64,000 bases of DNA. Source: an uncultured Dokdonia sp. (lineage in GTDB: Bacteria; Bacteroidota; Bacteroidia; Flavobacteriales; Flavobacteriaceae). The position numbers were made by a program, and so were the translations under genes. Positions 1-64,000 of the stretch are shown here, piece after piece. The stretch covers positions 186,001-250,000 of the forward strand of contig CANNDF010000001.1 of assembly GCA_947503305.1 (NCBI GenBank), written 5' to 3'. A model generated the notes under the pieces. That model ran no database searches, was not told the DNA's origin, and was given only the letters and a program-made list of their open reading frames with translations. Numbering within the stretch: the first letter of the stretch is position 1; every line of letters begins with the position of its first letter.

Positions 1-1041
1 TTACAAACACATTGTTTGGGTAATTTTAAAACTTTTATTCATGCTATAGGTATTAATCCCGCGATGCTTCTTATGCTTAACGGGTTTGAAAATACCAGTT
101 TTAACCCGAATGAAAATTATGCTCGTGAATTATACGAACTCTTTTCATTAGGAGAAAACAATGGCTACACCCAAACAGATATCGAAGAAACATCTCGAGC
201 TCTTACCGGGTATAATCATTGGGATGATTATGGAGCCCCTATTTATTTTGATGAAATTACATTTGACAGTTCAGAAAAAACAATATTTGAACAAACAGGT
301 GAATGGGGGTATGATGATGTTATAGATATCCTTTTTGAACAAAAAGGGCCTTTAATTGCTACTTACATATGTTCAAAATTATACGCCTTTTTTGTAAGTC
401 CCGATATCAACGATACAATCGTAAATGAAATGGCAGCTACATTTATTGCCAATGATTTTGAAATTGCTCCAGTACTAAATCAATTATTTAAAAGTGAGCA
501 TTTTTTTGATACAGATGCAAATGGACTTATTGTAAAAAGTCCTGTTGATATTATATTAACCTATATCAATGAATCGGGATTTCAATACGACCCAGCACAA
601 GAAGATGAATATCTAAATCTATTGATCTACCTTACGGCAGAACTAGGCCAAAACATCTATGAACCCATAGATGTAGCTGGTTGGCAACGTAATAGAGATT
701 GGATAAACTCAAGTACCTTAACAGGGCGATGGCTAAGTATGGAATATATTACCTGGCCTTTCTGGAATCACGATGAAGATCAATTCAGGCAGTTTGCTAT
801 TAACTTAACAGGTAATAGTAATGATCCCGCTTTTATCACAAGTACGATTATTGATTATTTCATGTCTAAAACACTTTTTACAAGTATGGATTATGAAATT
901 GCTACTGATATCCTTAAGTGGGAAGTTCCAGAAAATTATTATGAAGATGGATCATGGAATCTTAGCTGGGATTCTGCACCATATCAAGTACTCTTGCTGA
1001 TCCATCATATTTTTAGAATGCCAGAATTTCAACTTAAATAA
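1..1041 (+). CDS. DUF1800 family protein, 5'-truncated by window edge
   Basis: The reading frame is open from base 1 (residues LQTHCLGNFK precede the first Met-like codon), so the true start lies outside the window and the visible 346 residues are the C-terminal part. The segment GNFKTFIHAIGINPAMLLML, then a NENYARELYELFSLG stretch and a GWQRNRDWI stretch, is typical of DUF1800 proteins. No enzymatic function is established for the family. It is usually encoded directly upstream of a DUF1501 protein, as here with a 10-base gap, so the two are probably cotranscribed and act in the same process outside the cytoplasm. The N-terminal export signal, if any, is not visible. Confidence 0.88.
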   Translation, partial: LQTHCLGNFKTFIHAIGINPAMLLMLNGFENTSFNPNENYARELYELFSLGENNGYTQTDIEETSRALTGYNHWDDYGAPIYFDEITFDSSEKTIFEQTGEWGYDDVIDILFEQKGPLIATYICSKLYAFFVSPDINDTIVNEMAATFIANDFEIAPVLNQLFKSEHFFDTDANGLIVKSPVDIILTYINESGFQYDPAQEDEYLNLLIYLTAELGQNIYEPIDVAGWQRNRDWINSSTLTGRWLSMEYITWPFWNHDEDQFRQFAINLTGNSNDPAFITSTIIDYFMSKTLFTSMDYEIATDILKWEVPENYYEDGSWNLSWDSAPYQVLLLIHHIFRMPEFQLK

Positions 1042-1051
1042 CCCCAAAGTT

Positions 1052-2716
1052 ATGTGCAATCACGATTCTCAACACAGTCCGCTTTCGCGAAAGCAAAAGA
1101 CTTCAAAACATACAGTTCAAGGCCCATCTGCAAAAATTACAGATGCTCATCATAATGAAGAACATAGTTCTTGGAGTAGACGATCATTTATGCAAGCCTT
1201 AGGGCTCGTAGGAGGAGGTACTATGATGCTCGGAGGTACAAACCTAACGGCATCTATTCCTTCAAAACTAACAACCGCATTGGCAAGTGCCGATAATAAT
1301 GACCGAGTTTTATTACTGATACGACTTAAAGGTGGAAATGATGGTTTAAATACTATTGTGCCCCTATATGATTATGATTTTTATGCCTCAAATAGGCCTA
1401 CAATACGTCATCAAGAATCTGACTTATATCAATTATCATCAGATATTGGTATCCCTCCATCACTAGAAAGTTTACAAGCTTTATGGGGAGAGGGTGCTAT
1501 GAAAGTAGTCCATGGGGTAGGATATCCTGATCAAAATTTATCCCATTTTAGAAGTTCCGATATTTGGGCTTCTGGTGTAAATAATACCGTAGAAAATACA
1601 GGCATCTTGGGACGATATTATGAAGATCTATATCCGGATTTTATTGTAAATCCCCCGTCAACCCCTACCGCAATTCAAATAGGAAGTCAGGGGAATTTGA
1701 TTTTTGATGGAACAGAAAGCAACTATGCCTTTTCTGTAGCAAACCCTCAACAACTTGCAAATATTGCAGAAAACGGTGTCTTACATGATGTCTTAGATGT
1801 TCCTGAATGTACTTATGGAGATCAGCTAGAATTTATGAGAGGGATTACCAATACCACTTTTACCTATGCTGGTTTAATTAATGAAGCCTATGAAAGTGCG
1901 TCAAACGATGTAGATTATGGAGATGAAAGACTTGCAAAACAACTTGCTATTGTTGCCAGAATGATCAAAGGAGGACTAGGCACAAAAGTATACTTGGTAA
2001 CCTTAGGAGGTTTTGATACGCATGCAAATCAAGTAAATGACCATGATCAATTAATGACCGACTTGTCTACTTCTGTTTCAAACTTTTTTACAGACCTAGA
2101 AGCAAGCGGAATGCAGAATAATGTAGTAGCTATGACTTTTTCAGAGTTTGGTCGTCGTATTGAAGAAAATGGTTCAAATGGTACAGATCATGGTGCAGCT
2201 TCTCCTGTAATGTTATTTGGTCCTGCATTAGAAGGAAATGGTTTTATAGGGACTCATCCTGATCTCAGTGAGCCAGATCAAGTAGGAAATCTTCAATACG
2301 GTACAGATTTTAGAAGCATTTATACAACAGTAATGAAAGAATGGTTATGCATAGATGGTGATCTTGTTGATCAAGTCATGTTTGGACAAACCTTTGAAAA
2401 CCTGGATTTAGGGTTTAGCTGTAATGCCTTAAGCGTTCCCGATTTTACAGAAAGTATAGGTTTTCAACATTTAGGAACCTATCAAAATGGGCAAACCTTT
2501 ATTGAATTTACAATGCCTACTACAGCAAAAGTAACAGTATCTCTGTTTAATCTTTTAGGACAAGATGTAGGAACACTAGCTAATGATTTTATGTTTGAAG
2601 GTCCTCAAAAAATTAATGTAAAACAACGTATAAACAGGCGATTATTTACAGGGCAATATATCTATCGTATTACTTTTGGAGGACGCAATTATAGTAAATC
2701 TATATTAATACAATAA
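1052..2716 (+). CDS. DUF1501 family protein with Tat signal and T9SS sorting domain
   Basis: A 554-residue protein. Residues 1-40 are polar and are followed by a twin-arginine motif (SRRSFMQ, about residues 42-48) and a Gly/Leu-rich hydrophobic stretch, as in Tat signals. The DUF1501 body starts near residue 84 (LLLIRLKGGNDGLNT) and includes GGFDTHANQ and FSEFGRR blocks, which are characteristic of this sulfatase-fold-like family of unknown function. The last 80 or so residues (from about VSLFNLLGQDVG to YSKSILIQ) resemble a type A T9SS C-terminal sorting domain, which predicts surface export. Tat plus T9SS is an unusual combination. The gene follows the DUF1800 gene closely. The long N-region holds the LSRK translation of a genome-repeated palindrome. 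A start further in, nearer the RR motif, cannot be excluded. Confidence 0.88.
   Translation: MCNHDSQHSPLSRKQKTSKHTVQGPSAKITDAHHNEEHSSWSRRSFMQALGLVGGGTMMLGGTNLTASIPSKLTTALASADNNDRVLLLIRLKGGNDGLNTIVPLYDYDFYASNRPTIRHQESDLYQLSSDIGIPPSLESLQALWGEGAMKVVHGVGYPDQNLSHFRSSDIWASGVNNTVENTGILGRYYEDLYPDFIVNPPSTPTAIQIGSQGNLIFDGTESNYAFSVANPQQLANIAENGVLHDVLDVPECTYGDQLEFMRGITNTTFTYAGLINEAYESASNDVDYGDERLAKQLAIVARMIKGGLGTKVYLVTLGGFDTHANQVNDHDQLMTDLSTSVSNFFTDLEASGMQNNVVAMTFSEFGRRIEENGSNGTDHGAASPVMLFGPALEGNGFIGTHPDLSEPDQVGNLQYGTDFRSIYTTVMKEWLCIDGDLVDQVMFGQTFENLDLGFSCNALSVPDFTESIGFQHLGTYQNGQTFIEFTMPTTAKVTVSLFNLLGQDVGTLANDFMFEGPQKINVKQRINRRLFTGQYIYRITFGGRNYSKSILIQ
1081..1094. repeat. Palindrome copy 1 (GCTTTCGCGAAAGC)
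   Basis: Perfect 14-bp palindrome inside the DUF1501 coding sequence, read there as L-S-R-K. It lies in the poorly conserved N-region ahead of the Tat motif. Confidence 0.95.
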
Positions 2717-2736
2717 AAATATAAACTTACCATCAA

Positions 2737-2772
2737 AAAGAGTATGTATATACCTATGCATACTCTTTCTTA
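2737..2772 (+). terminator. Rho-independent terminator after DUF1501 gene
   Basis: A 10-bp stem AAAGAGTATG / CATACTCTTT (2737-2746 and 2759-2768) with a 12-base loop lies 20 bases after the DUF1501 stop. The downstream T-tract is short (CTTAGTT), so termination may be only moderate. Confidence 0.65.
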
Positions 2773-2802
2773 GTTAGACTATTTAAACCTAGTCAAATTC
2801 CC

Positions 2803-2810
2803 TATTTTTG
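2803..2810 (+). promoter_or_regulatory. Bacteroidota -7 promoter element for metG
   Basis: TATTTTTG matches the TAnnTTTG consensus of the Bacteroidota housekeeping sigma factor. It ends 19 bases before the chosen metG ATG. No clear TTTG -33 element is visible. Confidence 0.65.
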
Positions 2811-2829
2811 TGCCTTCAAAAGATTGAAG

Positions 2830-4896
2830 ATGTCACAACGTTATACCATTACAGCCGCTCTACCTTACACAAACGGACCCATACATATAGGACACCTTGC
2901 TGGGGTGTATGTCCCCGCAGATATTTATGCACGATATCTTCGTATGCAAGGAGCAGATGTTGCTTTTGTATGCGGAAGTGATGAACATGGTGTTCCTATT
3001 ACGATTAAAGCAAAAAAAGAAGGGATTACACCACAAGATGTGGTTGATAAATACCATGCGATTATCAAGCAATCGTTTTTAGATTTTGGAATTACTTTTG
3101 ACAATTATTCACGTACATCAGCTCCTATACATCATAAAACAGCATCAGACTTCTTTAAGACGATGTATGATAAAGGGAAATTCCTAGAAGAAACCAATGC
3201 GCAATTATATGATGCAGAGGCAAAGCAATTTCTGGCCGATCGTTTTGTAACAGGAACCTGTCCTAAATGTGGGTTTGAAGAAGCCTATGGAGATCAGTGT
3301 GAAAACTGTGGAACTTCCCATAATGCTACCGATTTAATCAATCCTAAAAGTGCCATTTCTGGAGCTGTACCAAGTCTTAAAGAAACCAAACATTGGTTTT
3401 TACCACTTGATCAATACGATGCATTTTTTAAAGAATGGATCTTAAAAGGGCATAAAAAAGATTGGAAATCTAATGTGTACGGACAATGCAAATCATGGAT
3501 TGATGATGGCTTACGTCCACGTGCTGTCACCCGTGATTTAGATTGGGGGATTCCCGTCCCTGTAGAGGGAGCAGATGGGAAAGTACTCTATGTCTGGTTT
3601 GATGCACCTATAGGTTATATATCTGCTACCAAAGAATGGGCAGAAAGAGAAGGAAAAGATTGGGAACCCTACTGGAAAGATAAAAACACAAAACTCCTTC
3701 ACTTTATCGGGAAGGACAATATCGTTTTTCACTGTATTATTTTCCCAGCAATGTTAAAAGGACATGGCGATTATATTTTACCAGAAAATGTGCCTGCTAA
3801 TGAGTTTTTAAATTTAGAAGGGCGTAAACTTTCTACTTCAAAAAATTGGGCAGTTTGGTTACATGAATATTTAGAAGATTTTCCAGAGAAGCAAGATGTA
3901 TTACGTTATGTGTTGACAGCAAATGCACCTGAAGGGAAAGACAATGACTTTACCTGGAAGGACTTTCAACAACGTAATAATAGCGAACTCGTGGCCATTT
4001 TCGGAAATTTCATTAACCGAGTTGCTGTTCTTACAAAAAAATATTATGATGGAGAGGTTCCAGCACCTAGCGCGTTTACAGAAGTTGACCTCAAAACACT
4101 AGAAGAAGTACGTGCCTATCCTGCGGTGATAGGAAGTAGTGTTGAGAAATACCGCTTTCGCGAAAGCCAAAACAACCTCATGAACCTTGCACGACTAGGA
4201 AATAAGTACCTAGCCGATGAAGAACCTTGGAAAACAATTAAAACAGATGAAGAACGCACCAAAACAGTGATGTATGTAGCGCTTCAAATTGCTACGGCGC
4301 TTTCTGTGCTTTCTGAACCCTTTTTACCATTTACAAGTGCTAAGCTTAAAAATATACTAAATATCAGTTCGAGCGCAGTCGAAAACGCTCTAGACTGGGA
4401 AGATGTAGCTACTAAAGACGTATTGCTACCTCCTGGACATACGTGTGGAACTTCAGAACTTCTTTTCTCAAAAATAGAAGATGCAGAGATCCAAAAACAA
4501 TTAGATAAATTGGAAGCAAGTAAAAAAGCAAACGAGGCCGAAAATGCTATTGCTGAGCCTCAAAAAGACACCATTGGTTTTGACGATTTTACAAAAATCG
4601 ATATGCGTGTAGGGACCATTGTCGAAGCCGAAAAAATGCCTAAAGCAAAAAAGCTTTTTGTCCTTAAAGTAGATACAGGAATTGATGTCCGTACTATTGT
4701 TTCTGGAATCGCCGAAAGTTTTACTGCCGAAGAAATTATAGGCAAAAAAGTAACCGTATTGGTAAATCTAGCGCCGCGTGCTTTACGTGGGGTAGAGAGT
4801 CAAGGAATGATCCTAATGACGGAAGACACCAATGGAAAACTCGTATTCTTAAATCCTGATACAGACGGAGTAAAGAATGGGGAGACAATAAATTAA
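2830..4896 (+). CDS. metG: Methionine--tRNA ligase
   Basis: Class I aminoacyl-tRNA synthetase that charges tRNA-Met with methionine in the cytoplasm; 688 residues. HIGH is at residues 19-22, the KMSKS loop is present as KLSTS at 333-337, and a zinc knuckle (CPKC...CENC) lies near 145-162. A C-terminal EMAP/Trbp-type tRNA-binding domain (from about 585, [20 protein letters not shown]) makes this the long dimeric form. ATG at 2830 ([20 protein letters not shown]) is preferred over an in-frame TTG six bases upstream, because the family begins this way. The gene stands alone with its own promoter and terminator. Two palindromic repeats lie inside the coding region (4154 and 4368), the latter giving an SSSAVENA insertion in the anticodon-binding half. 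Confidence 0.97.
4154..4167. repeat. Palindrome copy 2 (GCTTTCGCGAAAGC)
   Basis: Perfect copy inside metG, read as F-R-E-S in the helical anticodon-binding region. Confidence 0.95.
4368..4383. repeat. Imperfect palindrome TTCGAGCGCAGTCGAA in metG
   Basis: TTCGA and TCGAA arms flank GCGCAG. It resembles GC-rich interspersed repeats that I recall from flavobacterial genomes, and it adds residues (SSSAVENA) at a place where MetG homologues are usually shorter. I see no second copy in this window. Confidence 0.45.
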
Positions 4897-4907
4897 TTAT
4901 AACATAT

Positions 4908-4945
4908 ATAGGTGTAGTACTTGCTACACCTATGTATGTCTTTTA
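4908..4945 (+). terminator. Rho-independent terminator after metG
   Basis: Perfect 10-bp stem ATAGGTGTAG / CTACACCTAT (4908-4917 and 4924-4933) with a 6-base loop, 12 bases after the metG stop and followed by a short T-rich run. It may also stop transcription of the opposing pseudogene. Confidence 0.75.
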
Positions 4946-5417
4946 TTACCCTTGCAACACCTCTTTAACACGAGAGATTAAAGACACTATTACTTGTCCA
5001 CGATTTTCCGAGAGGTACAATGATGAGATTTTCACTTGGAGACACATATCCTTTTTGTCCTAAGATTCCAAGTGTATAAAAATCATCACCACAATCTTCG
5101 CTATACCATTGGTATTGGTAACAATCATTTTCTTTGTTAGGCGTTACTAATTTCTCTATCCAAGCAGCAGAAACTATTTGCTTGTCTTTATATGCTCCTT
5201 TATGGATCATTAAGCGAGCAATCTTTGCCAAATCAATAGCGGTCGTATATAGGCAACAGAAGGCTTTGGTGTTTTTATTTTTCTCATCATCATAACTCCA
5301 TGTCGTTGGGTTTTCCATTTCTTATGGGATCTACAGTTTCGCTTCTAGGTATTTCCCCAGTTGCATTCCCGTTACACGCACTACCGCAATACCAAGTCTT
5401 TCTTGCCAAAAAGGATT
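4946..5417 (-). pseudogene. Decayed serine hydrolase (beta-lactamase family), C-terminal remnant
   Basis: The leftward frame starting MENPTTWSYDDEK (ATG at 5318) aligns with the C-terminal third of the intact serine hydrolase at 58229-59371: CCLYTTAIDLAKIARL against its CCIASNALDFARFGKL, and GILGQKGYVSPSENLIIVPLGK against GILGQYVITIPEDNIIIVRLGK. In the same frame upstream, homology continues (VTGMQLGKYLEAKL against ATGKKLAAYLSESF) but is broken by TAG at 5331-5333, where the homologue has Trp, and TAA at 5322-5324. The N-terminal half with the SxxK motif is gone. Near the 3' end a frame change would reach a more usual C-terminus (ISRVKEVLQG, stop at 4946-4948), which suggests a further frameshift. 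The remnant is clearly non-functional as a hydrolase. Confidence 0.85.
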
Positions 5418-5450
5418 TTAAAAGTAATCCTGAACACCACTATTTTTAGT

Positions 5451-5458
5451 TATTTTTG
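5451..5458 (+). promoter_or_regulatory. Bacteroidota -7 promoter element for tex
   Basis: TATTTTTG matches TAnnTTTG and ends about 30 bases before the chosen tex start. It sits beyond the end of the pseudogene remnant. Confidence 0.6.
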
Positions 5459-5487
5459 AATGAATACATCTAAGTAAAAAAGAATCT

Positions 5488-7605
5488 TTGTTACACTATA
5501 TTCAAAAACACACCCAACTTCCTGAATCTGGGATAAAAAACACCTTAAAACTCTTAGCAGAAGATTGCACTCTTCCATTTATCGCACGCTATCGTAAAGA
5601 AGCGACGGGTAATCTTGATGAAGTAGAAATTGGACAGATTATCACATTTAAGGAACAGTTTGAAACCCTTGAAAAACGGAAAGCAACCATCTTTAAAGCC
5701 TTAGAAGAACTAGGTGTCTTAACCGACGAATTACGTTCTAAACTACATACAGCACAAGATCTTACTACGGTAGAAGACCTCTATCTCCCTTATAAAAAGA
5801 AACGTAAACCCAAAGCCGAAACTGCGCGTAAAAACGGACTGGAACCATTAGCTAAAATGATCATGAGTCAGAATGCGCGAGATATAGATGGATTAGCACA
5901 TCGATATACAACCAATGAGGTTCCCTCTGCCGAAGATGCTTTAGAAGGCGCTCGTCATATCATTGCCGAATGGATCAATGAACGTTCAGATATTCGATCA
6001 GGCATACGTTATCAATTAGAGCGTTTTGCTATGATTGAAACCAAGGTTGTTAAAGCCAAAGAAAGTGACGAGAAAGCGCAAAAATTTAGAGACTACTTTA
6101 ATTGGTCAGAATCCTTAAGCAGATGTCCTTCACATCGTCTATTGGCTATTTTAAGAGCTGAAACTGAAGGCTATATTCGGGTTAAAATCACGATTGATGA
6201 TGCGCGTGCGCTGGAAAAAATTGAACGCAAGATTATTCGATCACATAACGAATGTGCTACACAAATAGAGCTTGCCATAAAAGACGCGTATAAGCGTTTA
6301 TTATTTCCATCATTAGCCCATGAAGCCTTGTCTGAAGCCAAAAAGAAAGCTGATGAAACTGCGATTCAGGTATTTGCCAAAAACCTCCAACAATTACTTC
6401 TAGGCGCTCCTTTAAGAGAAAAACGTATCCTTGCGATTGATCCCGGATTTAGAACAGGGTGTAAAGTCGTCTGTCTGGACGCACAGGGGAAGTTATTGCA
6501 TAATGAGACGATCTATCCACATGCGCCTAAACATGATGATAAAGGAGCTATTAAGAAAATAAGTTCGCTTACAGATGCCTATAAAATAGAAGCCATTGCT
6601 ATTGGAAATGGAACCGCTTCTCGTGAGACCGAACGCCTCATCAAACGCATTCATTTTAAAAATAAACTACAGGTATTTGTAGTGAGTGAAGCAGGCGCTT
6701 CGATTTACTCGGCGTCTAAGATTGCCAGAGATGAATTTCCAAATTACGATGTGACAGTACGTGGTGCTGTATCTATAGGAAGACGACTTGCAGACCCACT
6801 AGCAGAGCTGGTGAAAATAGATGCTAAGTCTATTGGTGTAGGGCAATACCAACACGATGTAGATCAAACAGCACTTAAAAGTAGTTTGGATCGTGTGGTG
6901 GAGAATTGTGTGAACCGTGTGGGTGTCAATATCAATACCGCAAGTGCCCCCTTACTGAGTTATGTATCTGGTATTGGGCCTAAATTAGCAGAAGGGATTA
7001 TACGCTTTCGCGAAAGCGAGGGATCCTTTACTTCCAGAACAGGAATCAAAAAAGTACCACGTCTAGGCGAAAAAGCTTTTGAGCAAGCCGCAGGATTTCT
7101 AAGAATTAAAGATGCCGAAAATCCGCTAGATGATTCATCAGTACATCCAGAACGTTATAATCTCGTACAACAAATAGCCAAAGATCAGCAGATTTCTATC
7201 TCAGAAATGATCGGGAATCATACACTTTTAAAAGGGATTGATCTTAAAAAATATACTACAGAAGAGGTAGGAATGCCTACCCTTACAGATATCATCACCG
7301 AACTAGAAAAACCGGGGCTTGATGTACGGGAGAAAGCAAAGGTTTTTACATTCAATCAAAACATAAGAACGATCGAAGATCTACAAGCTGGACAATTGCT
7401 TCCAGGTATTGTAAATAACATCACTAATTTTGGATGCTTTGTCGATATAGGGATTAAAGAAAGTGGATTGATACATATCTCAAATCTCGCCGATGGTTTT
7501 GTATCTGATGTATCTGCCCATGTGAGTTTACAACAACAAGTTATTGTTAAAGTACTTGATATTGATGTACAACGAAAACGTATCCAACTCAAATTGCATG
7601 CATAG
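5488..7605 (+). CDS. tex: Tex family RNA-binding transcription accessory protein
   Basis: A 705-residue cytoplasmic nucleic-acid-binding protein. Domains in order: Tex N-terminal helical region (FIARYRKEATGNLDE near 30), YqgF/RNase H-like domain from about 312 (RILAIDPGFRTGCKVV), helix-hairpin-helix region near 480-560 (NINTASAPLLSYVSGIGPKL), and a C-terminal S1 domain from about 630 (GIVNNITNFGCFVDIGIKES). Length is slightly short of the usual 720-780. No in-frame ATG precedes the conserved start, so TTG at 5488 is taken as the initiator. The frame is open only back to 5464. A -7 element at 5451 fits this start. A palindrome copy encodes FRES at about residue 507 inside the hairpin domain. 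Confidence 0.93.
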   Translation: MLHYIQKHTQLPESGIKNTLKLLAEDCTLPFIARYRKEATGNLDEVEIGQIITFKEQFETLEKRKATIFKALEELGVLTDELRSKLHTAQDLTTVEDLYLPYKKKRKPKAETARKNGLEPLAKMIMSQNARDIDGLAHRYTTNEVPSAEDALEGARHIIAEWINERSDIRSGIRYQLERFAMIETKVVKAKESDEKAQKFRDYFNWSESLSRCPSHRLLAILRAETEGYIRVKITIDDARALEKIERKIIRSHNECATQIELAIKDAYKRLLFPSLAHEALSEAKKKADETAIQVFAKNLQQLLLGAPLREKRILAIDPGFRTGCKVVCLDAQGKLLHNETIYPHAPKHDDKGAIKKISSLTDAYKIEAIAIGNGTASRETERLIKRIHFKNKLQVFVVSEAGASIYSASKIARDEFPNYDVTVRGAVSIGRRLADPLAELVKIDAKSIGVGQYQHDVDQTALKSSLDRVVENCVNRVGVNINTASAPLLSYVSGIGPKLAEGIIRFRESEGSFTSRTGIKKVPRLGEKAFEQAAGFLRIKDAENPLDDSSVHPERYNLVQQIAKDQQISISEMIGNHTLLKGIDLKKYTTEEVGMPTLTDIITELEKPGLDVREKAKVFTFNQNIRTIEDLQAGQLLPGIVNNITNFGCFVDIGIKESGLIHISNLADGFVSDVSAHVSLQQQVIVKVLDIDVQRKRIQLKLHA
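7004..7017. repeat. Palindrome copy 3 (GCTTTCGCGAAAGC)
   Basis: Perfect copy inside tex, read as F-R-E-S. The palindrome extends by one pair to 16 bp (7003-7018). Confidence 0.95.
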
Positions 7606-7644
7606 CAAACTATAAATCAATATATTTAAAGCCTATAAAATTAT

Positions 7645-9081
7645 ATGAAAGCATTTATAGTTCTTTTTTTATTTCTTATTTCATTACCCTGTACTGCTCA
7701 GGATCATTTTTTAAGTTTTGAGCATTACTTAAGTAAAGGGAAAAAAGTAAGTCAAATTTTTGCAGCCAGTTTTCCAGAAGATGAAAATTTTTTAGTCTTT
7801 GTAGAAGATAAAAAACGAATCTCAGTATACAATTTTGACGAATCTGGTCAGGAAAAAGCAGAAGGATTTGCTTTTCCAAATTTTGTAAAAAAATATCCAA
7901 ATATCGGTGGATACACCTATGAAAACGGTTATTATACGTTGTTTTTGTCTAGCTTAAATAAAAAGAAATGGGCTATTATTACTATTGATTTTTCTAATAA
8001 GTCATTTCAACTTCAGGAGACAAAACTGGATATAAGTGGTCATCGTATTTTTGAGTCTTTAATTTATAACCAAAAGCAATATCTTTTTACATTAAAACGC
8101 TCTTCATCTACAATAGTCGCTTATATCCTTGATACCAAAGGAAACATAACTACCCAAGAATTTTCTTTTGAAGATACAGATTTTACAGAAGGCAAATCTA
8201 GTATCAATAATTTAGATGATCTCTTTAAAATACATACTTCTAATAGAAGTAATAGTATCAATGCAGAATCGCCTATTGCATTAGAATCTTCAAAAGCTCC
8301 TGTAAAATTTTATCAAAAAGAAGCCTTAGTGACTATGACAGTTGATATTTCAAAAAGTAAGACCTATCAATTAGAATTCAACTTAGAAGATGGCGATCAT
8401 CAGGTAGCAATATGGGAACAAGAATCGTTTGAAGATGAAGTATATGGGACACGATCTAATTCATTCATTTTTGAAAATAAGTTTTTTGTTTTGAGATCAT
8501 CTACAGAAGAGCTTAACTTTTCTATATATAATAATGACACAAAAGAAAAACTCAAAACCTTTAAAGCAAAAAAAGGAGATCCCATCACTTTTAAAAATAC
8601 TCCTATTATTCAGGAAGGCGGTGAGTTTTCTGATTATAGAGAGTTTGAAAAGACCTCTAAGTTTTTGAGAAAAGTCTCACAATCTAATCCTGCAATTGCC
8701 GTCTTTAAAGACGGTGAGAATTATATTATTACTATAGGTGCTTCAAAACAAATTTCCACTGGCGGACCCGCTGTATTTATATATGGAGGGGGACTCGCAG
8801 GAGCTGTCATAGGAAGTGTTATAACGGGTGTTGCAAATGCGACATTTAATCAATACAATGCCTATTCATATACAAAAAGCGCCCGTTTTCAAATGGTACT
8901 TGACAATACCTTATCGTTTATTCCAGAGACGACTATCCCATTAAATGCATTTGATAACATCAAAGATTTTACACAAGAAACACCCTTAGAAGTACGCCAG
9001 ACTGTTTTTAAGTATAAAGAAAAACATATCTGGGGAGCCTTAAATACAAAAAACAATAAGATTAACTTCTTTACTTTTTAA
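7645..9081 (+). CDS. Secreted protein of unknown function
   Basis: A 478-residue protein with a clear signal peptide (MKAFIVLFLFLISLPCTAQ, cleavage after about residue 19), so it is probably periplasmic or surface-associated. I do not recognise a domain. The body is rich in beta-strand-like segments and charged residues. A Gly/Ala-rich hydrophobic stretch near residues 375-395 (GGPAVFIYGGGLAGAVIG) could be a membrane-interacting helix or glycine-zipper-like segment. It starts 39 bases after tex and ends 3 bases before the deacetylase-like gene, so it is probably cotranscribed with the latter. Confidence 0.75.
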   Translation: MKAFIVLFLFLISLPCTAQDHFLSFEHYLSKGKKVSQIFAASFPEDENFLVFVEDKKRISVYNFDESGQEKAEGFAFPNFVKKYPNIGGYTYENGYYTLFLSSLNKKKWAIITIDFSNKSFQLQETKLDISGHRIFESLIYNQKQYLFTLKRSSSTIVAYILDTKGNITTQEFSFEDTDFTEGKSSINNLDDLFKIHTSNRSNSINAESPIALESSKAPVKFYQKEALVTMTVDISKSKTYQLEFNLEDGDHQVAIWEQESFEDEVYGTRSNSFIFENKFFVLRSSTEELNFSIYNNDTKEKLKTFKAKKGDPITFKNTPIIQEGGEFSDYREFEKTSKFLRKVSQSNPAIAVFKDGENYIITIGASKQISTGGPAVFIYGGGLAGAVIGSVITGVANATFNQYNAYSYTKSARFQMVLDNTLSFIPETTIPLNAFDNIKDFTQETPLEVRQTVFKYKEKHIWGALNTKNNKINFFTF

Positions 9082-9084
9082 CTC

Positions 9085-9987
9085 TTGCTTAAAATAGCCT
9101 ACCATCCTATTTATAAACACCACCTTCCAGATGGGCATCGTTTTCCGATGGCTAAATACGATCTATTGCCAAAGCAACTCCTCTACGAAGGCACTTGTAT
9201 AGAAGATAATTTTTTTAAGCCTGCTATTGCAAATGATACTCCAATATTGGCATGTCATACACATGAATATCTTACCAATCTAAAAGCATTAGAAATAGAA
9301 GGTCGTGAAGCTCGGAAAATAGGATTCCCGCTTTCTAAAGAACTGGTAGAACGTGAACTCATCATTACACAAGGGACTATACAAGGCTGTGAGTATGCGC
9401 TTAAACATGGGATTGCTATGAATATTGCTGGAGGAACACACCATGCCTATACAGATCATGGAGAAGCCTTCTGTATGTTGAATGATCAAGCCATAGGTGC
9501 TCGGTATCTACAAGCAAAAGGGCATGCAAGAAAAATACTCATCGTTGACTTAGATGTACATCAAGGAAATGGTACTGCCGAAATCTTTCAAAATGACCCT
9601 AGTGTTTTTACATTTTCTATGCATGGTAAAGCTAACTATCCGTTTAAAAAAGAAACTTCAGATCTCGATATTGCTTTAGAAACGGCGACTAATGATACCA
9701 CCTATCTAAAAATCTTAAAAGACACTCTTCCAAAACTCATTGAGCAACAACAACCCGATTTTATCTTCTATCTATGCGGCGTAGATATTTTAGAAAGTGA
9801 CAAGCTCGGAAAACTCAGTTGTTCTGTCACAGGTTGTAGAGAAAGGGATCGATTTGTATTACAAACCTGTAAAGAGTATCACATTCCTATTCAGTGCAGT
9901 ATGGGTGGCGGGTATTCTCCAGAAATTAAAACCATTATCGAAGCCCACGCTAATACTTATAGACTGGCTCAGGATATCTATTTTTAA
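9085..9987 (+). CDS. Histone deacetylase family hydrolase
   Basis: A 300-residue member of the arginase/deacetylase fold (class II HDAC/acetoin utilisation/acetylpolyamine amidohydrolase group), a Zn-dependent amidohydrolase of unknown physiological substrate in bacteria. Diagnostic features are GGTHHAYTDHGEAFCMLND with the paired active-site histidines (near 116-130), DLDVHQGNG with metal-binding Asp and His (near 155), and a GVDILESDKLG block with the third metal Asp. The start is TTG at 9085, three bases after the preceding stop; the family N-terminus (KIAYHPIYKHHLPDGHRFP) begins immediately, and no ATG lies in front of it. It probably shares a transcript with the upstream secreted protein. 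Confidence 0.9.
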   Translation: MLKIAYHPIYKHHLPDGHRFPMAKYDLLPKQLLYEGTCIEDNFFKPAIANDTPILACHTHEYLTNLKALEIEGREARKIGFPLSKELVERELIITQGTIQGCEYALKHGIAMNIAGGTHHAYTDHGEAFCMLNDQAIGARYLQAKGHARKILIVDLDVHQGNGTAEIFQNDPSVFTFSMHGKANYPFKKETSDLDIALETATNDTTYLKILKDTLPKLIEQQQPDFIFYLCGVDILESDKLGKLSCSVTGCRERDRFVLQTCKEYHIPIQCSMGGGYSPEIKTIIEAHANTYRLAQDIYF

Positions 9988-10046
9988 AGAACCTCATCCT
10001 TTACTATATCTTGCTAAGAGGGAAGTATTTTATGTAACTTCGTACT

Positions 10047-11192
10047 GTGCAAACACACTATGATTATATTATTCTAGGGGGTGGGCTTTCTGGCTTAACC
10101 CTAGCCTATAGGATGTCCCAGGATTCTTTTTTTGATACCACATCAATCCTTATTATTGATCAATCTGCAAAAGAAGAAAATGACCGTACCTGGTGCTTCT
10201 GGGAGTCGCAACCCGATATTTTTGAAGAAGTTGTTTCGCATCGTTGGCCATTAATACAATTTAAAAGCCCCGTATTTTCTGATGAGATTGCAATACAACC
10301 CTATACCTATAAAAAAATTGAGGGTGCTCATTTTTACGCTTTCGCAAAAGCAATATTACAACAACATCATCATATCCACTTTCTACAGGAATCTGTAGTC
10401 GACACAGAAGAACAAAAGGATAAGGTTATCGTAACTACAGAAAATCATGCAATAACAGCATCAAGAGTATGTACTAGTTTTCTAAATCTACAGATGTTAG
10501 AAAAACAGTCACGCCATCAGTATCTCAAACAGCATTTTATAGGGTGGTTTATCAAAACTGAAACCCCAGTCTTTGATCCTGAAGTCGCAACTTTTATGGA
10601 CTTTACCGTACCTCAAAAAGATAATTGTCGGTTTATGTATGTACTACCAACATCCTCTACCGAAGCCTTGTTTGAATACACACTATTTTCTAAAGACCTT
10701 CTCGATGAAACTGAATATGAAACTGCTATTAAAGAGTATTTAAATAATAATGGGATATTGCAATATAGCATTGAAGCTAAAGAACAAGGTGATATCCCTA
10801 TGTCTTCATATCGTTTTGACAAGCATAATACATCGCGAATTATTCATATAGGAAGTGCAGGAGGCTGGACCAAAGCTAGTACAGGATTTACTTTTAAACA
10901 TACCTTAAAAAAGACAGCACAACTTGTTGATTTCTTAAAAACGGGAAAGGACTTGCGTGCATTTTCAAAACGCACACGTTTTTGGTGGTATGACTTATTA
11001 CTCGTAGATGTTTTATACCGTAAAAATCATTTAGGAGCGCCTATTTTTGGAGCCATGTTTAAAAACAATCCTACGGATCGTATTTTTAGATTTCTTGACG
11101 ATGAGACTACATTTAAAGAAGAATTACAGATTATCTGGAGCTTACCTAAAAAAGAATTTATCAAAGCAGTTTTTAGCAGGTTGTTTAGATAG
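10047..11192 (+). CDS. crtY: Lycopene beta-cyclase
   Basis: A 381-residue FAD/NAD(P)-dependent cyclase that converts lycopene to beta-carotene at the membrane. The N-terminal dinucleotide-binding motif DYIILGGGLSGLTLAYR starts at about residue 6. NDRTWCFWE (about 45) and a PMSSYRFD-containing segment followed by GSAGGWTKASTG are CrtY signatures. GTG at 10047 is the likely start: it gives the usual short lead to the Rossmann motif and lies just after a near-consensus -7 element (TAACTTCG, 10035-10042). No other carotenoid gene is present in the window, so the rest of the pathway must be elsewhere. A one-mismatch palindrome copy encodes AFAKA near residue 98. Confidence 0.92.
   Translation: MQTHYDYIILGGGLSGLTLAYRMSQDSFFDTTSILIIDQSAKEENDRTWCFWESQPDIFEEVVSHRWPLIQFKSPVFSDEIAIQPYTYKKIEGAHFYAFAKAILQQHHHIHFLQESVVDTEEQKDKVIVTTENHAITASRVCTSFLNLQMLEKQSRHQYLKQHFIGWFIKTETPVFDPEVATFMDFTVPQKDNCRFMYVLPTSSTEALFEYTLFSKDLLDETEYETAIKEYLNNNGILQYSIEAKEQGDIPMSSYRFDKHNTSRIIHIGSAGGWTKASTGFTFKHTLKKTAQLVDFLKTGKDLRAFSKRTRFWWYDLLLVDVLYRKNHLGAPIFGAMFKNNPTDRIFRFLDDETTFKEELQIIWSLPKKEFIKAVFSRLFR
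10338..10351. repeat. One-mismatch palindrome copy (GCTTTCGCAAAAGC)
   Basis: Differs from the 14-bp consensus by G to A at position 9. Inside crtY, read as AFAKA. Confidence 0.75.
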
Positions 11193-11371
11193 AGCGATGA
11201 ACATTTTATACCTTCATTAAGATACATCAACCCCAACAGGTATTCAGTGATTAAAAACAAGATTCCCTACTGGGTAGTATTAAATAACCTTCGGAATAAG
11301 CTATCTGATAGATACTAAATCACTCCTAGAATAAAAAGTCCTCCCCTCTGGAAAAGAATTTAGGAGAGGGA

Positions 11372-12130
11372 TTACATCCCGCGTTCTTTCTGAATCGTTT
11401 CGTACGCTTCTTGAACTTTTCTAAATTTATCTTCGGCTCCTTTACGATATGCCTCATCCATATGTTGTAATTTATCAGGATGGTATTTTTTTGCCATTGT
11501 ACGAAAAGCTTTTTTCACTTCATCATTTGTAGCATCTTTCTGTATCTCCAGTATCTTATACGCACTTTCGGCACTCTTAAAAAACATTGCTTTGATACTT
11601 TCAAAGTCTTGATGATTTACTCTAAAATATCCTGCTATTTGAGCCATTACACGCACTTCTGGTTCTGAGACATGACCATCTGCCTGTGCAATCCCAAATA
11701 AAAAGTGTAAGATCTGTAAACGTACTTCATAGCGAGTACGACTATTGAGATACGTACAAATACGAGATGCCGAAACTTCTCTGTTTTTTATAACATCATT
11801 AAAGGTTCTGAAAGTGGCATTTGCGCGTTCTTTTCCATAGGCCCTTACAAAATACTGACGTGCATAATCCAATTCTGTTTGACTTACGGTCCCATCTGCT
11901 TTTATAACAATAGATGCTAATGAAAGAAGATTTAATTCAAAATCCCCTGGAGAAACAGTCTCTCGGGTTGCATTATCAAAAACCGTTTTAAAACCTCCTC
12001 CTCTAGAAGAACTTCCATCATTTTTACCAAAAAGACTATCGGCTGCACTGCCTATAAAATACCCTATAAGTGCTCCCAAAAAACCTCTTCCAAAAAACCA
12101 ACCGACGACGGCTCCTATATATTTAATCAT
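11372..12130 (-). CDS. TerB/DjlA-like membrane protein with C-terminal J domain
   Basis: A 252-residue protein. A Gly-rich hydrophobic N-terminus (residues 2-30, GAVVGWFFGRGFLGALIGYF) suggests a membrane anchor. A TerB-like helical domain follows (about 60-175, with IVIKADGTVSQTE and FGIAQADGHVSEPE repeats), and a DnaJ domain closes the protein (about 189-250) with HPD at 217-219. This is the DjlA architecture: a co-chaperone expected to stimulate DnaK at the membrane. The -7 element at 12155-12162 supports the start at 12130. It faces crtY tail-to-tail across 179 bases in which I see no gene. Confidence 0.9.
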   Translation of the reverse strand: MIKYIGAVVGWFFGRGFLGALIGYFIGSAADSLFGKNDGSSSRGGGFKTVFDNATRETVSPGDFELNLLSLASIVIKADGTVSQTELDYARQYFVRAYGKERANATFRTFNDVIKNREVSASRICTYLNSRTRYEVRLQILHFLFGIAQADGHVSEPEVRVMAQIAGYFRVNHQDFESIKAMFFKSAESAYKILEIQKDATNDEVKKAFRTMAKKYHPDKLQHMDEAYRKGAEDKFRKVQEAYETIQKERGM

Positions 12131-12154
12131 TGTATGCTATTACTTCGAGAACCA

Positions 12155-12162
12155 CAAAAATA
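12155..12162 (-). promoter_or_regulatory. -7 promoter element for TerB/DnaJ gene
   Basis: On the minus strand this reads TATTTTTG (TAnnTTTG), about 24 bases before the ATG at 12130. Confidence 0.55.
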
Positions 12163-12291
12163 AGGGTTCTATGCCATAAGACGTTGGTTTTAGGGGTTTG
12201 TTACGTATTTACAAAAGCAAAAAGATATAAATTAACATATCCTTTAACATACTGCCAATTTTTCGGTATATAATCTACGGTATGCTTTATG

Positions 12292-12299
12292 TATCTTTG
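12292..12299 (+). promoter_or_regulatory. -7 promoter element for bacilliredoxin gene
   Basis: TATCTTTG matches TAnnTTTG and lies 19 bases before the ATG at 12319. It overlaps a possible upstream ATG (12289), which argues that the upstream codon is not used. Confidence 0.65.
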
Positions 12300-12318
12300 C
12301 AATCAAAATAAATTGATT

Positions 12319-12729
12319 ATGTATCCAGCAGATTTAGTAAAACCGATGCGTGAAGACCTTACTCGTAATGGCTTCACAGAATTACATACAACAGCAGACG
12401 TAGAAGCTGCAATGAAGAAAGAAGGAACTACACTTATGGTTGTAAATTCAGTATGTGGATGTGCCGCTCGTAATGCGCGTCCTGCAGCTGTTCATGCTAC
12501 TGTAAATGGAAAAACTCCAGATAACTTATACACTGTATTTGCAGGTGTAGATGCAGAGGCTACAGACCTAGCGCGTAGTTTTATGGTTCCTTTTCCTCCA
12601 TCTAGCCCATCTATGGCGTTATTTAAAGATGGTGAACTCGTACATATGTTAGAGCGTCATCACATTGAAGGAAGACCTGCAGAAATGATTGCAGAAAATC
12701 TTATCGATGCCTTTGATGAGCACTGCTAG
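12319..12729 (+). CDS. BrxA/BrxB family bacilliredoxin
   Basis: A 136-residue thioredoxin-fold protein (YphP/YqiW family). The active-site motif is CGC at residues 46-48 within MVVNSVCGCAARNARP, and PFPPSSPSMALF supplies the cis-Pro region. In Firmicutes these proteins reduce bacillithiol-mixed disulfides. In Bacteroidota the same role is likely but inferred. The start at 12319 (MYPADLVKPM) matches the family. An ATG 30 bases upstream is rejected because it overlaps the promoter. The gene is monocistronic, with promoter 12292 and terminator 12751. Confidence 0.93.
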   Translation: MYPADLVKPMREDLTRNGFTELHTTADVEAAMKKEGTTLMVVNSVCGCAARNARPAAVHATVNGKTPDNLYTVFAGVDAEATDLARSFMVPFPPSSPSMALFKDGELVHMLERHHIEGRPAEMIAENLIDAFDEHC

Positions 12730-12750
12730 TAAAATGGTATTACACGTATG

Positions 12751-12780
12751 AAACCGTTTCCTTTTGAAACGGTTTTTTTA
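12751..12780 (+). terminator. Strong rho-independent terminator after bacilliredoxin gene
   Basis: Perfect 10-bp stem AAACCGTTTC / GAAACGGTTT (12751-12760 and 12766-12775), 5-base loop, followed by a run of T. Confidence 0.92.
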
Positions 12781-12787
12781 TTTTTAT

Positions 12788-12801
12788 GCTTTCGCGAAAG
12801 C
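12788..12801. repeat. Palindrome copy 4 (GCTTTCGCGAAAGC)
   Basis: Perfect copy directly between the terminator and the plsC start. It would encode LSRK only if plsC began at the ATG at 12786. Confidence 0.95.
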
Positions 12802-12809
12802 GTATACTC

Positions 12810-13562
12810 ATGAAAAAAATAATCGCATACCCGCTTACGATCCTATACTACATTGCCTTTGGGATAACATTACTCATTTTTCATCCCATACAATGGATAT
12901 GTCTTACTGTTTTTGGGTATCAGGCGCATAAAAAAAGTGTTGATTTTCTCAATTTCTTTTTATTGCGATGCTTACACATTCTAGGAACAACCTTTGCGTT
13001 TGAAAATCCTTATACAATTCAAAGAGATCAACCTCTTATTATTGTTTCAAATCACCAAGGCACTTATGATATTCCTCCTATCATATGGTATCTGAGACAC
13101 CTACACCCTAAGTTTATAAGTAAAAAAGAGCTAGGAAAAGGGATTCCTAGTATTTCATTTAACTTAAAATATGGAGGTTCTGTACTCATAGATCGTAAGG
13201 ACAAACGACAAGCTATAGAAGCCATAAAAGGACTTACAAAATACCTCAACACCCATCATCGATCTGTGGTTATTTTTCCTGAAGGTACCCGAAGTAAAGA
13301 TGGAATTCCTATGCGATTTGCAACCGCAGGTCTTAAGACTCTTTTTGAAGATATGCCTACGGCACTTATCGTTCCTATAACAATTAATAACTCATGGAAA
13401 CTTAATAGATGGGGTGGTTTTCCTATGGATATCGGGGTAAAAATAGAACACAAAGTACACCCTACCATTGCAGTGCATAGCGACACCCCAGAAAACCTTA
13501 TTCAACAATTGGAAACCATTATTCTCGGGGATTTTGAACACATAAAAGAACGTCGAAAATGA
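12810..13562 (+). CDS. plsC: 1-acyl-sn-glycerol-3-phosphate acyltransferase
   Basis: A 250-residue inner-membrane acyltransferase that makes phosphatidate from lysophosphatidate. The family motifs are visible: NHQGTYD with the catalytic HX4D (H82, D87), a KKELGKG-type second block, and FPEGTRS (near 149-155). The N-terminal hydrophobic stretch (residues 8-37) is the membrane anchor. ATG at 12810 (MKKIIAYPL) is preferred. An in-frame ATG at 12786 would add eight residues (MLSRKRIL) encoded mostly by the repeated palindrome. The stop overlaps the next gene's start by four bases (ATGA), indicating translational coupling. Confidence 0.92.
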   Translation: MKKIIAYPLTILYYIAFGITLLIFHPIQWICLTVFGYQAHKKSVDFLNFFLLRCLHILGTTFAFENPYTIQRDQPLIIVSNHQGTYDIPPIIWYLRHLHPKFISKKELGKGIPSISFNLKYGGSVLIDRKDKRQAIEAIKGLTKYLNTHHRSVVIFPEGTRSKDGIPMRFATAGLKTLFEDMPTALIVPITINNSWKLNRWGGFPMDIGVKIEHKVHPTIAVHSDTPENLIQQLETIILGDFEHIKERRK

Positions 13563-14212
13563 CAGACCAACAACTTATTGATACTACAATCACTTTTGTA
13601 AAAGAAACTCTGGTAGATGCAGAAGGAGGGCATGACTGGTTTCATATAGAACGAGTGTACAAAAATGCGCTTCTTATCGCTCAAGGTGAAAATGTGAATC
13701 TCCTTATTGTAAGTTTAGGTGCATTGTTACACGATATTGCAGATGCTAAGTTTCATGATGGTGATGAAACTATTGCTCCTAAAATAGCAAGTTCATTTTT
13801 ACTCAAGCAAAATGCAGATAGTACAGTCATAGAACATGTTATTCAAATTATCAAAAATATCTCATTTAAAGGAGGTAATAAGGAACAATCCTTTACCTCA
13901 AAAGAGCTAGATGTAATACAAGATGCAGACCGTCTGGATGCACTAGGGGCTATTGGAATTGCACGTACATTTAATTATGGAGGGTTTAAAAACAGAACGT
14001 TATATGATCCAGATATCAAACCAAAACTAGATATGACCCCTGCCGAATATAAAGCCTCTACAGCTCCTACTATCAATCATTTTTATGAAAAATTACTCCT
14101 TCTTAAAAATCGTATGAATACAGAAACAGGTAAAAAAATTGCCGAGAAACGCCACCAATTTATGGAAGCATTTCTTGAACAATTTTATGCGGAATGGGAA
14201 GGAAAGCTATAA
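13559..14212 (+). CDS. HD domain phosphohydrolase (YedJ-like)
   Basis: A 217-residue cytoplasmic HD-superfamily protein. The metal-binding pattern is H...HD...D: HDWFHIERV (H25, H29), LLHDIAD (H58, D59), and a distal IQDADRLDALGAIGIAR block near 120-135. Proteins of this group hydrolyse nucleotides or phosphate esters, but the natural substrate cannot be read from the sequence. The 4-base overlap with plsC makes a two-gene operon. Confidence 0.88.
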   Translation: MTDQQLIDTTITFVKETLVDAEGGHDWFHIERVYKNALLIAQGENVNLLIVSLGALLHDIADAKFHDGDETIAPKIASSFLLKQNADSTVIEHVIQIIKNISFKGGNKEQSFTSKELDVIQDADRLDALGAIGIARTFNYGGFKNRTLYDPDIKPKLDMTPAEYKASTAPTINHFYEKLLLLKNRMNTETGKKIAEKRHQFMEAFLEQFYAEWEGKL

Positions 14213-14406
14213 GTATATGCTTTCGTACTTTGACAAGCTCATTATAATCTTTGACTAAACCAAAAATGTACTATAAAACAATCTTACATTTTAAAAAACA
14301 ATAAACAGCAAATGGATCATATTTTATCATAGCATCATCAAGGCATACCTCTCAACAACTCGACTTATTAATATACTAATTCAATTAAGTAACTGAATTT
14401 AAACTA

Positions 14407-17376
14407 TTACAATATAACCTTGCTTAACGTAACCTTTTTATTTTCTCTTAAAAGCCTAATCATTTTTACTTCTTTTGTTTCCTGAGGGGATCCATAATCT
14501 TTATAAAAAGTATACTTTATGTATAATGGGATTAAATAGTCATTTGCCACATCAGAATATTCTAAATTAATTAACCACTCTCCTTTGTGAGCATCATCCA
14601 AAATAAATTCTTCTAAAGAAAGTCCTTCTCTAGTACTATTTGCAAACTTGTCAGATTTTGATTTATCCCATTTGAAAAAAAACTTCTCTGGACTTACAAA
14701 CTGTATTTTAAACTTGGCTTGTGGTTGTGACCAATTAAGAACCCATCTGGCATCTATAAGACTGTTTTCTACAGAAAAATTTTTGAGAACATCACTAGAT
14801 AGAATCTCAGTTCCATGTAATAGTATTAATCTACTCAATTCATTATTTAACAAAGGTTTTATTGTACTGAAATCTATATTTTGTATCCCCTGAACAAGCA
14901 TTCTCTTATATAAATCTATCGCATCCTTATACTTACCGTTTACCTCATAAATCATTGCTAAATCACGATGAGATTGTGCTTCCAAAGGTCGTATTTTGGC
15001 AATTTCTTCGTATAAATATTCTGCTTCTTTATACTTTTTAAACTGCTCAAAATATCCTGCTACAATACGTAGTATCTTAGGATTGTCTGGAGATAGGTAT
15101 ACTACATTTGTTAATATCTCATAAGCAATATCATAATCCCATTTTGATATAAATTGAGCTACTTCTAAATAATAATTTATAGTAACTATATGCGGACTAT
15201 CATTTTTATATATTTTATAAGCTTCCTCTAAAGTCTGTGCTTGAAGGAAAGGTTCTATAAAAGATGTTTTAGATAGCAAAGCATCATACACATCAAGATT
15301 CTCATTATAATAATTTTTAATGGCTTTATTATTGCCCTGAGAAGCTGTTTCATCCATTCCTAGTTGGAACTTTTTTGTACGTATTACAATCAACCCTCCA
15401 CTGGCTTCGGCTCCAAATCGATTTTTTGCAGTTAAGGGGTTTACTATGGATATACTAGATATTTCCTGAGGGTTTATATAAGGTAATGTTCTCCGCTGGT
15501 CATAAATAAGACCATCTATCATTATAGAAGGAGTCCCAGAAATAATCCCAGGAGATTTATAAGATCTAGGAAATTCATAAATACCCCCTCCAGAAGTCTT
15601 TCTATAACGAACCGATGTATTAGCCAGCAAGACATTTTCTAACGTAGTATGCGTAGGATTAATTTGATTACTAGTAACTTCTTCTATAGCATAACGTACC
15701 TTTTTTTGCTCTCCTCGTTTTTTCTGTCTCTCTTTGCCAGAAATTACTACTTCATCTAGAAAATCTCCTTCAGGCATTAAATTTATAGAGAATGGTCGGT
15801 CGCTGTTTTTAATCGTTACACGCTGAGATACAGCTCCAATATGAGAAAATAGCAGTTCTTCGCCTATTGAAGCCTGAATACTGAAATCCCCATTAGAGTT
15901 TGTAATTTCTTCTTTATAAGTACCTAGAATTCTTATGTTCACCCCTTGAAAAGGAATACTGTCTATTGTTACATTTCCTTTTATCCAGTAGTTTTTGTCT
16001 TCCTTTTGTTCATATACTTGAAAATCTTCAATGTCATAGGTCATAAATGACAATGCCTTATCAAGAGATACTTTAGTAGGGTTTATATAATGCCCATCTG
16101 TATATAATGAGAGTGATTGAAGTCGTTCTTCATTTCCGTAAGTCAGAGAATTTATAGTAAAAACGGGAGCATCATATTTTACTTTTAATTCTCCTAGAAA
16201 AGAAGTTGCATCAGAAAATAACAATATACGATCTGGAGTAAAATCTGAGGTATATCCCAAATGGTCATAATTTGCAATTCCATCATAGAATACATTTTCC
16301 AATGATCTTTTAAAATCTAGATGATCAGTGTTTTTTTTACAATCAAAATAAAGTACATCTTGTAGCCTACTATTAAAAACAACAAGCTCTATTTTTGAGG
16401 TATCTAAAGATTGTAAATAGGTAGATAGTAACTCATATTCTTTATCAAAATCTCGTTTCTTCATGGACCTCGATGCATCCCAAAATATGGTAATATTCTT
16501 AGGGGGTACTCTTTTTTTATTCAACGCATAATGCTCACTTTTTAATTGTCCTATTTTTACAGAAAATGCAATTCCATCGCCTTTATATCTCTTCCATTTA
16601 TCCTGACTAATAGCTCTAGTAAAAGAGGATACTTTTGTATATGCACCCGCAATAGCAATTTCTAGTTTATCTCCATATACTTTTATAAGTTCTATGCTTA
16701 CAACTACATCATCGTTTACAATAATTCCATATGGACTAAGGTCTATAGATACATCCTTCTCTCCTTTGTGAACAGTATGATAGATTTGAGAATTTACCAA
16801 ATTATTTACAGGGTATCTTTTCTTATAATCATAAACATTTACCCGAAGAAGCACACTATCTGTTTCATTTTCTATAAGTTTAAAATTAAGTTTGAGAAGT
16901 TTTGTTTGTTCTTTTTTTATACGGATTCGAGTAGCAATTTCTCCACCTAATCCTTGCTTATCTTTCCAATATCCAAAATGTTCTTTTGTATATTTTGAAT
17001 ACCCTATAGTCCTTTCTTCTTCAATTAATTTTTCTACTACTACTTCATCTAGACCTATAGGTTCTGGAATCAATTTGATAATAGAAAAGTCTTTAGGAGC
17101 ATCTCTTAGCTCTTTTATAGTATACGTTTTTGTCTTATATCCTACTATTGAGATTTGCAAAACATCATTTGGCAATAATCGTTTTTGTGTCTGAAATTCA
17201 AAATACCCTTGTTCATCAGTTACTGTACCGATCCCTTTTTTTACAATTCCAACATTGACATATGGAATAGAAGTTTTCTTATGAGCATCTATAACTTGAG
17301 CTCTAAAAACAGATTGCCCCTTTACTTGCATAGAAGTAACGAAAAGGGCAATCCATAAAATAGTGAGATATTTCAT
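14407..17376 (-). CDS. Array protein D: CarboxypepD_reg / VWA / TonB-plug / TPR / DUF2135
   Basis: A 989-residue exported protein (signal peptide 1-20, MKYLTILWIALFVTSMQVKG). In order: CarboxypepD_reg (about 22-105); a beta-rich region shared only with paralogue B (about 135-280, GLGGEIATRIRIKKE); a VWA-like domain (about 294-445) with DASRS at 300-304 and FSDA with D389, but Asn at 369 where the MIDAS Thr would be; a second CarboxypepD_reg (about 465-535); a TonB plug (about 540-668, ending SGGLIVIRTKKF); TPR-like helices (about 690-850); and a DUF2135 domain (about 875-985). The protein ends there, with no 22-strand barrel, so it cannot be a TonB-dependent transporter on its own. It is the last gene of the array. 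It lacks the ALVxGNDY linker present in A-C. Function unknown. Confidence 0.85.
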   Translation of the reverse strand: MKYLTILWIALFVTSMQVKGQSVFRAQVIDAHKKTSIPYVNVGIVKKGIGTVTDEQGYFEFQTQKRLLPNDVLQISIVGYKTKTYTIKELRDAPKDFSIIKLIPEPIGLDEVVVEKLIEEERTIGYSKYTKEHFGYWKDKQGLGGEIATRIRIKKEQTKLLKLNFKLIENETDSVLLRVNVYDYKKRYPVNNLVNSQIYHTVHKGEKDVSIDLSPYGIIVNDDVVVSIELIKVYGDKLEIAIAGAYTKVSSFTRAISQDKWKRYKGDGIAFSVKIGQLKSEHYALNKKRVPPKNITIFWDASRSMKKRDFDKEYELLSTYLQSLDTSKIELVVFNSRLQDVLYFDCKKNTDHLDFKRSLENVFYDGIANYDHLGYTSDFTPDRILLFSDATSFLGELKVKYDAPVFTINSLTYGNEERLQSLSLYTDGHYINPTKVSLDKALSFMTYDIEDFQVYEQKEDKNYWIKGNVTIDSIPFQGVNIRILGTYKEEITNSNGDFSIQASIGEELLFSHIGAVSQRVTIKNSDRPFSINLMPEGDFLDEVVISGKERQKKRGEQKKVRYAIEEVTSNQINPTHTTLENVLLANTSVRYRKTSGGGIYEFPRSYKSPGIISGTPSIMIDGLIYDQRRTLPYINPQEISSISIVNPLTAKNRFGAEASGGLIVIRTKKFQLGMDETASQGNNKAIKNYYNENLDVYDALLSKTSFIEPFLQAQTLEEAYKIYKNDSPHIVTINYYLEVAQFISKWDYDIAYEILTNVVYLSPDNPKILRIVAGYFEQFKKYKEAEYLYEEIAKIRPLEAQSHRDLAMIYEVNGKYKDAIDLYKRMLVQGIQNIDFSTIKPLLNNELSRLILLHGTEILSSDVLKNFSVENSLIDARWVLNWSQPQAKFKIQFVSPEKFFFKWDKSKSDKFANSTREGLSLEEFILDDAHKGEWLINLEYSDVANDYLIPLYIKYTFYKDYGSPQETKEVKMIRLLRENKKVTLSKVIL

Positions 17377-17388
17377 TTGAATACGTAT

Positions 17389-17402
17389 GCTTTCGCGAAA
17401 GC
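17389..17402. repeat. Palindrome copy 5 (GCTTTCGCGAAAGC)
   Basis: Perfect copy in the 36-base gap between array genes C and D. It could form a hairpin in a C-D transcript. Confidence 0.95.
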
Positions 17403-17412
17403 GAAAAATAGA

Positions 17413-20400
17413 TTACAATACTACTTTACCAAGAGTTACCTTATCTGATTGCTTAAAGAGTTTTACTACTTTGATCTCTTTGGTTTCCTGTGGTGTACCA
17501 TAATTTCTATAGACAGTATACTTTAAGAATGGAGGTAATACATAATCCCCTTCATCCCCTAAATATTGAATATTAATCAACCATTCTCCAGAAGGTGCAT
17601 CATCTATAATAAATTCCTCAGACTGGAATCCTTGAGACTGCTCTCTTTCTAGTCGTTCTCTATTGTCTTCTAGAGTGTGTGTCCATTTAAAAAACTTCTT
17701 ATCTGGATTTACAAACTGAAACTCAAAGGGTACCGATCTATCTGACCACTCAATCACCATACGAATGTCTACATCAAAATCTATGCGTAACCATTCATTA
17801 GGCAGACGTTCATAATCTATCTTATCTTTATACAAAGACACAAGGTGACTAAGTTCACTCCTTAAAACATTTTCTAACCCTTTAAAATCAACACCTTTAA
17901 TCTGCTCTCCAAGCATATTATAATACAATTCCAAGGCTCTATTGTATTGTCCTGTTTCTTGATAAATCAATGCTAAATCTCTATACGACTGGGCTTCTTG
18001 TGGAGCAATCTTTGCGACACGCTCATAAATTAATTCTGCATTCTTATAATCTCCTACAGCACTATAAATATATCCTAGTGTACGAAGGGCCTTCGTATTA
18101 TTTCTGGAAATATAGGCAAGATCTGCACGTACCTGGTCTGCCTTTCGTCTATCTATCCCTTCAAAATATTGAGCAACATCTACATAAAATTCAAGTGGAG
18201 ATTCCTGAGTTCTAGCTATTTTTTGATAGTGCTCAAATTGATCTTCTATACTTGGTATTTCGCGTAAGCGTAATATATATTCTGGTAGTGCAGCGTCAAG
18301 TGATCGGGTAGAGGCTCCATCATACTCATTCCCACTTACTAATGCCGATTTTTGGGCTGCAGCGGCTTTGTCTTTAAAGCTAGATTCTTTGGTTTTAATT
18401 AAAAATGCTCCTCCTGCTGCAAGAGATCCATATCGAGAGGTTGCCACAACAGATTTTAATACTGAAATACTTTCTATTTGTTGCACATCAAGAAAATTAG
18501 GAACTTCTTGATATGGTGTCCCATTTACAATCCAAATAGGGGGAATCTCATTTGTAATAGATTGATTTCCTCCTCGTATTTTATAAACCACCTCACTTCC
18601 ACTATATAGCCCTCCAGCAACTGTAACTCCTGCTACCTTTCCTGTGATAAGTTGTTGTAAGTTAGTCGCTCCTGCACTAAAAGAATCACTCGTAAGTTCG
18701 TCTACAGCATATCCTAGTTTATCACTATTTTCTTTACCATATCCCGTCTCTATGGTATTATCTACTCGACGGTTTCCTTGTACAATCACTTCATCTAGAT
18801 TATCGTTTTTTGGAGTGAGTTCTACACTTCCTATATCTTGAGATGTTACCAATAACTCTTTGGCAAACATTCCTACTTTACTCACCACCAGCACATCATC
18901 TAGAGCTGCTTGTATCTCAAATTCTCCTTTGTTATTTGTATAGACTTCATCAAAACTCCCTTTTCTGGTAATGGTGGCATCACTCAAGACTCCTTGAGGG
19001 CCTTTTACAATACCTCGAACTTGTAGTCTATCATTAGATTGTACAGGCGTATCTATAGATTGTACTTCCTCGTTATAATCGTTTCCTTCTACTAATGCCG
19101 AAGGAGCCTCTGTTGTTACTCCTTGGGTATTTAATAAAGCTCTCGTAGTAATCTCAACAACACCATTTTTACCTAGTGTACCGTAACGAGTGGTTCCAAT
19201 TATAGATTTTATAATTGATATGCTTTCTACTCTATCAGGAGAAATAAATGGTCGAGGTATATCTGAAGGAATTATTAACCCATCAATAACTATTGTCATT
19301 GCATTAGACCTTCCTACAACAGTTAATCCAAAATATGGATCATCAATAGCAGATATCCCTGCAAACTTGCCATTTATAACATTTGCTAAATCTATTTGAT
19401 GATCCCCTATATCTTCTTTTTTTATTACTTTAACATCATAGCCTACTTTATCTCTATTCTCTTCTCCCCAAGCTGTTCTTATGGTTTCATCTTTACCATC
19501 CCTATTCTCTCCTTTTAAAACAACTTCATCTAGTACATCATTTTTAGGTAAAAGATCAATATCATAGGTTGTAGCTTCATCTATCATAAATCCTTTAGGA
19601 TACATTCCAAGATATTGTACAATCAGTTCATCTCCTTTTTGGGCATAAATTTCAAAGGAGCCATCGCTTTTAGATGTATATTCTTCAAAAGTTCCTTTTT
19701 TAGAAATAGTAGCTCCTTGAATAGGTTTTCCTACGCTTGTTATCTTACCTGTGATTTTTATTTGGGATTTGGTTTTTAAAACACCCTCAGATATAGACTG
19801 AACCTCTTCAGTATAATCATTGCCTTTAACTAGAAGAGAGGTTTTCCTTTTGGCTTTAGACAACGGCATTGTTTTAGTTGTAATAATCACAAACAAGTCT
19901 GATATAGGTAGTCCATATCGACTCGTCAAAAATGGAGAGTCTTTTACGATAATAGATTCTATTTCATTATCTAGTATATATAGAGGTATAGGTTCTCCTC
20001 GAAATAACTGACGCCCATTAATAATATATCCAGGTTCTCTACCTTGAATTGTCACAATTGTTCCTCTAAATGGATCTTGCGTAATAACGACACCTTTAAA
20101 CTTCTCCTGTAAAACATATTCTAATGTTTTGGCATCGGGAGTAATATCATCTGCCGTTATATAGAAATCTCCTAAGGCTGTCGTTCCTCCAGGAATACTA
20201 GGATGATTGATATTACCTTTAATAATTTTATTTCCTACTATTACCTCTTCTATTTTCTTTGTAAGTACTACTTCATCTAGGACATCATTTTCTGGTAATA
20301 ATTCAATAACGAGATCTTTATTATTATCTATTCGAATATCTTTAGGAAACATCCCTAAGTATCGTAATTGTAAAATATCTCCCTCACTTGCAGGCACTTC

Positions 20401-21351
20401 AAACCTTCCACTAGCATCTGTAAGATACTCTGTAAAGTCTCCTTTCTTTATAATAGAGACTTCCTGTAAAGGTTTTCCAAGACTAGTGATTTTCCCTTTT
20501 ATAACTGGTCCGTTGCTTTGACTTGTAACAGATACTCGTTCATCTTTGGAAATTGTGTTTGTATTTGCTACCGGTATATTTCCTTTCTTTATTATTTGAA
20601 AGTTTCCTGATGTATAACGTGCTAATTTCTGGAGGTATCCTGTATCTATTTCTCTTCCTGTGGCAATGGCATATATAGGAATATCTTGTGATACGTTAAG
20701 TGTGCCAAAATTTGATCCCCCTTTTGAGGATAAAATAACTGCATCTGTATCTTTTATTTCTAATACTCCATAATTAGAAGGTCCATTATAGACTAGAGAG
20801 GTTACGCTTTCGCGAAAGCGGGATAGATCTCCATTACGGACTTCAAAAGTTTCTTTCTTTTGTATCTTATGATTAAAGGCTACTAAAGTAATGTCAAGGC
20901 GTTTATATGGCGCAGTAAATTGCTGTATATAAGCAATTTCTGATTCAACGTCTCTTCCTTGCATTCCCTCAGAAATATCCCAAAATATAGAAAGCTTTTT
21001 TATCTTTTTATCTCTTTTTGTCTCTTTGGAAGAACTTAATTCTATGGTGCTGGATGTATTAAACAGCGATCGTATTTCATTAACTCCCAGTTGTATAGAT
21101 TCATAACCGCTAGCTCCTACTAGTAGTGTACTTTCTGAGCGTAATACTTCATGATATTTCTTATAAACAAAGCGCCCGCTGGTATCTGTAAGCTCTCCAA
21201 CTCCTTGGTCGCTTATTCCTACTTTAGCATTTGATATAGGCTGTCTTGTATCGGCATCTATTACTTTTCCTTTAAATATGGTTTGTGCATGTATTCCTAC
21301 TGTAAAACTTAATAGAAATACGACTAGTGCGTATTTGTAATTATTTTTCAT
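17413..21351 (-). CDS. Array protein C: VWA-like and three CarboxypepD_reg/TonB-plug units, TPR, DUF2135
   Basis: A 1312-residue exported protein (signal peptide 1-22). CarboxypepD_reg 24-105, closely like A (KVGISDQGVGELTD); VWA-like domain about 118-270 with a degenerate MIDAS (DISEG at 125-129, and SSKGG at 208-212 where A has FSDGE). Then three consecutive units of CarboxypepD_reg plus TonB plug (about 283-505, 530-750, 776-1000), each starting with a GKIT/GIVK strand, passing through LDEVV, and closed by a LVxGNDY/GNEY linker (506, 753, 1004). TPRs occupy about 1035-1180 and DUF2135 about 1195-1310. There is no barrel. It starts 13 bases after gene B ends, so the two are cotranscribed. 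Function unknown; a surface or periplasmic scaffold is an inference only. Confidence 0.85.
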   Translation of the reverse strand: MKNNYKYALVVFLLSFTVGIHAQTIFKGKVIDADTRQPISNAKVGISDQGVGELTDTSGRFVYKKYHEVLRSESTLLVGASGYESIQLGVNEIRSLFNTSSTIELSSSKETKRDKKIKKLSIFWDISEGMQGRDVESEIAYIQQFTAPYKRLDITLVAFNHKIQKKETFEVRNGDLSRFRESVTSLVYNGPSNYGVLEIKDTDAVILSSKGGSNFGTLNVSQDIPIYAIATGREIDTGYLQKLARYTSGNFQIIKKGNIPVANTNTISKDERVSVTSQSNGPVIKGKITSLGKPLQEVSIIKKGDFTEYLTDASGRFEVPASEGDILQLRYLGMFPKDIRIDNNKDLVIELLPENDVLDEVVLTKKIEEVIVGNKIIKGNINHPSIPGGTTALGDFYITADDITPDAKTLEYVLQEKFKGVVITQDPFRGTIVTIQGREPGYIINGRQLFRGEPIPLYILDNEIESIIVKDSPFLTSRYGLPISDLFVIITTKTMPLSKAKRKTSLLVKGNDYTEEVQSISEGVLKTKSQIKITGKITSVGKPIQGATISKKGTFEEYTSKSDGSFEIYAQKGDELIVQYLGMYPKGFMIDEATTYDIDLLPKNDVLDEVVLKGENRDGKDETIRTAWGEENRDKVGYDVKVIKKEDIGDHQIDLANVINGKFAGISAIDDPYFGLTVVGRSNAMTIVIDGLIIPSDIPRPFISPDRVESISIIKSIIGTTRYGTLGKNGVVEITTRALLNTQGVTTEAPSALVEGNDYNEEVQSIDTPVQSNDRLQVRGIVKGPQGVLSDATITRKGSFDEVYTNNKGEFEIQAALDDVLVVSKVGMFAKELLVTSQDIGSVELTPKNDNLDEVIVQGNRRVDNTIETGYGKENSDKLGYAVDELTSDSFSAGATNLQQLITGKVAGVTVAGGLYSGSEVVYKIRGGNQSITNEIPPIWIVNGTPYQEVPNFLDVQQIESISVLKSVVATSRYGSLAAGGAFLIKTKESSFKDKAAAAQKSALVSGNEYDGASTRSLDAALPEYILRLREIPSIEDQFEHYQKIARTQESPLEFYVDVAQYFEGIDRRKADQVRADLAYISRNNTKALRTLGYIYSAVGDYKNAELIYERVAKIAPQEAQSYRDLALIYQETGQYNRALELYYNMLGEQIKGVDFKGLENVLRSELSHLVSLYKDKIDYERLPNEWLRIDFDVDIRMVIEWSDRSVPFEFQFVNPDKKFFKWTHTLEDNRERLEREQSQGFQSEEFIIDDAPSGEWLINIQYLGDEGDYVLPPFLKYTVYRNYGTPQETKEIKVVKLFKQSDKVTLGKVVL
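18343..20505 (-). repeat. Three diverged in-gene repeats (CarboxypepD_reg + plug unit)
   Basis: Within gene C, three protein-level repeats of about 220-250 residues each lie at about 19834-20505, 19096-19764 and 18343-19026. All share the order regulatory domain, LDEVV, plug, then the LVxGN(D/E)Y linker. They are diverged, so this is an old duplication rather than recent DNA repeats. Confidence 0.8.
20806..20819. repeat. Palindrome copy 6 (GCTTTCGCGAAAGC)
   Basis: Perfect copy inside array gene C, read on the minus strand as F-R-E-S (residues 179-182, in the VWA-like domain). Confidence 0.95.
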
Positions 21352-21364
21352 AGTGTCCTTAAAA

Positions 21365-24300
21365 TTAGTTAAGTGTTAGTGTTCCTAAGGTAGTTTTATC
21401 TTGCTGTTTGAAGAGTTTAATAATCTTAACCTCTTTGGTTTCTTGAGGGGTTGCATAGTTAAGGTAGACGGTATACTTTAAATATGCTGGAGGTTGTATT
21501 CCTTCTTCCCCAAGGTATTGAATATTGATAAGCCATTCTCCCGGAGGTGCTTCATCTAGACCAAACTCTTCAAGGCTATACCCCTTTCTAAGTTCGTCCT
21601 CAAGGCGCCCTCGGTCTTCTAAGGCTGTATGTGACCACTCAAAATACTTTGCCTGTGGGTTTACAAATTGAATCTCAAAATCTGCAAGTGTATCTGTCCA
21701 TTCAAAAACAAGGCGACGATCTTTTTTAAAACCTACATCTAGTAAACTATTTGGTAACTCTTCGAAGTTTACTTTTGATTTATGAAAAGCAAGTAATCGC
21801 AAAAGCTCAAATTCAATTGTTTTTTTGAGAGGTGTAAAATCAAGACCTTCTGTATTATTTGCTAGCATTTGTTTATAAAGATTAAATGCTTTTGTATACA
21901 TTCCATTATCTTGATATATCAATGCTAAGTCCCTATAGGATTGAATACGATCTGGAGCGATATCCATAATCTTCTTATAGATTTTTGTTGCAGTATGTAG
22001 GTCTCCTAAAGATTCCATATGATAGGCCATGAGTTTTAAGACCTCAACATTATCGGGTGCAATTACCAATAAATTAGAAAGGATACGAGATGCTACCTTT
22101 CTATCCCATTTCTTAAAATAACTAGCTACGTCTGAGTAAAATTCAATCGGGTTTTGAATTGGGCTTGAACGGTATTGAGAATAGATATTTAGAGCTTCTT
22201 GAAGAGACTGAGATTTTTCTAATTGTATTCCGTAAGGAGTCGTGTCAATCTTATCTTCAAGGAAAGTAACAGTCTCGGTATAATCATTTCCTAGTACCAA
22301 CGCAGATGGTTTTTTAACTTCAGATGATTCAGTATCAAAATCTCCTGTTTTTGTCTTTACAATAATCGCGCCACCTTGTCCGACAACTCCATAAAGAGTA
22401 AGTGCAGCTTGAGATGTCACTACTTGTACTGATGACACCGTTTGTGGATTTACATATGGGATTTGAGTTTGTCCTTGAACATAGGTAATATCATCTATAA
22501 TAACAATAGGTGGTGGTGCAACACCAGCTAGTCTTATAATTCGATATTCTTCATTACGGGTAAATGGATTTCTACCTACACTGACACCTCCTATCCTACT
22601 CAATATATCTCCAAGCGATAGATAGCTAGGTTTTATATCTTCTTCTCTAATAATATTAGTTTTAAAAGCAACTGCATCAAAATTTTTCTTTCCTGTAGCA
22701 GTTTCTACAAACTGTTCATCTTCTTTTGCTTTTCCTGTTAGAATAACTTCGTCTAACCAGTCACCATTTACTTCCATAGTAATGGACACTGTTGTATTAC
22801 TGATTTGTATTTCTTTTGTATTCATTCCTGGAAAACGTATAGATAAACGATCTCCTATTTGTGCAGCTATTTCAAAATCTCCCGAAGCATCCGATTTTAC
22901 TTCTCTAAATGTCCCTTTTAATCGTACTGTAGCACCTTCTATCCCTCCTATTTCTGAGGTGATCTTACCCTTAATTTTTGAAAGTGCTTGAACCTCTTCC
23001 AATGAAGTTTCATTTGAAGTATCTTTTAGAAGAAATTCTAGTGCTTTTCTGGGTGTATAGTTGTTTAAGTTTATAAAAGCACCATCCGTATATAAGGCTG
23101 CCTCTTCTAGTACCTCTACATTAGCTTCGGCGCTATTTGCAATAGCAAAAACCGGACTAGAAAATACAGGTTCTAATTTTGATAATGGTGCGTTTCCATT
23201 GGTAATTAATAGATTTGCCTGTGTTTTCTGAGAAGGAAATTCTTTTATAAAACTATAGTCTGCAATGCCTTCATAGTTTGTATCTTCTAAATACTTAATA
23301 ATGTCTGTAGTTTTTCCTCTTTTTACAGTAAAACTCTTTGTTTCTACATATTCAAATGCAAATTTTTGAACCGTTACATCTACATTTTTTATGGTCTTTA
23401 AATAACGATCTATAAGATCAATATCTGCTTTAAAATTACGAGTTGCTGCTGTAGCAGAGGCATCCCAAAAAATAGTTACAGATTCTGGTAAAATTCTATC
23501 TATAGTCTCTTTATCTCCACTTTTTATTGGATACGACACATCCATAGTAAATCCCATGGCTTCCGATTTATGTGGTTTCCAATAATCTAAGCTTATAGAG
23601 CGTGTAAACGAAGGGTTTTTATTTGCACTTCCTGCCACAGCAAACCCCAATTTATTTCCGTAAATCTCTATAAGTTCTATGCTCGCAATGATATCTGTAT
23701 CTGTATAAATATCATACTGAGATAAAGGAATACGTTCCAACCCTCTTTTCCGAGAAATTGTGTGATAGATTACTGTATTTAAAATATTTTTACTGGGAAT
23801 CCTGTATATAGGATCTATATCGTAAATATTAACTCGAACTCGTATACTATCAGAAAGATTCTCTAAAACAGTGAGATTTAAATTTAAAAGCTTAGTATTC
23901 TCTTTCTTTATTTTAATTTTTGTAGCAATTTCACCCCCGAGTCCTAATTCATTTTTCCAATACCCAAATTTTTCTGGATTGATTTTTCCATTACCAATTG
24001 TCGTATTTTTAATTTTGGCACTCCCTAAAAAAACTTCTCCAAGACTATATAATTCTGGGGTCAGTTTGATTTTATTTTTTGTAGATAAGACCGTATTTAT
24101 AGAAGCTATTGACGTCTTTATTGTCTTATAACCAATAATTGAAAACTGAATTGCATCAGAAGTTTTAATAACATCTGTGCTGTATTTTAATACAAAAAAC
24201 CCATTTGAATCTGTAACTGAACCAATACCCTTACCTATAAAACCAACATTTACAAAAGCAATAGGTTCCTCCGTGTCTTGATGTATTACTTGCCCTTTAA

Positions 24301-24400
24301 GGATTGTATACTCTCCTTGAGTACTAATTTGAGACTTGGAATCTGTTATAAAAAAGAGAGAAAATATAAAGAAAAAATAAATCGTAATGTTCATTCTCAT
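21365..24400 (-). CDS. Array protein B: CarboxypepD_reg / VWA-like / TonB-plug / TPR / DUF2135
   Basis: A 1011-residue exported protein. ATG at 24400 is chosen because MRMNITIYFFFIFSLFFITD is a complete signal peptide; an in-frame ATG at 24430 would add ten residues. Domains, numbered from the chosen start: CarboxypepD_reg about 33-115; a beta-rich region shared with D about 145-290 (GLGGEIATKIKIKKE); VWA-like about 306-460 with a weak MIDAS (DASAT; the later Asp is Asn in LITNGNA); second CarboxypepD_reg about 475-545; plug about 550-685; ALVLGNDYTE linker at about 700; TPRs about 735-885; DUF2135 about 893-1005. No barrel follows. It is 169 bases downstream of gene A and 13 bases upstream of gene C. 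Function unknown. Confidence 0.85.
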   Translation of the reverse strand: MRMNITIYFFFIFSLFFITDSKSQISTQGEYTILKGQVIHQDTEEPIAFVNVGFIGKGIGSVTDSNGFFVLKYSTDVIKTSDAIQFSIIGYKTIKTSIASINTVLSTKNKIKLTPELYSLGEVFLGSAKIKNTTIGNGKINPEKFGYWKNELGLGGEIATKIKIKKENTKLLNLNLTVLENLSDSIRVRVNIYDIDPIYRIPSKNILNTVIYHTISRKRGLERIPLSQYDIYTDTDIIASIELIEIYGNKLGFAVAGSANKNPSFTRSISLDYWKPHKSEAMGFTMDVSYPIKSGDKETIDRILPESVTIFWDASATAATRNFKADIDLIDRYLKTIKNVDVTVQKFAFEYVETKSFTVKRGKTTDIIKYLEDTNYEGIADYSFIKEFPSQKTQANLLITNGNAPLSKLEPVFSSPVFAIANSAEANVEVLEEAALYTDGAFINLNNYTPRKALEFLLKDTSNETSLEEVQALSKIKGKITSEIGGIEGATVRLKGTFREVKSDASGDFEIAAQIGDRLSIRFPGMNTKEIQISNTTVSITMEVNGDWLDEVILTGKAKEDEQFVETATGKKNFDAVAFKTNIIREEDIKPSYLSLGDILSRIGGVSVGRNPFTRNEEYRIIRLAGVAPPPIVIIDDITYVQGQTQIPYVNPQTVSSVQVVTSQAALTLYGVVGQGGAIIVKTKTGDFDTESSEVKKPSALVLGNDYTETVTFLEDKIDTTPYGIQLEKSQSLQEALNIYSQYRSSPIQNPIEFYSDVASYFKKWDRKVASRILSNLLVIAPDNVEVLKLMAYHMESLGDLHTATKIYKKIMDIAPDRIQSYRDLALIYQDNGMYTKAFNLYKQMLANNTEGLDFTPLKKTIEFELLRLLAFHKSKVNFEELPNSLLDVGFKKDRRLVFEWTDTLADFEIQFVNPQAKYFEWSHTALEDRGRLEDELRKGYSLEEFGLDEAPPGEWLINIQYLGEEGIQPPAYLKYTVYLNYATPQETKEVKIIKLFKQQDKTTLGTLTLN

Positions 24401-24569
24401 AAGTGATGCTTTTTTAAAAATGTATATCAAATGAATGATTTACATTGTATGAATCACTTAAATATAAACCATAATGTATGAGATACAGTATATTCCGATA
24501 AATACTTACCTAATCACAGCCTCATTGTATACACTTGTATATGTGGTATTTAAAAATTATAAATCTTAT

Positions 24570-27020
24570 CTAAAGTAAGAATTCGTCGAGTTGGGCTTTC
24601 CCAATTTCAGATGTAAGTTTGATCACTTTTACATCTTTTCGCTCTTCAGAAGTACCATAATCTCTATAGATTGTATACTTAAGATATGGGGGGATTTTTG
24701 TATACGTATTCTCTCCTAAATATTCAATATTTACAATCCATAAACCATGAGGAGCTTCATCTATAACAAACTCTTCTGTTTGAAATCCAGACTTAAGCTC
24801 TTCTTGAAGACGCTCTTTATTATCAAAAAGAGTATGGTTCCATTTAAAATATTTCTTTTGAGGGTTTACAAACTGAAATTCAAAAGGCACCTCTCTATCA
24901 GACCATTCCAGAACCATTCTCAAGTCTAACCGATAATCATTAATTAACCACTCTTCTGGTAACCTTTCATAGTCTATCTGATCTCTATGTAGAGATACCA
25001 AATGCAATAATTCATGCCCCAAAGGTCTTTCCAAGCCAGAAAAATCGACACCAATAATTTGTTCTGCAAGCATATTGATATATAACTCAAGCGATTTATC
25101 ATAAAATCCTGCTTCTTCATATGCTTTTGCCAGATCCCTATAAGATTGCGCATCTTGAGGAGCTAGTGAAGCAATACGTTCGTATAATTTAAGCGCATTT
25201 GTATAGTCTCGTGCACTTTCATAGAGATATGCTACAATACGTAAAACCTTTGCATTTTTTTGAGCTACTTCGACAAGTCTTGATCGTATTTGGGCCGCTT
25301 TATCTTTATCCAGAGGTTGAAAATAAATAGCCATATCTGCAAAAAAAGAAGCATTTGTAGTATTTGCTTTAGATAAGTTTTGATACATTTCATATTGTTT
25401 ATCAATACTTTCTAATTTTTGTATCTGCTTTATGTAGTCTGGTTTTAATACTTCAAGATTTAAGCTTTCAACCTGATCTGTATAGTCATTTCCTTTAACA
25501 AGTGCTCGATCTACAATTTCTCCTCTATCATCAAATTCTACAAAGCTTTTTGTCCTTACAATAAAAGCCCCTCCTGATGCCACAGAACCATATCGTATAG
25601 CAGCAATAGAGGATTTTATAATAGATATACTTTCTATATTTTGGGGATTTACAAAATTTGGCACTTCTGTATAAAGAGAACCATCTAAAACCCATACAGC
25701 TGGTTGCGAATTATTACCTCCTCGTATTGTAAACTGAGCATCATCTCCAAAACCAGATACCTGTACTCCCGCAAACCGTCCTCTAATAATATCACTCAAA
25801 TACGTTGCATTAGGGCGTATATCTGCACTTGTAATAGTACTCACTGCAAAACCTATTGCGTCTTTATCCTTGTCTCCATATCCTACATCTGCTTTATCAG
25901 ATGCTTCTCTTGCTTTTCTACCTTCAAGTACTACCTCATCTAGTAATTCATCAAGGGGCTTCATATCAATAGTAAGTGGCCCATCACCTTCAACAAGCAT
26001 TTCTCTTGGATACATTCCTAGGTATCTTACCTGCAATACATCACCCTCTTCTGCAGGAACTACAAAACTTCCATCTGCTCTAGACAAAAACTCTTCCAGG
26101 TCCCCTTTAATTGTAATACTGGCGCCTTGAATAGGGCCTGTCGTTGTGGCAACAACCCCTTTAAATTGTTTTGAAATAGCAATTGTTTTATCTTTAAATG
26201 GAATCCCCGATTTTATTTGCTCTATACTCTCTGCAACCGAACTATTAGATAAGTTTATATAACTCCCACTTGTATAACTTGCCATAGATCTAAGATAGTT
26301 GTGGTTTGCTCTAGATATACTACTTACAGCATATACAGGTGTGCTTCTATTTGCTTTCCATTCGCCTAAAACAGCCTCTCCGTCAGAAAATAAAAGTGCG
26401 ACATCTGCATTTCCCGTAGTCAAAATGTCATAGGATGTAGCCCCTCCATATTCTATATCTTCTACTGCCTTTTTTAATGCACTTATATCTTTATCTATGA
26501 CAAATGACTTACGTGATAACATAGATTCATTAAATACAATAAAAGAGATATTTACCTCATCAAGCTCAGCAAAATAAGATGTAATAAAGGACCATTCTTT
26601 TTTAAAATTGCGTCGTTTTGATGATAAAGAAGCATCCCAAAAAACTGCAATATTCTTTTGATCTGTAAATGTTTTTGTATTTAATTGCGTTTCACTTTTT
26701 TGTAAATAAAATGTGCTCGTTTTATTAAAAAGATTCCGTATTTGATCCCCTACAAGTTCTATAGATTCATATCCTGGAGCAGTAATTTTAAGGACAGATG
26801 CTTTTCCAATAGTCTGATGATATTTTCTATAATTAAAAGCGCCCTTTGAATTTGTAATAATTCCAATACCTTGATCAGAAATACCTACTTTCACATTATC
26901 AATAGGGGCTTTTGAAGCTTCATCTAAAACCTTTCCTCTAAATACTGTCTGGGCAAAACCAGCCCCACAAAAGTGTAGTACAATAAGGTTTATAAAAACT
27001 ACATAATATATTCTTTTCAT
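24570..27020 (-). CDS. Array protein A: CarboxypepD_reg / VWA / TonB-plug / TPR / DUF2135
   Basis: An 816-residue exported protein, the first of the array in transcription order. Signal peptide 1-23; CarboxypepD_reg 25-106; VWA 122-268 with a complete-looking MIDAS (D129, S131, S133 in DASLS; T195; D213 in FSDGE); second CarboxypepD_reg about 286-352; TonB plug about 360-492 (DEVVLEG ... IRGGNN ... SGGAFIVRTK); ALVKGNDYTDQVESL linker at 506-520; TPRs about 540-680 (APQDAQSYRDLAKAYEEAG); DUF2135 about 697-812 (ERLQEELKSGFQTEEFVIDE). There is no outer-membrane barrel. Of the four, only A keeps every MIDAS position. Homologues may be annotated as TonB-dependent receptor plug or carboxypeptidase-like regulatory domain proteins; the role is unknown. 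Confidence 0.87.
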   Translation of the reverse strand: MKRIYYVVFINLIVLHFCGAGFAQTVFRGKVLDEASKAPIDNVKVGISDQGIGIITNSKGAFNYRKYHQTIGKASVLKITAPGYESIELVGDQIRNLFNKTSTFYLQKSETQLNTKTFTDQKNIAVFWDASLSSKRRNFKKEWSFITSYFAELDEVNISFIVFNESMLSRKSFVIDKDISALKKAVEDIEYGGATSYDILTTGNADVALLFSDGEAVLGEWKANRSTPVYAVSSISRANHNYLRSMASYTSGSYINLSNSSVAESIEQIKSGIPFKDKTIAISKQFKGVVATTTGPIQGASITIKGDLEEFLSRADGSFVVPAEEGDVLQVRYLGMYPREMLVEGDGPLTIDMKPLDELLDEVVLEGRKAREASDKADVGYGDKDKDAIGFAVSTITSADIRPNATYLSDIIRGRFAGVQVSGFGDDAQFTIRGGNNSQPAVWVLDGSLYTEVPNFVNPQNIESISIIKSSIAAIRYGSVASGGAFIVRTKSFVEFDDRGEIVDRALVKGNDYTDQVESLNLEVLKPDYIKQIQKLESIDKQYEMYQNLSKANTTNASFFADMAIYFQPLDKDKAAQIRSRLVEVAQKNAKVLRIVAYLYESARDYTNALKLYERIASLAPQDAQSYRDLAKAYEEAGFYDKSLELYINMLAEQIIGVDFSGLERPLGHELLHLVSLHRDQIDYERLPEEWLINDYRLDLRMVLEWSDREVPFEFQFVNPQKKYFKWNHTLFDNKERLQEELKSGFQTEEFVIDEAPHGLWIVNIEYLGENTYTKIPPYLKYTIYRDYGTSEERKDVKVIKLTSEIGKAQLDEFLL

Positions 27021-27075
27021 CGTTTCCTGTAATTACTAGTTACAAATATGGCACAAAAGACCTAAAAACTATCTA

Positions 27076-28152
27076 TTAAAGGTTGTTAAAAAGATCTAAT
27101 TGTTTATCATTAGACCTTGTAAAGAGGTCTGTATTTAATTTAGGTATTGACTTTCCAACTAAATATTTCTTCTTTCCTATTGCAAACTGTTGGTGTATAT
27201 GCTTAGCAATGGTACCTTCTCCTTTCATTCTTGTTCCAAATCTAGAATCATTTAATTGCCCTCCATGACATGCTGCAATTTGATGAAGGACTTTATTTGC
27301 CCGATCTGGTAGTGCCTTTTTAATCCAATCCTCAAAAATCACACCAATTGCACCATTTAAACGTACAATTGTATGTCCTACCTGAAGCGCCCCTCTAGCT
27401 GTTACTTCTTTAATTAAAGGAATAATCTCATGGCTATTAATACCGGGAATAATCGGTGCCATCATAACTCCTACAGGGATCCCTGCTTGGGATAACTTCT
27501 CAACGGTTTGTAATCTCTTTTTTATAGTTGCTGTTCGAGGTTCTAAAATACGTCTTGTACTTTCAGACAATGACGTAATAGAAATATAGACCATACATAG
27601 ACGATCTTTTGCCAACTGACTTAATATATCTATATCGCGTTGAACCAATGCATTTTTTGTGATAATCCCTACGGGGTGTTTGTATTTCAGAAAAACTTTT
27701 AAAAGCCCTCTTGTGATTTCTAATTTCTTTTCTATGGGTTGGTAACAATCTGTATTTCCAGATAAAGAAATAGAAACAGCCTTCCATGATTTACTTTGTA
27801 ATTTTTTTTCTAATAATGCTATAGCATTCTTTTTTACTAATATCTTTTGTTCAAAATCCAAACCAGCCCCATACCCCCAATACTCGTGACTATTCCTAGC
27901 ATAACAATATATACAGCCGTGCTCACAACCCTGATAAGGGTTTAAAGAATAGCTCATTCCTACATCAGGACTTGTTACTTTATTTACGATGGTTTTTGGA
28001 AAAGTCTCTATGTAATTCGTTTGGGTTTGTGAGGGTGGTTCGCTTTCGCGAAAGCAAAATTCTAAGAAATCATCTCGCACCTCATGACTATGCTCAAAAA
28101 ATCGATTTGCTATTTTCTTTTGAGCTCCACGTCCTTTTATATATTCTTTCAT
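27076..28152 (-). CDS. PA0069-family (SplB-like) radical SAM protein
   Basis: A 358-residue cytoplasmic radical SAM enzyme. The 4Fe-4S motif is CEHGCIYCYAR (about residues 76-86), preceded by SYSLNPYQGC as in the SplB/PA0069 group. That group includes spore photoproduct lyase relatives, so a DNA-repair role has been supposed but the substrate is unknown. The C-terminus ends in QLDLFNNL. QLDLF matches the DNA polymerase sliding-clamp binding pentapeptide (QL(S/D)LF), which fits a DNA-linked role. A palindrome copy encodes FRES near residue 34. The promoter element at 28188-28195 fits the ATG at 28152. The gene lies 55 bases upstream of array gene A's start, on the other side of it, and is probably separate. 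Confidence 0.9.
   Translation of the reverse strand: MKEYIKGRGAQKKIANRFFEHSHEVRDDFLEFCFRESEPPSQTQTNYIETFPKTIVNKVTSPDVGMSYSLNPYQGCEHGCIYCYARNSHEYWGYGAGLDFEQKILVKKNAIALLEKKLQSKSWKAVSISLSGNTDCYQPIEKKLEITRGLLKVFLKYKHPVGIITKNALVQRDIDILSQLAKDRLCMVYISITSLSESTRRILEPRTATIKKRLQTVEKLSQAGIPVGVMMAPIIPGINSHEIIPLIKEVTARGALQVGHTIVRLNGAIGVIFEDWIKKALPDRANKVLHQIAACHGGQLNDSRFGTRMKGEGTIAKHIHQQFAIGKKKYLVGKSIPKLNTDLFTRSNDKQLDLFNNL
28042..28055. repeat. Palindrome copy 7 (GCTTTCGCGAAAGC)
   Basis: Perfect copy inside the radical SAM gene, read on the minus strand as F-R-E-S. Confidence 0.95.
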
Positions 28153-28187
28153 CTTAAATATTTAGGATTATAAAATTGGAATAAAAA

Positions 28188-28195
28188 CAAAATTA
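28188..28195 (-). promoter_or_regulatory. -7 promoter element for radical SAM gene
   Basis: The minus strand reads TAATTTTG (TAnnTTTG), about 35 bases before the start at 28152. It lies in the 105-base divergent region with the oxidoreductase gene. Confidence 0.5.
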
Positions 28196-28257
28196 TGGAA
28201 AATATCCATATTTTATTATTGGTTGTAATTATTTAACTTTAGAAAAATTATCAACTT

Positions 28258-29670
28258 ATGAAACGCCGTTCCTTTATTAAAAAATCTGCAGCAGCTAGTG
28301 CTGCTTTTTCAATTGTACCCAGTTTTGTTTTAGGAAAAACACATATCCCTCCCAGTGACACCTTGTATATAGGCGCTGTAGGTGTAGGAGGTAGAGGTGG
28401 CGGGGTCGTACGTGAACTTACACAACACGGGAAAATAAAATTTGTAGCGCTTTGTGACGTTGATGATAAAATGGGAGCTGCGAGTTATGCATTACATCCT
28501 GACGCGAAAAAATACCGTGATTTTAGAAAAATATATGATAATCACCTCAATGATATTGATGCTATTATGGTGGGTACTCCAGATCATACCCATGCCACAA
28601 TTGCATTGCCGTTTATGCGTGAAAAAAAACATGCATATGTAGAAAAACCATTGACTCACAATATTTATGAAGCGAGGCTTATGGCTCAGGTTGCTGCCGA
28701 AAAAGGAATTATCACCCAAATGGGGAATCAAGGCGCCTCTGGTGATGGCATACGTCTCGCACAAGAAATGATTAACACTGGAGCTATCGGAAAAGTACAT
28801 CGTGTCGATTGTTGGACCAATCGTCCAGTATGGCCACAAGGATTTAAACACATTACAGAAGGGCAACCTATCCCAGAACATTTGGATTGGGATTTATGGT
28901 TAGGCCCTGCCCCTATGCGCCCTTATAATGAGAATTACTTACCCTTTAAATGGAGAGGATTTTGGGATTTTGGAACAGGAGCTATGGGTGATATGGGATG
29001 CCATATTATGGAAACTCCATTTAAAACCCTTGATCTAGGTTTCCCTTATGAAGCAGAAGCCAGTTGCACAACTATTTGGTCTGGAGATTTTGTTGAAGCA
29101 GATTATAGTGAAGCATGCCCTCCAAGTTCTATTGTACGTTTAAAATTTGACACAAAATCGCATGGTGATATTTCCTTAAACTGGTATGATGGCGGTATTA
29201 TGCCTGACCTTCCTCCAGAATTAGGAGACAATGAAGAACCTGGCGGAAGTGGAGGCGGAAGTATCTTTCACGGAAGTGATGGTATCATGATTACAGATAC
29301 CTATTCTCAAAACCCAAGATTACTTCCTAGCAAACGTATGGCAGATTATAAAAAACCATCGGAGACCCTAGCCAGAGTTCCTCATTCACATGCGGGAGAG
29401 TGGATAGAAGCGTGTCTCAATGGAACAACCACCTCTTCTCCTTTCTCCTATGGAGGCCCACTTACAGAAGCTGTTCTTATGGGAAATCTAGCCATAAAAG
29501 CATTCCAGTACAAAGTACTTAAAGAGGGTAAAAAAGTAGGTGATTGGGATCCTTATAGCTATCCAGGACGTCGTACTATCAAATGGGATGGTGCAAATAT
29601 GCGGGTCACTAACTATGATGCTGCAAATGCATGGGTAAAACGTGCATATCGAAAAGGATGGGAGTTATAA
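28258..29670 (+). CDS. Gfo/Idh/MocA family oxidoreductase, Tat-exported
   Basis: A 470-residue protein with a Tat signal at the very N-terminus (MKRRSFIKKSAAASAAF, cleavage near 27). The NAD(P)-binding domain follows (YIGAVGVGGRGGG near 37-50), with VGTPDHTHATIA and the EKPL motif that carries the conserved active-site Lys. The C-terminal half is the Bacteroidetes-type Gfo/Idh/MocA dimerisation domain. Members with Tat signals are thought to act on sugars or sugar derivatives in the periplasm with tightly bound cofactor; the substrate here is unknown. It stands alone between divergent and convergent neighbours. Confidence 0.92.
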   Translation: MKRRSFIKKSAAASAAFSIVPSFVLGKTHIPPSDTLYIGAVGVGGRGGGVVRELTQHGKIKFVALCDVDDKMGAASYALHPDAKKYRDFRKIYDNHLNDIDAIMVGTPDHTHATIALPFMREKKHAYVEKPLTHNIYEARLMAQVAAEKGIITQMGNQGASGDGIRLAQEMINTGAIGKVHRVDCWTNRPVWPQGFKHITEGQPIPEHLDWDLWLGPAPMRPYNENYLPFKWRGFWDFGTGAMGDMGCHIMETPFKTLDLGFPYEAEASCTTIWSGDFVEADYSEACPPSSIVRLKFDTKSHGDISLNWYDGGIMPDLPPELGDNEEPGGSGGGSIFHGSDGIMITDTYSQNPRLLPSKRMADYKKPSETLARVPHSHAGEWIEACLNGTTTSSPFSYGGPLTEAVLMGNLAIKAFQYKVLKEGKKVGDWDPYSYPGRRTIKWDGANMRVTNYDAANAWVKRAYRKGWEL

Positions 29671-29684
29671 GGTATTAAAACAAA

Positions 29685-30203
29685 TTATTTAATACTTGTT
29701 CTTATATATTTTGCTTTTAATAAAAGATATATTTTATATAGAAAATAAAAAACTGGAATTCCTAAGACAACAGTAATTATAAGGGTTGCTAACATTAACT
29801 TAAGTCCTATAAACGGTACTTTTCTTATCTCTTCTAAGACTTCCGTATCTTCATATAAGAAAAAAGCAAAACCTATAGAAATTGTAAAAAATAATACAAT
29901 GCCTAGATTTTTAATAAACTCTAAATTCTCATAAATATGTACATCGTTGCTGTACTGATAAGCATGAGCTAATGCAAGTACTACTAGTGCAACGATAAGC
30001 ATTCCCTTGATTGCTTTTATATTTTTATAGGTATCCCCTCCTAAATACATAGATCGTTTACAGCTTGAGCAATATTCGTTATCCATATCTAAGCACGTAA
30101 AGCACATACCCCTATGGCATTCTTTACACTTTTTTTGAGAAAATAAATTTGTGTGTGTATGACAGAAATACGCTTCTTTTTCTTCGTCTTCCATAAATGA
30201 CAA
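29685..30203 (-). CDS. Small membrane protein with B-box-like zinc finger
   Basis: A 172-residue protein of unknown function. Residues 14-48 hold C14, H15, H17, C26, C29, H30, C34, C37, C45 and C48, with CxxC pairs as in B-box-type zinc fingers. Three hydrophobic segments follow (about 66-86, 96-116, 131-158), so the finger should face the cytoplasm ahead of a membrane domain. It ends 14 bases from the oxidoreductase stop (convergent) and starts 115 bases downstream of the crotonase stop. Such B-box-plus-membrane proteins occur sporadically in Bacteroidota without known function. Confidence 0.75.
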   Translation of the reverse strand: MSFMEDEEKEAYFCHTHTNLFSQKKCKECHRGMCFTCLDMDNEYCSSCKRSMYLGGDTYKNIKAIKGMLIVALVVLALAHAYQYSNDVHIYENLEFIKNLGIVLFFTISIGFAFFLYEDTEVLEEIRKVPFIGLKLMLATLIITVVLGIPVFYFLYKIYLLLKAKYIRTSIK

Positions 30204-30318
30204 TTCCTAATTCTTTAATTTTTTGGAAGCGATTACTACATTCATACTATTTATAAAACCAAAGAGGCATTATATACTCATACTATTAAGTGTAGGTTAC
30301 TGTATTTATTATGATATC

Positions 30319-31101
30319 TTATTTCCCTGGAAAATTTGCTTTTCTTTTTTCCAAAAATGCCGTAGTTCCTTCTGTAAAATCTTCTGTACCAAAACAATCT
30401 CCAAACGCATCAATTTCTGCTTGAAAACCATTAACCCCATCCGTATACCCAGCATTAATTGCTTTAATAGCACTTGCAATCGCTACTGAAGAATTACGCA
30501 TGATTTTACCTGCAATTTTTTGAGCAAGCGGTAATAGTTCTTCTTGAGTGACCGTATGATTTACCAATCCATAATCCAAAGCGGCATTTGCATCAATCAT
30601 CCCTGCTGTCATAATCATCTCCATCGCTCTGCCTTTCCCTACTAGCTGAGGCAAACGTTGTGTCCCTCCATATCCAGGAATTACACCTAAAGAAACTTCG
30701 GGTAAACCCATACGAGCATTATCACTAGCAATTCTAAAGTGTGCTGCCATTGCAAGTTCTAAGCCTCCTCCTAGTGCAAATCCATTTACAGCAGCAATTA
30801 CTGGCGTACTAAGATTTGCTACAAAATCAAACAATACTGCTTGTCCTTTACGAGCCAGTTCTGCCCCTTCTGATACTGAAAAATCTGCAAATTCAGAAAT
30901 ATCTGCTCCTGCAACAAAAGCCTTTTCTCCACTTCCTGTAATGATAATTACTTTTGTAGATGAGTCATTATCTGCACTTTTAAATGCTTCATGTAATTCT
31001 GCAATAGTTTCGGTATTAAGTGCATTTAATTTTAAGGGACGATTTACAGTAATTGTAGTAATTCCTCCTTTTTGATCTGAAAGTATATTTGTATAACTCA
31101 T
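30319..31101 (-). CDS. Enoyl-CoA hydratase/isomerase (crotonase) family protein
   Basis: A 260-residue crotonase of usual length. The oxyanion-hole segments AFVAGADI (about 62-69) and NGFALGGGLELAMA (about 105-118) are present. The catalytic Glu lies in GLPEVSLGVIPGYGGTQRL (about 133-150), together with the upstream Glu of GGGLE as in hydratases. The best guess is short-chain enoyl-CoA hydratase, acting on (3S)-hydroxyacyl-CoA in fatty-acid or butanoate metabolism. Its position 39 bases downstream of the sensor kinase gene suggests cotranscription without an obvious functional link. Confidence 0.93.
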   Translation of the reverse strand: MSYTNILSDQKGGITTITVNRPLKLNALNTETIAELHEAFKSADNDSSTKVIIITGSGEKAFVAGADISEFADFSVSEGAELARKGQAVLFDFVANLSTPVIAAVNGFALGGGLELAMAAHFRIASDNARMGLPEVSLGVIPGYGGTQRLPQLVGKGRAMEMIMTAGMIDANAALDYGLVNHTVTQEELLPLAQKIAGKIMRNSSVAIASAIKAINAGYTDGVNGFQAEIDAFGDCFGTEDFTEGTTAFLEKRKANFPGK

Positions 31102-31140
31102 TGCTCTTTTGACTTCGTTTTGTAGTAGATATGTTTTATT

Positions 31141-32589
31141 TTACTTTGGGAAAGTAACTGTAAAAACAGTTCCCCGACCTTCTTGAGATGTAAAAGTAAT
31201 ACTTCCATTATAAGTTTCCAGAATATTTTTTACCATTGCCAGTCCAAGACCCATTCCACTGGTTTTAGTGGTGAATTTTGGTTCAAATATTTTAGATTTA
31301 TTTTCTTCTGTAATTCCTATTCCATTATCACTTACAGTAAGTTGTACCTCATCACCTATCGTTTCAACATTTACTAAAATTTGTGGATTTTCAGTAGTCT
31401 TTGTCGCCTGAATTGCATTTTTAACAAGATTGGTCACCACACGTATTAACTGAGTACGATCAAATTTTGCTAGGATTTCCTGGTCTGCTTTCGCGAAAGC
31501 AATATTACGTTCTCTAAAAATATCCAGCGCCAGTTTTACCACTTTTGAGACATTTAAAATTTCACTTTGCTGTGCAGGCATATCTGCAAAATTTGAAAAA
31601 GCAGATGCAATGCTACTCATGGTATCTATCTGTTGGATAAGAGTATTACTATATTCATTTATTTTTTTGTTGATTTCTGGATCTTCAGGATCAAAGCGTC
31701 TTTGAAAACTCTGAACTGTTAACCGCATTGGGGTGAGTGGGTTTTTAATTTCATGTGCCACTTGTTTTGCCATTTCACGCCATGCAGCTTCCCGTTCATT
31801 CTGAGCGAGTTGTGCAGCACTTTCTTCCAGTTCATCGATCATTCCATTATATGCCGAAACTAAGGTCAAAAGCTCTGTAGGCAAACTCTGGATATCAATT
31901 TTTTTATTGCGTTTATCCAGTTGTGTTTCTTTTATTTTTTCTTCTATAGCTTTAAGCCTTTGTGTAATATATCTTGCCAGAACAAAAGCTAGAAAAATAG
32001 CAGTTATAAAGACAATTAAAGCGACGATAGCCATCCTAATCAAGATCTCTCGCATCTCTTTATTTATAAAAGAATCACTATCTACATACTGTATTTGTAA
32101 AATGGCTAGCGGTTTAAATCGTGGGTCATTGATATACGAATATGAAAACTGTTGAGGTGTTTCCGAATCAATACGCTCTACATATCGTTTTCCGATAGTC
32201 ACTGTTAGTGTATCGAGAATACGTTGAGATATTGCTTCTTTAGGTTGACTATTAAAAAGTTTTTCTGTAGATGATATAAGAGGGTTTCCTTGTAAATCAT
32301 AAAGAGTTACATTTTCACCATGAATGCGAGCAATTTCAAAAATTTCATCTTTAAAGATAAAAGGTACTTTTTCTGTAATAAGCTCAAAAGAAGTCGTTTT
32401 TAACGTACGATCAATATCTTTCTTTATCGAATTTTCTTTACGTTCTAAACGTTCAACATTATAGTCTCGTACCTGTTCTCTATACTGGTAATAGGTAATC
32501 CCCGCGATAAGTGCAAAGGCAATAAGCACAAGCACAAACATGGAGGTAAAAATTCGAAAGCCTAATGATTTTCTATTAAAATTGAGCAT
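31141..32589 (-). CDS. NtrY-like sensor histidine kinase
   Basis: A 482-residue membrane kinase. TM1 lies at about 12-33, a periplasmic sensing region at about 35-180, TM2 at about 183-205, HAMP at about 205-260, then an H-box (REMAKQVAHEIKNPLTP, phospho-acceptor H279) and an HATPase with N-box VTNLVKNAIQAT, DNGIGI and GMGLGLAMVKNI. The VAHEIKNPLTPM form is typical of NtrY-type kinases. No response regulator lies next to it, so it is an orphan here. A palindrome copy encodes AFAKA near residues 364-368, between the dimerisation and ATPase domains. hemJ is just upstream. Confidence 0.92.
   Translation of the reverse strand: MLNFNRKSLGFRIFTSMFVLVLIAFALIAGITYYQYREQVRDYNVERLERKENSIKKDIDRTLKTTSFELITEKVPFIFKDEIFEIARIHGENVTLYDLQGNPLISSTEKLFNSQPKEAISQRILDTLTVTIGKRYVERIDSETPQQFSYSYINDPRFKPLAILQIQYVDSDSFINKEMREILIRMAIVALIVFITAIFLAFVLARYITQRLKAIEEKIKETQLDKRNKKIDIQSLPTELLTLVSAYNGMIDELEESAAQLAQNEREAAWREMAKQVAHEIKNPLTPMRLTVQSFQRRFDPEDPEINKKINEYSNTLIQQIDTMSSIASAFSNFADMPAQQSEILNVSKVVKLALDIFRERNIAFAKADQEILAKFDRTQLIRVVTNLVKNAIQATKTTENPQILVNVETIGDEVQLTVSDNGIGITEENKSKIFEPKFTTKTSGMGLGLAMVKNILETYNGSITFTSQEGRGTVFTVTFPK
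31487..31500. repeat. Palindrome copy 8 (GCTTTCGCGAAAGC)
   Basis: Perfect copy inside the sensor kinase gene, read on the minus strand as A-F-A-K-A. Confidence 0.95.
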
Positions 32590-32616
32590 ACGCTAAGATA
32601 TCAAATATCGTGCTAG

Positions 32617-33168
32617 TTATGCATCAGGATTTTTTTCTTGAATCTTTCTGTAGAGACGTATGCCTAACATTAATGCAACACCCAAACCTATAATCCCTAC
32701 TACACCATACACCCAGTTTGTTGCACTCTTTGTCACTGCTAGAAAAACCACGGCAAATAAAATCAACGTAGCTCCTTCATTCCATATGCGCATAAACTTA
32801 GATGAATAATTAAACTCACCTCGTTGTAGTTGCTTATATATACTCCATGTCTTTGCATGATAGACATATAGCAATATTACAAATCCTAATTTTATTTGCA
32901 TCCACGGTTGTTCTAGTAATGAAGGGATGATATGCAACATTAAAAATGCAAAAAGTGAGCACAGTACCAGAGAAGGTCCTGTAATAATTTTCCAAAGCCG
33001 TTTTGCCATTAATCTTAATTGCTTTCCTAAAATCTCACCTTCAGGAGAAGGTTTTTCATTGGCTTCTACTTGATATACAAAAAGTCGTGGCATATAAAAA
33101 AGTCCTGCAAACCATGTTACCATAAAAATGATATGAAGTGCTTTTATATAAGAGTAGTAATCTGCCAT
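32617..33168 (-). CDS. hemJ: Protoporphyrinogen IX oxidase, HemJ type
   Basis: A 183-residue inner-membrane protein with four hydrophobic segments. The N-terminus ALHIIFMVTWFAGLFYMPRL with H12 and the QIKLGF segment with K93 match the conserved His and Lys of HemJ. The enzyme oxidises protoporphyrinogen IX to protoporphyrin IX, the step before ferrochelatase. The nearby heme operon lacks hemG and hemY, so this gene probably supplies the step. The -7 element ends only 4 bases before the ATG, which implies a very short or absent 5' leader. The gene is followed 27 bases on by the sensor kinase gene. Confidence 0.9.
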   Translation of the reverse strand: MADYYSYIKALHIIFMVTWFAGLFYMPRLFVYQVEANEKPSPEGEILGKQLRLMAKRLWKIITGPSLVLCSLFAFLMLHIIPSLLEQPWMQIKLGFVILLYVYHAKTWSIYKQLQRGEFNYSSKFMRIWNEGATLILFAVVFLAVTKSATNWVYGVVGIIGLGVALMLGIRLYRKIQEKNPDA

Positions 33169-33172
33169 GAGT

Positions 33173-33180
33173 CAAAGATA
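33173..33180 (-). promoter_or_regulatory. -7 promoter element immediately before hemJ
   Basis: The minus strand reads TATCTTTG (TAnnTTTG) and its last base is 4 bases from the hemJ ATG. It sits directly after the terminator hairpin of the gene upstream. Confidence 0.65.
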
Positions 33181-33182
33181 AG

Positions 33183-33212
33183 AAGACCTAGTAGATTTTT
33201 CTACTAGGTCTT
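33183..33212 (-). terminator. Hairpin terminator after the BNR-repeat gene
   Basis: A 13-bp perfect stem AAGACCTAGTAGA / TCTACTAGGTCTT with a 4-base loop (33183-33195 and 33200-33212). It lies 24 bases after the stop of the leftward BNR-repeat gene. The T-run after it is interrupted (CTTCTTATCTTT). Confidence 0.75.
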
Positions 33213-33236
33213 ATTTTAAGATTCTTATGTTATCTA

Positions 33237-36200
33237 CTAATCCTCTACAAACAGATAATTCAACTTTAATTTATTAAAGTCTGTATTAAATTGAGCTACT
33301 TCAGCATCTAGCATGGAGTCAAACGCTTCGAGTTGTTTTTCAATAGCGACAGACAATTCATTCTTTACAGCAATATCCTGATCTGTAGGGCCAAAATCAC
33401 CCATGCCTACCAAACTATTTAAATGTCCTAGTTTGTTGGTTAATTTAATAGGGAAATTCAACGGGTCTTGACCTGAGCGATTTTTTGTCTGATATAATTC
33501 TTTTTCTATTTTACCAAAAGCCTCTTGCATTGTTTTAGCTTTTTTACGTAAATCTTCTGTACGAGAATCGTCTTTATATTGAGATTCAAATGCCTTTAAT
33601 TGGGCATTGATTTTTCTAATTTTCTTAATACTTTGATGCGCACGATCTACGGTTTTATTTACTGCAGTAATAAAATCATATTGTTTTTGCATATCTGCTA
33701 CCGTAGCTTCTGCATTAGGGTTTCTTAAAATAGTAAAAGGTTGCGTCTGTTCTTCTCCATTTACATTGAGGCTTACTTTGTATTGTCCAGGAACAGCTTT
33801 AGGGCCATTAAGACTTGCCCACCATAAGATCATTCCTTTTAATCGTTCGGCGCCATCAGTACGAGTATCCCATGCAAATAAATTTCCTCCTTTTTCTGCC
33901 TTGAGTTTATCCTTTTTTTCTTTTGCTGCTGTACTAAATGATTGTATGGTATCTCCTGCTACCGTCATATAGGTAAGTGATACAGTATCTTTCTTTTTGT
34001 CATACTCTTTTAGATTAAAATAGGTCATTACACCGCTTGGATGATTGGTTCCTTCTGTAAGGCTTCCGGATCGACTCCCTCCACCCATACGATAAGTATC
34101 TTTAGGTTTAAATAAATGATTTGTTCCCGCTTTTGCAAAAGCAGACTGATGTAGCATACCCAAATCATCAATCATCCAAATACTTCTACCTTGTGTAGCT
34201 ACAATAAGATTATCGTCTTTTATAGTAAGATCTGTAATTGGTACAATAGGAAGATTTAACTGGAATGATTTCCAATTTTTCCCATCATCAAAACTGATAT
34301 ACATCCCTGTTTCAGTTCCCGCATATAATAATCCTTTCTGTTTTGAATCTTCACGTAAGACACGTGTAAAATGCTCTGATGGAATTCCGTTTGTAATTTT
34401 TTTCCAAGATTTTCCATAATCTGTTGTTTTATATAGATACGGTGCAAAATCTCCAGACTTATATCGCGTCCCTGCAATATAGGCTGTCCCTTCATCAAAA
34501 GCACTTGGCTCTACACTATTAATCATCATCCATTCTGGCATTCCTTTGGGAGTTACATTATCCCATGTAGCACCACCATCACGACTCACATGTACCAATC
34601 CATCATCACTGCCTACCCATAATAATCCTTCTTTAATAGAAGACTCTGCCGCTGCAAAAATGGTACAGTAATACTCAACAGAAGTATTATCCTGTGTAAT
34701 TGGTCCTCCCGAAGATTTCATTTTTTCGGGATCATTACGTGTTAAATCTGGACTTATTACACGCCAGCTTTGTCCTTCATTTTCAGTCACATGTACATGT
34801 TGCGAGAACGTATACATACGATTGGGGTTGTGTTTACTAAAAATGATAGGGAAGTTCCATTGAAAACGGTATTTCATATCTTCAACTCCATGTCCCATTG
34901 GATTATCTGGCCATACAGATATAGAGCGTACAGTATTTTTATCATGGTTTACACGTGTTAAAAATCCATCATAACTTCCTCCATAAACGATTTCATTATT
35001 CTTAGGATCTACAGCAATATGGGCACTCTCACCTCCTGCTGTACGTTCCCAATCGTCTTCAGAAATACTACCCCCTTCAGTACGATGCGGAATACGAATG
35101 GTACTATTATCCTGCTGTGCTACATAAATACGATATGGGAATGAATTGTCTGTAGTAACACGATAAAATTGAGCCGTAGGTTGATTAAGATAGGTACTCC
35201 AGCTACGACCCCCATCATACGTTACTTGAGCTCCTCCATCATCTCCTATAATCATACGATTAGGATCTTCTGGTGCAATCCATAGATCATGATGATCTCC
35301 ATGAGGTGCATTATAGGTGCTGAATGTTTTTCCTCCGTCTGTAGATTTATGATAACGTACATTCAAGACATAGACTGTATTCTCATCTTTGGTATCGGCA
35401 TAGAGACGTGTGTAATACCAGGCTCGCTGACGTAATTTACGTTCGTCATTTACTTTAGACCACTTTATCCCACCGTCTTTAGAGGTATATAATCCTCCTT
35501 CTTTTTCATTTTCTACCATAGCATAGAGGCGATTACTATTTACTGGAGAAACTGTAATTCCCATAATCCCTAAAATGCCTTTTGCAAAACCCTCATTAGT
35601 AGATAGTTCTGTCCACGTCTCTCCCTCATCTGTACTTTTCCAAAGCGCAGATCCATCTCCACCTGAACTTAAGCTATAAGGAGTACGTCTTGCATTCCAT
35701 GTTGTGGCATACAATACTCTATAATTATTAGGATCAATAATTAAATCTACAACTCCGGCATCTGCATTGCTAAATAGTGTCTGTCGCCACGTTTTACCTC
35801 CATCAGTACTTTTATAGACTCCGCGTTCTTGTGTAGGTTTATAAATATTTCCTAGCACTCCTGCATATACAATATCAGGATTTGTTGGGTGTACGCGAAT
35901 ACGAGGTACATGGCGACTATTTTTAAGTCCCATTTGCTCCCATGTTTGTCCTGCATCTACCGTTTTCCAGATTCCATATCCAGAAGATACATTTCCTCGA
36001 AGGGTTTTTTCTCCTCCTCCCACATAAATTACATTGGGGTCACTTTTTGAAACTTCAACAGCTCCAATACTTCCTCCAAAAAACCCATCCGATATATTTT
36101 CCCACGCTTTTCCACCATTAGTTGTACGCCATATACCGCCTCCGGTACTTCCCATATAAAATAAATCGGGTTGTCCAGGCACCCCTGTAACTGCAGCACT

Positions 36201-36344
36201 TCGCCCTCCTCTAAAAGGTCCTATAAGGCGATACTCGAGAGCTTCATATGAAGATTCGTCTGGAGTTTGAGCTGAAGAATTAAAATGTAACGCAAGAATA
36301 GAGACCACAAGAAGTGCTCCTGTTTTGATGTGAGATAATCGCAT
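33237..36344 (-). CDS. Secreted BNR/sortilin-like beta-propeller protein
   Basis: A 1035-residue protein with a signal peptide (MRLSHIKTGALLVVSILALHFNSSAQ). Residues about 36-720 carry many Asp-box/BNR-type repeats of the form STDGGKTW, TVDAGQTWE, SFDDGKNWK, as in VPS10/sortilin and exo-glucanase-like propellers. The remaining C-terminus (about 740-1030) has a beta-rich segment and a helical tail. The family is common in Bacteroidota as large secreted proteins annotated as glycosyl hydrolase or sortilin-like, but no catalytic residue can be assigned from the sequence. There is no clear T9SS domain. It is monocistronic, with a terminator at 33183. Confidence 0.88.
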   Translation of the reverse strand: MRLSHIKTGALLVVSILALHFNSSAQTPDESSYEALEYRLIGPFRGGRSAAVTGVPGQPDLFYMGSTGGGIWRTTNGGKAWENISDGFFGGSIGAVEVSKSDPNVIYVGGGEKTLRGNVSSGYGIWKTVDAGQTWEQMGLKNSRHVPRIRVHPTNPDIVYAGVLGNIYKPTQERGVYKSTDGGKTWRQTLFSNADAGVVDLIIDPNNYRVLYATTWNARRTPYSLSSGGDGSALWKSTDEGETWTELSTNEGFAKGILGIMGITVSPVNSNRLYAMVENEKEGGLYTSKDGGIKWSKVNDERKLRQRAWYYTRLYADTKDENTVYVLNVRYHKSTDGGKTFSTYNAPHGDHHDLWIAPEDPNRMIIGDDGGAQVTYDGGRSWSTYLNQPTAQFYRVTTDNSFPYRIYVAQQDNSTIRIPHRTEGGSISEDDWERTAGGESAHIAVDPKNNEIVYGGSYDGFLTRVNHDKNTVRSISVWPDNPMGHGVEDMKYRFQWNFPIIFSKHNPNRMYTFSQHVHVTENEGQSWRVISPDLTRNDPEKMKSSGGPITQDNTSVEYYCTIFAAAESSIKEGLLWVGSDDGLVHVSRDGGATWDNVTPKGMPEWMMINSVEPSAFDEGTAYIAGTRYKSGDFAPYLYKTTDYGKSWKKITNGIPSEHFTRVLREDSKQKGLLYAGTETGMYISFDDGKNWKSFQLNLPIVPITDLTIKDDNLIVATQGRSIWMIDDLGMLHQSAFAKAGTNHLFKPKDTYRMGGGSRSGSLTEGTNHPSGVMTYFNLKEYDKKKDTVSLTYMTVAGDTIQSFSTAAKEKKDKLKAEKGGNLFAWDTRTDGAERLKGMILWWASLNGPKAVPGQYKVSLNVNGEEQTQPFTILRNPNAEATVADMQKQYDFITAVNKTVDRAHQSIKKIRKINAQLKAFESQYKDDSRTEDLRKKAKTMQEAFGKIEKELYQTKNRSGQDPLNFPIKLTNKLGHLNSLVGMGDFGPTDQDIAVKNELSVAIEKQLEAFDSMLDAEVAQFNTDFNKLKLNYLFVED

Positions 36345-36397
36345 TTTATGAAATTTTGGTTCGCTAGCTTTAAAAATACGCTATTTGAAGGTATTAT

Positions 36398-36411
36398 GCT
36401 TTCGCGAAAGC
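36398..36411. repeat. Palindrome copy 9 (GCTTTCGCGAAAGC)
   Basis: Perfect copy in the short gap between the MATE gene stop (36419) and the BNR gene start (36344), both leftward. Confidence 0.95.
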
Positions 36412-36418
36412 GTTAAAA

Positions 36419-37804
36419 TCACGTTTCTGATGCAACCACTAATGTCGTTTTCACTTCTTTATGTAAGTAATATCCTGTAACTAGTGTCGAAAGAATATCG
36501 GCTATAGGAAAAGCAATCCATACCCCCCAAACACCTAAAAATGGAGGTAGAATAAGAATCAAAGGAATTAGGAAAAATCCTTGTTTTGTCAAACTAAGTA
36601 ATAATGCAGGTACTGCTTTTCCAATAGATTGAAAATACGCAGACCCTATTAATTGGATAACAATAATTGGAGTTACCGCAAAGACCCATCGTAATGCATC
36701 TGGTGTACGTGAAAGTAAGATAGCATTATCTGCAAGGGTTTGCGCATCGCTCCCTTTATCACTTAAAAATATCGATACAAAAAAGTCTGGAAAACTCATG
36801 ATAATAGCAAAAATCATCAACGCCAGTACTCCTGCATACTTTACAGATGTATTGATCGTTTCTCGTACTCTAGCATATTGTTGAGCCCCGTAATTATAGC
36901 CTGCAATAGGCATAAAACCTTGTGTTACTCCTATCACTGGGAATAAGGCAAACATGAGCATTCTACTTATAATTCCATAAGACGCTACATCTAGAGAATC
37001 CCCATAGGTGATGAGTACATTATTTAATAAAATTCCAAGGACGCTTATAGTCCCTTGACGAGCAAGAGTTACCGAACTTAAACTCCCTATTTCTTTTACA
37101 ATTTTTGTTCTAAGTTGTAGGGATTGGAATTTAATGCGTAGTTCACTTTTGGCAATAAAAAACCAAACGATAAATACAAAACAGACAATATAACTAATAA
37201 ATGTTGCCCAGGCTGCTCCTTCAATACCACATCCAAATGTGTATATAAGCAGATAATCCATTCCAATATTTCCAACAGCGGGAAGAATCATAGCGTACAT
37301 GGCAAATTTAGGTTTGCCTTCTGCTCGTATCACATTATTACCCATCATACATAAAGCAAGCATGACAATGCCATATAACACAATACGATAATAGGTAAGT
37401 GCCATCCCTTTAAAAGAGTCTGTAGCACCAAAAAAATCAATAAAATAATCTTCAAAAACAAGTCCAGCTATAGCAAGACCTCCAGAAAGAAGTAATGTCA
37501 ATGTGATTTGGTTCCCAAAAATCTGTACTGCTTTTTTATCATCTCCAGCTCCCAAAGCTCTTGATAGTACAGAACTTCCTCCAATCCCGATAGCAAGCCC
37601 GATAGCTGCAATAAAAAATGTAAAAGGGATTACTACAGTAATTGCCGAAATAGCTTGAGGCCCTATCCAACGTCCTACAAAAATGGTATCCACAATCATA
37701 TTCAAGGACATCACCAGAATACCTATGGAAGCGGGTACTGCCTGTTTAATAAGTAATTTTGAAATAGGCTCTATACCTAAAGCTGTGGATTGTTTTTTGG
37801 ACAA
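36419..37804 (-). CDS. MATE family efflux transporter
   Basis: A 461-residue inner-membrane protein with about 12 hydrophobic segments in two homologous halves. Typical MATE features are PASIGILVMSLNMIVDTIFVG near the N-terminus, GGSSVLSRALGAGD near 80, and GVTQGFMPIAGYNYGA near 300, which marks the second half. Expected role: export of cationic compounds or drugs in exchange for Na+ or H+. The substrate is not evident. It has no operon partner, being separated from neighbours by 74 and 155 bases. Confidence 0.94.
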   Translation of the reverse strand: MSKKQSTALGIEPISKLLIKQAVPASIGILVMSLNMIVDTIFVGRWIGPQAISAITVVIPFTFFIAAIGLAIGIGGSSVLSRALGAGDDKKAVQIFGNQITLTLLLSGGLAIAGLVFEDYFIDFFGATDSFKGMALTYYRIVLYGIVMLALCMMGNNVIRAEGKPKFAMYAMILPAVGNIGMDYLLIYTFGCGIEGAAWATFISYIVCFVFIVWFFIAKSELRIKFQSLQLRTKIVKEIGSLSSVTLARQGTISVLGILLNNVLITYGDSLDVASYGIISRMLMFALFPVIGVTQGFMPIAGYNYGAQQYARVRETINTSVKYAGVLALMIFAIIMSFPDFFVSIFLSDKGSDAQTLADNAILLSRTPDALRWVFAVTPIIVIQLIGSAYFQSIGKAVPALLLSLTKQGFFLIPLILILPPFLGVWGVWIAFPIADILSTLVTGYYLHKEVKTTLVVASET

Positions 37805-37959
37805 GAATCATGTGTTAGTTCCTCGCAAGATGCAACCACTTTTTTAAATAGTGTGTTAATAGAACGTGAAATTAGATTGTGGCCACTTTCTTTTCCTTAT
37901 TAATCTAAACCGTAATTTCTGTATGCTTGTTATCCTAAAATCTAATGAATACAGATTAC

Positions 37960-38589
37960 CTACTGACAGTTATTATTATAGAATTGAATCATTTGTGGGG
38001 CTGTCTTTCTCTTAAACTCATTTGATTCTAATTTTGAAACAAGAGCAGGACAATCTTGAAAATACTCTAAGGACGCTTTTTTAAAATTCCTAGCAAGCCC
38101 TGCTTGTGGAGTAGCAAGCCAAAAGAGTTTTTCTTCATTTGGCTTTTTTACAAACAAGCTGTATTGAGAATAATCTGCCAGAAATACTGTTTTCTGATTT
38201 ATATGTCCATTAGGATATCTGGTGAATTGAGTTGTTGTAGGTGTATTATAGTTTAAGCTTTGTATATATAGCTGAACAGGTCCATCAACGATTAATTGCA
38301 CCTTAGTATACTTAAGATTCTTTGTCTTTTTTTGATTTTTTCCAAATCGATATTTATGAATATGGTAGGAAACTAATTGATTATTTTCAGTAATGTGAAG
38401 ACTATCTAATTCTTCAAATTGGTATTTAGTCTTTTTCCCTTTTAATTCTTTGCTAAATCTTAATTCCCAGGAAGTATCACCAAACACATACCCTTCTTGA
38501 GATGTTCCATTTTTAAAAAAAATAGTAGCTGGATTCTTCTGAGCTATCAGAAGATTTGAACATAAAATAAAAAAGAGAATGTGTTTCAT
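37960..38589 (-). CDS. Secreted protein of unknown function
   Basis: A 209-residue protein with a signal peptide (MKHILFFILCSNLLIAQ). The opening TIFFKNGTSQEGYVFG and the following FEELDSLHI segment resemble small flavobacterial secreted proteins that I cannot assign to a named family. It is beta-rich, with two Cys near the C-terminus (NCQ end and DCPALV). It lies between the MATE and hemH genes on the same strand, with gaps too large to call an operon. Confidence 0.7.
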   Translation of the reverse strand: MKHILFFILCSNLLIAQKNPATIFFKNGTSQEGYVFGDTSWELRFSKELKGKKTKYQFEELDSLHITENNQLVSYHIHKYRFGKNQKKTKNLKYTKVQLIVDGPVQLYIQSLNYNTPTTTQFTRYPNGHINQKTVFLADYSQYSLFVKKPNEEKLFWLATPQAGLARNFKKASLEYFQDCPALVSKLESNEFKRKTAPQMIQFYNNNCQ

Positions 38590-38665
38590 AAAATACTTGG
38601 TAAAATTAGAATAAGAAATACAATATACTTAATTCATTTTTAATTACTTAAAGTACATTAACCAC

Positions 38666-39685
38666 TCAAACTCCTTCCCACTCTTTGATCCAACCTCCAA
38701 TGACTGCAGCCCAATCATCACGATCGTTAAGACAAGGTATTGTTGTAAACTCTTTTCCTCCTACCTCATGAAATATCTCTTCCCCTTCCATTGCAATTTC
38801 TTCTAATGTCTCTAAACAATCTGATACAAATGCCGGGGTCACAATTGCCATTTTTTTGAACCCTTCTTTCCCCATACGCTCTATAGTACGATCTGTATAG
38901 GGTTGCAACCATGGATCAAACCCTAAACGGGATTGAAATGAGGTTGAAAATGTTCCAGGTTTCAATTTTAAATAATCACCTACCATTCGTGTTGTTTCAT
39001 AACACTGATGTCTATAACAAAATTCATGTGCTTTTGATTCAGCAAGACAACAGCTCCCATCTATCTTACAATGCATTTTTGTAATATCGCTTTTTCTAAT
39101 ATGGCGCTCAGGAACTCCATGATATGAGAAGAGTAGGTGTTCATAATCAAGCTCTTTTAAATGCTCACCTATACTTTCTGCAAGGACTTTAATGTAGCCC
39201 TCTTTATTATAAAAAGCTGGCACATTTGTGATCTTCATATTTGGAAAATGAGTTGCACGTAATTTTTCTGCTAGTACTAGAATGGTCTCTGTTGTTGCCA
39301 TTGCATGTTGCGGGTACAATGGGAATAACATTACCTCATCTACACCCTGATTGTGAAGTTTTTGTAATCCTTCTGCGATGGAAGGTGTTCCATAACGCAT
39401 TGCAATCTCAACAGGTAATTCTGTATGTGCTTGCACCTTTTTTTGTAATCGTTCAGTAAGTACAATAAGAGGAGAACCTTCTTCCCACCATATTTTACTA
39501 TATGCCTTGGCGCTTTGTTTAGGGCGCGTATTTAGAATAATTCCTTTTACCAGAAGTGTTCTTGCCCATAAAGGAACATCTATCACACGCTCATCCATTA
39601 AGAATTCTCCCAGGTATTTTTTTACATCTTTAGGGTCTGTGCTTTTTGGGGATCCCAAATTAACAAGTAATACTCCTTTGCTCAT
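38666..39685 (-). CDS. hemH: Ferrochelatase
   Basis: A 339-residue enzyme that inserts Fe2+ into protoporphyrin IX, the last step of protoheme synthesis. Signatures: GVLLVNLGSPKSTDPKDVK at the N-terminus; LLFSYHGVPERHI with the catalytic His near 190; FQSRLGFDPWLQPYT; and a VSDCLETLEEI block with the conserved Glu near 275. The C-terminal KxCxxxxxxxQC segment (CKIDGSCCLAESKAHEFC) has several Cys in the central region. It is on the strand opposite the hemA operon and about 2 kb from it. No close operon partner. Confidence 0.96.
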   Translation of the reverse strand: MSKGVLLVNLGSPKSTDPKDVKKYLGEFLMDERVIDVPLWARTLLVKGIILNTRPKQSAKAYSKIWWEEGSPLIVLTERLQKKVQAHTELPVEIAMRYGTPSIAEGLQKLHNQGVDEVMLFPLYPQHAMATTETILVLAEKLRATHFPNMKITNVPAFYNKEGYIKVLAESIGEHLKELDYEHLLFSYHGVPERHIRKSDITKMHCKIDGSCCLAESKAHEFCYRHQCYETTRMVGDYLKLKPGTFSTSFQSRLGFDPWLQPYTDRTIERMGKEGFKKMAIVTPAFVSDCLETLEEIAMEGEEIFHEVGGKEFTTIPCLNDRDDWAAVIGGWIKEWEGV

Positions 39686-39840
39686 TTATTATTTAGTTTC
39701 TTAATGGGTCAACTAGTGTAGTTGTTCATTCAATTTTTATATCAAATGATAATAGTGCATATAACACTAAAATTATAGCGACAAAAATAAGTGCTAGAGT
39801 TTATTTTCTGGTTAGGAAACCATAAGAGTTTTTTATAACA

Positions 39841-40596
39841 CTATTCTAAACACCATAATAATGCTTGTTCCAGATGTTTTCTAAACCCTTCTTCGGCATA
39901 GGCTTCTTTAGGGTGCCCTCCTCCAGTGTAATAGGCTTTACCACCATCAAACTCATGATACCATGCAATAGGATGGAAATTTCCATTCTCACCGCCTTCA
40001 TAACTATCTTCATCTAAAAATAATATAGGAGTAACAGCTGGATTCAAATTATTGTAATTATACCATTCGTCATCTCTGGAAAATGAATCAGGTAGATGAA
40101 CAACACTCTGATGCGTTGTTGCTTTTGTTATTGTTGCTTTCCTAATATTAGGATTATTAGGATGGCTTTTAAAATACCCTCCTACTAATTTCCCATACCA
40201 TGGCCAGTCATATTCTGTATCAGCAGCAGCGTGTATTCCCATATAACTTCCGCCTCCTTGGATATAAGATTCAAATTTTTTTTGAGCATCATTATCTAGC
40301 ACATTTCCTGTGGTACTTAAAAAAACAATAGCATCATACTGTGGTAAAAAAGCTTTAGAAAAATGCGTACTATCTTCTGTATGTTCTACTACAAAATTAT
40401 GTGCTTTACCAAAATCTTTAATGGTAGCTACTCCTGTTTCTATGGATTTATGACGCCAGCCTAGTGTTTTTGTAAAAACTAACACCTTCTTTGTCTTCGT
40501 TTGCTTTTCAGTAGAAAGATGCGTTGTCTTCTCTTTGGAAACACTATTACAGGATATAAAAAGGAAGGTTATTATAAGTACATATATAATTTTCAT
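39841..40596 (-). CDS. ThuA domain lipoprotein
   Basis: A 251-residue protein with a lipoprotein signal (LFISC, acceptor C16). The ThuA-like glutamine-amidotransferase fold follows (VLVFTKTLGWRHKSI, YDAIVFLSTTGNVL, GGGSYMGIHAAADT, and a C-terminal WYHEFDGGKAYYTGGGHPKEAY). ThuA proteins are linked to trehalose/sugar utilisation in rhizobia and are common as lipoproteins in Bacteroidota, but their chemistry is not established. It sits between hemH and the AraC regulator, 44 bases downstream of the regulator's stop, and may be cotranscribed with it. Confidence 0.9.
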   Translation of the reverse strand: MKIIYVLIITFLFISCNSVSKEKTTHLSTEKQTKTKKVLVFTKTLGWRHKSIETGVATIKDFGKAHNFVVEHTEDSTHFSKAFLPQYDAIVFLSTTGNVLDNDAQKKFESYIQGGGSYMGIHAAADTEYDWPWYGKLVGGYFKSHPNNPNIRKATITKATTHQSVVHLPDSFSRDDEWYNYNNLNPAVTPILFLDEDSYEGGENGNFHPIAWYHEFDGGKAYYTGGGHPKEAYAEEGFRKHLEQALLWCLE

Positions 40597-40640
40597 ATCG
40601 CTTTTATCTATTTTAGATCACAATGTATAACTATTTTTTA

Positions 40641-41537
40641 CTACCCTAAAGACATCAAATACTTTTTGGGTGTTGTTCCAAATTTCTTTTTAAATCCCGC
40701 TATAAAATGACTAGCAGTACTGTACCCTACTTTTAAACCTACTTCGTTTACATTATAGCCTCCAGAAGCCAATAATTGACGTGCTACTTCCATCTTATAA
40801 TCAAATAAAAAACTGTAGACAGAATCTCCATAAATCTGTTTAAATCCTTCTTTTAGTTTATTAAGTGACAACCCTATTTCGCTGGATAATTCTTTCAAAG
40901 TAGGAGGTTCTGTCATTCGGGCGATAATAATTTCTTTTGCACGCTTTATTTTTGTCACATTATCTTCATCAGCTAGAAAAGGACATTGAGCCACATCTGC
41001 ATCTGCTGGTCTATTAAAATAAAGACTCAACAATTCATAAGCCTTCCCTTTAAAATACAATTCTTTAATACTAGGATGCAAATTGTAATTCATCAATTGA
41101 TTTAACACAATTGCCATGGATGGGGTTAATAAACCGTCTGTATAATATTTACGTTCTTTATTTTCCTCACTTAAAAATGTGATGTAGTTCGCTTCACGCG
41201 AAAAAAGACTGTGAAATTTCTTAATTGATACTAATACAGATACCACCCATGAGTCTGGCTGTAACTGTAAGTTCATAGGTAAGTCCTGCTGAGGGTTATA
41301 TAACAATAATGAATGATCTTCTGCCATAGGTAAATGATACGCTCCATTATTAAAGGTAAATATAGTTTGACCTTTCAAACAAAAATGAAATTGGATAACA
41401 CTACTATCTACTTTATGGACAAATTGTCGATTACTTTTTGTTGTATTTGTAAATGTAAGTATTGAAAACCCATGTTCAATATTGGTTTCTGTCTGTAAAC
41501 CTTCAGCGACATTTTTTGAGTCAATTTCTACGTTCAT
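40641..41537 (-). CDS. AraC family transcriptional regulator
   Basis: A 298-residue regulator with an N-terminal cupin-like sensing region (about 25-130) and a C-terminal double helix-turn-helix (about 195-298): PTLKELSSEIGLSLNKLKEGFKQ is the first HTH, and NVNEVGLKVGYSTASHFIAGFKKKFG is the second with the family signature. It is divergent from hemA across a 179-base region and near hemH. By analogy with PchR-like AraC regulators next to iron or heme genes, it may control heme synthesis; that is inference. No operator could be identified by eye. Confidence 0.92.
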   Translation of the reverse strand: MNVEIDSKNVAEGLQTETNIEHGFSILTFTNTTKSNRQFVHKVDSSVIQFHFCLKGQTIFTFNNGAYHLPMAEDHSLLLYNPQQDLPMNLQLQPDSWVVSVLVSIKKFHSLFSREANYITFLSEENKERKYYTDGLLTPSMAIVLNQLMNYNLHPSIKELYFKGKAYELLSLYFNRPADADVAQCPFLADEDNVTKIKRAKEIIIARMTEPPTLKELSSEIGLSLNKLKEGFKQIYGDSVYSFLFDYKMEVARQLLASGGYNVNEVGLKVGYSTASHFIAGFKKKFGTTPKKYLMSLG

Positions 41538-41657
41538 CGAATTTTCTTATTTAGAATCATTCTAATTAAAATGAAAATAAAAGTGCTTATAACAAGACTA
41601 AAATAAGGTGTTTCTATTAAAAATGCACGTATATACACCTGATTTTACGCTGTTCGA

Positions 41658-41665
41658 TAATTTTG
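41658..41665 (+). promoter_or_regulatory. -7 promoter element for the heme operon
   Basis: TAATTTTG matches TAnnTTTG, 51 bases before the hemA ATG at 41717. A second match, TATTTTTG, lies at 41702-41709 only 7 bases before that ATG. Either or both could drive the operon. Confidence 0.55.
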
Positions 41666-41716
41666 GTGCGTCTAGCGTTATTTTTTTTCGCACAAGCGAG
41701 ATATTTTTGCTCGCGT

Positions 41717-42967
41717 ATGAAACGCTTCAATAGTTCTCATTTTTTTGCAGTTGGTCTTAGCTATAAAAAAGCTGATGCCTCTACGCGTGGGCATTTTAGT
41801 ATCTCTGAAGAAATTCAGGATCAAATCTTACGTGATGCAAAAGCATCAGGCATAGAAGCGCTTATAGTTATTTCTACATGCAACCGTACAGAGCTTTATG
41901 GATTTGCGCAAGAAGCTAGTCAACTTATAGATACACTATGTAGTCATACCCAAGGGACTCTTGAAGAATTTAATAAAGTGTCTTATACCTATAATGGAGA
42001 AGCGGCTATACGTCATCTTTTTAAAGTAGGTACTGGACTTGATAGTCAGATTTTAGGAGATTTTGAAATTATAGGCCAACTCAAAGTAGGTTTTAAAAAA
42101 GCAAAAGAAGTGAATATGGTCAATCCATACATGGAACGACTTATCAATTCTGTTTTTCAAGCTAGTAAACGTATTAAAACCGAAACCGAAATATCTTCGG
42201 GAGCTACCTCAGTAAGCTTTGCTACTGTTCAATATATTATGGCACGAGTGCCCTATGTTTCCGAAAAAAATATTTTGCTTTTTGGTACTGGAAAAATAGG
42301 TCGAAATACCTGTGAAAACCTCATTAAACATACTAAAAACGAGCATATAACCCTTATTAATCGTACAAAAAACAAAGCCGAAAAAATTGCTGGCAAGTTT
42401 AATCTTATTGTTAAAGATTATGCTAATATCCAAAGTGAAATTGCTCAAACAGATGTCCTGATTGTAGCAACCGGAGCACAACAACCTACGATTAATAAAG
42501 CACTCATCTACACTAAAAAACCCTTACTTATTCTCGATCTCTCTATTCCTAAAAATGTAGCAAGCGATGTCACTGAACTTGATCATGTAACGCTCGTTCA
42601 TTTAGATCAACTTTCAAAAATTACAGATGACACATTAAAACGTCGTCAGGCATATATTCCTAAAGCCGAAAGTATTATAGATGAGATTGTTTCAGAGTTT
42701 AATATATGGCTTACCACCCGTACATTTGCTCCCACAATACAAGCATTAAAGTCAAAACTCAACGACATTAATACTACTGAAATAAATAATCATCGAAAAA
42801 AAATAGAAGATTTTAATGATGAACAGGCGCAACTTATTTCTGAACGTCTAATACAAAAGATTACAAATCGATTTGCAATGCATTTACGCGAAGCCAATGG
42901 GACTGCGCAAGATAGTATTGAAATGATTCAATCTATTTTTCAACTAGAAGAAAAAAACAATGACTAA
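41717..42967 (+). CDS. hemA: Glutamyl-tRNA reductase
   Basis: A 416-residue NADPH-dependent enzyme that makes glutamate-1-semialdehyde, the first committed step of C5 tetrapyrrole synthesis. ISTCNRTELYG holds the catalytic Cys (about residue 54); GTGLDSQILGDFEIIGQLK and ASKRIKTETEIS follow, and the NADPH domain has LLFGTGKIG. ATG at 41717 (MKRFNSSHFFAVGLSYKK) is chosen. A TTG at 41663 would place 18 residues over a promoter element. It is the first gene of a rightward operon, and its stop overlaps hemC by 8 bases. Confidence 0.96.
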   Translation: MKRFNSSHFFAVGLSYKKADASTRGHFSISEEIQDQILRDAKASGIEALIVISTCNRTELYGFAQEASQLIDTLCSHTQGTLEEFNKVSYTYNGEAAIRHLFKVGTGLDSQILGDFEIIGQLKVGFKKAKEVNMVNPYMERLINSVFQASKRIKTETEISSGATSVSFATVQYIMARVPYVSEKNILLFGTGKIGRNTCENLIKHTKNEHITLINRTKNKAEKIAGKFNLIVKDYANIQSEIAQTDVLIVATGAQQPTINKALIYTKKPLLILDLSIPKNVASDVTELDHVTLVHLDQLSKITDDTLKRRQAYIPKAESIIDEIVSEFNIWLTTRTFAPTIQALKSKLNDINTTEINNHRKKIEDFNDEQAQLISERLIQKITNRFAMHLREANGTAQDSIEMIQSIFQLEEKNND

Positions 42968-43877
42968 GGTCATACGTATCGGTACTCGAGATAGCCAGCT
43001 CGCATTATGGCAAGCCACAACAGTCCAGAAACAACTTGAAGATAATGGATATAAAACCGAGCTTGTTCCCGTAAAATCAACTGGAGATCTTATTCTAGAT
43101 AAGCCTCTGTACGAACTTGGCATTACAGGTATTTTTACAAAAACATTAGATGTTGCTATGCTTGCTGGTAAAGTAGATATTGCTGTGCATAGTATGAAAG
43201 ACGTTCCTACGGCTCTCCCCATTGGTATTGTACAAGCAGCTGTTCTCAAACGTGCAGATACTCACGATATTCTAGTTCATAAAGGCAATATTGATTTTTC
43301 TCAAGAATGTACAATTGCTACAGGAAGTTTACGTCGTCAAGCACAATGGTTACATCATTATCCACATCATATAATGACAGATATACGAGGCAATGTAAAT
43401 ACAAGGCTGCAAAAACTAAATGATAGTGATTGGACAGGTGCTATTTTTGCAAAAGCAGGATTAAGTCGTATTGATGTATTACCAGAAGATTATACAACTC
43501 TAGACTGGATGATCCCTGCCCCTGCGCAAGGTGCTATGCTGGTGGTTGCTTTAGAAAATGACACTTTTTGTAAAACTGCTTGTGCTACATTAAATCATGA
43601 AACAACTGCGTTATGCACTCATATAGAGCGAGCATTTTTACGCACTTTAGAAGGAGGATGTACAGCTCCTATAGGAGCGTTAGCTACAATAGAAGAAGAT
43701 ACAATTCATTTTAATGGAGCCTTATTTTCAATAGATGGAGTTACAAAAATTGAAGTTTCTCATAATATCCCAAAACAACATGCTCAGGGTTTTGGAACAG
43801 AATGTGCTTTACAAATACTAGATAAAGGAGGACGTGAATTAATGAGAGAGATCAAAGTTACTATACATAAAAAATAA
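42960..43877 (+). CDS. hemC: Hydroxymethylbilane synthase (porphobilinogen deaminase)
   Basis: A 305-residue cytoplasmic enzyme that polymerises four porphobilinogens into hydroxymethylbilane. IRIGTRDSQLALWQA at the N-terminus, VHSMKDVPT near 80, GSLRRQAQW (about 122), DIRGNVNTRLQKL, and EGGCTAPIGA with the Cys that carries the dipyrromethane cofactor (about 236) are all intact. The length is usual. The ATG lies inside the last codons of hemA (8-base overlap), which indicates coupled translation. Confidence 0.97.
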   Translation: MTKVIRIGTRDSQLALWQATTVQKQLEDNGYKTELVPVKSTGDLILDKPLYELGITGIFTKTLDVAMLAGKVDIAVHSMKDVPTALPIGIVQAAVLKRADTHDILVHKGNIDFSQECTIATGSLRRQAQWLHHYPHHIMTDIRGNVNTRLQKLNDSDWTGAIFAKAGLSRIDVLPEDYTTLDWMIPAPAQGAMLVVALENDTFCKTACATLNHETTALCTHIERAFLRTLEGGCTAPIGALATIEEDTIHFNGALFSIDGVTKIEVSHNIPKQHAQGFGTECALQILDKGGRELMREIKVTIHKK

Positions 43878-43905
43878 GCACGCATTCTTAAAAGGAGCGC
43901 TATAT

Positions 43906-44577
43906 ATGAAAACTGTCCTCTCTACAAAAAAACTACTCCCCAATCAAAGAGAATTGTTACTCAATGCTGGCTTAGGTTTTGTAGAATATGATGCGATACA
44001 AATTATTCCTGTTCCTTTTGATATTCCTACAGAAGCAAAAAACTTCATCATTACTAGTCAAAATGGAGCTACACTAGTAACACAATATATCTCATTAGAC
44101 CCTTCGTTTTCTGGAGACAGAAAATCTCACATAAATATCTTTTGTGTAGGAGAAAAAACAGCTGCTATTCTAAAAAAAAATCACCTTAATGTGATCAAAA
44201 TTGCTCAAAACGGAGCTGAACTAGGTGATTTTATAGAAAAAAACTACAAAAATGAATCATTTCACTATTTCTGTGGAAATAAAAAAAGAGATGAATTGCC
44301 TACTATTTTACATAAAGCAAATATTCTCTGTAACGAAATCATCACCTATGAAACTCATCTTACTGAGAAATCATTTACACAGGTATTTGATGGGGTTCTT
44401 TTTTTTAGCCCCAGTGGAGTACATTCATACCATACTACAAACAAAAGTAGAATTGCATTTTGCATAGGAGAAACTACCGCTTTTGAAGCTAGAAAATATA
44501 GCAATCATGTAATCGTAGCAAATTCTACGCGTGTAGAAAGCGTTATTGCAAAAGCTGTAAAAATATTAATTAAATAG
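43906..44577 (+). CDS. hemD: Uroporphyrinogen-III synthase
   Basis: A 223-residue protein with the low-conservation two-lobed HemD fold. It is recognised by NFIITSQNGATLVTQY (the first-lobe S/T-x-N-G/A pattern near 46), FCVGEKTAAIL, FHYFCGNKKRDELP (second lobe), the ETHL block and FFSPSGVHSY near 170, and by its position between hemC and hemE. It cyclises hydroxymethylbilane with inversion of ring D. HemD is usually poorly conserved, so the neighbourhood is part of the evidence. Confidence 0.9.
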   Translation: MKTVLSTKKLLPNQRELLLNAGLGFVEYDAIQIIPVPFDIPTEAKNFIITSQNGATLVTQYISLDPSFSGDRKSHINIFCVGEKTAAILKKNHLNVIKIAQNGAELGDFIEKNYKNESFHYFCGNKKRDELPTILHKANILCNEIITYETHLTEKSFTQVFDGVLFFSPSGVHSYHTTNKSRIAFCIGETTAFEARKYSNHVIVANSTRVESVIAKAVKILIK

Positions 44578-44601
44578 GGACTCGTCTCAATAGTATATAC
44601 A

Positions 44602-45627
44602 ATGATTAAAAACGATTTATTTTTAAGAGCATTAAAAGGAGAAACAGTAGATCGCCCACCTGTATGGATGATGCGTCAGGCTGGAAGGTACCTGCCTGAG
44701 TTTATGGAGATCAAAGCAAAATATGATTTCTTTACTAGATGTCAAACCCCTGAACTTGCGAGTGAGATCACCATACAACCGATACGTCGTTATGGTATGG
44801 ACGCCGCCATTTTATTTTCAGATATTCTTGTGATACCTCAGGCGATGAATATTGACGTAGAAATGAAGCCAGAAATAGGTCCATGGTTACCTCATCCTAT
44901 ACGTTCTCAAAAAGATCTAGATCGGGTTATTGTCCCAGACATAAATGACACATTAGGATATGTCATGGATGCTATAAAAATGACCAAAGAAAAACTAAAT
45001 GATGAGATTCCATTAATAGGTTTTGCTGGCTCGCCTTGGACAATACTATGCTATTGTGTACAAGGACAAGGTTCTAAAAATTTTGACAAAGCAAAAGAAC
45101 TTTGTTTTACACAACCTTTAGTAGCTCATCAATTACTCCAAAAAATCACAGATACTACCATTGCTTATCTCAAAGAAAAAGTAAAAGCGGGGGTGAATGC
45201 TGTACAGGTATTTGATAGTTGGGGAGGGATGCTCTCTCCAGAAGATTATCAAATATTTTCATGGCAATATATCCAGCAAATTATAGATGCTTTAAAAGAT
45301 GAATCTCCTGTTATTGCCTTTGGAAAAGGATGCTGGTTTGCACTGGATACGATGGCAAAAAGTGGTGCATCCGCACTAGGGGTAGATTGGACGTGTTCTG
45401 CACGGAATGCTCGCTATTTAAGTGGAGGAAATATTACATTACAAGGTAATTTTGATCCTACGCGATTGTTTTCGCCTCCTAGCCAAATCAAAACAATGGT
45501 GCATCAGATGATACGTGATTTTGGAAAAGATAAATACATTGTAAATTTAGGTCATGGTATTTTACCTAATGTCCCCTTAGAAAATGCTGGTGCATTTATA
45601 GAAGCTGTAAAGACCTATAAAGAATAA
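44602..45627 (+). CDS. hemE: Uroporphyrinogen decarboxylase
   Basis: A 341-residue cofactor-free decarboxylase that makes coproporphyrinogen [18 protein letters not shown] (about 21-35) is the substrate-binding signature. [25 protein letters not shown] and a [18 protein letters not shown] block near the end are family hallmarks. It is 24 bases after hemD, in the same operon, and 5 bases before the next gene. Confidence 0.97.
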
Positions 45628-45632
45628 CATAC

Positions 45633-46124
45633 ATGAATCTGGTTAAGGCCATAAAATCAATGGATTTTAAACAGCTCTGGAGCCTTACCGGACTTTGTTT
45701 TCAAAATCCTTTGTACATCTGGCCTACCTATATTGCTACTCGAAAAACGGTGAGCATATGCGACCGAAAATTTGGTAAAAAACACCATAAGAACGGTCCT
45801 GCAAATGCTTTTAGACATGCACTTTGGAATGCTCTTATTGTTCATCACAGCTTAGGATGGGCTCGTCATTCAGAAAAAGCGATCTCATGGGCAAAAAAAA
45901 TTACTGATTGGCACGAAGATTTTTCTCCAAATCATGAACTAGCCCATGAAATGGATTTACATAATAACAGAATAGGACGCGATTTTGTAAAACAACACCT
46001 CGATGTAAGTGAACAACAATTGATTCAACTTGTGATGACTATGATTCCGCTTTCGCGAAAGCATACAACGATACAACAATTAAAAGAAGATAGTAACCAA
46101 TTAGTACATATAGAAGATGATTAA
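45633..46124 (+). CDS. DUF6973-like protein in the heme operon
   Basis: A 163-residue protein of unknown function. The central block GPANAFRHALWNALIVHH (about 54-71) and EMDLHNNRIGRDF (about 108-120) with spaced His, Asp and Asn look like a metal-binding helical core, and I recall this pattern as DUF6973 (moderate certainty). No signal peptide. It overlaps the next gene by 8 bases and starts 5 bases after hemE, so it belongs to the operon. A palindrome copy encodes LSRK near its C-terminus, outside the conserved core. Confidence 0.75.
   Translation: MNLVKAIKSMDFKQLWSLTGLCFQNPLYIWPTYIATRKTVSICDRKFGKKHHKNGPANAFRHALWNALIVHHSLGWARHSEKAISWAKKITDWHEDFSPNHELAHEMDLHNNRIGRDFVKQHLDVSEQQLIQLVMTMIPLSRKHTTIQQLKEDSNQLVHIEDD
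46049..46062. repeat. Palindrome copy 10 (GCTTTCGCGAAAGC)
   Basis: Perfect copy inside the DUF6973-like gene, read as L-S-R-K. Confidence 0.95.
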
Positions 46125-46869
46125 AGGGATAATCAATGGTCTAAAAACATATGGAATTTCTTTTGGACTTGTTACTAAATTAGGATTGTGGAAGTACTTT
46201 GCAATTCCCATTGGGATTAGTATTCTAACAGCAATTATTATAGGGGTTTCTGCTTATGGTTTTTCTGATAATATAGGACATTGGGTCGCAAGAATATGGC
46301 CTTGGGAAACAGGTAAAAATGCGTTTGAAACTTTTGCCGAAATTATAGGAGGCTTATTCATTATTGTCATAGGACTTATCTTATATAAGCATATTATTAT
46401 GGCGTTAAGTGCTCCTTTTATGAGCCCTGTTTCTGAAAAAATCGAAGTATATCTCAACGGAGAAAATCATCGACATCGTGATACAGGATTTACCGAACAG
46501 CTCTGGCGAGGGATACGTATAAATGTTAGAAACTTAGGAATGGAATTGCTACTCACTATTCCTATCCTACTTTTAAACTTTATTCCAATTATTGGTAATA
46601 TAACTGCTACAGCCCTGCTTTTTTTAACACAAGCCTATTATGCTGGTTTTGGTAATATGGACTATACCCTAGAACGTCATTATGCTTATGGGGATAGTAT
46701 TTCATTTGTTAGAAGTCATCGGGGAGAAGCCATAGGCAATGGAATTGTTTTTATGTTGTTTTTATTAGTCCCTTTTGTAGGGGTTATTTTAGTATTACCC
46801 CTTTCTGTTACTTCGGCAACGGTTCAAACAATTCACTTACTAAAGTTAAAAGAAAAATATCCAGCGTGA
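46117..46869 (+). CDS. EI24/CysZ-like inner-membrane protein
   Basis: A 250-residue protein with about four to six hydrophobic segments (near 25-50, 70-100, 135-185, 205-235), matching the EI24 domain family, which includes the sulfate permease CysZ and related proteins. There are short conserved features such as LSAPFMSPVSEKIE near 95. A sulfate role is not supported by the context. Its place between hemE and hemF suggests a link to porphyrin metabolism or transport, which is inference. It overlaps the upstream gene by 8 bases and the downstream gene by 4 (GTGA). Confidence 0.8.
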   Translation: MIKGIINGLKTYGISFGLVTKLGLWKYFAIPIGISILTAIIIGVSAYGFSDNIGHWVARIWPWETGKNAFETFAEIIGGLFIIVIGLILYKHIIMALSAPFMSPVSEKIEVYLNGENHRHRDTGFTEQLWRGIRINVRNLGMELLLTIPILLLNFIPIIGNITATALLFLTQAYYAGFGNMDYTLERHYAYGDSISFVRSHRGEAIGNGIVFMLFLLVPFVGVILVLPLSVTSATVQTIHLLKLKEKYPA

Positions 46870-47531
46870 GTATCATAGAAAAATACGATCGTTATTTTAT
46901 CTATGCAGGGGTTATTATTAACCTGATCATAGCCTACCGTTTTTATGCACTATGGGCACACCCTAATCAAGAGCATGCAGGATATATTACGACAATGGCA
47001 ACATTGATAGGTTTTGAATTTATTATGGTACATAGCGGGGTGTTTATGTCTGTTTTTCCAAAAAAAATATCACTCTATATATTTTTTCCGTTTTATGGGC
47101 TTTTTGCTTTGGTATTTTCTACATTGATAGATGATTGGCATATTATACTTATTACGTATTTATTTGCCGTCTTTAATAGAATGCGATTTGCCTTTGCAGA
47201 TGTTCCTAAATCTATTAAAAATAGAAACATTCTTACATCTGTACTTGCTGCCATTATCTATTTTATACTAATTTTTGTCGTAGCATTTAATGCAGAAAAA
47301 ATTCCGGAATTGGGATTAACAAGATCTTATCTTGAAATGTCAGGATATCTATCTTCTATAGAAACAGGAGGTATCCTAATAGACACTCCTCAAACAGCAA
47401 TGGCATTAGGTTTATTTTATTACGTAGCTTTGGCACTTGTAGAGTTTTTATTTGTCAGATATCGTATAGGTGTTCAGACACCTATTCCTTCTAAAGGATC
47501 AAATAATAAAAAAACAATTCACTCTAATTAA
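46866..47531 (+). CDS. Multi-pass membrane protein of unknown function in the heme operon
   Basis: A 221-residue protein with about six hydrophobic segments (near 10-27, 38-58, 66-88, 90-106, 121-142, 174-200). I do not recognise the family. The start is GTG at 46866, overlapping the stop of the upstream EI24-like gene, and no ATG lies near the expected N-terminus. hemF begins 15 bases later, so the three unknown genes sit fully inside the heme operon. The tail is basic and polar. Confidence 0.75.
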   Translation: MSIIEKYDRYFIYAGVIINLIIAYRFYALWAHPNQEHAGYITTMATLIGFEFIMVHSGVFMSVFPKKISLYIFFPFYGLFALVFSTLIDDWHIILITYLFAVFNRMRFAFADVPKSIKNRNILTSVLAAIIYFILIFVVAFNAEKIPELGLTRSYLEMSGYLSSIETGGILIDTPQTAMALGLFYYVALALVEFLFVRYRIGVQTPIPSKGSNNKKTIHSN

Positions 47532-47546
47532 AGAAAATAGTAGTTC

Positions 47547-48449
47547 ATGAAAGAACAATTTGTCACCTATATTCACACCCTTCAGGATCGTATTACATCT
47601 GCCCTCGAAGAGATAGATGGTAAAGCTACATTTAAAGAAGATTTATGGAAACGTGCTGAAGGAGGAGGAGGCCGTACTCGGGTTATCGAAAATGGAAATG
47701 TTTTTGAAAAAGGAGGGGTTAATATCTCTCAGGTACATGGGGAGTTGCCAGTAACTATGCAAAACTATTTTGGCGTAAAAGATGCTAATTTCTTTGCCTG
47801 TGGACTCTCACTTGTATTACATCCTAAAAGCCCTATGGTACCAACAGTACATGCTAACTGGCGCTACTTTGAAATGTATAATAAAGATGGAGTGATTGTA
47901 GATCAATGGTTTGGAGGCGGTCAGGATCTGACACCTTATTATCTCTTTGATGAAGATGCGATTCATTTTCATACGGTTTGTAAAAATGCCTGTGATGTCC
48001 ATCATCCTGAGTTTTACCCAAAATACAAAGCACGATGTGATGAGTACTTCTATAATGCACATCGCAATGAAGGTCGTGGTGTAGGAGGTCTGTTTTTTGA
48101 CTATCTCAAAAAGACAGAAGAAATGTCTATGCAAGATTGGTTCGAATTTGTCACAACTGTAGGAGATCGTTTTTTAGAAGCGTATATCCCTATTGTTGAA
48201 CGTAGAAAAGATACCGCTTTTGCGAAAGCACAAAAAGACTGGCAAGAAGTGCGTCGTGGACGTTATGTAGAATTTAATCTTGTACACGACAAAGGCACTT
48301 TATTTGGTCTTAAAACCAATGGCCGTATTGAGAGTATCTTAATGAGCTTGCCTCCTGTTGTACAATGGAAGTATGATCACCATCCAGAAGAAGGAAGTGA
48401 AGAGGCAAAACTCATTGAAGTATTAAAAAACCCGAAAGAGTGGGTGTAA
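47547..48449 (+). CDS. hemF: Oxygen-dependent coproporphyrinogen-III oxidase
   Basis: A 300-residue aerobic enzyme that decarboxylates coproporphyrinogen III to protoporphyrinogen IX. RAEGGGGRTRVIENGNVFEK, HANWRYFEM, WFGGGQDLTPYYLFDED and RGRYVEFNLVHDKGTLFGLK are family blocks, with His and Asp placed as expected. It requires O2, consistent with an aerobic organism. No hemN is visible here. A one-mismatch palindrome copy gives AFAKA near residue 226. Confidence 0.97.
   Translation: MKEQFVTYIHTLQDRITSALEEIDGKATFKEDLWKRAEGGGGRTRVIENGNVFEKGGVNISQVHGELPVTMQNYFGVKDANFFACGLSLVLHPKSPMVPTVHANWRYFEMYNKDGVIVDQWFGGGQDLTPYYLFDEDAIHFHTVCKNACDVHHPEFYPKYKARCDEYFYNAHRNEGRGVGGLFFDYLKKTEEMSMQDWFEFVTTVGDRFLEAYIPIVERRKDTAFAKAQKDWQEVRRGRYVEFNLVHDKGTLFGLKTNGRIESILMSLPPVVQWKYDHHPEEGSEEAKLIEVLKNPKEWV
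48216..48229. repeat. One-mismatch palindrome copy (GCTTTTGCGAAAGC)
   Basis: Differs from the consensus by C to T at position 6. Inside hemF, read as AFAKA. Confidence 0.75.
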
Positions 48450-48467
48450 TTAAAAAATAAACTATCT

Positions 48468-49457
48468 ATGTATCCATTACGAAGAAATAGAAGATTAAGA
48501 ACTTCAGAAGCCATACGAAGTCTTGTACGTGAGACGGTCATTACTCCAAATGATTTTCTCGTTCCTTTATTTGTTGTTGAAGGCAATGGAATTAAAGAGG
48601 AGATCCCTTCTATGCCTAATTATTATCGATTTAGCCTAGATCTGTTACCTCTGGAAGTAAAAACATTATGGGCCTTGGGACTTAAGTCTGTATTACTTTT
48701 TGTGAAGGTACCTGATACTCTTAAAGATAACTCTGGAACAGAAGCCCTTAATCCTGATGGATTAATGCAACGTGCTATAAAAACTGTTAAGGATGCTGTA
48801 CCAGAAATGCTCGTAATGACAGATGTTGCTCTTGATCCTTATTCTAATTTTGGTCACGATGGTATTGTGGCTAATGGTCAGATTGTAAACGATGACACCA
48901 ATGCAATTCTTGCAGAAATGTCATTATCTCATGCTCATGCTGGTGCCGATTTTGTAGCGCCTAGCGATATGATGGATGGTCGAATCTTTGAAATACGTAC
49001 ACTTCTGGAAGATGAAGGTTTTCATACTACCGGAATTATGAGTTATAGTGCAAAATATGCATCTGCTTTTTATGGCCCTTTTAGAGATGCTCTAGATAGT
49101 GCTCCTGCTGATCTTCAAGATATTCCTAAAGACAAGAAAACCTATCAAATGGATTTTGCAAACCGTAAAGAGGCTATAAAAGAGTCCCGCATGGATATTG
49201 AAGAAGGAGCAGATATCGTGATGGTAAAACCTGGTCTGGCCTACTTAGATATTGTACGTGATATTAGAGAAGCTATAGATGTTCCTATTGCTGTATATCA
49301 AGTAAGTGGCGAATATGCAATGCTCAAAGCTGCCGCTGCAAAAGGCTGGTTAGATCATGATGCTGTGATGCTAGAGCAAATTACAGCTATCAAAAGAGCA
49401 GGAGCTCATATTATAGCCAGTTATTTTGCAAAGGATATTGTAAAATTATTAGGATAA
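48468..49457 (+). CDS. hemB: Delta-aminolevulinic acid dehydratase (porphobilinogen synthase)
   Basis: A 329-residue enzyme that condenses two 5-aminolevulinates. SYSAKYASAFYGPFRDA and VMVKPGLAYLD carry the two active-site lysines. The metal region reads DVALDPYSNFGHDG, with Asp in place of the Cys triad, so this is the Mg-dependent rather than the Zn-dependent type. It is the last gene of the operon, 18 bases after hemF, and ends one base before the convergent gene's stop. It catalyses the second step of the pathway although encoded last. Confidence 0.97.
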   Translation: MYPLRRNRRLRTSEAIRSLVRETVITPNDFLVPLFVVEGNGIKEEIPSMPNYYRFSLDLLPLEVKTLWALGLKSVLLFVKVPDTLKDNSGTEALNPDGLMQRAIKTVKDAVPEMLVMTDVALDPYSNFGHDGIVANGQIVNDDTNAILAEMSLSHAHAGADFVAPSDMMDGRIFEIRTLLEDEGFHTTGIMSYSAKYASAFYGPFRDALDSAPADLQDIPKDKKTYQMDFANRKEAIKESRMDIEEGADIVMVKPGLAYLDIVRDIREAIDVPIAVYQVSGEYAMLKAAAAKGWLDHDAVMLEQITAIKRAGAHIIASYFAKDIVKLLG

Positions 49458-49458
49458 G

Positions 49459-50664
49459 CTATTTATTTGTAAATGCTTTTTCACCCAGGTTTAATCCCCA
49501 ATTAACACCTATAAGGCTTACTAAATTATCATCTTGTGGGAAATCTTTTCCAAAACCTCCAGTGATACTCATCGTCTGGTTGAGTTGGAATGTAATATTG
49601 CCTACAGATCGGAATTGCTCTCCGTCGCCTTCTCTCCTTAAATACTCATACGAAAATTTAAATCGCTCTAGCTCTAACTCTATTTTACCTCCATAATCCC
49701 AAAAGGCAGTTGTACCAAAAGTTCCATCATTTTCTACTACAAATCCATCATCTATGTATTTTCCTATACCATAGGCATGTAAGTAATTTTGATCTGTAAA
49801 TTTAATAGCGAGATCTGCCGTAAGCCAGCTTCCGAAACGATTTGCTGTAGATGCGTCTACATCATTCTCTTTAAACAAAACACTATACCCTAACGCACCA
49901 TCCAATCGGAAAATAGGTTTTATATTTTTTTTATTGAGATAGAAATTATTGATTCTGGCACATCGCCCTTTGAAATAGGCTTCTAATAGTTTATCACTAG
50001 TAGAGTATTGTCTTTTATATGCAGGATTATTATTTAAAAAAGCTATTGCCGAAGCTTCATAAGCCTTTTTGTTAGTTTCAAAATCTTTACACTTTGCCAC
50101 ATCTGGGCTTATAAGATTTGCACCTGGTCTTCGTACATAGGTATCAAAACTCTTCATAATATCATTTTCATAACCGCCTTCTAAACTTTTGATAATTCCG
50201 ACAATCTCAGAGGTTCGTTTACCATAAACTTCGGCAATAGTGGTTCGTAAACCAACAGCAAAGACTTTACGTTCTCCCTCAATATTCTGAAACTCCTTAT
50301 CTAGATAGGCTAAGGAAAGTGTCGTATTGGTCTCTAAAGATTTAAAAGGATCAATTTTATCATCGTCTTTAATGCCACGATACTCTCTATAAGATGTGTC
50401 ATCATTTCCTCCCAAAATCCAATATGGATTTACTTCTAAAGCGATATTATTATCAGAAAACCCATTAGATACATATAATGCAAGGCTTTTAAGATTATCT
50501 GGAGTACTGATACTTGTAGGAGTCTCATCTAGCAATATAAATGCTGGATTGGTCACACTTTCAAAATTAAAATCATTGATGGATTTTTTTGAATCATCAT
50601 TCTCTTGCGATTCAACGATCCAACATAGCAAGCAAAAAAGTAATACTATCTTATTTTTTCTCAT
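49459..50664 (-). CDS. Exported protein, probably outer-membrane beta-barrel, unknown function
   Basis: A 401-residue protein with a signal peptide (MRKNKIVLLFCLLCWIVESQ). The C-terminal 150 residues have many alternating hydrophobic strands (SWLTADLAIKFTD, GGKIELELERFKFSYEYL, SVGNITFQLNQTMSITGGFG), which suggests a barrel; the central region with Cys is soluble-looking. No named family recognised. It overlaps the upstream 152-residue gene by four bases (ATGA), so the two form an operon. It is convergent with hemB with a one-base gap and no room for a terminator. Confidence 0.7.
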   Translation of the reverse strand: MRKNKIVLLFCLLCWIVESQENDDSKKSINDFNFESVTNPAFILLDETPTSISTPDNLKSLALYVSNGFSDNNIALEVNPYWILGGNDDTSYREYRGIKDDDKIDPFKSLETNTTLSLAYLDKEFQNIEGERKVFAVGLRTTIAEVYGKRTSEIVGIIKSLEGGYENDIMKSFDTYVRRPGANLISPDVAKCKDFETNKKAYEASAIAFLNNNPAYKRQYSTSDKLLEAYFKGRCARINNFYLNKKNIKPIFRLDGALGYSVLFKENDVDASTANRFGSWLTADLAIKFTDQNYLHAYGIGKYIDDGFVVENDGTFGTTAFWDYGGKIELELERFKFSYEYLRREGDGEQFRSVGNITFQLNQTMSITGGFGKDFPQDDNLVSLIGVNWGLNLGEKAFTNK

Positions 50665-51119
50665 GATGCTGTATCTTCTAGTTCTTTTACAAATTCTTTA
50701 TGGTCTGTAAGAATGTCTTCTTTAAAAACAATCTCTATACGCTTAGTCACTGAAAAAACATTACTCCCTCCATCTTTATACTCATTAGGAAACTTAACAT
50801 AGGTAGAAAGATATGTTTGTTTTGAATCACGATCTGATAGTACATATTTTACTAAAGTCCCCTTAAGAATTGTATTCTTATTAGGCATTTGCCCTTGGGT
50901 AACCGCAAATTGGGTATTTATATAGAGAATACTCCTTTGAACCGCATCTTCTTTATTAATTTTTGTAGTCCCTTGATCTTCATCTAGTGCTTCAGAATCT
51001 GTATCATCGTTCTTATTAATTAAATAAAAAACTATAGTTCCATATTGACTTGCTAAGGACTTATGCGTCACCTTAACATTAATTTTCTGATTATTTACAT
51101 AGGTTTCAAATGTTTCCAT
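50661..51119 (-). CDS. Small unknown protein, partner of the downstream exported protein
   Basis: A 152-residue protein without a signal peptide. It is hydrophilic, beta-rich at the start (TYVNNQKINVKVTHKSL) with an acidic stretch near 35-50, and contains FVKELED at the end. I do not recognise it. It is translationally coupled (4-base overlap) to the exported protein at 49459, which suggests a shared function, perhaps cytosolic or exported by other means. Confidence 0.65.
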   Translation of the reverse strand: METFETYVNNQKINVKVTHKSLASQYGTIVFYLINKNDDTDSEALDEDQGTTKINKEDAVQRSILYINTQFAVTQGQMPNKNTILKGTLVKYVLSDRDSKQTYLSTYVKFPNEYKDGGSNVFSVTKRIEIVFKEDILTDHKEFVKELEDTAS

Positions 51120-51440
51120 GTGTTTCTGTGATTTGTGAGAGTAAAGATGGTTTTAAAATTGATCGTAAATAATACCCAATACTGGTTATTATTTGGAAAA
51201 GTTACAACATTTACTTTGATTTTAATGCATAACTACCCATGTAAATCACTGCAAATGAATTACATGACAATTATTAATTGTACGCTTTCGCGAAAGCGTA
51301 TATAAAAATAATCTCTCCAAACATTTATGGTAAGAAGTCATATCTGGCCTTTATAAATGTATAGTTAAACACATTGTTTGCCTTTCAAAATAGGGTTTTA
51401 CAAATAATTCAATACCTTTACTTCAAATCAATACTAAGCT
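51120..51440. other. Intergenic region, 321 bases
   Basis: Divergent region between the leftward unknown pair and the rightward CNNM/CBS gene. It is AT-rich and holds palindrome copy 11 (51281-51300 as a 20-bp perfect palindrome). A weak TACCTTTA (51413-51420) resembles a -7 element 20 bases before the CNNM start. I see no ORF or RNA gene. Confidence 0.6.
51284..51297. repeat. Palindrome copy 11 (GCTTTCGCGAAAGC)
   Basis: Perfect copy in the intergenic region. The symmetry extends to 20 bp, TACGCTTTCGCGAAAGCGTA (51281-51300). Confidence 0.95.
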
Positions 51441-52535
51441 ATGAGCTCACTCCTTTTTTGGGCAACAATTTCAATTTTCTTCTCTTTTTTATGCTCCATT
51501 CTAGAAGCTGTTCTTTTGAGTATAAGCCCTACATTTATTAATCTCAAAAAGAAGGAAGGAAAAACATATGCTACTCGTCTGGAAGATCTTAAAAAAGATG
51601 TTGACAAACCTCTTATTGCAATTCTAACATTAAACACACTAGCTCATACTGTAGGTGCCATGATGGTGGGTAAGGTAGCCGCTACACTCTATCCTGATTT
51701 TAATATTTTAGGGATCAACTTTGTAGGTCTGGTCTCAGGTTTAATGACTTTTTTAATTCTAGTAGCCTCTGAGATAATTCCTAAAACAATAGGTGCTACC
51801 TACTGGAAACAACTTGCAAACTTTACAGCCAAAACGCTTAATATCATGGTACTTTTTTTAAAGTATACTGGGATATTATGGTTATTACAACTCTTCACAA
51901 AACTTGTAGGAAGTAAAGGTCATCACGGGAGTGTTTTAAGTCGTGAAGATTTTACGGCTATGGCTCAAATTGCTAGTGATGAAGGTGTTTTTGAAGAGTC
52001 AGAAAGTAAAATTATAAATAATCTATTGTCCTTTAAAGAAGTGCTTACTAAAGATGTAATGACACCTCGTACGGTTATGAAAACCGCTCCTGCTACTATG
52101 ACAATAAGTGATTTTTTTACTAAAAATCAAAGTCTGCGCTTCTCTCGAATTCCTATATATGATGACAATATAGATCATATAACTGGTATTGTTTTAAAAA
52201 GTGAAGTATACAGAGAAATGGCCTTGGATAATCATACAAAAACTCTTGCTGATATTCAAAGACCTATTATGATAACAAATAGGAACCTTCCTATTCCTGA
52301 ACTTTTTGAAGCACTTATTTCTACTAAAAATCATATTGCGCTTGTTGTTGACGAATATGGGACCACATCTGGCCTTGTGTCTATGGAAGACGTTATTGAA
52401 ACACTCTTAGGGCTTGAGATTATGGATGAAAGTGACCATGTTGCAGATTTACAAACTCTGGCTCGAAAAAACTGGGAAAAACGCGCAAAAATCTTAGGCC
52501 TTTTTGATGAAAAAAATACTCCAAAAAAAGAATAA
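51441..52535 (+). CDS. CNNM transmembrane and CBS domain protein (CorC/HlyC family)
   Basis: A 364-residue inner-membrane protein. A CNNM (DUF21) domain with about three to four membrane segments occupies residues 3-170, including SILEAVLLSISPTF and SEIIPKTIGATYW signatures. A helical linker (SREDFTAMAQIASDEGVFEE) leads to paired CBS domains (about 205-335) with VMTPRTV and LVVDEYGTTSGLVSMEDV. It lacks the C-terminal CorC_HlyC domain of longer members. Likely a Mg2+/divalent-cation transport or homeostasis protein. The downstream DinB gene overlaps its 3' end by 29 bases. Confidence 0.92.
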   Translation: MSSLLFWATISIFFSFLCSILEAVLLSISPTFINLKKKEGKTYATRLEDLKKDVDKPLIAILTLNTLAHTVGAMMVGKVAATLYPDFNILGINFVGLVSGLMTFLILVASEIIPKTIGATYWKQLANFTAKTLNIMVLFLKYTGILWLLQLFTKLVGSKGHHGSVLSREDFTAMAQIASDEGVFEESESKIINNLLSFKEVLTKDVMTPRTVMKTAPATMTISDFFTKNQSLRFSRIPIYDDNIDHITGIVLKSEVYREMALDNHTKTLADIQRPIMITNRNLPIPELFEALISTKNHIALVVDEYGTTSGLVSMEDVIETLLGLEIMDESDHVADLQTLARKNWEKRAKILGLFDEKNTPKKE

Positions 52536-53043
52536 CATTGTTGTATTACTTTGTTTTATGACCTTAACTATTTATGGCCAACTTAGCTCTCCTAAAGATG
52601 CTTTTTTAGAAAAATGGACCCACTCTAAAGATTATCTTATCGCTATTGCAGAAAGTATGCCCGAAGAAAATTATATGTATAAGCCAACAGCAAAGCAGAT
52701 GAATTTTGGTGAGCAACTGCTTCATATACGTCAAAATATGATCTGGTTAGGAAGCACTTATTTTTCAGAAAAAGAATATGATAAAATAACTGCCTCTCAA
52801 GTTACTCTAGATACTAAAAAAGCGATTCTTGAGGCAATACAGCTAAGTTTTGATATGATAGCTACTATTGTAGAAGCTACTCCTTCTGAAGATCTTTCTA
52901 CTACCGTCAATTTTTTTGCTGGACCTAAGTCTAAACTTCAAATTCTCAATTTATTACAAGATCATGTAACGCACCATCGTGGACAACTAATCGTATATTT
53001 AAATTTAAATAAAATCAAACCGCCAACGTATTCGGGTTGGTAG
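52507..53043 (+). CDS. DinB family protein with signal peptide
   Basis: A 178-residue protein: N-terminal signal (about 1-25, NNIVVLLCFMTLTIYGQ) then a DinB/YfiT-like four-helix domain with a putative metal triad: His in QLLHIRQNM, and the HVTHHRGQ block near the C-terminus. DinB proteins are often thiol-dependent metalloenzymes; exported ones occur in Bacteroidota with unknown substrates. ATG at 52507 is preferred over the TTG three bases upstream. It overlaps the CNNM gene by 29 bases and the opposing hybrid kinase gene by 29 bases at its 3' end. Confidence 0.85.
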   Translation: MKKILQKKNNIVVLLCFMTLTIYGQLSSPKDAFLEKWTHSKDYLIAIAESMPEENYMYKPTAKQMNFGEQLLHIRQNMIWLGSTYFSEKEYDKITASQVTLDTKKAILEAIQLSFDMIATIVEATPSEDLSTTVNFFAGPKSKLQILNLLQDHVTHHRGQLIVYLNLNKIKPPTYSGW

Positions 53044-55306
53044 ACGATAGTCGTTTTTTTGATTTTGAGAATCGTGTTGATCTAGGATCTAAATTTCTTA
53101 AGATAGTTGTAATAAACTGTGATACATCATAAGGCTTTAAGATAATATCATTCATACCTGCCTCTTGTATTTCTTGTATAATTTCTCCCATCTCAACTGC
53201 TGTTAATGCAATGATAGGGATATGATTATTAAAAGTTCTTATGTGTTTTGTTGCTTCTATACCATCTATATTAGGCATATGAATATCCATCAATATAAGA
53301 TCATATGTTGTCGTTTTTACAAGAGCGACAGCTTCTGCACCATCATTTGCAAGACTACATTTGAAATTTCTGTTTTCTAATATTTTTTGAGTTATTTTTT
53401 GATTGATCCTATTATCATCTACAACGAGGATATGTACATTTTGAATCGTATATATACTATTTTCTTCTATTGTCAATGCTGTATTTATATCTGTGGTATC
53501 TTCAGGTAAATCTATAGGCTCCAAATCAATTGTAAAAGTAACTGTCGTGCCTTTTCCGACTTCACTCTCTAAATTAATTTTAGAACCATAAAGGTCTAGT
53601 AGTTTTTTTACAATAGGGAGTCCTAATCCAGTTCCTTGATAGTTATAATGACTGTTTTCTACCTGGGAAAATTCTTCGAAAATTGAAGCGTGTTTCTCTT
53701 TAGGTATCCCTATGCCATCATCTTTAATTACAAACTTTGTTCTATGTTTTCCTTCGTCTGTTATTGTTGCTTTTTGAATAGATAACCAAATATTCCCATT
53801 TTCATTAAACTTAATGGCATTCCCAATAAGATTCATTAATATTTGAGATAATCGTACCGAGTCTCCTATAAGCCCATTTGAAAGGGTCTCATCTATATCT
53901 AAATGAAGTTTATTATTGTTTTGTTCCAGACTAAACTCAAAGGACCTGATAATATTATTTATGAGAGAACTGATTTTAAATGGTGTATATTCTAATCGAA
54001 TGCCGCTTGCCTCCATTTTATTAATAAGGAGAACATCATTAATAAGCGATAGTAAATAATCTGCAGAAAACTTTAATGATTGTAAATCATCATTATGGGA
54101 TTTTATATTTTTATCTTCTAGAAGTATAGAGGCTATTCCTATCACTCCATATAGTGGGGTTCTAAGCTCATGGCTAACTGTAGAAAAAAATTGTGTTTTT
54201 AAGTATGATAAATGCTCTGCATCTTCTTTAGCCTGTATGAGTTGGTGGTTCTTTTCACGTAAGCGTTTTACTAAGTTTTTACGATTTTCCCACATTCTAT
54301 ATATAATAAGTAATGTAATAAAAAGAATGATGGTTGCAATAACAAAAACTATAGCTGTTCGTCTCGAATTTGAAACAAGTTGTTTTGTGTATTCCTGTTC
54401 TTTTTTTGCAATTTCAAGGGATCGTTCATACTCTTCTAGATTAAATTTTGCGCCTGCAGTTTGAATCTCGCCTAGTTTTTCGGCTTCATACAGCTTGTCA
54501 TCATACTCTTTTTGTTGTTTTAAACTCGCAAAAGCTTTTTCATGATTTCCAGTAATCTCATAAAGAGTAGATAAGTATTTAAAAGCTTCCGAACCTTCTA
54601 TAGGTAAGTCTTCTTCTAAGACTATTTTTGAAACTGTCGTAAGTTCATTCTCTGCCTTTAGGTATTCTTTGTTTTTGATGTAATACCTACCTAAAAGAGT
54701 TTTTATGCTTAGTAGGGCGTACTTATTTTGTATAGAATCTTTGTTTGCACTCTTCTTTGCTTTCAATAAATAAGGAAGTGCTCGTTCTTCCTGACCTTCA
54801 TCTAGATAGGTCCATCCTATATTAAGATTGGCAGCAATATTATTGTATGACATTGTATCATGTCCTTCTTGTATAATCTTTTCATTTATTTTTATACTCT
54901 TTTTATAGTAGTCAATCCCTTTTTGATAATTTACTTTCCCATCAGATTCAATATTTCCTAGATTAAAATATGCCCAGGAGAGTAAACTATCTTTTTTACT
55001 TTCCTTAGCAAGTTCTAATGCTTTCTCATAGCTTATTCTTGCTTGAAATGTATCTTTTATACTAAGGTAAATTGTCCCTACAAGTTCATGCCCCATATAG
55101 GTATAGTAATCATTCTTCTTTTCGGAAGCTTTTGAAATAAGTTTTGCAGAGAGCTCTAAGGCATCCTTATACTTAATATTGTCTATATGGTCATGTATAG
55201 ATCGCTCTATCATATAGAGGCTATCCTTAGGTTGTATATCCTCTTGAGAAGTCAATAGAGGACTTGAGCAAAGTGCCAAAAGCACTAAAAATTGCTTAAA
55301 CTTCAT
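53015..55306 (-). CDS. Hybrid histidine kinase with periplasmic TPR sensor (kinase 1)
   Basis: A 763-residue protein: signal peptide 1-20; TPR-type sensor region about 45-300; TM about 318-338; coiled segment; HisKA with FFSTVSHELRTPLYG (phospho-acceptor H379); HATPase with NLIGNAIKFNENGNIW, DDGIGIP and GTGLGLPIVKKL; receiver domain about 625-740 with phospho-acceptor D674 in LILMDIHMP and K724-like KPYD. No DNA-binding output domain, so the signal must pass to another protein or phosphorelay. Its neighbour at 55401 is a close paralogue. The 95-base gap between them allows separate promoters. Confidence 0.93.
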   Translation of the reverse strand: MKFKQFLVLLALCSSPLLTSQEDIQPKDSLYMIERSIHDHIDNIKYKDALELSAKLISKASEKKNDYYTYMGHELVGTIYLSIKDTFQARISYEKALELAKESKKDSLLSWAYFNLGNIESDGKVNYQKGIDYYKKSIKINEKIIQEGHDTMSYNNIAANLNIGWTYLDEGQEERALPYLLKAKKSANKDSIQNKYALLSIKTLLGRYYIKNKEYLKAENELTTVSKIVLEEDLPIEGSEAFKYLSTLYEITGNHEKAFASLKQQKEYDDKLYEAEKLGEIQTAGAKFNLEEYERSLEIAKKEQEYTKQLVSNSRRTAIVFVIATIILFITLLIIYRMWENRKNLVKRLREKNHQLIQAKEDAEHLSYLKTQFFSTVSHELRTPLYGVIGIASILLEDKNIKSHNDDLQSLKFSADYLLSLINDVLLINKMEASGIRLEYTPFKISSLINNIIRSFEFSLEQNNNKLHLDIDETLSNGLIGDSVRLSQILMNLIGNAIKFNENGNIWLSIQKATITDEGKHRTKFVIKDDGIGIPKEKHASIFEEFSQVENSHYNYQGTGLGLPIVKKLLDLYGSKINLESEVGKGTTVTFTIDLEPIDLPEDTTDINTALTIEENSIYTIQNVHILVVDDNRINQKITQKILENRNFKCSLANDGAEAVALVKTTTYDLILMDIHMPNIDGIEATKHIRTFNNHIPIIALTAVEMGEIIQEIQEAGMNDIILKPYDVSQFITTILRNLDPRSTRFSKSKKRLSSTNPNTLAV

Positions 55307-55400
55307 AAGTAATTATAATTTGGGAAATGTGAAAGTACTGATAATTAGCATCTTGTACAAAATTCTTTGTATATACTAGTGTTAAATCAGCATTAATTGG

Positions 55401-57641
55401 CTATCCATCTTGGATTTTGGCCTCAGAATAAGGTTTCAAATTCTTAAGTATTGTAGTAATAAATTGTGATACATCATACGGTTTTAATATAATGTCGTTC
55501 ATGCCAGCGTCTAATATTTTTTGACGTATTTCATCTATCTCTACCGCAGTAAGCGCAATGATAGGGGTAACTTTATTAAACGCTCTAATTGCTTTTGTAG
55601 CATCTATTCCATCAATATTAGGCATATGTATGTCCATTAAGATAAGATCATATGTTGTCGTTTTTGTTAATACGATTGCTTCTTCTCCATCATTTGCCAG
55701 AGTACATTTAAAATTTCGGTTTTCAAGAATTTTCTGGGTGATCTTTTGATTGATCCTATTATCATCTACAACAAGCACTTGGGTATTTACAATTTCTAAC
55801 TCATTATTATTCTCTTCCTCCGAAAAAATATCTATTTCTTCTTTCTCTTGTAATTTTGCTGGTTCTAAATCAAGAATGAATGAAAATGTAGTCCCTACAT
55901 CTACTTCACTTTCCAATTTGATCTCACTTCCATATAACGCTAGTAATTTTTTTACTATTGGTAATCCTAGTCCCGTTCCTTGGTAATTATAATTTCGGTT
56001 TTCTACTTGCGAAAATTCTTCAAAAATAGAAGCTTGCTTATTTTTGGGGATTCCGATACCATCATCTTTAATAATAAATTCTGCTCTGTAATATCCCTGT
56101 AATGTTTTTTTCTGATGCTTTATAGTTACCCAAATATTACCCTCTTCATTAAATTTAATAGCATTCCCAATAAGATTCATTAATATTTGCGATAGTCTTA
56201 CGGAATCTCCTATAAATCTTTGAGGTAATTGTTTATCTATATCTAAGTGCAATTTGTTATTGTTTTGCTCAAGACTGAATTCAAAAGAACGAGCGATACT
56301 CTTTAATAATGTACTAAGTTTAAAGGATGTGTGTTCCAGACGAATCCTACTCGCGTCCATTTTATTAAGAAGTAATACATCATTAATCAATGCAAGTAGA
56401 TAATCTGCAGAGAACTTAAGGGATTTAAGATCATCTCTATGTGTTTTTATCTTATCATCTTCTAATAAGATAGACGCTATTCCTATAACTCCGTAAAGTG
56501 GTGTTCTTAGTTCATGGCTTACTGTAGAAAAGAACTGTGTTTTGAGTTTTGATAAGTGCTCTGCTTTTTCTTTTGCTTCTATAAGTTGATAGTTTTTTTC
56601 GCGCAAGCGTTTGATGTATTTTCTACGAACGCCCAGCATTCTATAAATAATTATAAAAGCAGCTAGAAAGACTAAAGATGCTATGACAAAAATAATTGTT
56701 GTCTTTTTAGACCCAGCTATAAGTTGATCTGAGTATTCTTTTTCTTTTTTTGCAGTTTCTAAATCTCGTTGGTATTGCTGTAAATTAAACTGTGCACTTG
56801 CTACTTCAATCTCACTTATCTTTTCTAATTTATATAGCTCTTGTGAGAGGGCTTTATATTTATCTAAAGAGGCGTATGCTTTTTCATAGTCTCCTGTTTC
56901 TGCATAAAGTTTGCCTAACATAGCATATGATTCTACAGACTCTACGAGGATTTTTCTAGGTTCTGCTATATGGATAGCTTCAAGGAGTGATGTTTCAGCC
57001 AGTTGGTAATTTTTTTTCTGCAAATGATAGCGCCCTAAGAGATATTTAATTTGAGCACTAGAATAATAATCTGAAGAGTCTTGTTCTATGAGTTTTTTAG
57101 CCTTTAATAAAAAAGGAAGTGCAACATTCCCTTTCTCCTGATCTAAATAAGTCCATCCTATATTAACATAGGGTGTGAGGTTTTCGGACTTCTGACCAAT
57201 ACGATCATTTATCTCAATACTCTTCTTATAGAACGTTATCCCTTTTTCGTAAAATTGAATATTCTCAGAAAATATATTACCTAAATTCGTGTAGAGTAAA
57301 GCAGTAAGACGGTCTGATTTTATTTTTTTTGCAATATCCAGCCCTTTCTCAAATTTTTCTCGGGCTTGTATTGTATCTTTAATTTCATAATATATAGATC
57401 CTAAGATATCATATCCTTCGGCGAGGTTAATACTGTCTTTTGCTCTAGCAGCTTCTTTGATTAGAAGAGACGTTGTTTCTATTGCTTCTTTATAGTTATA
57501 TGTAGCCAGCTTTTTGTCGGCTTTTATAAGAAGGGCATTTAAACTATCTGGTGAGACTATAGCAGAAGGAGGCTCCTGCCCTTGTAGAAAAGGACATAAA
57601 AAGGCGAAAGCAACAATCATTAGGTATTTGATAGGTTGCAT
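55401..57641 (-). CDS. Hybrid histidine kinase with periplasmic TPR sensor (kinase 2)
   Basis: Same architecture as the kinase at 53015: signal peptide, TPRs, one TM, HisKA, HATPase and a C-terminal receiver (VVDDNRINQKITQKIL, LILMDIHMP). The HisKA-receiver half is much closer to its neighbour than the TPR half, as expected for a duplication with a diverged input. ATG at 57641 (MQPIKYLMIVAFAFLCPFLQG, 746 residues) is chosen because it places the signal peptide at the N-terminus. ATGs at 57674 and 57692 would add 11 or 17 residues in front. It is divergent from ogt. Confidence 0.9.
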   Translation of the reverse strand: MQPIKYLMIVAFAFLCPFLQGQEPPSAIVSPDSLNALLIKADKKLATYNYKEAIETTSLLIKEAARAKDSINLAEGYDILGSIYYEIKDTIQAREKFEKGLDIAKKIKSDRLTALLYTNLGNIFSENIQFYEKGITFYKKSIEINDRIGQKSENLTPYVNIGWTYLDQEKGNVALPFLLKAKKLIEQDSSDYYSSAQIKYLLGRYHLQKKNYQLAETSLLEAIHIAEPRKILVESVESYAMLGKLYAETGDYEKAYASLDKYKALSQELYKLEKISEIEVASAQFNLQQYQRDLETAKKEKEYSDQLIAGSKKTTIIFVIASLVFLAAFIIIYRMLGVRRKYIKRLREKNYQLIEAKEKAEHLSKLKTQFFSTVSHELRTPLYGVIGIASILLEDDKIKTHRDDLKSLKFSADYLLALINDVLLLNKMDASRIRLEHTSFKLSTLLKSIARSFEFSLEQNNNKLHLDIDKQLPQRFIGDSVRLSQILMNLIGNAIKFNEEGNIWVTIKHQKKTLQGYYRAEFIIKDDGIGIPKNKQASIFEEFSQVENRNYNYQGTGLGLPIVKKLLALYGSEIKLESEVDVGTTFSFILDLEPAKLQEKEEIDIFSEEENNNELEIVNTQVLVVDDNRINQKITQKILENRNFKCTLANDGEEAIVLTKTTTYDLILMDIHMPNIDGIDATKAIRAFNKVTPIIALTAVEIDEIRQKILDAGMNDIILKPYDVSQFITTILKNLKPYSEAKIQDG

Positions 57642-57718
57642 ATTATTCAAATTAGGGCTATTAAATCTACTCATAATCAGAGAGATAACCAAAAAAATGA
57701 TGTAACCATTTTATTTCT

Positions 57719-58195
57719 ATGGAAACAGTTTTTATTCATACTCCTGTTGGAGTTCTTAAAGTAGAAGGCGACCAAGAGGGGCTTGCTGCTGTTACTTTTA
57801 TAGACGAAGATATACCAAAAAGTAATATCATCCCAGAAGTTCTAGAAGATGCCGTTTGTCAAATACAAGAATATTTTGCAAAAAAAAGAGATACATTTTC
57901 ACTAGTTCTTAACCCCTCAGGAACTGAATTTCAAAAAAAAGTATGGACAAAGCTCGTAGAAATCCCTTATGGAAAAACAGCTTCTTATATGGCAATGGCT
58001 CAAAAATTAGGAGATCCCAAAGTCATTCGAGCTGCTGCAAGTGCTAATGGAAAAAACCCTATTTCTATCATCATACCTTGCCATCGCGTAATAGGTAGTG
58101 ATGGCTCTCTTACTGGCTATGCTGGAGGATTACATCGTAAAAAATGGTTATTAGAACATGAAAGTCCTGTAACGCAAGGAGTATTATTTGAGTAA
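57719..58195 (+). CDS. ogt: Methylated-DNA--[protein]-cysteine S-methyltransferase
   Basis: A 158-residue suicide DNA-repair protein that takes methyl groups from O6-methylguanine onto its own Cys. IPCHRVIGSDGSLTGYAGGL holds the acceptor Cys (about residue 121), with TEFQKKVWTKLVEIPYGKTASY before it. The short length without an AraC-like Ada domain makes it Ogt/AGT type. The start at 57719 gives a normal N-terminus (METVFIHTPVGVL). It is probably cotranscribed with the serine hydrolase 33 bases downstream, or independently transcribed. Confidence 0.95.
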   Translation: METVFIHTPVGVLKVEGDQEGLAAVTFIDEDIPKSNIIPEVLEDAVCQIQEYFAKKRDTFSLVLNPSGTEFQKKVWTKLVEIPYGKTASYMAMAQKLGDPKVIRAAASANGKNPISIIIPCHRVIGSDGSLTGYAGGLHRKKWLLEHESPVTQGVLFE

Positions 58196-58228
58196 TCATT
58201 TCTGTATATTTATACCCATCTATTTTTT

Positions 58229-59371
58229 ATGAGATATATCAAAAAGTTTTTTAAAGGTCTTGCTATACTACTTATTCTTGCAGTTATAGCGTTATATATT
58301 ACAGATTATCAATATATACTAAAAGGCGTTCGTGTTGTATACATGACGGGCCATACCACTGCTTTTATAGATGATCATCCTTACTTTGAAAATGATGTTA
58401 TAGATAATGGAACTGCTCAGGCTTGGCCAAAACATAAAGACTATAATAAAGCTAGTGCTACTATTACATTAAAAGACACACATACTGAGCTTGAAACTGT
58501 TGCTTTTGTTATCATCAAAAATGATAGCGTTTGGTATGAAAATTATGCTGAAGAATACGGATCAGAATCACAAACCAACTCTTTTTCTATGGCAAAAAGT
58601 ATCACAACAGCACTCCTGGGAAAAGCTATTATGGATGGGTATATTAAAAGTCTGGATCAACCTATAGGAGATTTTTTTGATCAATATGCCTCTGATAACA
58701 CAACTGTAGGTGACCTCTCATCTATGGCATCAGGATTAGACTGGGTAGAGCATTACACGAGTCCTTTCAGTAATACGGCAAGAGCTTATTATGATGACGA
58801 TTTGGGAGCTACTATCCTAGCACAAAAAGTAACTGAAGAACCCGGAAAAGGGTTTAAATATCTAAGTGGCAACACGCAACTACTAGGTATGATTATAGAA
58901 AAAGCTACCGGTAAAAAACTAGCCGCCTATCTCTCAGAAAGTTTTTGGAAACCTATGGGTATGGAACAAAATGCATTATGGCAACTGGATGATGAAGATA
59001 ATCGACTTGCCAAAACTTACTGTTGTATTGCTAGTAATGCTCTCGATTTTGCCCGTTTTGGGAAGCTCTTTAAAGATCATGGTCGCTGGAATGGACAACA
59101 AGTATTAGATAGTACATTTACACAGTTGGCCACTAGACCTCGTTTTGAAAATGATCCGGAATATGGTTATGGGTTTTGGCTTAGTAATCATCTTGGGAAA
59201 AAAAGTTTTGTAATGCGTGGCATTTTAGGACAGTATGTTATAACTATTCCTGAAGACAATATTATTATTGTTAGATTAGGAAAGCATAGAGGTTCTTTTA
59301 CTAATAAACCATTTACAAAAGATTTTTATACCTATATTGAAGAGACCTACACAATGCTAGAAGGTTCCTAG
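58229..59371 (+). CDS. Serine hydrolase (beta-lactamase family)
   Basis: A 380-residue protein with an N-terminal membrane segment (about 8-24) and a class C beta-lactamase/esterase-type domain. The SxxK motif is SMAKSI (about 121-126). Later blocks include GDLSSMASGLDWVEHYTSPF, YLSGNTQLLG with the catalytic Tyr region, and GYGFWL with MRGILGQYV near the C-terminus, equivalent to the KTG-like strand. Likely an anchored periplasmic hydrolase of unknown substrate. The remnant at 4946-5417 is a decayed relative. Confidence 0.9.
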   Translation: MRYIKKFFKGLAILLILAVIALYITDYQYILKGVRVVYMTGHTTAFIDDHPYFENDVIDNGTAQAWPKHKDYNKASATITLKDTHTELETVAFVIIKNDSVWYENYAEEYGSESQTNSFSMAKSITTALLGKAIMDGYIKSLDQPIGDFFDQYASDNTTVGDLSSMASGLDWVEHYTSPFSNTARAYYDDDLGATILAQKVTEEPGKGFKYLSGNTQLLGMIIEKATGKKLAAYLSESFWKPMGMEQNALWQLDDEDNRLAKTYCCIASNALDFARFGKLFKDHGRWNGQQVLDSTFTQLATRPRFENDPEYGYGFWLSNHLGKKSFVMRGILGQYVITIPEDNIIIVRLGKHRGSFTNKPFTKDFYTYIEETYTMLEGS

Positions 59372-59537
59372 GAACTAAGGGCTGGCATCCATTGCAATTG
59401 TATTTCTTACTGTGAATTTAACTCCCTCCATAGATAGCATAGCTATCATCGTGTATTAAAATATAACTATCTACTAGAAAAAGAGGAATAATCCTTTTAT
59501 ATCTAGTAGCATAATGACTTCTTTTTAAAATCAATTT

Positions 59538-60251
59538 ATGATAGAAAGACTCAACCTCGAAAACATCGTTTTTTTGGATATAGAAACAGTCCCTTTATAT
59601 AAGGATTACAATGAATTGGACGATACCATGAAAACGCTTTGGGCCGAAAAAACAAAATATCTACGCAAGGAAGATTATACTCCAGAAGCTTATTATGACC
59701 GTGCAGGGATCTGGGCAGAATTTGGAAAAATAGTCTGTATTTCAGTAGGGTATTTCAAATATATAGGAGATCATAGAATGTTCAGAACTACTTCTTTTTA
59801 TGGTGAAGAAAATATCCTTCTTAAGGAGTTTAAAAATTTACTTGAAACTCACTTTAATCGTCGTGATCATTTATTATGTGCACATAATGGGAAGGAATTT
59901 GATTTCCCATATATCGCTCGCAGGATGATTATTAATGGCATTACATTGCCCTATAAGTTAAATCTCTTTGGGAAAAAACCGTGGGAAATTCCGCATATAG
60001 ACACATTGGATCTATGGAAGTTTGGAGATTATAAACATTATACTTCTCTTAAATTATTGACTTCTATTTTAGGAATTCCTTCACCAAAAGATGATATAGA
60101 TGGAAGTCAAGTACGCAATGTTTTTTATGAAGAAAATGATATAGATCGCATTATTATTTATTGCGAAAAAGATACCGTAGCTATAGCACAAATACTATTA
60201 CGGTTGCGCAATGAAGAGTTACTTCAAGACCATGAGATTACATCTGTTTAA
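59538..60251 (+). CDS. Predicted 3'-5' exonuclease (PolB-like RNase H fold)
   Basis: A 237-residue protein of the DnaQ-like superfamily. The ExoI motif is FLDIETVPL (D and E near 14-16), ExoII is CAHNGKEFDFPYIARRM (D near 122), and ExoIII is YCEKDTVAIAQILLRL (D near 215) in the YxxxD form. This is the stand-alone PolB-exonuclease-like family common in Bacteroidota; the substrate is presumably DNA. No partner gene is evident. I see nothing else in the 166 bases between it and the upstream hydrolase. Confidence 0.9.
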   Translation: MIERLNLENIVFLDIETVPLYKDYNELDDTMKTLWAEKTKYLRKEDYTPEAYYDRAGIWAEFGKIVCISVGYFKYIGDHRMFRTTSFYGEENILLKEFKNLLETHFNRRDHLLCAHNGKEFDFPYIARRMIINGITLPYKLNLFGKKPWEIPHIDTLDLWKFGDYKHYTSLKLLTSILGIPSPKDDIDGSQVRNVFYEENDIDRIIIYCEKDTVAIAQILLRLRNEELLQDHEITSV

Positions 60252-60271
60252 GTAGGTGTTTATAGAAGTAC

Positions 60272-60285
60272 GCTTTCGCGAAAGC
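60272..60285. repeat. Palindrome copy 12 (GCTTTCGCGAAAGC)
   Basis: Perfect copy between the exonuclease and the metalloprotease terminator. The symmetry extends to 20 bp (60269-60288), as in copy 11. Confidence 0.95.
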
Positions 60286-60287
60286 GT

Positions 60288-60323
60288 ATAAAAACAAAAA
60301 CCCGATGCCTCTCGACATCGGGT
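60288..60323 (-). terminator. Rho-independent terminator of the M4 metalloprotease gene
   Basis: Stem ACCCGATG / CATCGGGT (60300-60307 and 60316-60323) with an 8-base loop. On the minus strand it is followed by a T-run (TTTTTGTTTTTAT), which suits the leftward protease gene ending at 60373. Confidence 0.88.
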
Positions 60324-60372
60324 CTTCTTCACAATAATTGATTGGTTAGTGTAATCAATACAAAATTAGAGT

Positions 60373-63300
60373 TTATCGTTTGATAAATTTATGCGTTTCT
60401 AACATTCCGTTTGATGCACTTATTTTCACAAAATATACTCCTGTTTTAAGTTGTGATACATCTAGACGTTCTGAAAATTGTTCATTAGTCATTTCTTTAT
60501 AAGAGTTACTAAGAACACGTCTTCCTAATGCATCATATACATCAAGGTTTACATCAATAGCGATATCTTCTATATCAATAGCTAGTCGGATATCTGTATA
60601 ACTCACTGCTGGATTAGGGAATATCTGGAAATCTCCTTCTAATTCTGAATCAGACCTTCCAAACCCTTGTGGGCCTTCGTTTAAAGTTACTCTAGTATCT
60701 ATAAGACTATTTGGTACAATAGAAGCACCTCCTGCTGTTCCTCTGATCTCTACCTCATCTATATATACCTGATCTCCATTTCCACTAGCATCACACTGAA
60801 TACGGAAACTACCATTAGCCGATAGGTTAAAAGCTGCGCTACTTAAATTTACTGTAGCTGTATATACTGTCCCATTATTAAAGTCAGTTCCTCTGGCATA
60901 TGTTGCCACAGTTTGCCATCCAGATCCATCATTATAACGTACCCAGAAATCTTCATTATTTTCCATACTATTTGGGTAGAAAGAAAAGCTTATTGATACA
61001 TTATCATATGCCGTAAGGTCATAACTTGATGCAGTAGTCATAGCAGATGCTGTTCCAGAGTTATCACGAAGACGCATTGAGAAGGAACCTTCTGGTGAGC
61101 GGCTTCCTGAATAACGGAAACAATCGCTTCCTCCATCTAACCAACCGTCAAGACCTGTTTCAAAGTAACTCCCCAATAAAAGGTCATCTACTGGACCTCC
61201 GCTACCGCCTGCGGTTGTTATATTCACCGTATTACTTGCGCCAGATACATTACCTGCAGCATCTTTTGCTCTTACTGAGAAACTGTATGATGTATCTGCA
61301 ACAAGTCCCGTAATATTTGCTCCTGTTCCTGTAACGGTTCCTAATAATGAACCATCCATATAAACATCATATCCCGTTACCCCAACATTATCACTCGAAG
61401 CATTCCAACTTAAGTCTGCCGTTGTTTCCGTAATATTAAAAGCTGAAAGGTTTGCAGGTACCGACGGTGCTTGTGTATCTGCAGTCGAGCCAGAATCTGT
61501 TGTTACATTTACAGTATTACTAGATGCAGATACATTTCCTGCAGCATCTTTTGCTCTAACAGAGAACGTATATGAAGTAGCTGCAGTAAGCCCTGTGATA
61601 TTTGCTCCTGTTCCTGTAACAGTTCCTAATAATGAAGTCCCTTGATATACATCGTATCCCGTTACTCCTACATTATCATTTGAAGCATTCCAACTTAAAT
61701 CTACCGTAGTCTCTGTAATATTAGACGCTGAAAGGTTTGCAGGTACTGATGGTGCTTGTGTATCTGCAGTAGAACCTCCTATTGTAACTGTATAATCTTC
61801 TACTTCTCCATAAGTAAATGTTTCACATGAAGTAGGAATCCCATTATATTTTAAAGATACTCGCATTCTAGTATCTCCATCTGTAGAAGAGGTAGGGACT
61901 GTAAAACTTCCACTAACGGGTGTTGTCGTTGTAGCTGCTTGGGTAAAAACTTGCTCTCCACTATCATCAAAACTCCCGTTTTGATTATAATCTATCCATA
62001 CTGAATATCCTTCAGCATATACGGTTCCAGTCCATGTAGGTGTAATCGTGATGGTAACATTATCTCCTTTAGAAAGGTTTGTAGAAATATTAGTATGATC
62101 TGTATATCCATTTCCACTTCCAGATGTATTATCGATACTTCCTATTTGTACACGACTTATATATTCATCATTTACATTGTTACCTTGTGATGAACAGTAG
62201 TTTCCACCTCCAGGATTTCCGCCTCCAAAAGCATCTCCTACATTTACAGCATACATAGCATTTGTAACAGTCTCTTCTTCAATACCGCCAGCACCATAAA
62301 GATCTACAGCAGATTGAATAAGTGCTGTTCTTGCTTGTGCATATGTAGTATTTGCACTCATATATTGATTAATTCCGCGATATGCAATTTGTGCTGCCTT
62401 GTTCATTCCTATTCCAGCAACATTGTATGAATCGCCTACATCATTAGATCCAGAACCTCCAGCTACTGTTAAGTAAAACCAGTGATTTAATACTCCTGAA
62501 TTAGTATGCACGCCGCAATAATCGTTATTCTGAGTAGGTGTTCCACAATTAGGGTTTTGCCAGAAAGATCCTCCATACGTATCTGGTTGCCCTAAAGATT
62601 TAGGGTCACTCATAGAGCGTAGTGCTGCAGATCCATTACGACGGTCTATCTCATCTCCTATTAACCATATACTTGGATCTGGAGCTGCATCATTCCCATT
62701 TCCTTTTGCAAAGTGCTCAACAGCCGCACCCCAAATATCAGAATACCCTTCATTTAGTCCTCCAGACTCTCTTTGGTATGCTAAGTTTGCTGTAAATTCC
62801 GTAACTGCATGACCTATTTCATGAGAAGCAACATCTAGACTTGTCAATGCATCAAAGAAACCATTTCCTTCATTCCCATTGGAAGAACCATCTCCATAAG
62901 ACATTACATTTAAGAACCAGAATGCATTATCATAATTACTATCTACGTGTACATAGCTTCGTAATTGAGCTCCCGATCCATTGTAACTGTCTCTATTATG
63001 AACTTGTAACCAATAATCATACGTTTCCATAGCTCCCCAATGTGCATCTAAGGCCGCATTATCTTTATTTGCATTGTCATATTCTGCAGCTGTCCAATTA
63101 TTATCATTATCTGTAAATTCAGAATAATTAGTAATATATGGAAGTGAGTTCCCTACAGGTGCTAGGTTATTTGCATCTCTAGTAAAGACACTACGTCCCG
63201 CATCATTAAGGGTATAGGATCCACCAGAAAAAGTGGTCTCAATACTTCTAGATCCACTATAACGTGTTGCCGCAGTTCCAGTAACAAAATCCTCAAACGT

Positions 63301-64000
63301 ATCTACAACTTCTTCTGTACAAGGTGTGTCTGAAGAGATTGTATTAAAAGCACGCCCATCATGTCCAAAATTATCTACATGTCGTACTTTATTATTAAAA
63401 AATAAAGCATCTCCATTTTGTGCGTCTATATATAGGTCTCCTCCTCCTAGGGGAACAATGGTATATATTGTAAACTTATAAGCCAACTTTGCTACAACTT
63501 CATCTCCTTCAAATAGAGGTAAAATAAGTAATTCTCCTTGTGGCTGTTCATATCCTAGCTCTTGACTTGCTGCCTGGTCTTCCCATAAGTAAGATTGAGC
63601 CCCTGTATGTTGTACTGCTTTCGCGAAAGCAGTCTCTGAGGAAATACCTGGTGCTACCGAAAGGTCTTTTATATCATAAAATTCACCAGTAATTGTCTGT
63701 GTTATCCCATTTTTAGAATGAACAACTGGTACTGCAAACTCTACAGGAACGCCTTGATAGGTTTGTTGGTATCGTATATGGTTAAAACCAAGCTCATCGG
63801 TTTTTTGTGATTTTAATTGAAAATCATTTTGCTCAGAAAGTTGCATACTATTTTGGAAAGCTGCTTTTCCTGTCAAAATTTCCCCCTTAACAGGATCGAC
63901 TTTTATAAAGCCCGATGATGACTTTACAGAAACCTTTTCCTGTAATTGTTGCCCCATAGCAACCACAGTACTCAATGCAAATACTGCAGAAGCAATAGTG
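60373..64000 (-). CDS. T9SS-secreted M4 family metalloprotease, 5'-truncated by window edge
   Basis: The frame runs to the window end (TIASAVFALSTVVAMGQQ, the end of a signal peptide), so the first codons lie outside. Counting from the TTG at 63975: an FTP/PepSY-type propeptide (about 15-200), the M4 catalytic domain with HEIGH at 385-389 and the second zinc Glu in GGLNEGYSD (E409), a GEVED-type beta domain (about 605-740), two near-identical fibronectin type III repeats (about 745-930), a jelly-roll-like carbohydrate/MAM-type domain (about 935-1090), and a type A T9SS sorting domain at the C-terminus (IFPNPA ... GVYFVKISASNG). Expected to be a cell-surface or secreted thermolysin-like protease that digests external protein. 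A palindrome copy lies in the propeptide (AFAKA, 116-120). Confidence 0.95.
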   Translation of the reverse strand, partial: TIASAVFALSTVVAMGQQLQEKVSVKSSSGFIKVDPVKGEILTGKAAFQNSMQLSEQNDFQLKSQKTDELGFNHIRYQQTYQGVPVEFAVPVVHSKNGITQTITGEFYDIKDLSVAPGISSETAFAKAVQHTGAQSYLWEDQAASQELGYEQPQGELLILPLFEGDEVVAKLAYKFTIYTIVPLGGGDLYIDAQNGDALFFNNKVRHVDNFGHDGRAFNTISSDTPCTEEVVDTFEDFVTGTAATRYSGSRSIETTFSGGSYTLNDAGRSVFTRDANNLAPVGNSLPYITNYSEFTDNDNNWTAAEYDNANKDNAALDAHWGAMETYDYWLQVHNRDSYNGSGAQLRSYVHVDSNYDNAFWFLNVMSYGDGSSNGNEGNGFFDALTSLDVASHEIGHAVTEFTANLAYQRESGGLNEGYSDIWGAAVEHFAKGNGNDAAPDPSIWLIGDEIDRRNGSAALRSMSDPKSLGQPDTYGGSFWQNPNCGTPTQNNDYCGVHTNSGVLNHWFYLTVAGGSGSNDVGDSYNVAGIGMNKAAQIAYRGINQYMSANTTYAQARTALIQSAVDLYGAGGIEEETVTNAMYAVNVGDAFGGGNPGGGNYCSSQGNNVNDEYISRVQIGSIDNTSGSGNGYTDHTNISTNLSKGDNVTITITPTWTGTVYAEGYSVWIDYNQNGSFDDSGEQVFTQAATTTTPVSGSFTVPTSSTDGDTRMRVSLKYNGIPTSCETFTYGEVEDYTVTIGGSTADTQAPSVPANLSASNITETTVDLSWNASNDNVGVTGYDVYQGTSLLGTVTGTGANITGLTAATSYTFSVRAKDAAGNVSASSNTVNVTTDSGSTADTQAPSVPANLSAFNITETTADLSWNASSDNVGVTGYDVYMDGSLLGTVTGTGANITGLVADTSYSFSVRAKDAAGNVSGASNTVNITTAGGSGGPVDDLLLGSYFETGLDGWLDGGSDCFRYSGSRSPEGSFSMRLRDNSGTASAMTTASSYDLTAYDNVSISFSFYPNSMENNEDFWVRYNDGSGWQTVATYARGTDFNNGTVYTATVNLSSAAFNLSANGSFRIQCDASGNGDQVYIDEVEIRGTAGGASIVPNSLIDTRVTLNEGPQGFGRSDSELEGDFQIFPNPAVSYTDIRLAIDIEDIAIDVNLDVYDALGRRVLSNSYKEMTNEQFSERLDVSQLKTGVYFVKISASNGMLETHKFIKR
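61200..61790 (-). repeat. Tandem duplicated fibronectin type III segments, 285-base period
   Basis: Two copies of a 95-residue FN3 repeat differ at few positions. Matching DNA segments (for example at 61456 and 61741) are offset by exactly 285 bases, so this is a recent in-frame duplication. Confidence 0.85.
63617..63630. repeat. Palindrome copy 13 (GCTTTCGCGAAAGC)
   Basis: Perfect copy inside the M4 protease propeptide, read on the minus strand as A-F-A-K-A. The symmetry extends to 20 bp as ACTGCTTTCGCGAAAGCAGT (63614-63633). Confidence 0.95.

Follow-up and report, generated by a model that had tools for sequence, protein, structure and literature searches.

The 64,000-nucleotide window, the whole stretch of DNA that was analyzed, contains an array of four genes on the minus strand at positions 14407 to 27020, and all four open reading frames are present as described in the first-pass annotation. 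Gene A (14407 to 17376) encodes 989 amino acids with a diverged plug domain below the Pfam cutoff, gene B (17413 to 21351) encodes 1312 amino acids with three tandem CarbopepD-plug cassettes after the VWA domain, gene C (21365 to 24430) encodes 1021 amino acids counted from a TTG codon, and gene D (24570 to 27020) encodes 816 amino acids. The methionine at residue 11 of C (position 24400) is nearly invariant among relatives and is a likelier start than the TTG. The intergenic gaps measure 36 (A/B), 13 (B/C), and 139 (C/D) bases, and a Bacteroidota promoter pattern had no match in the window, where 3.3 would be expected by chance, a result that is uninformative. The array also contains five families of direct repeats of at least 40 bases; recent gene conversion among the four genes was considered, and the repeat copies are only 62 to 74% alike. 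The genes are unlikely to be pseudogenes, given the low dN/dS values (calculated for D only) and the presence of arrays of family genes in other Dokdonia.

The N-termini of all four proteins resemble signal peptides when judged by eye, and A to D are apparently exported. No lipobox was seen by eye in any of the four N-termini, and the context of Cys18 in D is unlike that of a lipobox. In D, the signal-like segment is followed by a first CarbopepD_reg_2 domain (residues 28 to 114, positions 26679 to 26939; Pfam) and a VWA fold containing the DASLS and SDG MIDAS residues (122 to 275, 26196 to 26657; model, Foldseek, and conservation). Next is the plug cassette, composed of a second CarbopepD domain equivalent to the SusC NTE (284 to 358, 25947 to 26171; profile and model), a TonB-box-like LDEVVL motif within a stretch predicted to be disordered (360 to 365, 25926 to 25943), and a PF07715 plug (388 to 485, 25566 to 25859; Pfam, model, and Foldseek). 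The protein ends with TPR-like helices (528 to 690, 24951 to 25439; sub-threshold Pfam match, model, and Foldseek) and a DUF2135-like beta domain (695 to 816, 24573 to 24938; model and relatives). All of these features, and those of the other three genes, lie on the minus strand. The diverged plug of A occupies residues 558 to 661 (15394 to 15705; sub-threshold in Pfam). The second cassette of B spans residues 528 to 771 (19039 to 19770), and its third spans residues 773 to about 1000 (18352 to 19035), with the Pfam plug at 18406 to 18708. The plug of C was located by Pfam at 22370 to 22666. The model of C also includes an all-beta domain in the interval between CarbopepD and VWA (residues 140 to 301, 23528 to 24013), and A has an aligned counterpart of this stretch.

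The first-pass annotation described four exported plug proteins with CarboxypepD_reg, VWA, TPR, and DUF2135 domains, and this description is confirmed by the combination of Pfam, the models of D and C, and relatives, with the C-terminal domain taken as DUF2135-like. CarbopepD_reg_2 exceeded the Pfam cutoff in all four proteins, and the PF07715 plug did so in B (E value of 4.2e-12), D (3.9e-11), and C (2.1e-5); the plug of A scored 19.4 bits against a cutoff of 23.9 (E value of 1.5e-3). TPR_17 in B was the only TPR model to reach its cutoff, and the models of D and C both contain helical hairpins that match TPR structures. Pfam matches to VWA were sub-threshold in A and D and unlisted in B and C, and both models match VWA structures. 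The MIDAS residues are mostly retained among the 86 family members (D129 and S131 in 86 of 86, S133 in 67, and D213 in 69), with Asp213 substituted in 17. DUF2135 was unlisted when A to D were scanned singly by hmmscan, and sub-threshold matches to it were found in B (12.2 bits) and in a solitary paralogue (18 bits; cutoff of 22); the homologous C-termini exceeded the cutoff in all eight of the longer relatives scanned.

The cassettes are homologous to the front end of SusC/RagA receptors, as judged by both sequence profiles and predicted structure. A profile built from the 86 members and searched against solved structures matched SusC/RagA chains from the NTE through the plug only, with a best E value of 1.3e-35; in the best of these matches, chain 8aa4, residues 30 to 240 of 999 aligned with profile positions 197 to 422. 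The SusC model TIGR04056 was below cutoff in A to D, and its best matching stretch stopped at position 205 to 207 of 981. In the AF2 model of D (pLDDT of 85.6), the plug blocks (residues 391 to 490) have values of 72 to 89 and the linker (360 to 373) is below 50; the model of C (pLDDT of 84.6) likewise has a linker (559 to 571) below 50. Foldseek matched the model of D to SusC 8aa4 (121 columns, rmsd of 2.7) and to the NTE 9hfj (75 columns, rmsd of 1.5), as well as to VWA domains. For the model of C, a SusC NTE was present and a SusC plug chain was absent among the 50 matches listed.

The proteins themselves are without a beta-barrel, as the first-pass annotation had claimed: a SusC-type plug, recognized by the profile and in the model of D, is followed by about 330 residues that form helices and one beta domain in the models of D and C. 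The same annotation had named two outcomes that would overturn it, a segment without a plug fold and a separately encoded barrel. The modeled segment of D is plug-like and was matched to SusC, and no companion barrel was found. The barrel model PF00593 had no match in the window, although this model also misses 5 of the 21 receptor-length plug frames elsewhere in the genome (it matches the other 16, used as a control for frames with long C-terminal parts). The five unmatched frames (L126, L132, L136, L137, and L142) contain a plug and mostly CarbopepD, with no Pfam barrel in the part examined, and may be receptors missed by Pfam or additional odd plug proteins. All 10 of the array neighbors scanned, a subset of the open reading frames in the window, are something else. 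Of 76 related loci, no more than 2 include a receptor-like open reading frame; these two frames, of 768 and 841 amino acids, lie on the opposite strand. A split receptor was rejected on the basis of the missing barrel in the window, in the 10 neighbors, and at most of the 76 loci. Because the segment of D is plug-like and no neighboring barrel was found, the plugs of A to D likely have a role other than gating an import pore.

The linker between the NTE and the plug bears on the question of TonB. The leucine at the start of the LDEVVL motif (Leu360) is invariant in all 86 family members, and the motif of D, in a stretch predicted to be disordered, has the same place as that of SusC Bt1763. The VDEVVV that follows the NTE of Bt1763 is needed for function and is unstructured by NMR (PMC7782687). 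The first-pass annotation had taken LDEVV as a plug signature. LDEVV-like motifs also trail CarbopepD in plug-free proteins of this genome (for example, L150, L154, L158, and L162), so the motif is not specific to TonB and by itself is no sign of plug function. A loose box pattern is failed by 20 of the 86 members, and an Aquimarina group has LDAAIVKSK or similar. With the motif present in plug-free proteins and decaying in some relatives, LDEVV was rejected as proof of TonB binding.

The remainder of the proteins points to a different kinship. The best Foldseek match of both D (E value of 1.3e-5) and C (E value of 1.6e-8, 546 columns) was inter-alpha-inhibitor heavy chain 1 (ITIH1), with TM-scores of only 0.14 to 0.22 and rmsd values above 20. 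Longer relatives, scanned from 20 loci fetched, had both VIT and DUF2135 above cutoff in eight of eight cases; five of these eight also contained CarbopepD, Plug, or both, and three contained neither. The relatives are thus VIT-VWA-TPR-DUF2135 proteins in which the NTE-linker-plug cassette is optional, with kinship resting on similarity in the VWA and TPR-DUF2135 parts. Sequence and models together indicate that the core of A to D (VWA, TPR-like helices, and DUF2135-like C-terminus) is common to these ITIH-like proteins. A quick tree of this TPR-DUF2135 region places 19 rows, each a VIT-type protein or a shortened copy of a VIT-type gene, in one cluster (SH-aLRT of 100), within which plug-bearing and plug-free rows are intermixed; the tree is unrooted. 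VIT (PF08487) had no match in A to D or elsewhere in the genome. This kinship was missed by the first-pass annotation, as were two paralogues that stand alone at other places in the genome (C1:374840, with 726 amino acids, and C5:359803, with 735).

A to D are tandem paralogues of a Flavobacteriaceae family. The family was found in at least 34 of 120 Flavobacteriaceae genera (nine candidates scored per genome) and, class-wide, in at least 4 of 296 genomes at an E value of 1e-60 or lower (three candidates scored per genome); both counts are floors because few candidates were scored per genome. Two or more family open reading frames (200 bits or more) lie in the fetched stretch at 30 of 76 named loci, and the number of cassettes per protein ranges from one to four. 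Neighboring genes were surveyed by clustering 827 open reading frames from the 76 loci and inspecting the 35 largest clusters by eye, and neighbors were named by eye except for M24 and HD. Solitary copies adjoin genes resembling those of the menaquinone pathway and a gene for an exported M24 peptidase (26 loci), and arrays adjoin an HD-domain gene (14 loci). This search for a conserved partner gene pointed to no process, and no conserved envelope partner was obvious in the 35 clusters. The first-pass suggestion of a dedicated system with A to D as its components was rejected, because the four proteins are paralogous, their copy number varies, and copies also occur alone. All domains of D have dN/dS values of about 0.3 or less in the seven Dokdonia pairs listed.

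The explanation that we favor, with confidence slightly above even, is that A to D are exported periplasmic scaffolds in which the cassette acts as a docking module; a scaffold role taken alone is rather probable. The proteins would most likely be soluble in the periplasm. The cassette may have been inserted into an ITIH-like ancestor that later lost VIT, an order of events that can only be inferred because the tree is unrooted. The VWA domain would bind a ligand through a metal at the MIDAS site, the TPR-DUF2135 part would bind a common partner, and a periplasmic partner would dock at the cassette, an exchangeable module; the plug would then be a binding domain and not a gate. The best single candidate for that partner is the C-terminal domain of TonB, for which the genome has four matches and which would dock through the LDEVV linker, an identification that we consider less likely than not. 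More speculative, and in our estimate quite unlikely, is the wider proposal that TonB has clients other than transporters, namely, periplasmic VWA-TPR scaffolds with one to four NTE-box-plug cassettes that TonB grips or pulls or by which it is sequestered; the plug would then be a force-sensitive unit, and in place of nutrient import the output would be TonB titration or unfolding of the plug.

The cassette might instead be a neutral insertion that an ITIH-like scaffold or adhesin retains only as a folded spacer, with no part in binding for either the plug or the box. Its presence in some VIT-type relatives and absence from others, its variable copy number, and the diverged plug of A are consistent with this, as is the weaker constraint on the plug of D, whose dN/dS exceeds that of DUF2135 in all seven Dokdonia pairs and that of TPR in six. 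However, the plug values in those pairs are still only 0.03 to 0.26, an invariant leucine opens the disordered linker, and a like cassette occurs on a second VWA type (in three YfbK-like proteins scanned, CarbopepD exceeded the cutoff in all three and Plug in two). We regard a passive spacer as unlikely. A free plug could also act in trans by docking into a barrel encoded elsewhere, either to complete a split receptor or to regulate a SusC-type channel by blocking or tuning it. The cassette retains SusC-type residues, including Arg433 (74 of 86 members) and Lys469 (64 of 86), which we take to be possible counterparts of the barrel-contacting basic residues of the FhuA/FepA lock region. The genome also encodes two SusC receptors above the signature cutoff and two frames, C5:182821 and C2:469709, that match PF00593 without PF07715 in the same frame. 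Both frames, however, are distant from any family gene, and C5:182821 comes with a CarbopepD and linker of its own, as an ordinary receptor does. The window and the scanned neighbors yielded no barrel, within the sensitivity of PF00593 given above, and the two receptor-like frames at related loci are of full receptor length. We regard this alternative as improbable.

A further alternative is a surface or secreted adhesin or a protease-inhibitor-like protein, comparable to human ITIH, in place of a periplasmic scaffold. The best fold match is ITIH1, the VWA domain has MIDAS residues, and the genes of the array have expanded in tandem, as is common among surface proteins. Against this reading, no T9SS sorting model was among the matches of A to D (Pfam to an E value of 10 and NCBIfam to an E value of 1, a search that had no positive control), and no lipobox was visible. 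The NTE and plug of SusC, moreover, face the periplasm (PMC7782687). We regard a surface location as improbable and retain the periplasmic scaffold with a docking cassette as the better reading.

Plug domains are understood as gates within a barrel. The family described here allows one to ask, in a natural setting, what a plug and TonB box can do alone, free of a pore, and whether TonB has nontransporter clients. It also carries a warning for annotation, since a gene labeled "TonB-dependent receptor plug domain" does not necessarily encode a receptor. A search of the literature under the term DUF2135 found no paper, and none on the architecture of A to D was among the matches listed (titles and abstract openings). 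A to D are a new combination of known domains, with a function that we infer. SusC/RagA transporters (TIGR04056; PF13715, PF07715, and barrel) have the NTE, TonB-box-like linker, and plug in identical order, with significant sequence similarity over the NTE-plug part and, for D, similarity of fold. A to D differ in that they lack the barrel, have TPR-like and DUF2135-like regions after the plug, and place a VWA domain ahead of the cassette. ITIH-like proteins (VIT PF08487, VWA, and DUF2135 PF09906) have the VWA, TPR-like, and DUF2135-like core in common with A to D, which lack VIT and add the plug cassette and an N-terminal CarbopepD. The YfbK-like periplasmic VWA proteins (PF12450-VWA-PF12034) likewise combine an N-terminal CarbopepD, a barrel-free plug, and VWA, and such proteins occur in family-gene loci of other Flavobacteriaceae; A to D have another VWA family and another C-terminus, and YfbK_C had no match in this genome. 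In the vWA force transducers, periplasmic VWA domains are proposed to be linked to the Ton/Tol energy system, with a TPR gene nearby, and these transducers have a transmembrane helix at the TolQ/ExbB-like motor and no plug (PMC12204202). In contrast, the signal peptides of A to D look cleavable, and a TonB-box-like motif is the most that these proteins have.

Sequence and predicted structure place A to D, the proteins encoded by four minus-strand genes at positions 14407 to 27020, in a family of kin of the inter-alpha-inhibitor heavy chain (ITIH)-like proteins, which have a VIT-VWA-TPR-DUF2135 architecture. The genes lie in the transcription order D (816 aa), C (1021 aa), B (1312 aa), and A (989 aa), with intergenic gaps of 139, 13, and 36 bases. 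By eye, each protein starts with a hydrophobic signal-like segment, and no lipobox was seen in the four N termini. CarbopepD_reg_2 exceeded the Pfam cut-off in all four proteins and Plug did so in B, C, and D, with the plug of A below cut-off; B contains three copies of the cassette, which consists of a SusC-like NTE (CarbopepD), a TonB-box-like linker, and a plug. The TPR, VWA, and DUF2135 domains of A to D fall mostly below Pfam cut-offs and were assigned from models, structure matches, and relatives. Of the SusC model TIGR04056, only the NTE-plug end was covered by the best-matching stretch in 4/4 proteins. Approximately 330 residues follow the plug, and the predicted models of D and C show them as TPR-like helices plus a beta domain at the C terminus.

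The first-pass annotation had described A to D as TonB-plug proteins without a barrel, which the domain scans and AlphaFold models of D (86 sequences, pLDDT 85.6, pTM 0.76) and C (50 sequences, pLDDT 84.6, pTM 0.66) bear out. Foldseek paired the D model with SusC of the dextran utilisome (PDB 8aa4; 121 columns, rmsd 2.7, 26% identity) and with an isolated SusC NTE (9hfj; 75 columns, rmsd 1.5), with further matches to VWA domains and TPR proteins. The Foldseek output carries no aligned ranges, and the 8aa4 match is assigned to the plug because the family profile covers residues 30 to 240 of 999 in that chain (E 1.3e-35); the profile also matches other SusC/RagA chains near their N termini. The 50 matches listed for C include SusC NTE and VWA domains and no SusC plug chain. 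The modeled plug segment of D is thus predicted to retain a true plug fold, and the alternative that it is not a plug was not borne out.

Nor did the PF00593 search of the window or scans of ten neighboring proteins reveal a separately encoded barrel with which A to D would form a split receptor. PF00593 had 19 matches in the genome, none in the window, and PF07715 had 28, those inside the window falling in B, C, and D. None of ten neighboring proteins scanned contained a barrel (radical SAM, Gfo/Idh/MocA oxidoreductase, enoyl-CoA hydratase, histidine kinase, sortilin/BNR, MatE, HD, acyltransferase, lycopene cyclase, and TerB-DnaJ). PF00593 alone is not exhaustive, since among 21 other plug-bearing frames of this genome with at least 470 residues after the plug it matched 16, leaving 5 with no Pfam barrel. 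Open reading frames resembling the post-plug parts of these 21 frames neighbored the family in 2 of 76 named loci (flanks of up to 8 kb per side, less on short contigs), both on the opposite strand. The five of these 21 frames that lack a Pfam barrel model over the sequence examined (L126, L132, L136, L137, and L142) are either unrecognized receptors or further unusual plug proteins. A SusC-like frame at C3:188400 encodes 648 aa, compared with 1062 and 1098 aa for the two SusC genes, and its plug start appears shortened by eye.

The 76 loci derive from the best 80 of 188 matches in the named-genome scan; most are titled Flavobacteriaceae or its genera (including Dokdonia, Aquimarina, Kordia, Leeuwenhoekiella, Maribacter, and Muriicola) and some merely Bacteroidetes, Bacteroidia, or Cytophagaceae. 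Of 120 Flavobacteriaceae genera, each represented by a single genome, 34 matched at E<=1e-60, this genome included. Within Dokdonia, 17 of 18 genomes matched at 1e-40, where ordinary SusC genes match as well; since one of these matches is a SusC-length frame that shares only the cassette, a count of 16 of 18 is safer. Architectures vary, with VWA absent, N-terminal, preceded by CarbopepD, or, in longer proteins, preceded by VIT.

Other plug-bearing proteins occur in the family loci. Three YfbK-like VWA proteins carry a CarbopepD at the N terminus by Pfam (L108 4234-6339, L083 3066-5252, and L106 3622-5730), two of them with a plug above cut-off; they are a second lineage uniting a barrel-free plug with VWA. 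Small proteins with two plug segments (L097 3897-4508, 203 aa, Plug E 1.6e-12; L108 3597-4223, 208 aa, 4.1e-17) matched no further Pfam model at E 0.01 and also lie in loci of family genes. In this genome, a 228-aa protein (L143 1054-1740; C1:873123) ends C-terminally in a SusC-type second plug half (TIGR04057, 34.7 bits, below the cut-off of 46.2), and upstream of its gene is one that by eye resembles a sigma-factor gene. Close to solitary family copies is a gene for an M24 peptidase that begins with a signal-like segment (L097 4642-5988, with equivalents in 26 loci); the gene is within 300 bases and on the same strand in 22/26.

Conservation across the family is strongest in stretches that include the beginning of the VWA domain, the latter half of the plug, one TPR hairpin, and DUF2135-like strands. 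In the 7 pairs listed, dN/dS of the D domains is no higher than about 0.3; the plug was under weaker constraint than DUF2135 in 7/7 and than TPR in 6/7, with several dS values saturated and the box spanning 15 codons only. At synonymous sites the cassette of D (second CarbopepD and plug; 25566-26171) had diverged less than TPR and DUF2135 in 7/7 listed orthologue pairs, which could mean cassette exchange between lineages.

We favor, as more likely than not, a reading of A to D as scaffolds of the periplasm; the SusC cassette, probably acquired by insertion during descent, would act as a docking module, and the TPR-DUF2135 part would bind a common partner. The VWA MIDAS residues are retained in most members (D129 and S131 in 86/86, S133 in 67/86, and D213 in 69/86), and metal-dependent ligand binding is therefore plausible. 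TonB would be the leading candidate partner of the cassette, though with a low probability. The linker after CarbopepD in D, within a stretch that both models predict to be disordered, reads LDEVVL, with its leucine in 86/86 members, and PMC7782687 describes a tested TonB box, VDEVVV, at the equivalent position of the SusC protein Bt1763. LDEVV-like motifs also trail CarbopepD in plug-free proteins (30 CarbopepD loci read, of 55 matches), and 20/86 members miss a loose box pattern, which argues against over-reading LDEVVL as a TonB box.

The proposal that A to D form a four-gene system gives way to one of paralogues in tandem, members of an ITIH-like family in which the SusC gate cassette is optional. 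Among eight longer relatives scanned by Pfam, from 20 stretches, all had VIT and DUF2135 above cut-off, five had CarbopepD and/or Plug, and three had neither; VIT had no match in the Dokdonia genome itself. In a quick tree built by maximum likelihood from the TPR-DUF2135 part (156 rows), 19 rows cluster at support 100, namely, 16 labeled as VIT type and three cut-short rows (L024, L027, and L028) from VIT-type genes whose full length was read elsewhere. Rows with and without a plug are mixed inside this cluster, and one row labeled plug-free (L178) yet retains cassette parts. Because the tree is midpoint rooted with several long branches, we infer, rather than read from it, the sequence of cassette gain and VIT loss. 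Among the papers listed by literature searches, none was on this domain architecture; the function of A to D is a prediction, and the domain combination is new, the individual domains being known. The best PDB match for both models was inter-alpha-inhibitor heavy chain 1, and the low TM-scores and rmsd above 20 would be expected of flexible multidomain chains, the match agreeing with ITIH kinship.
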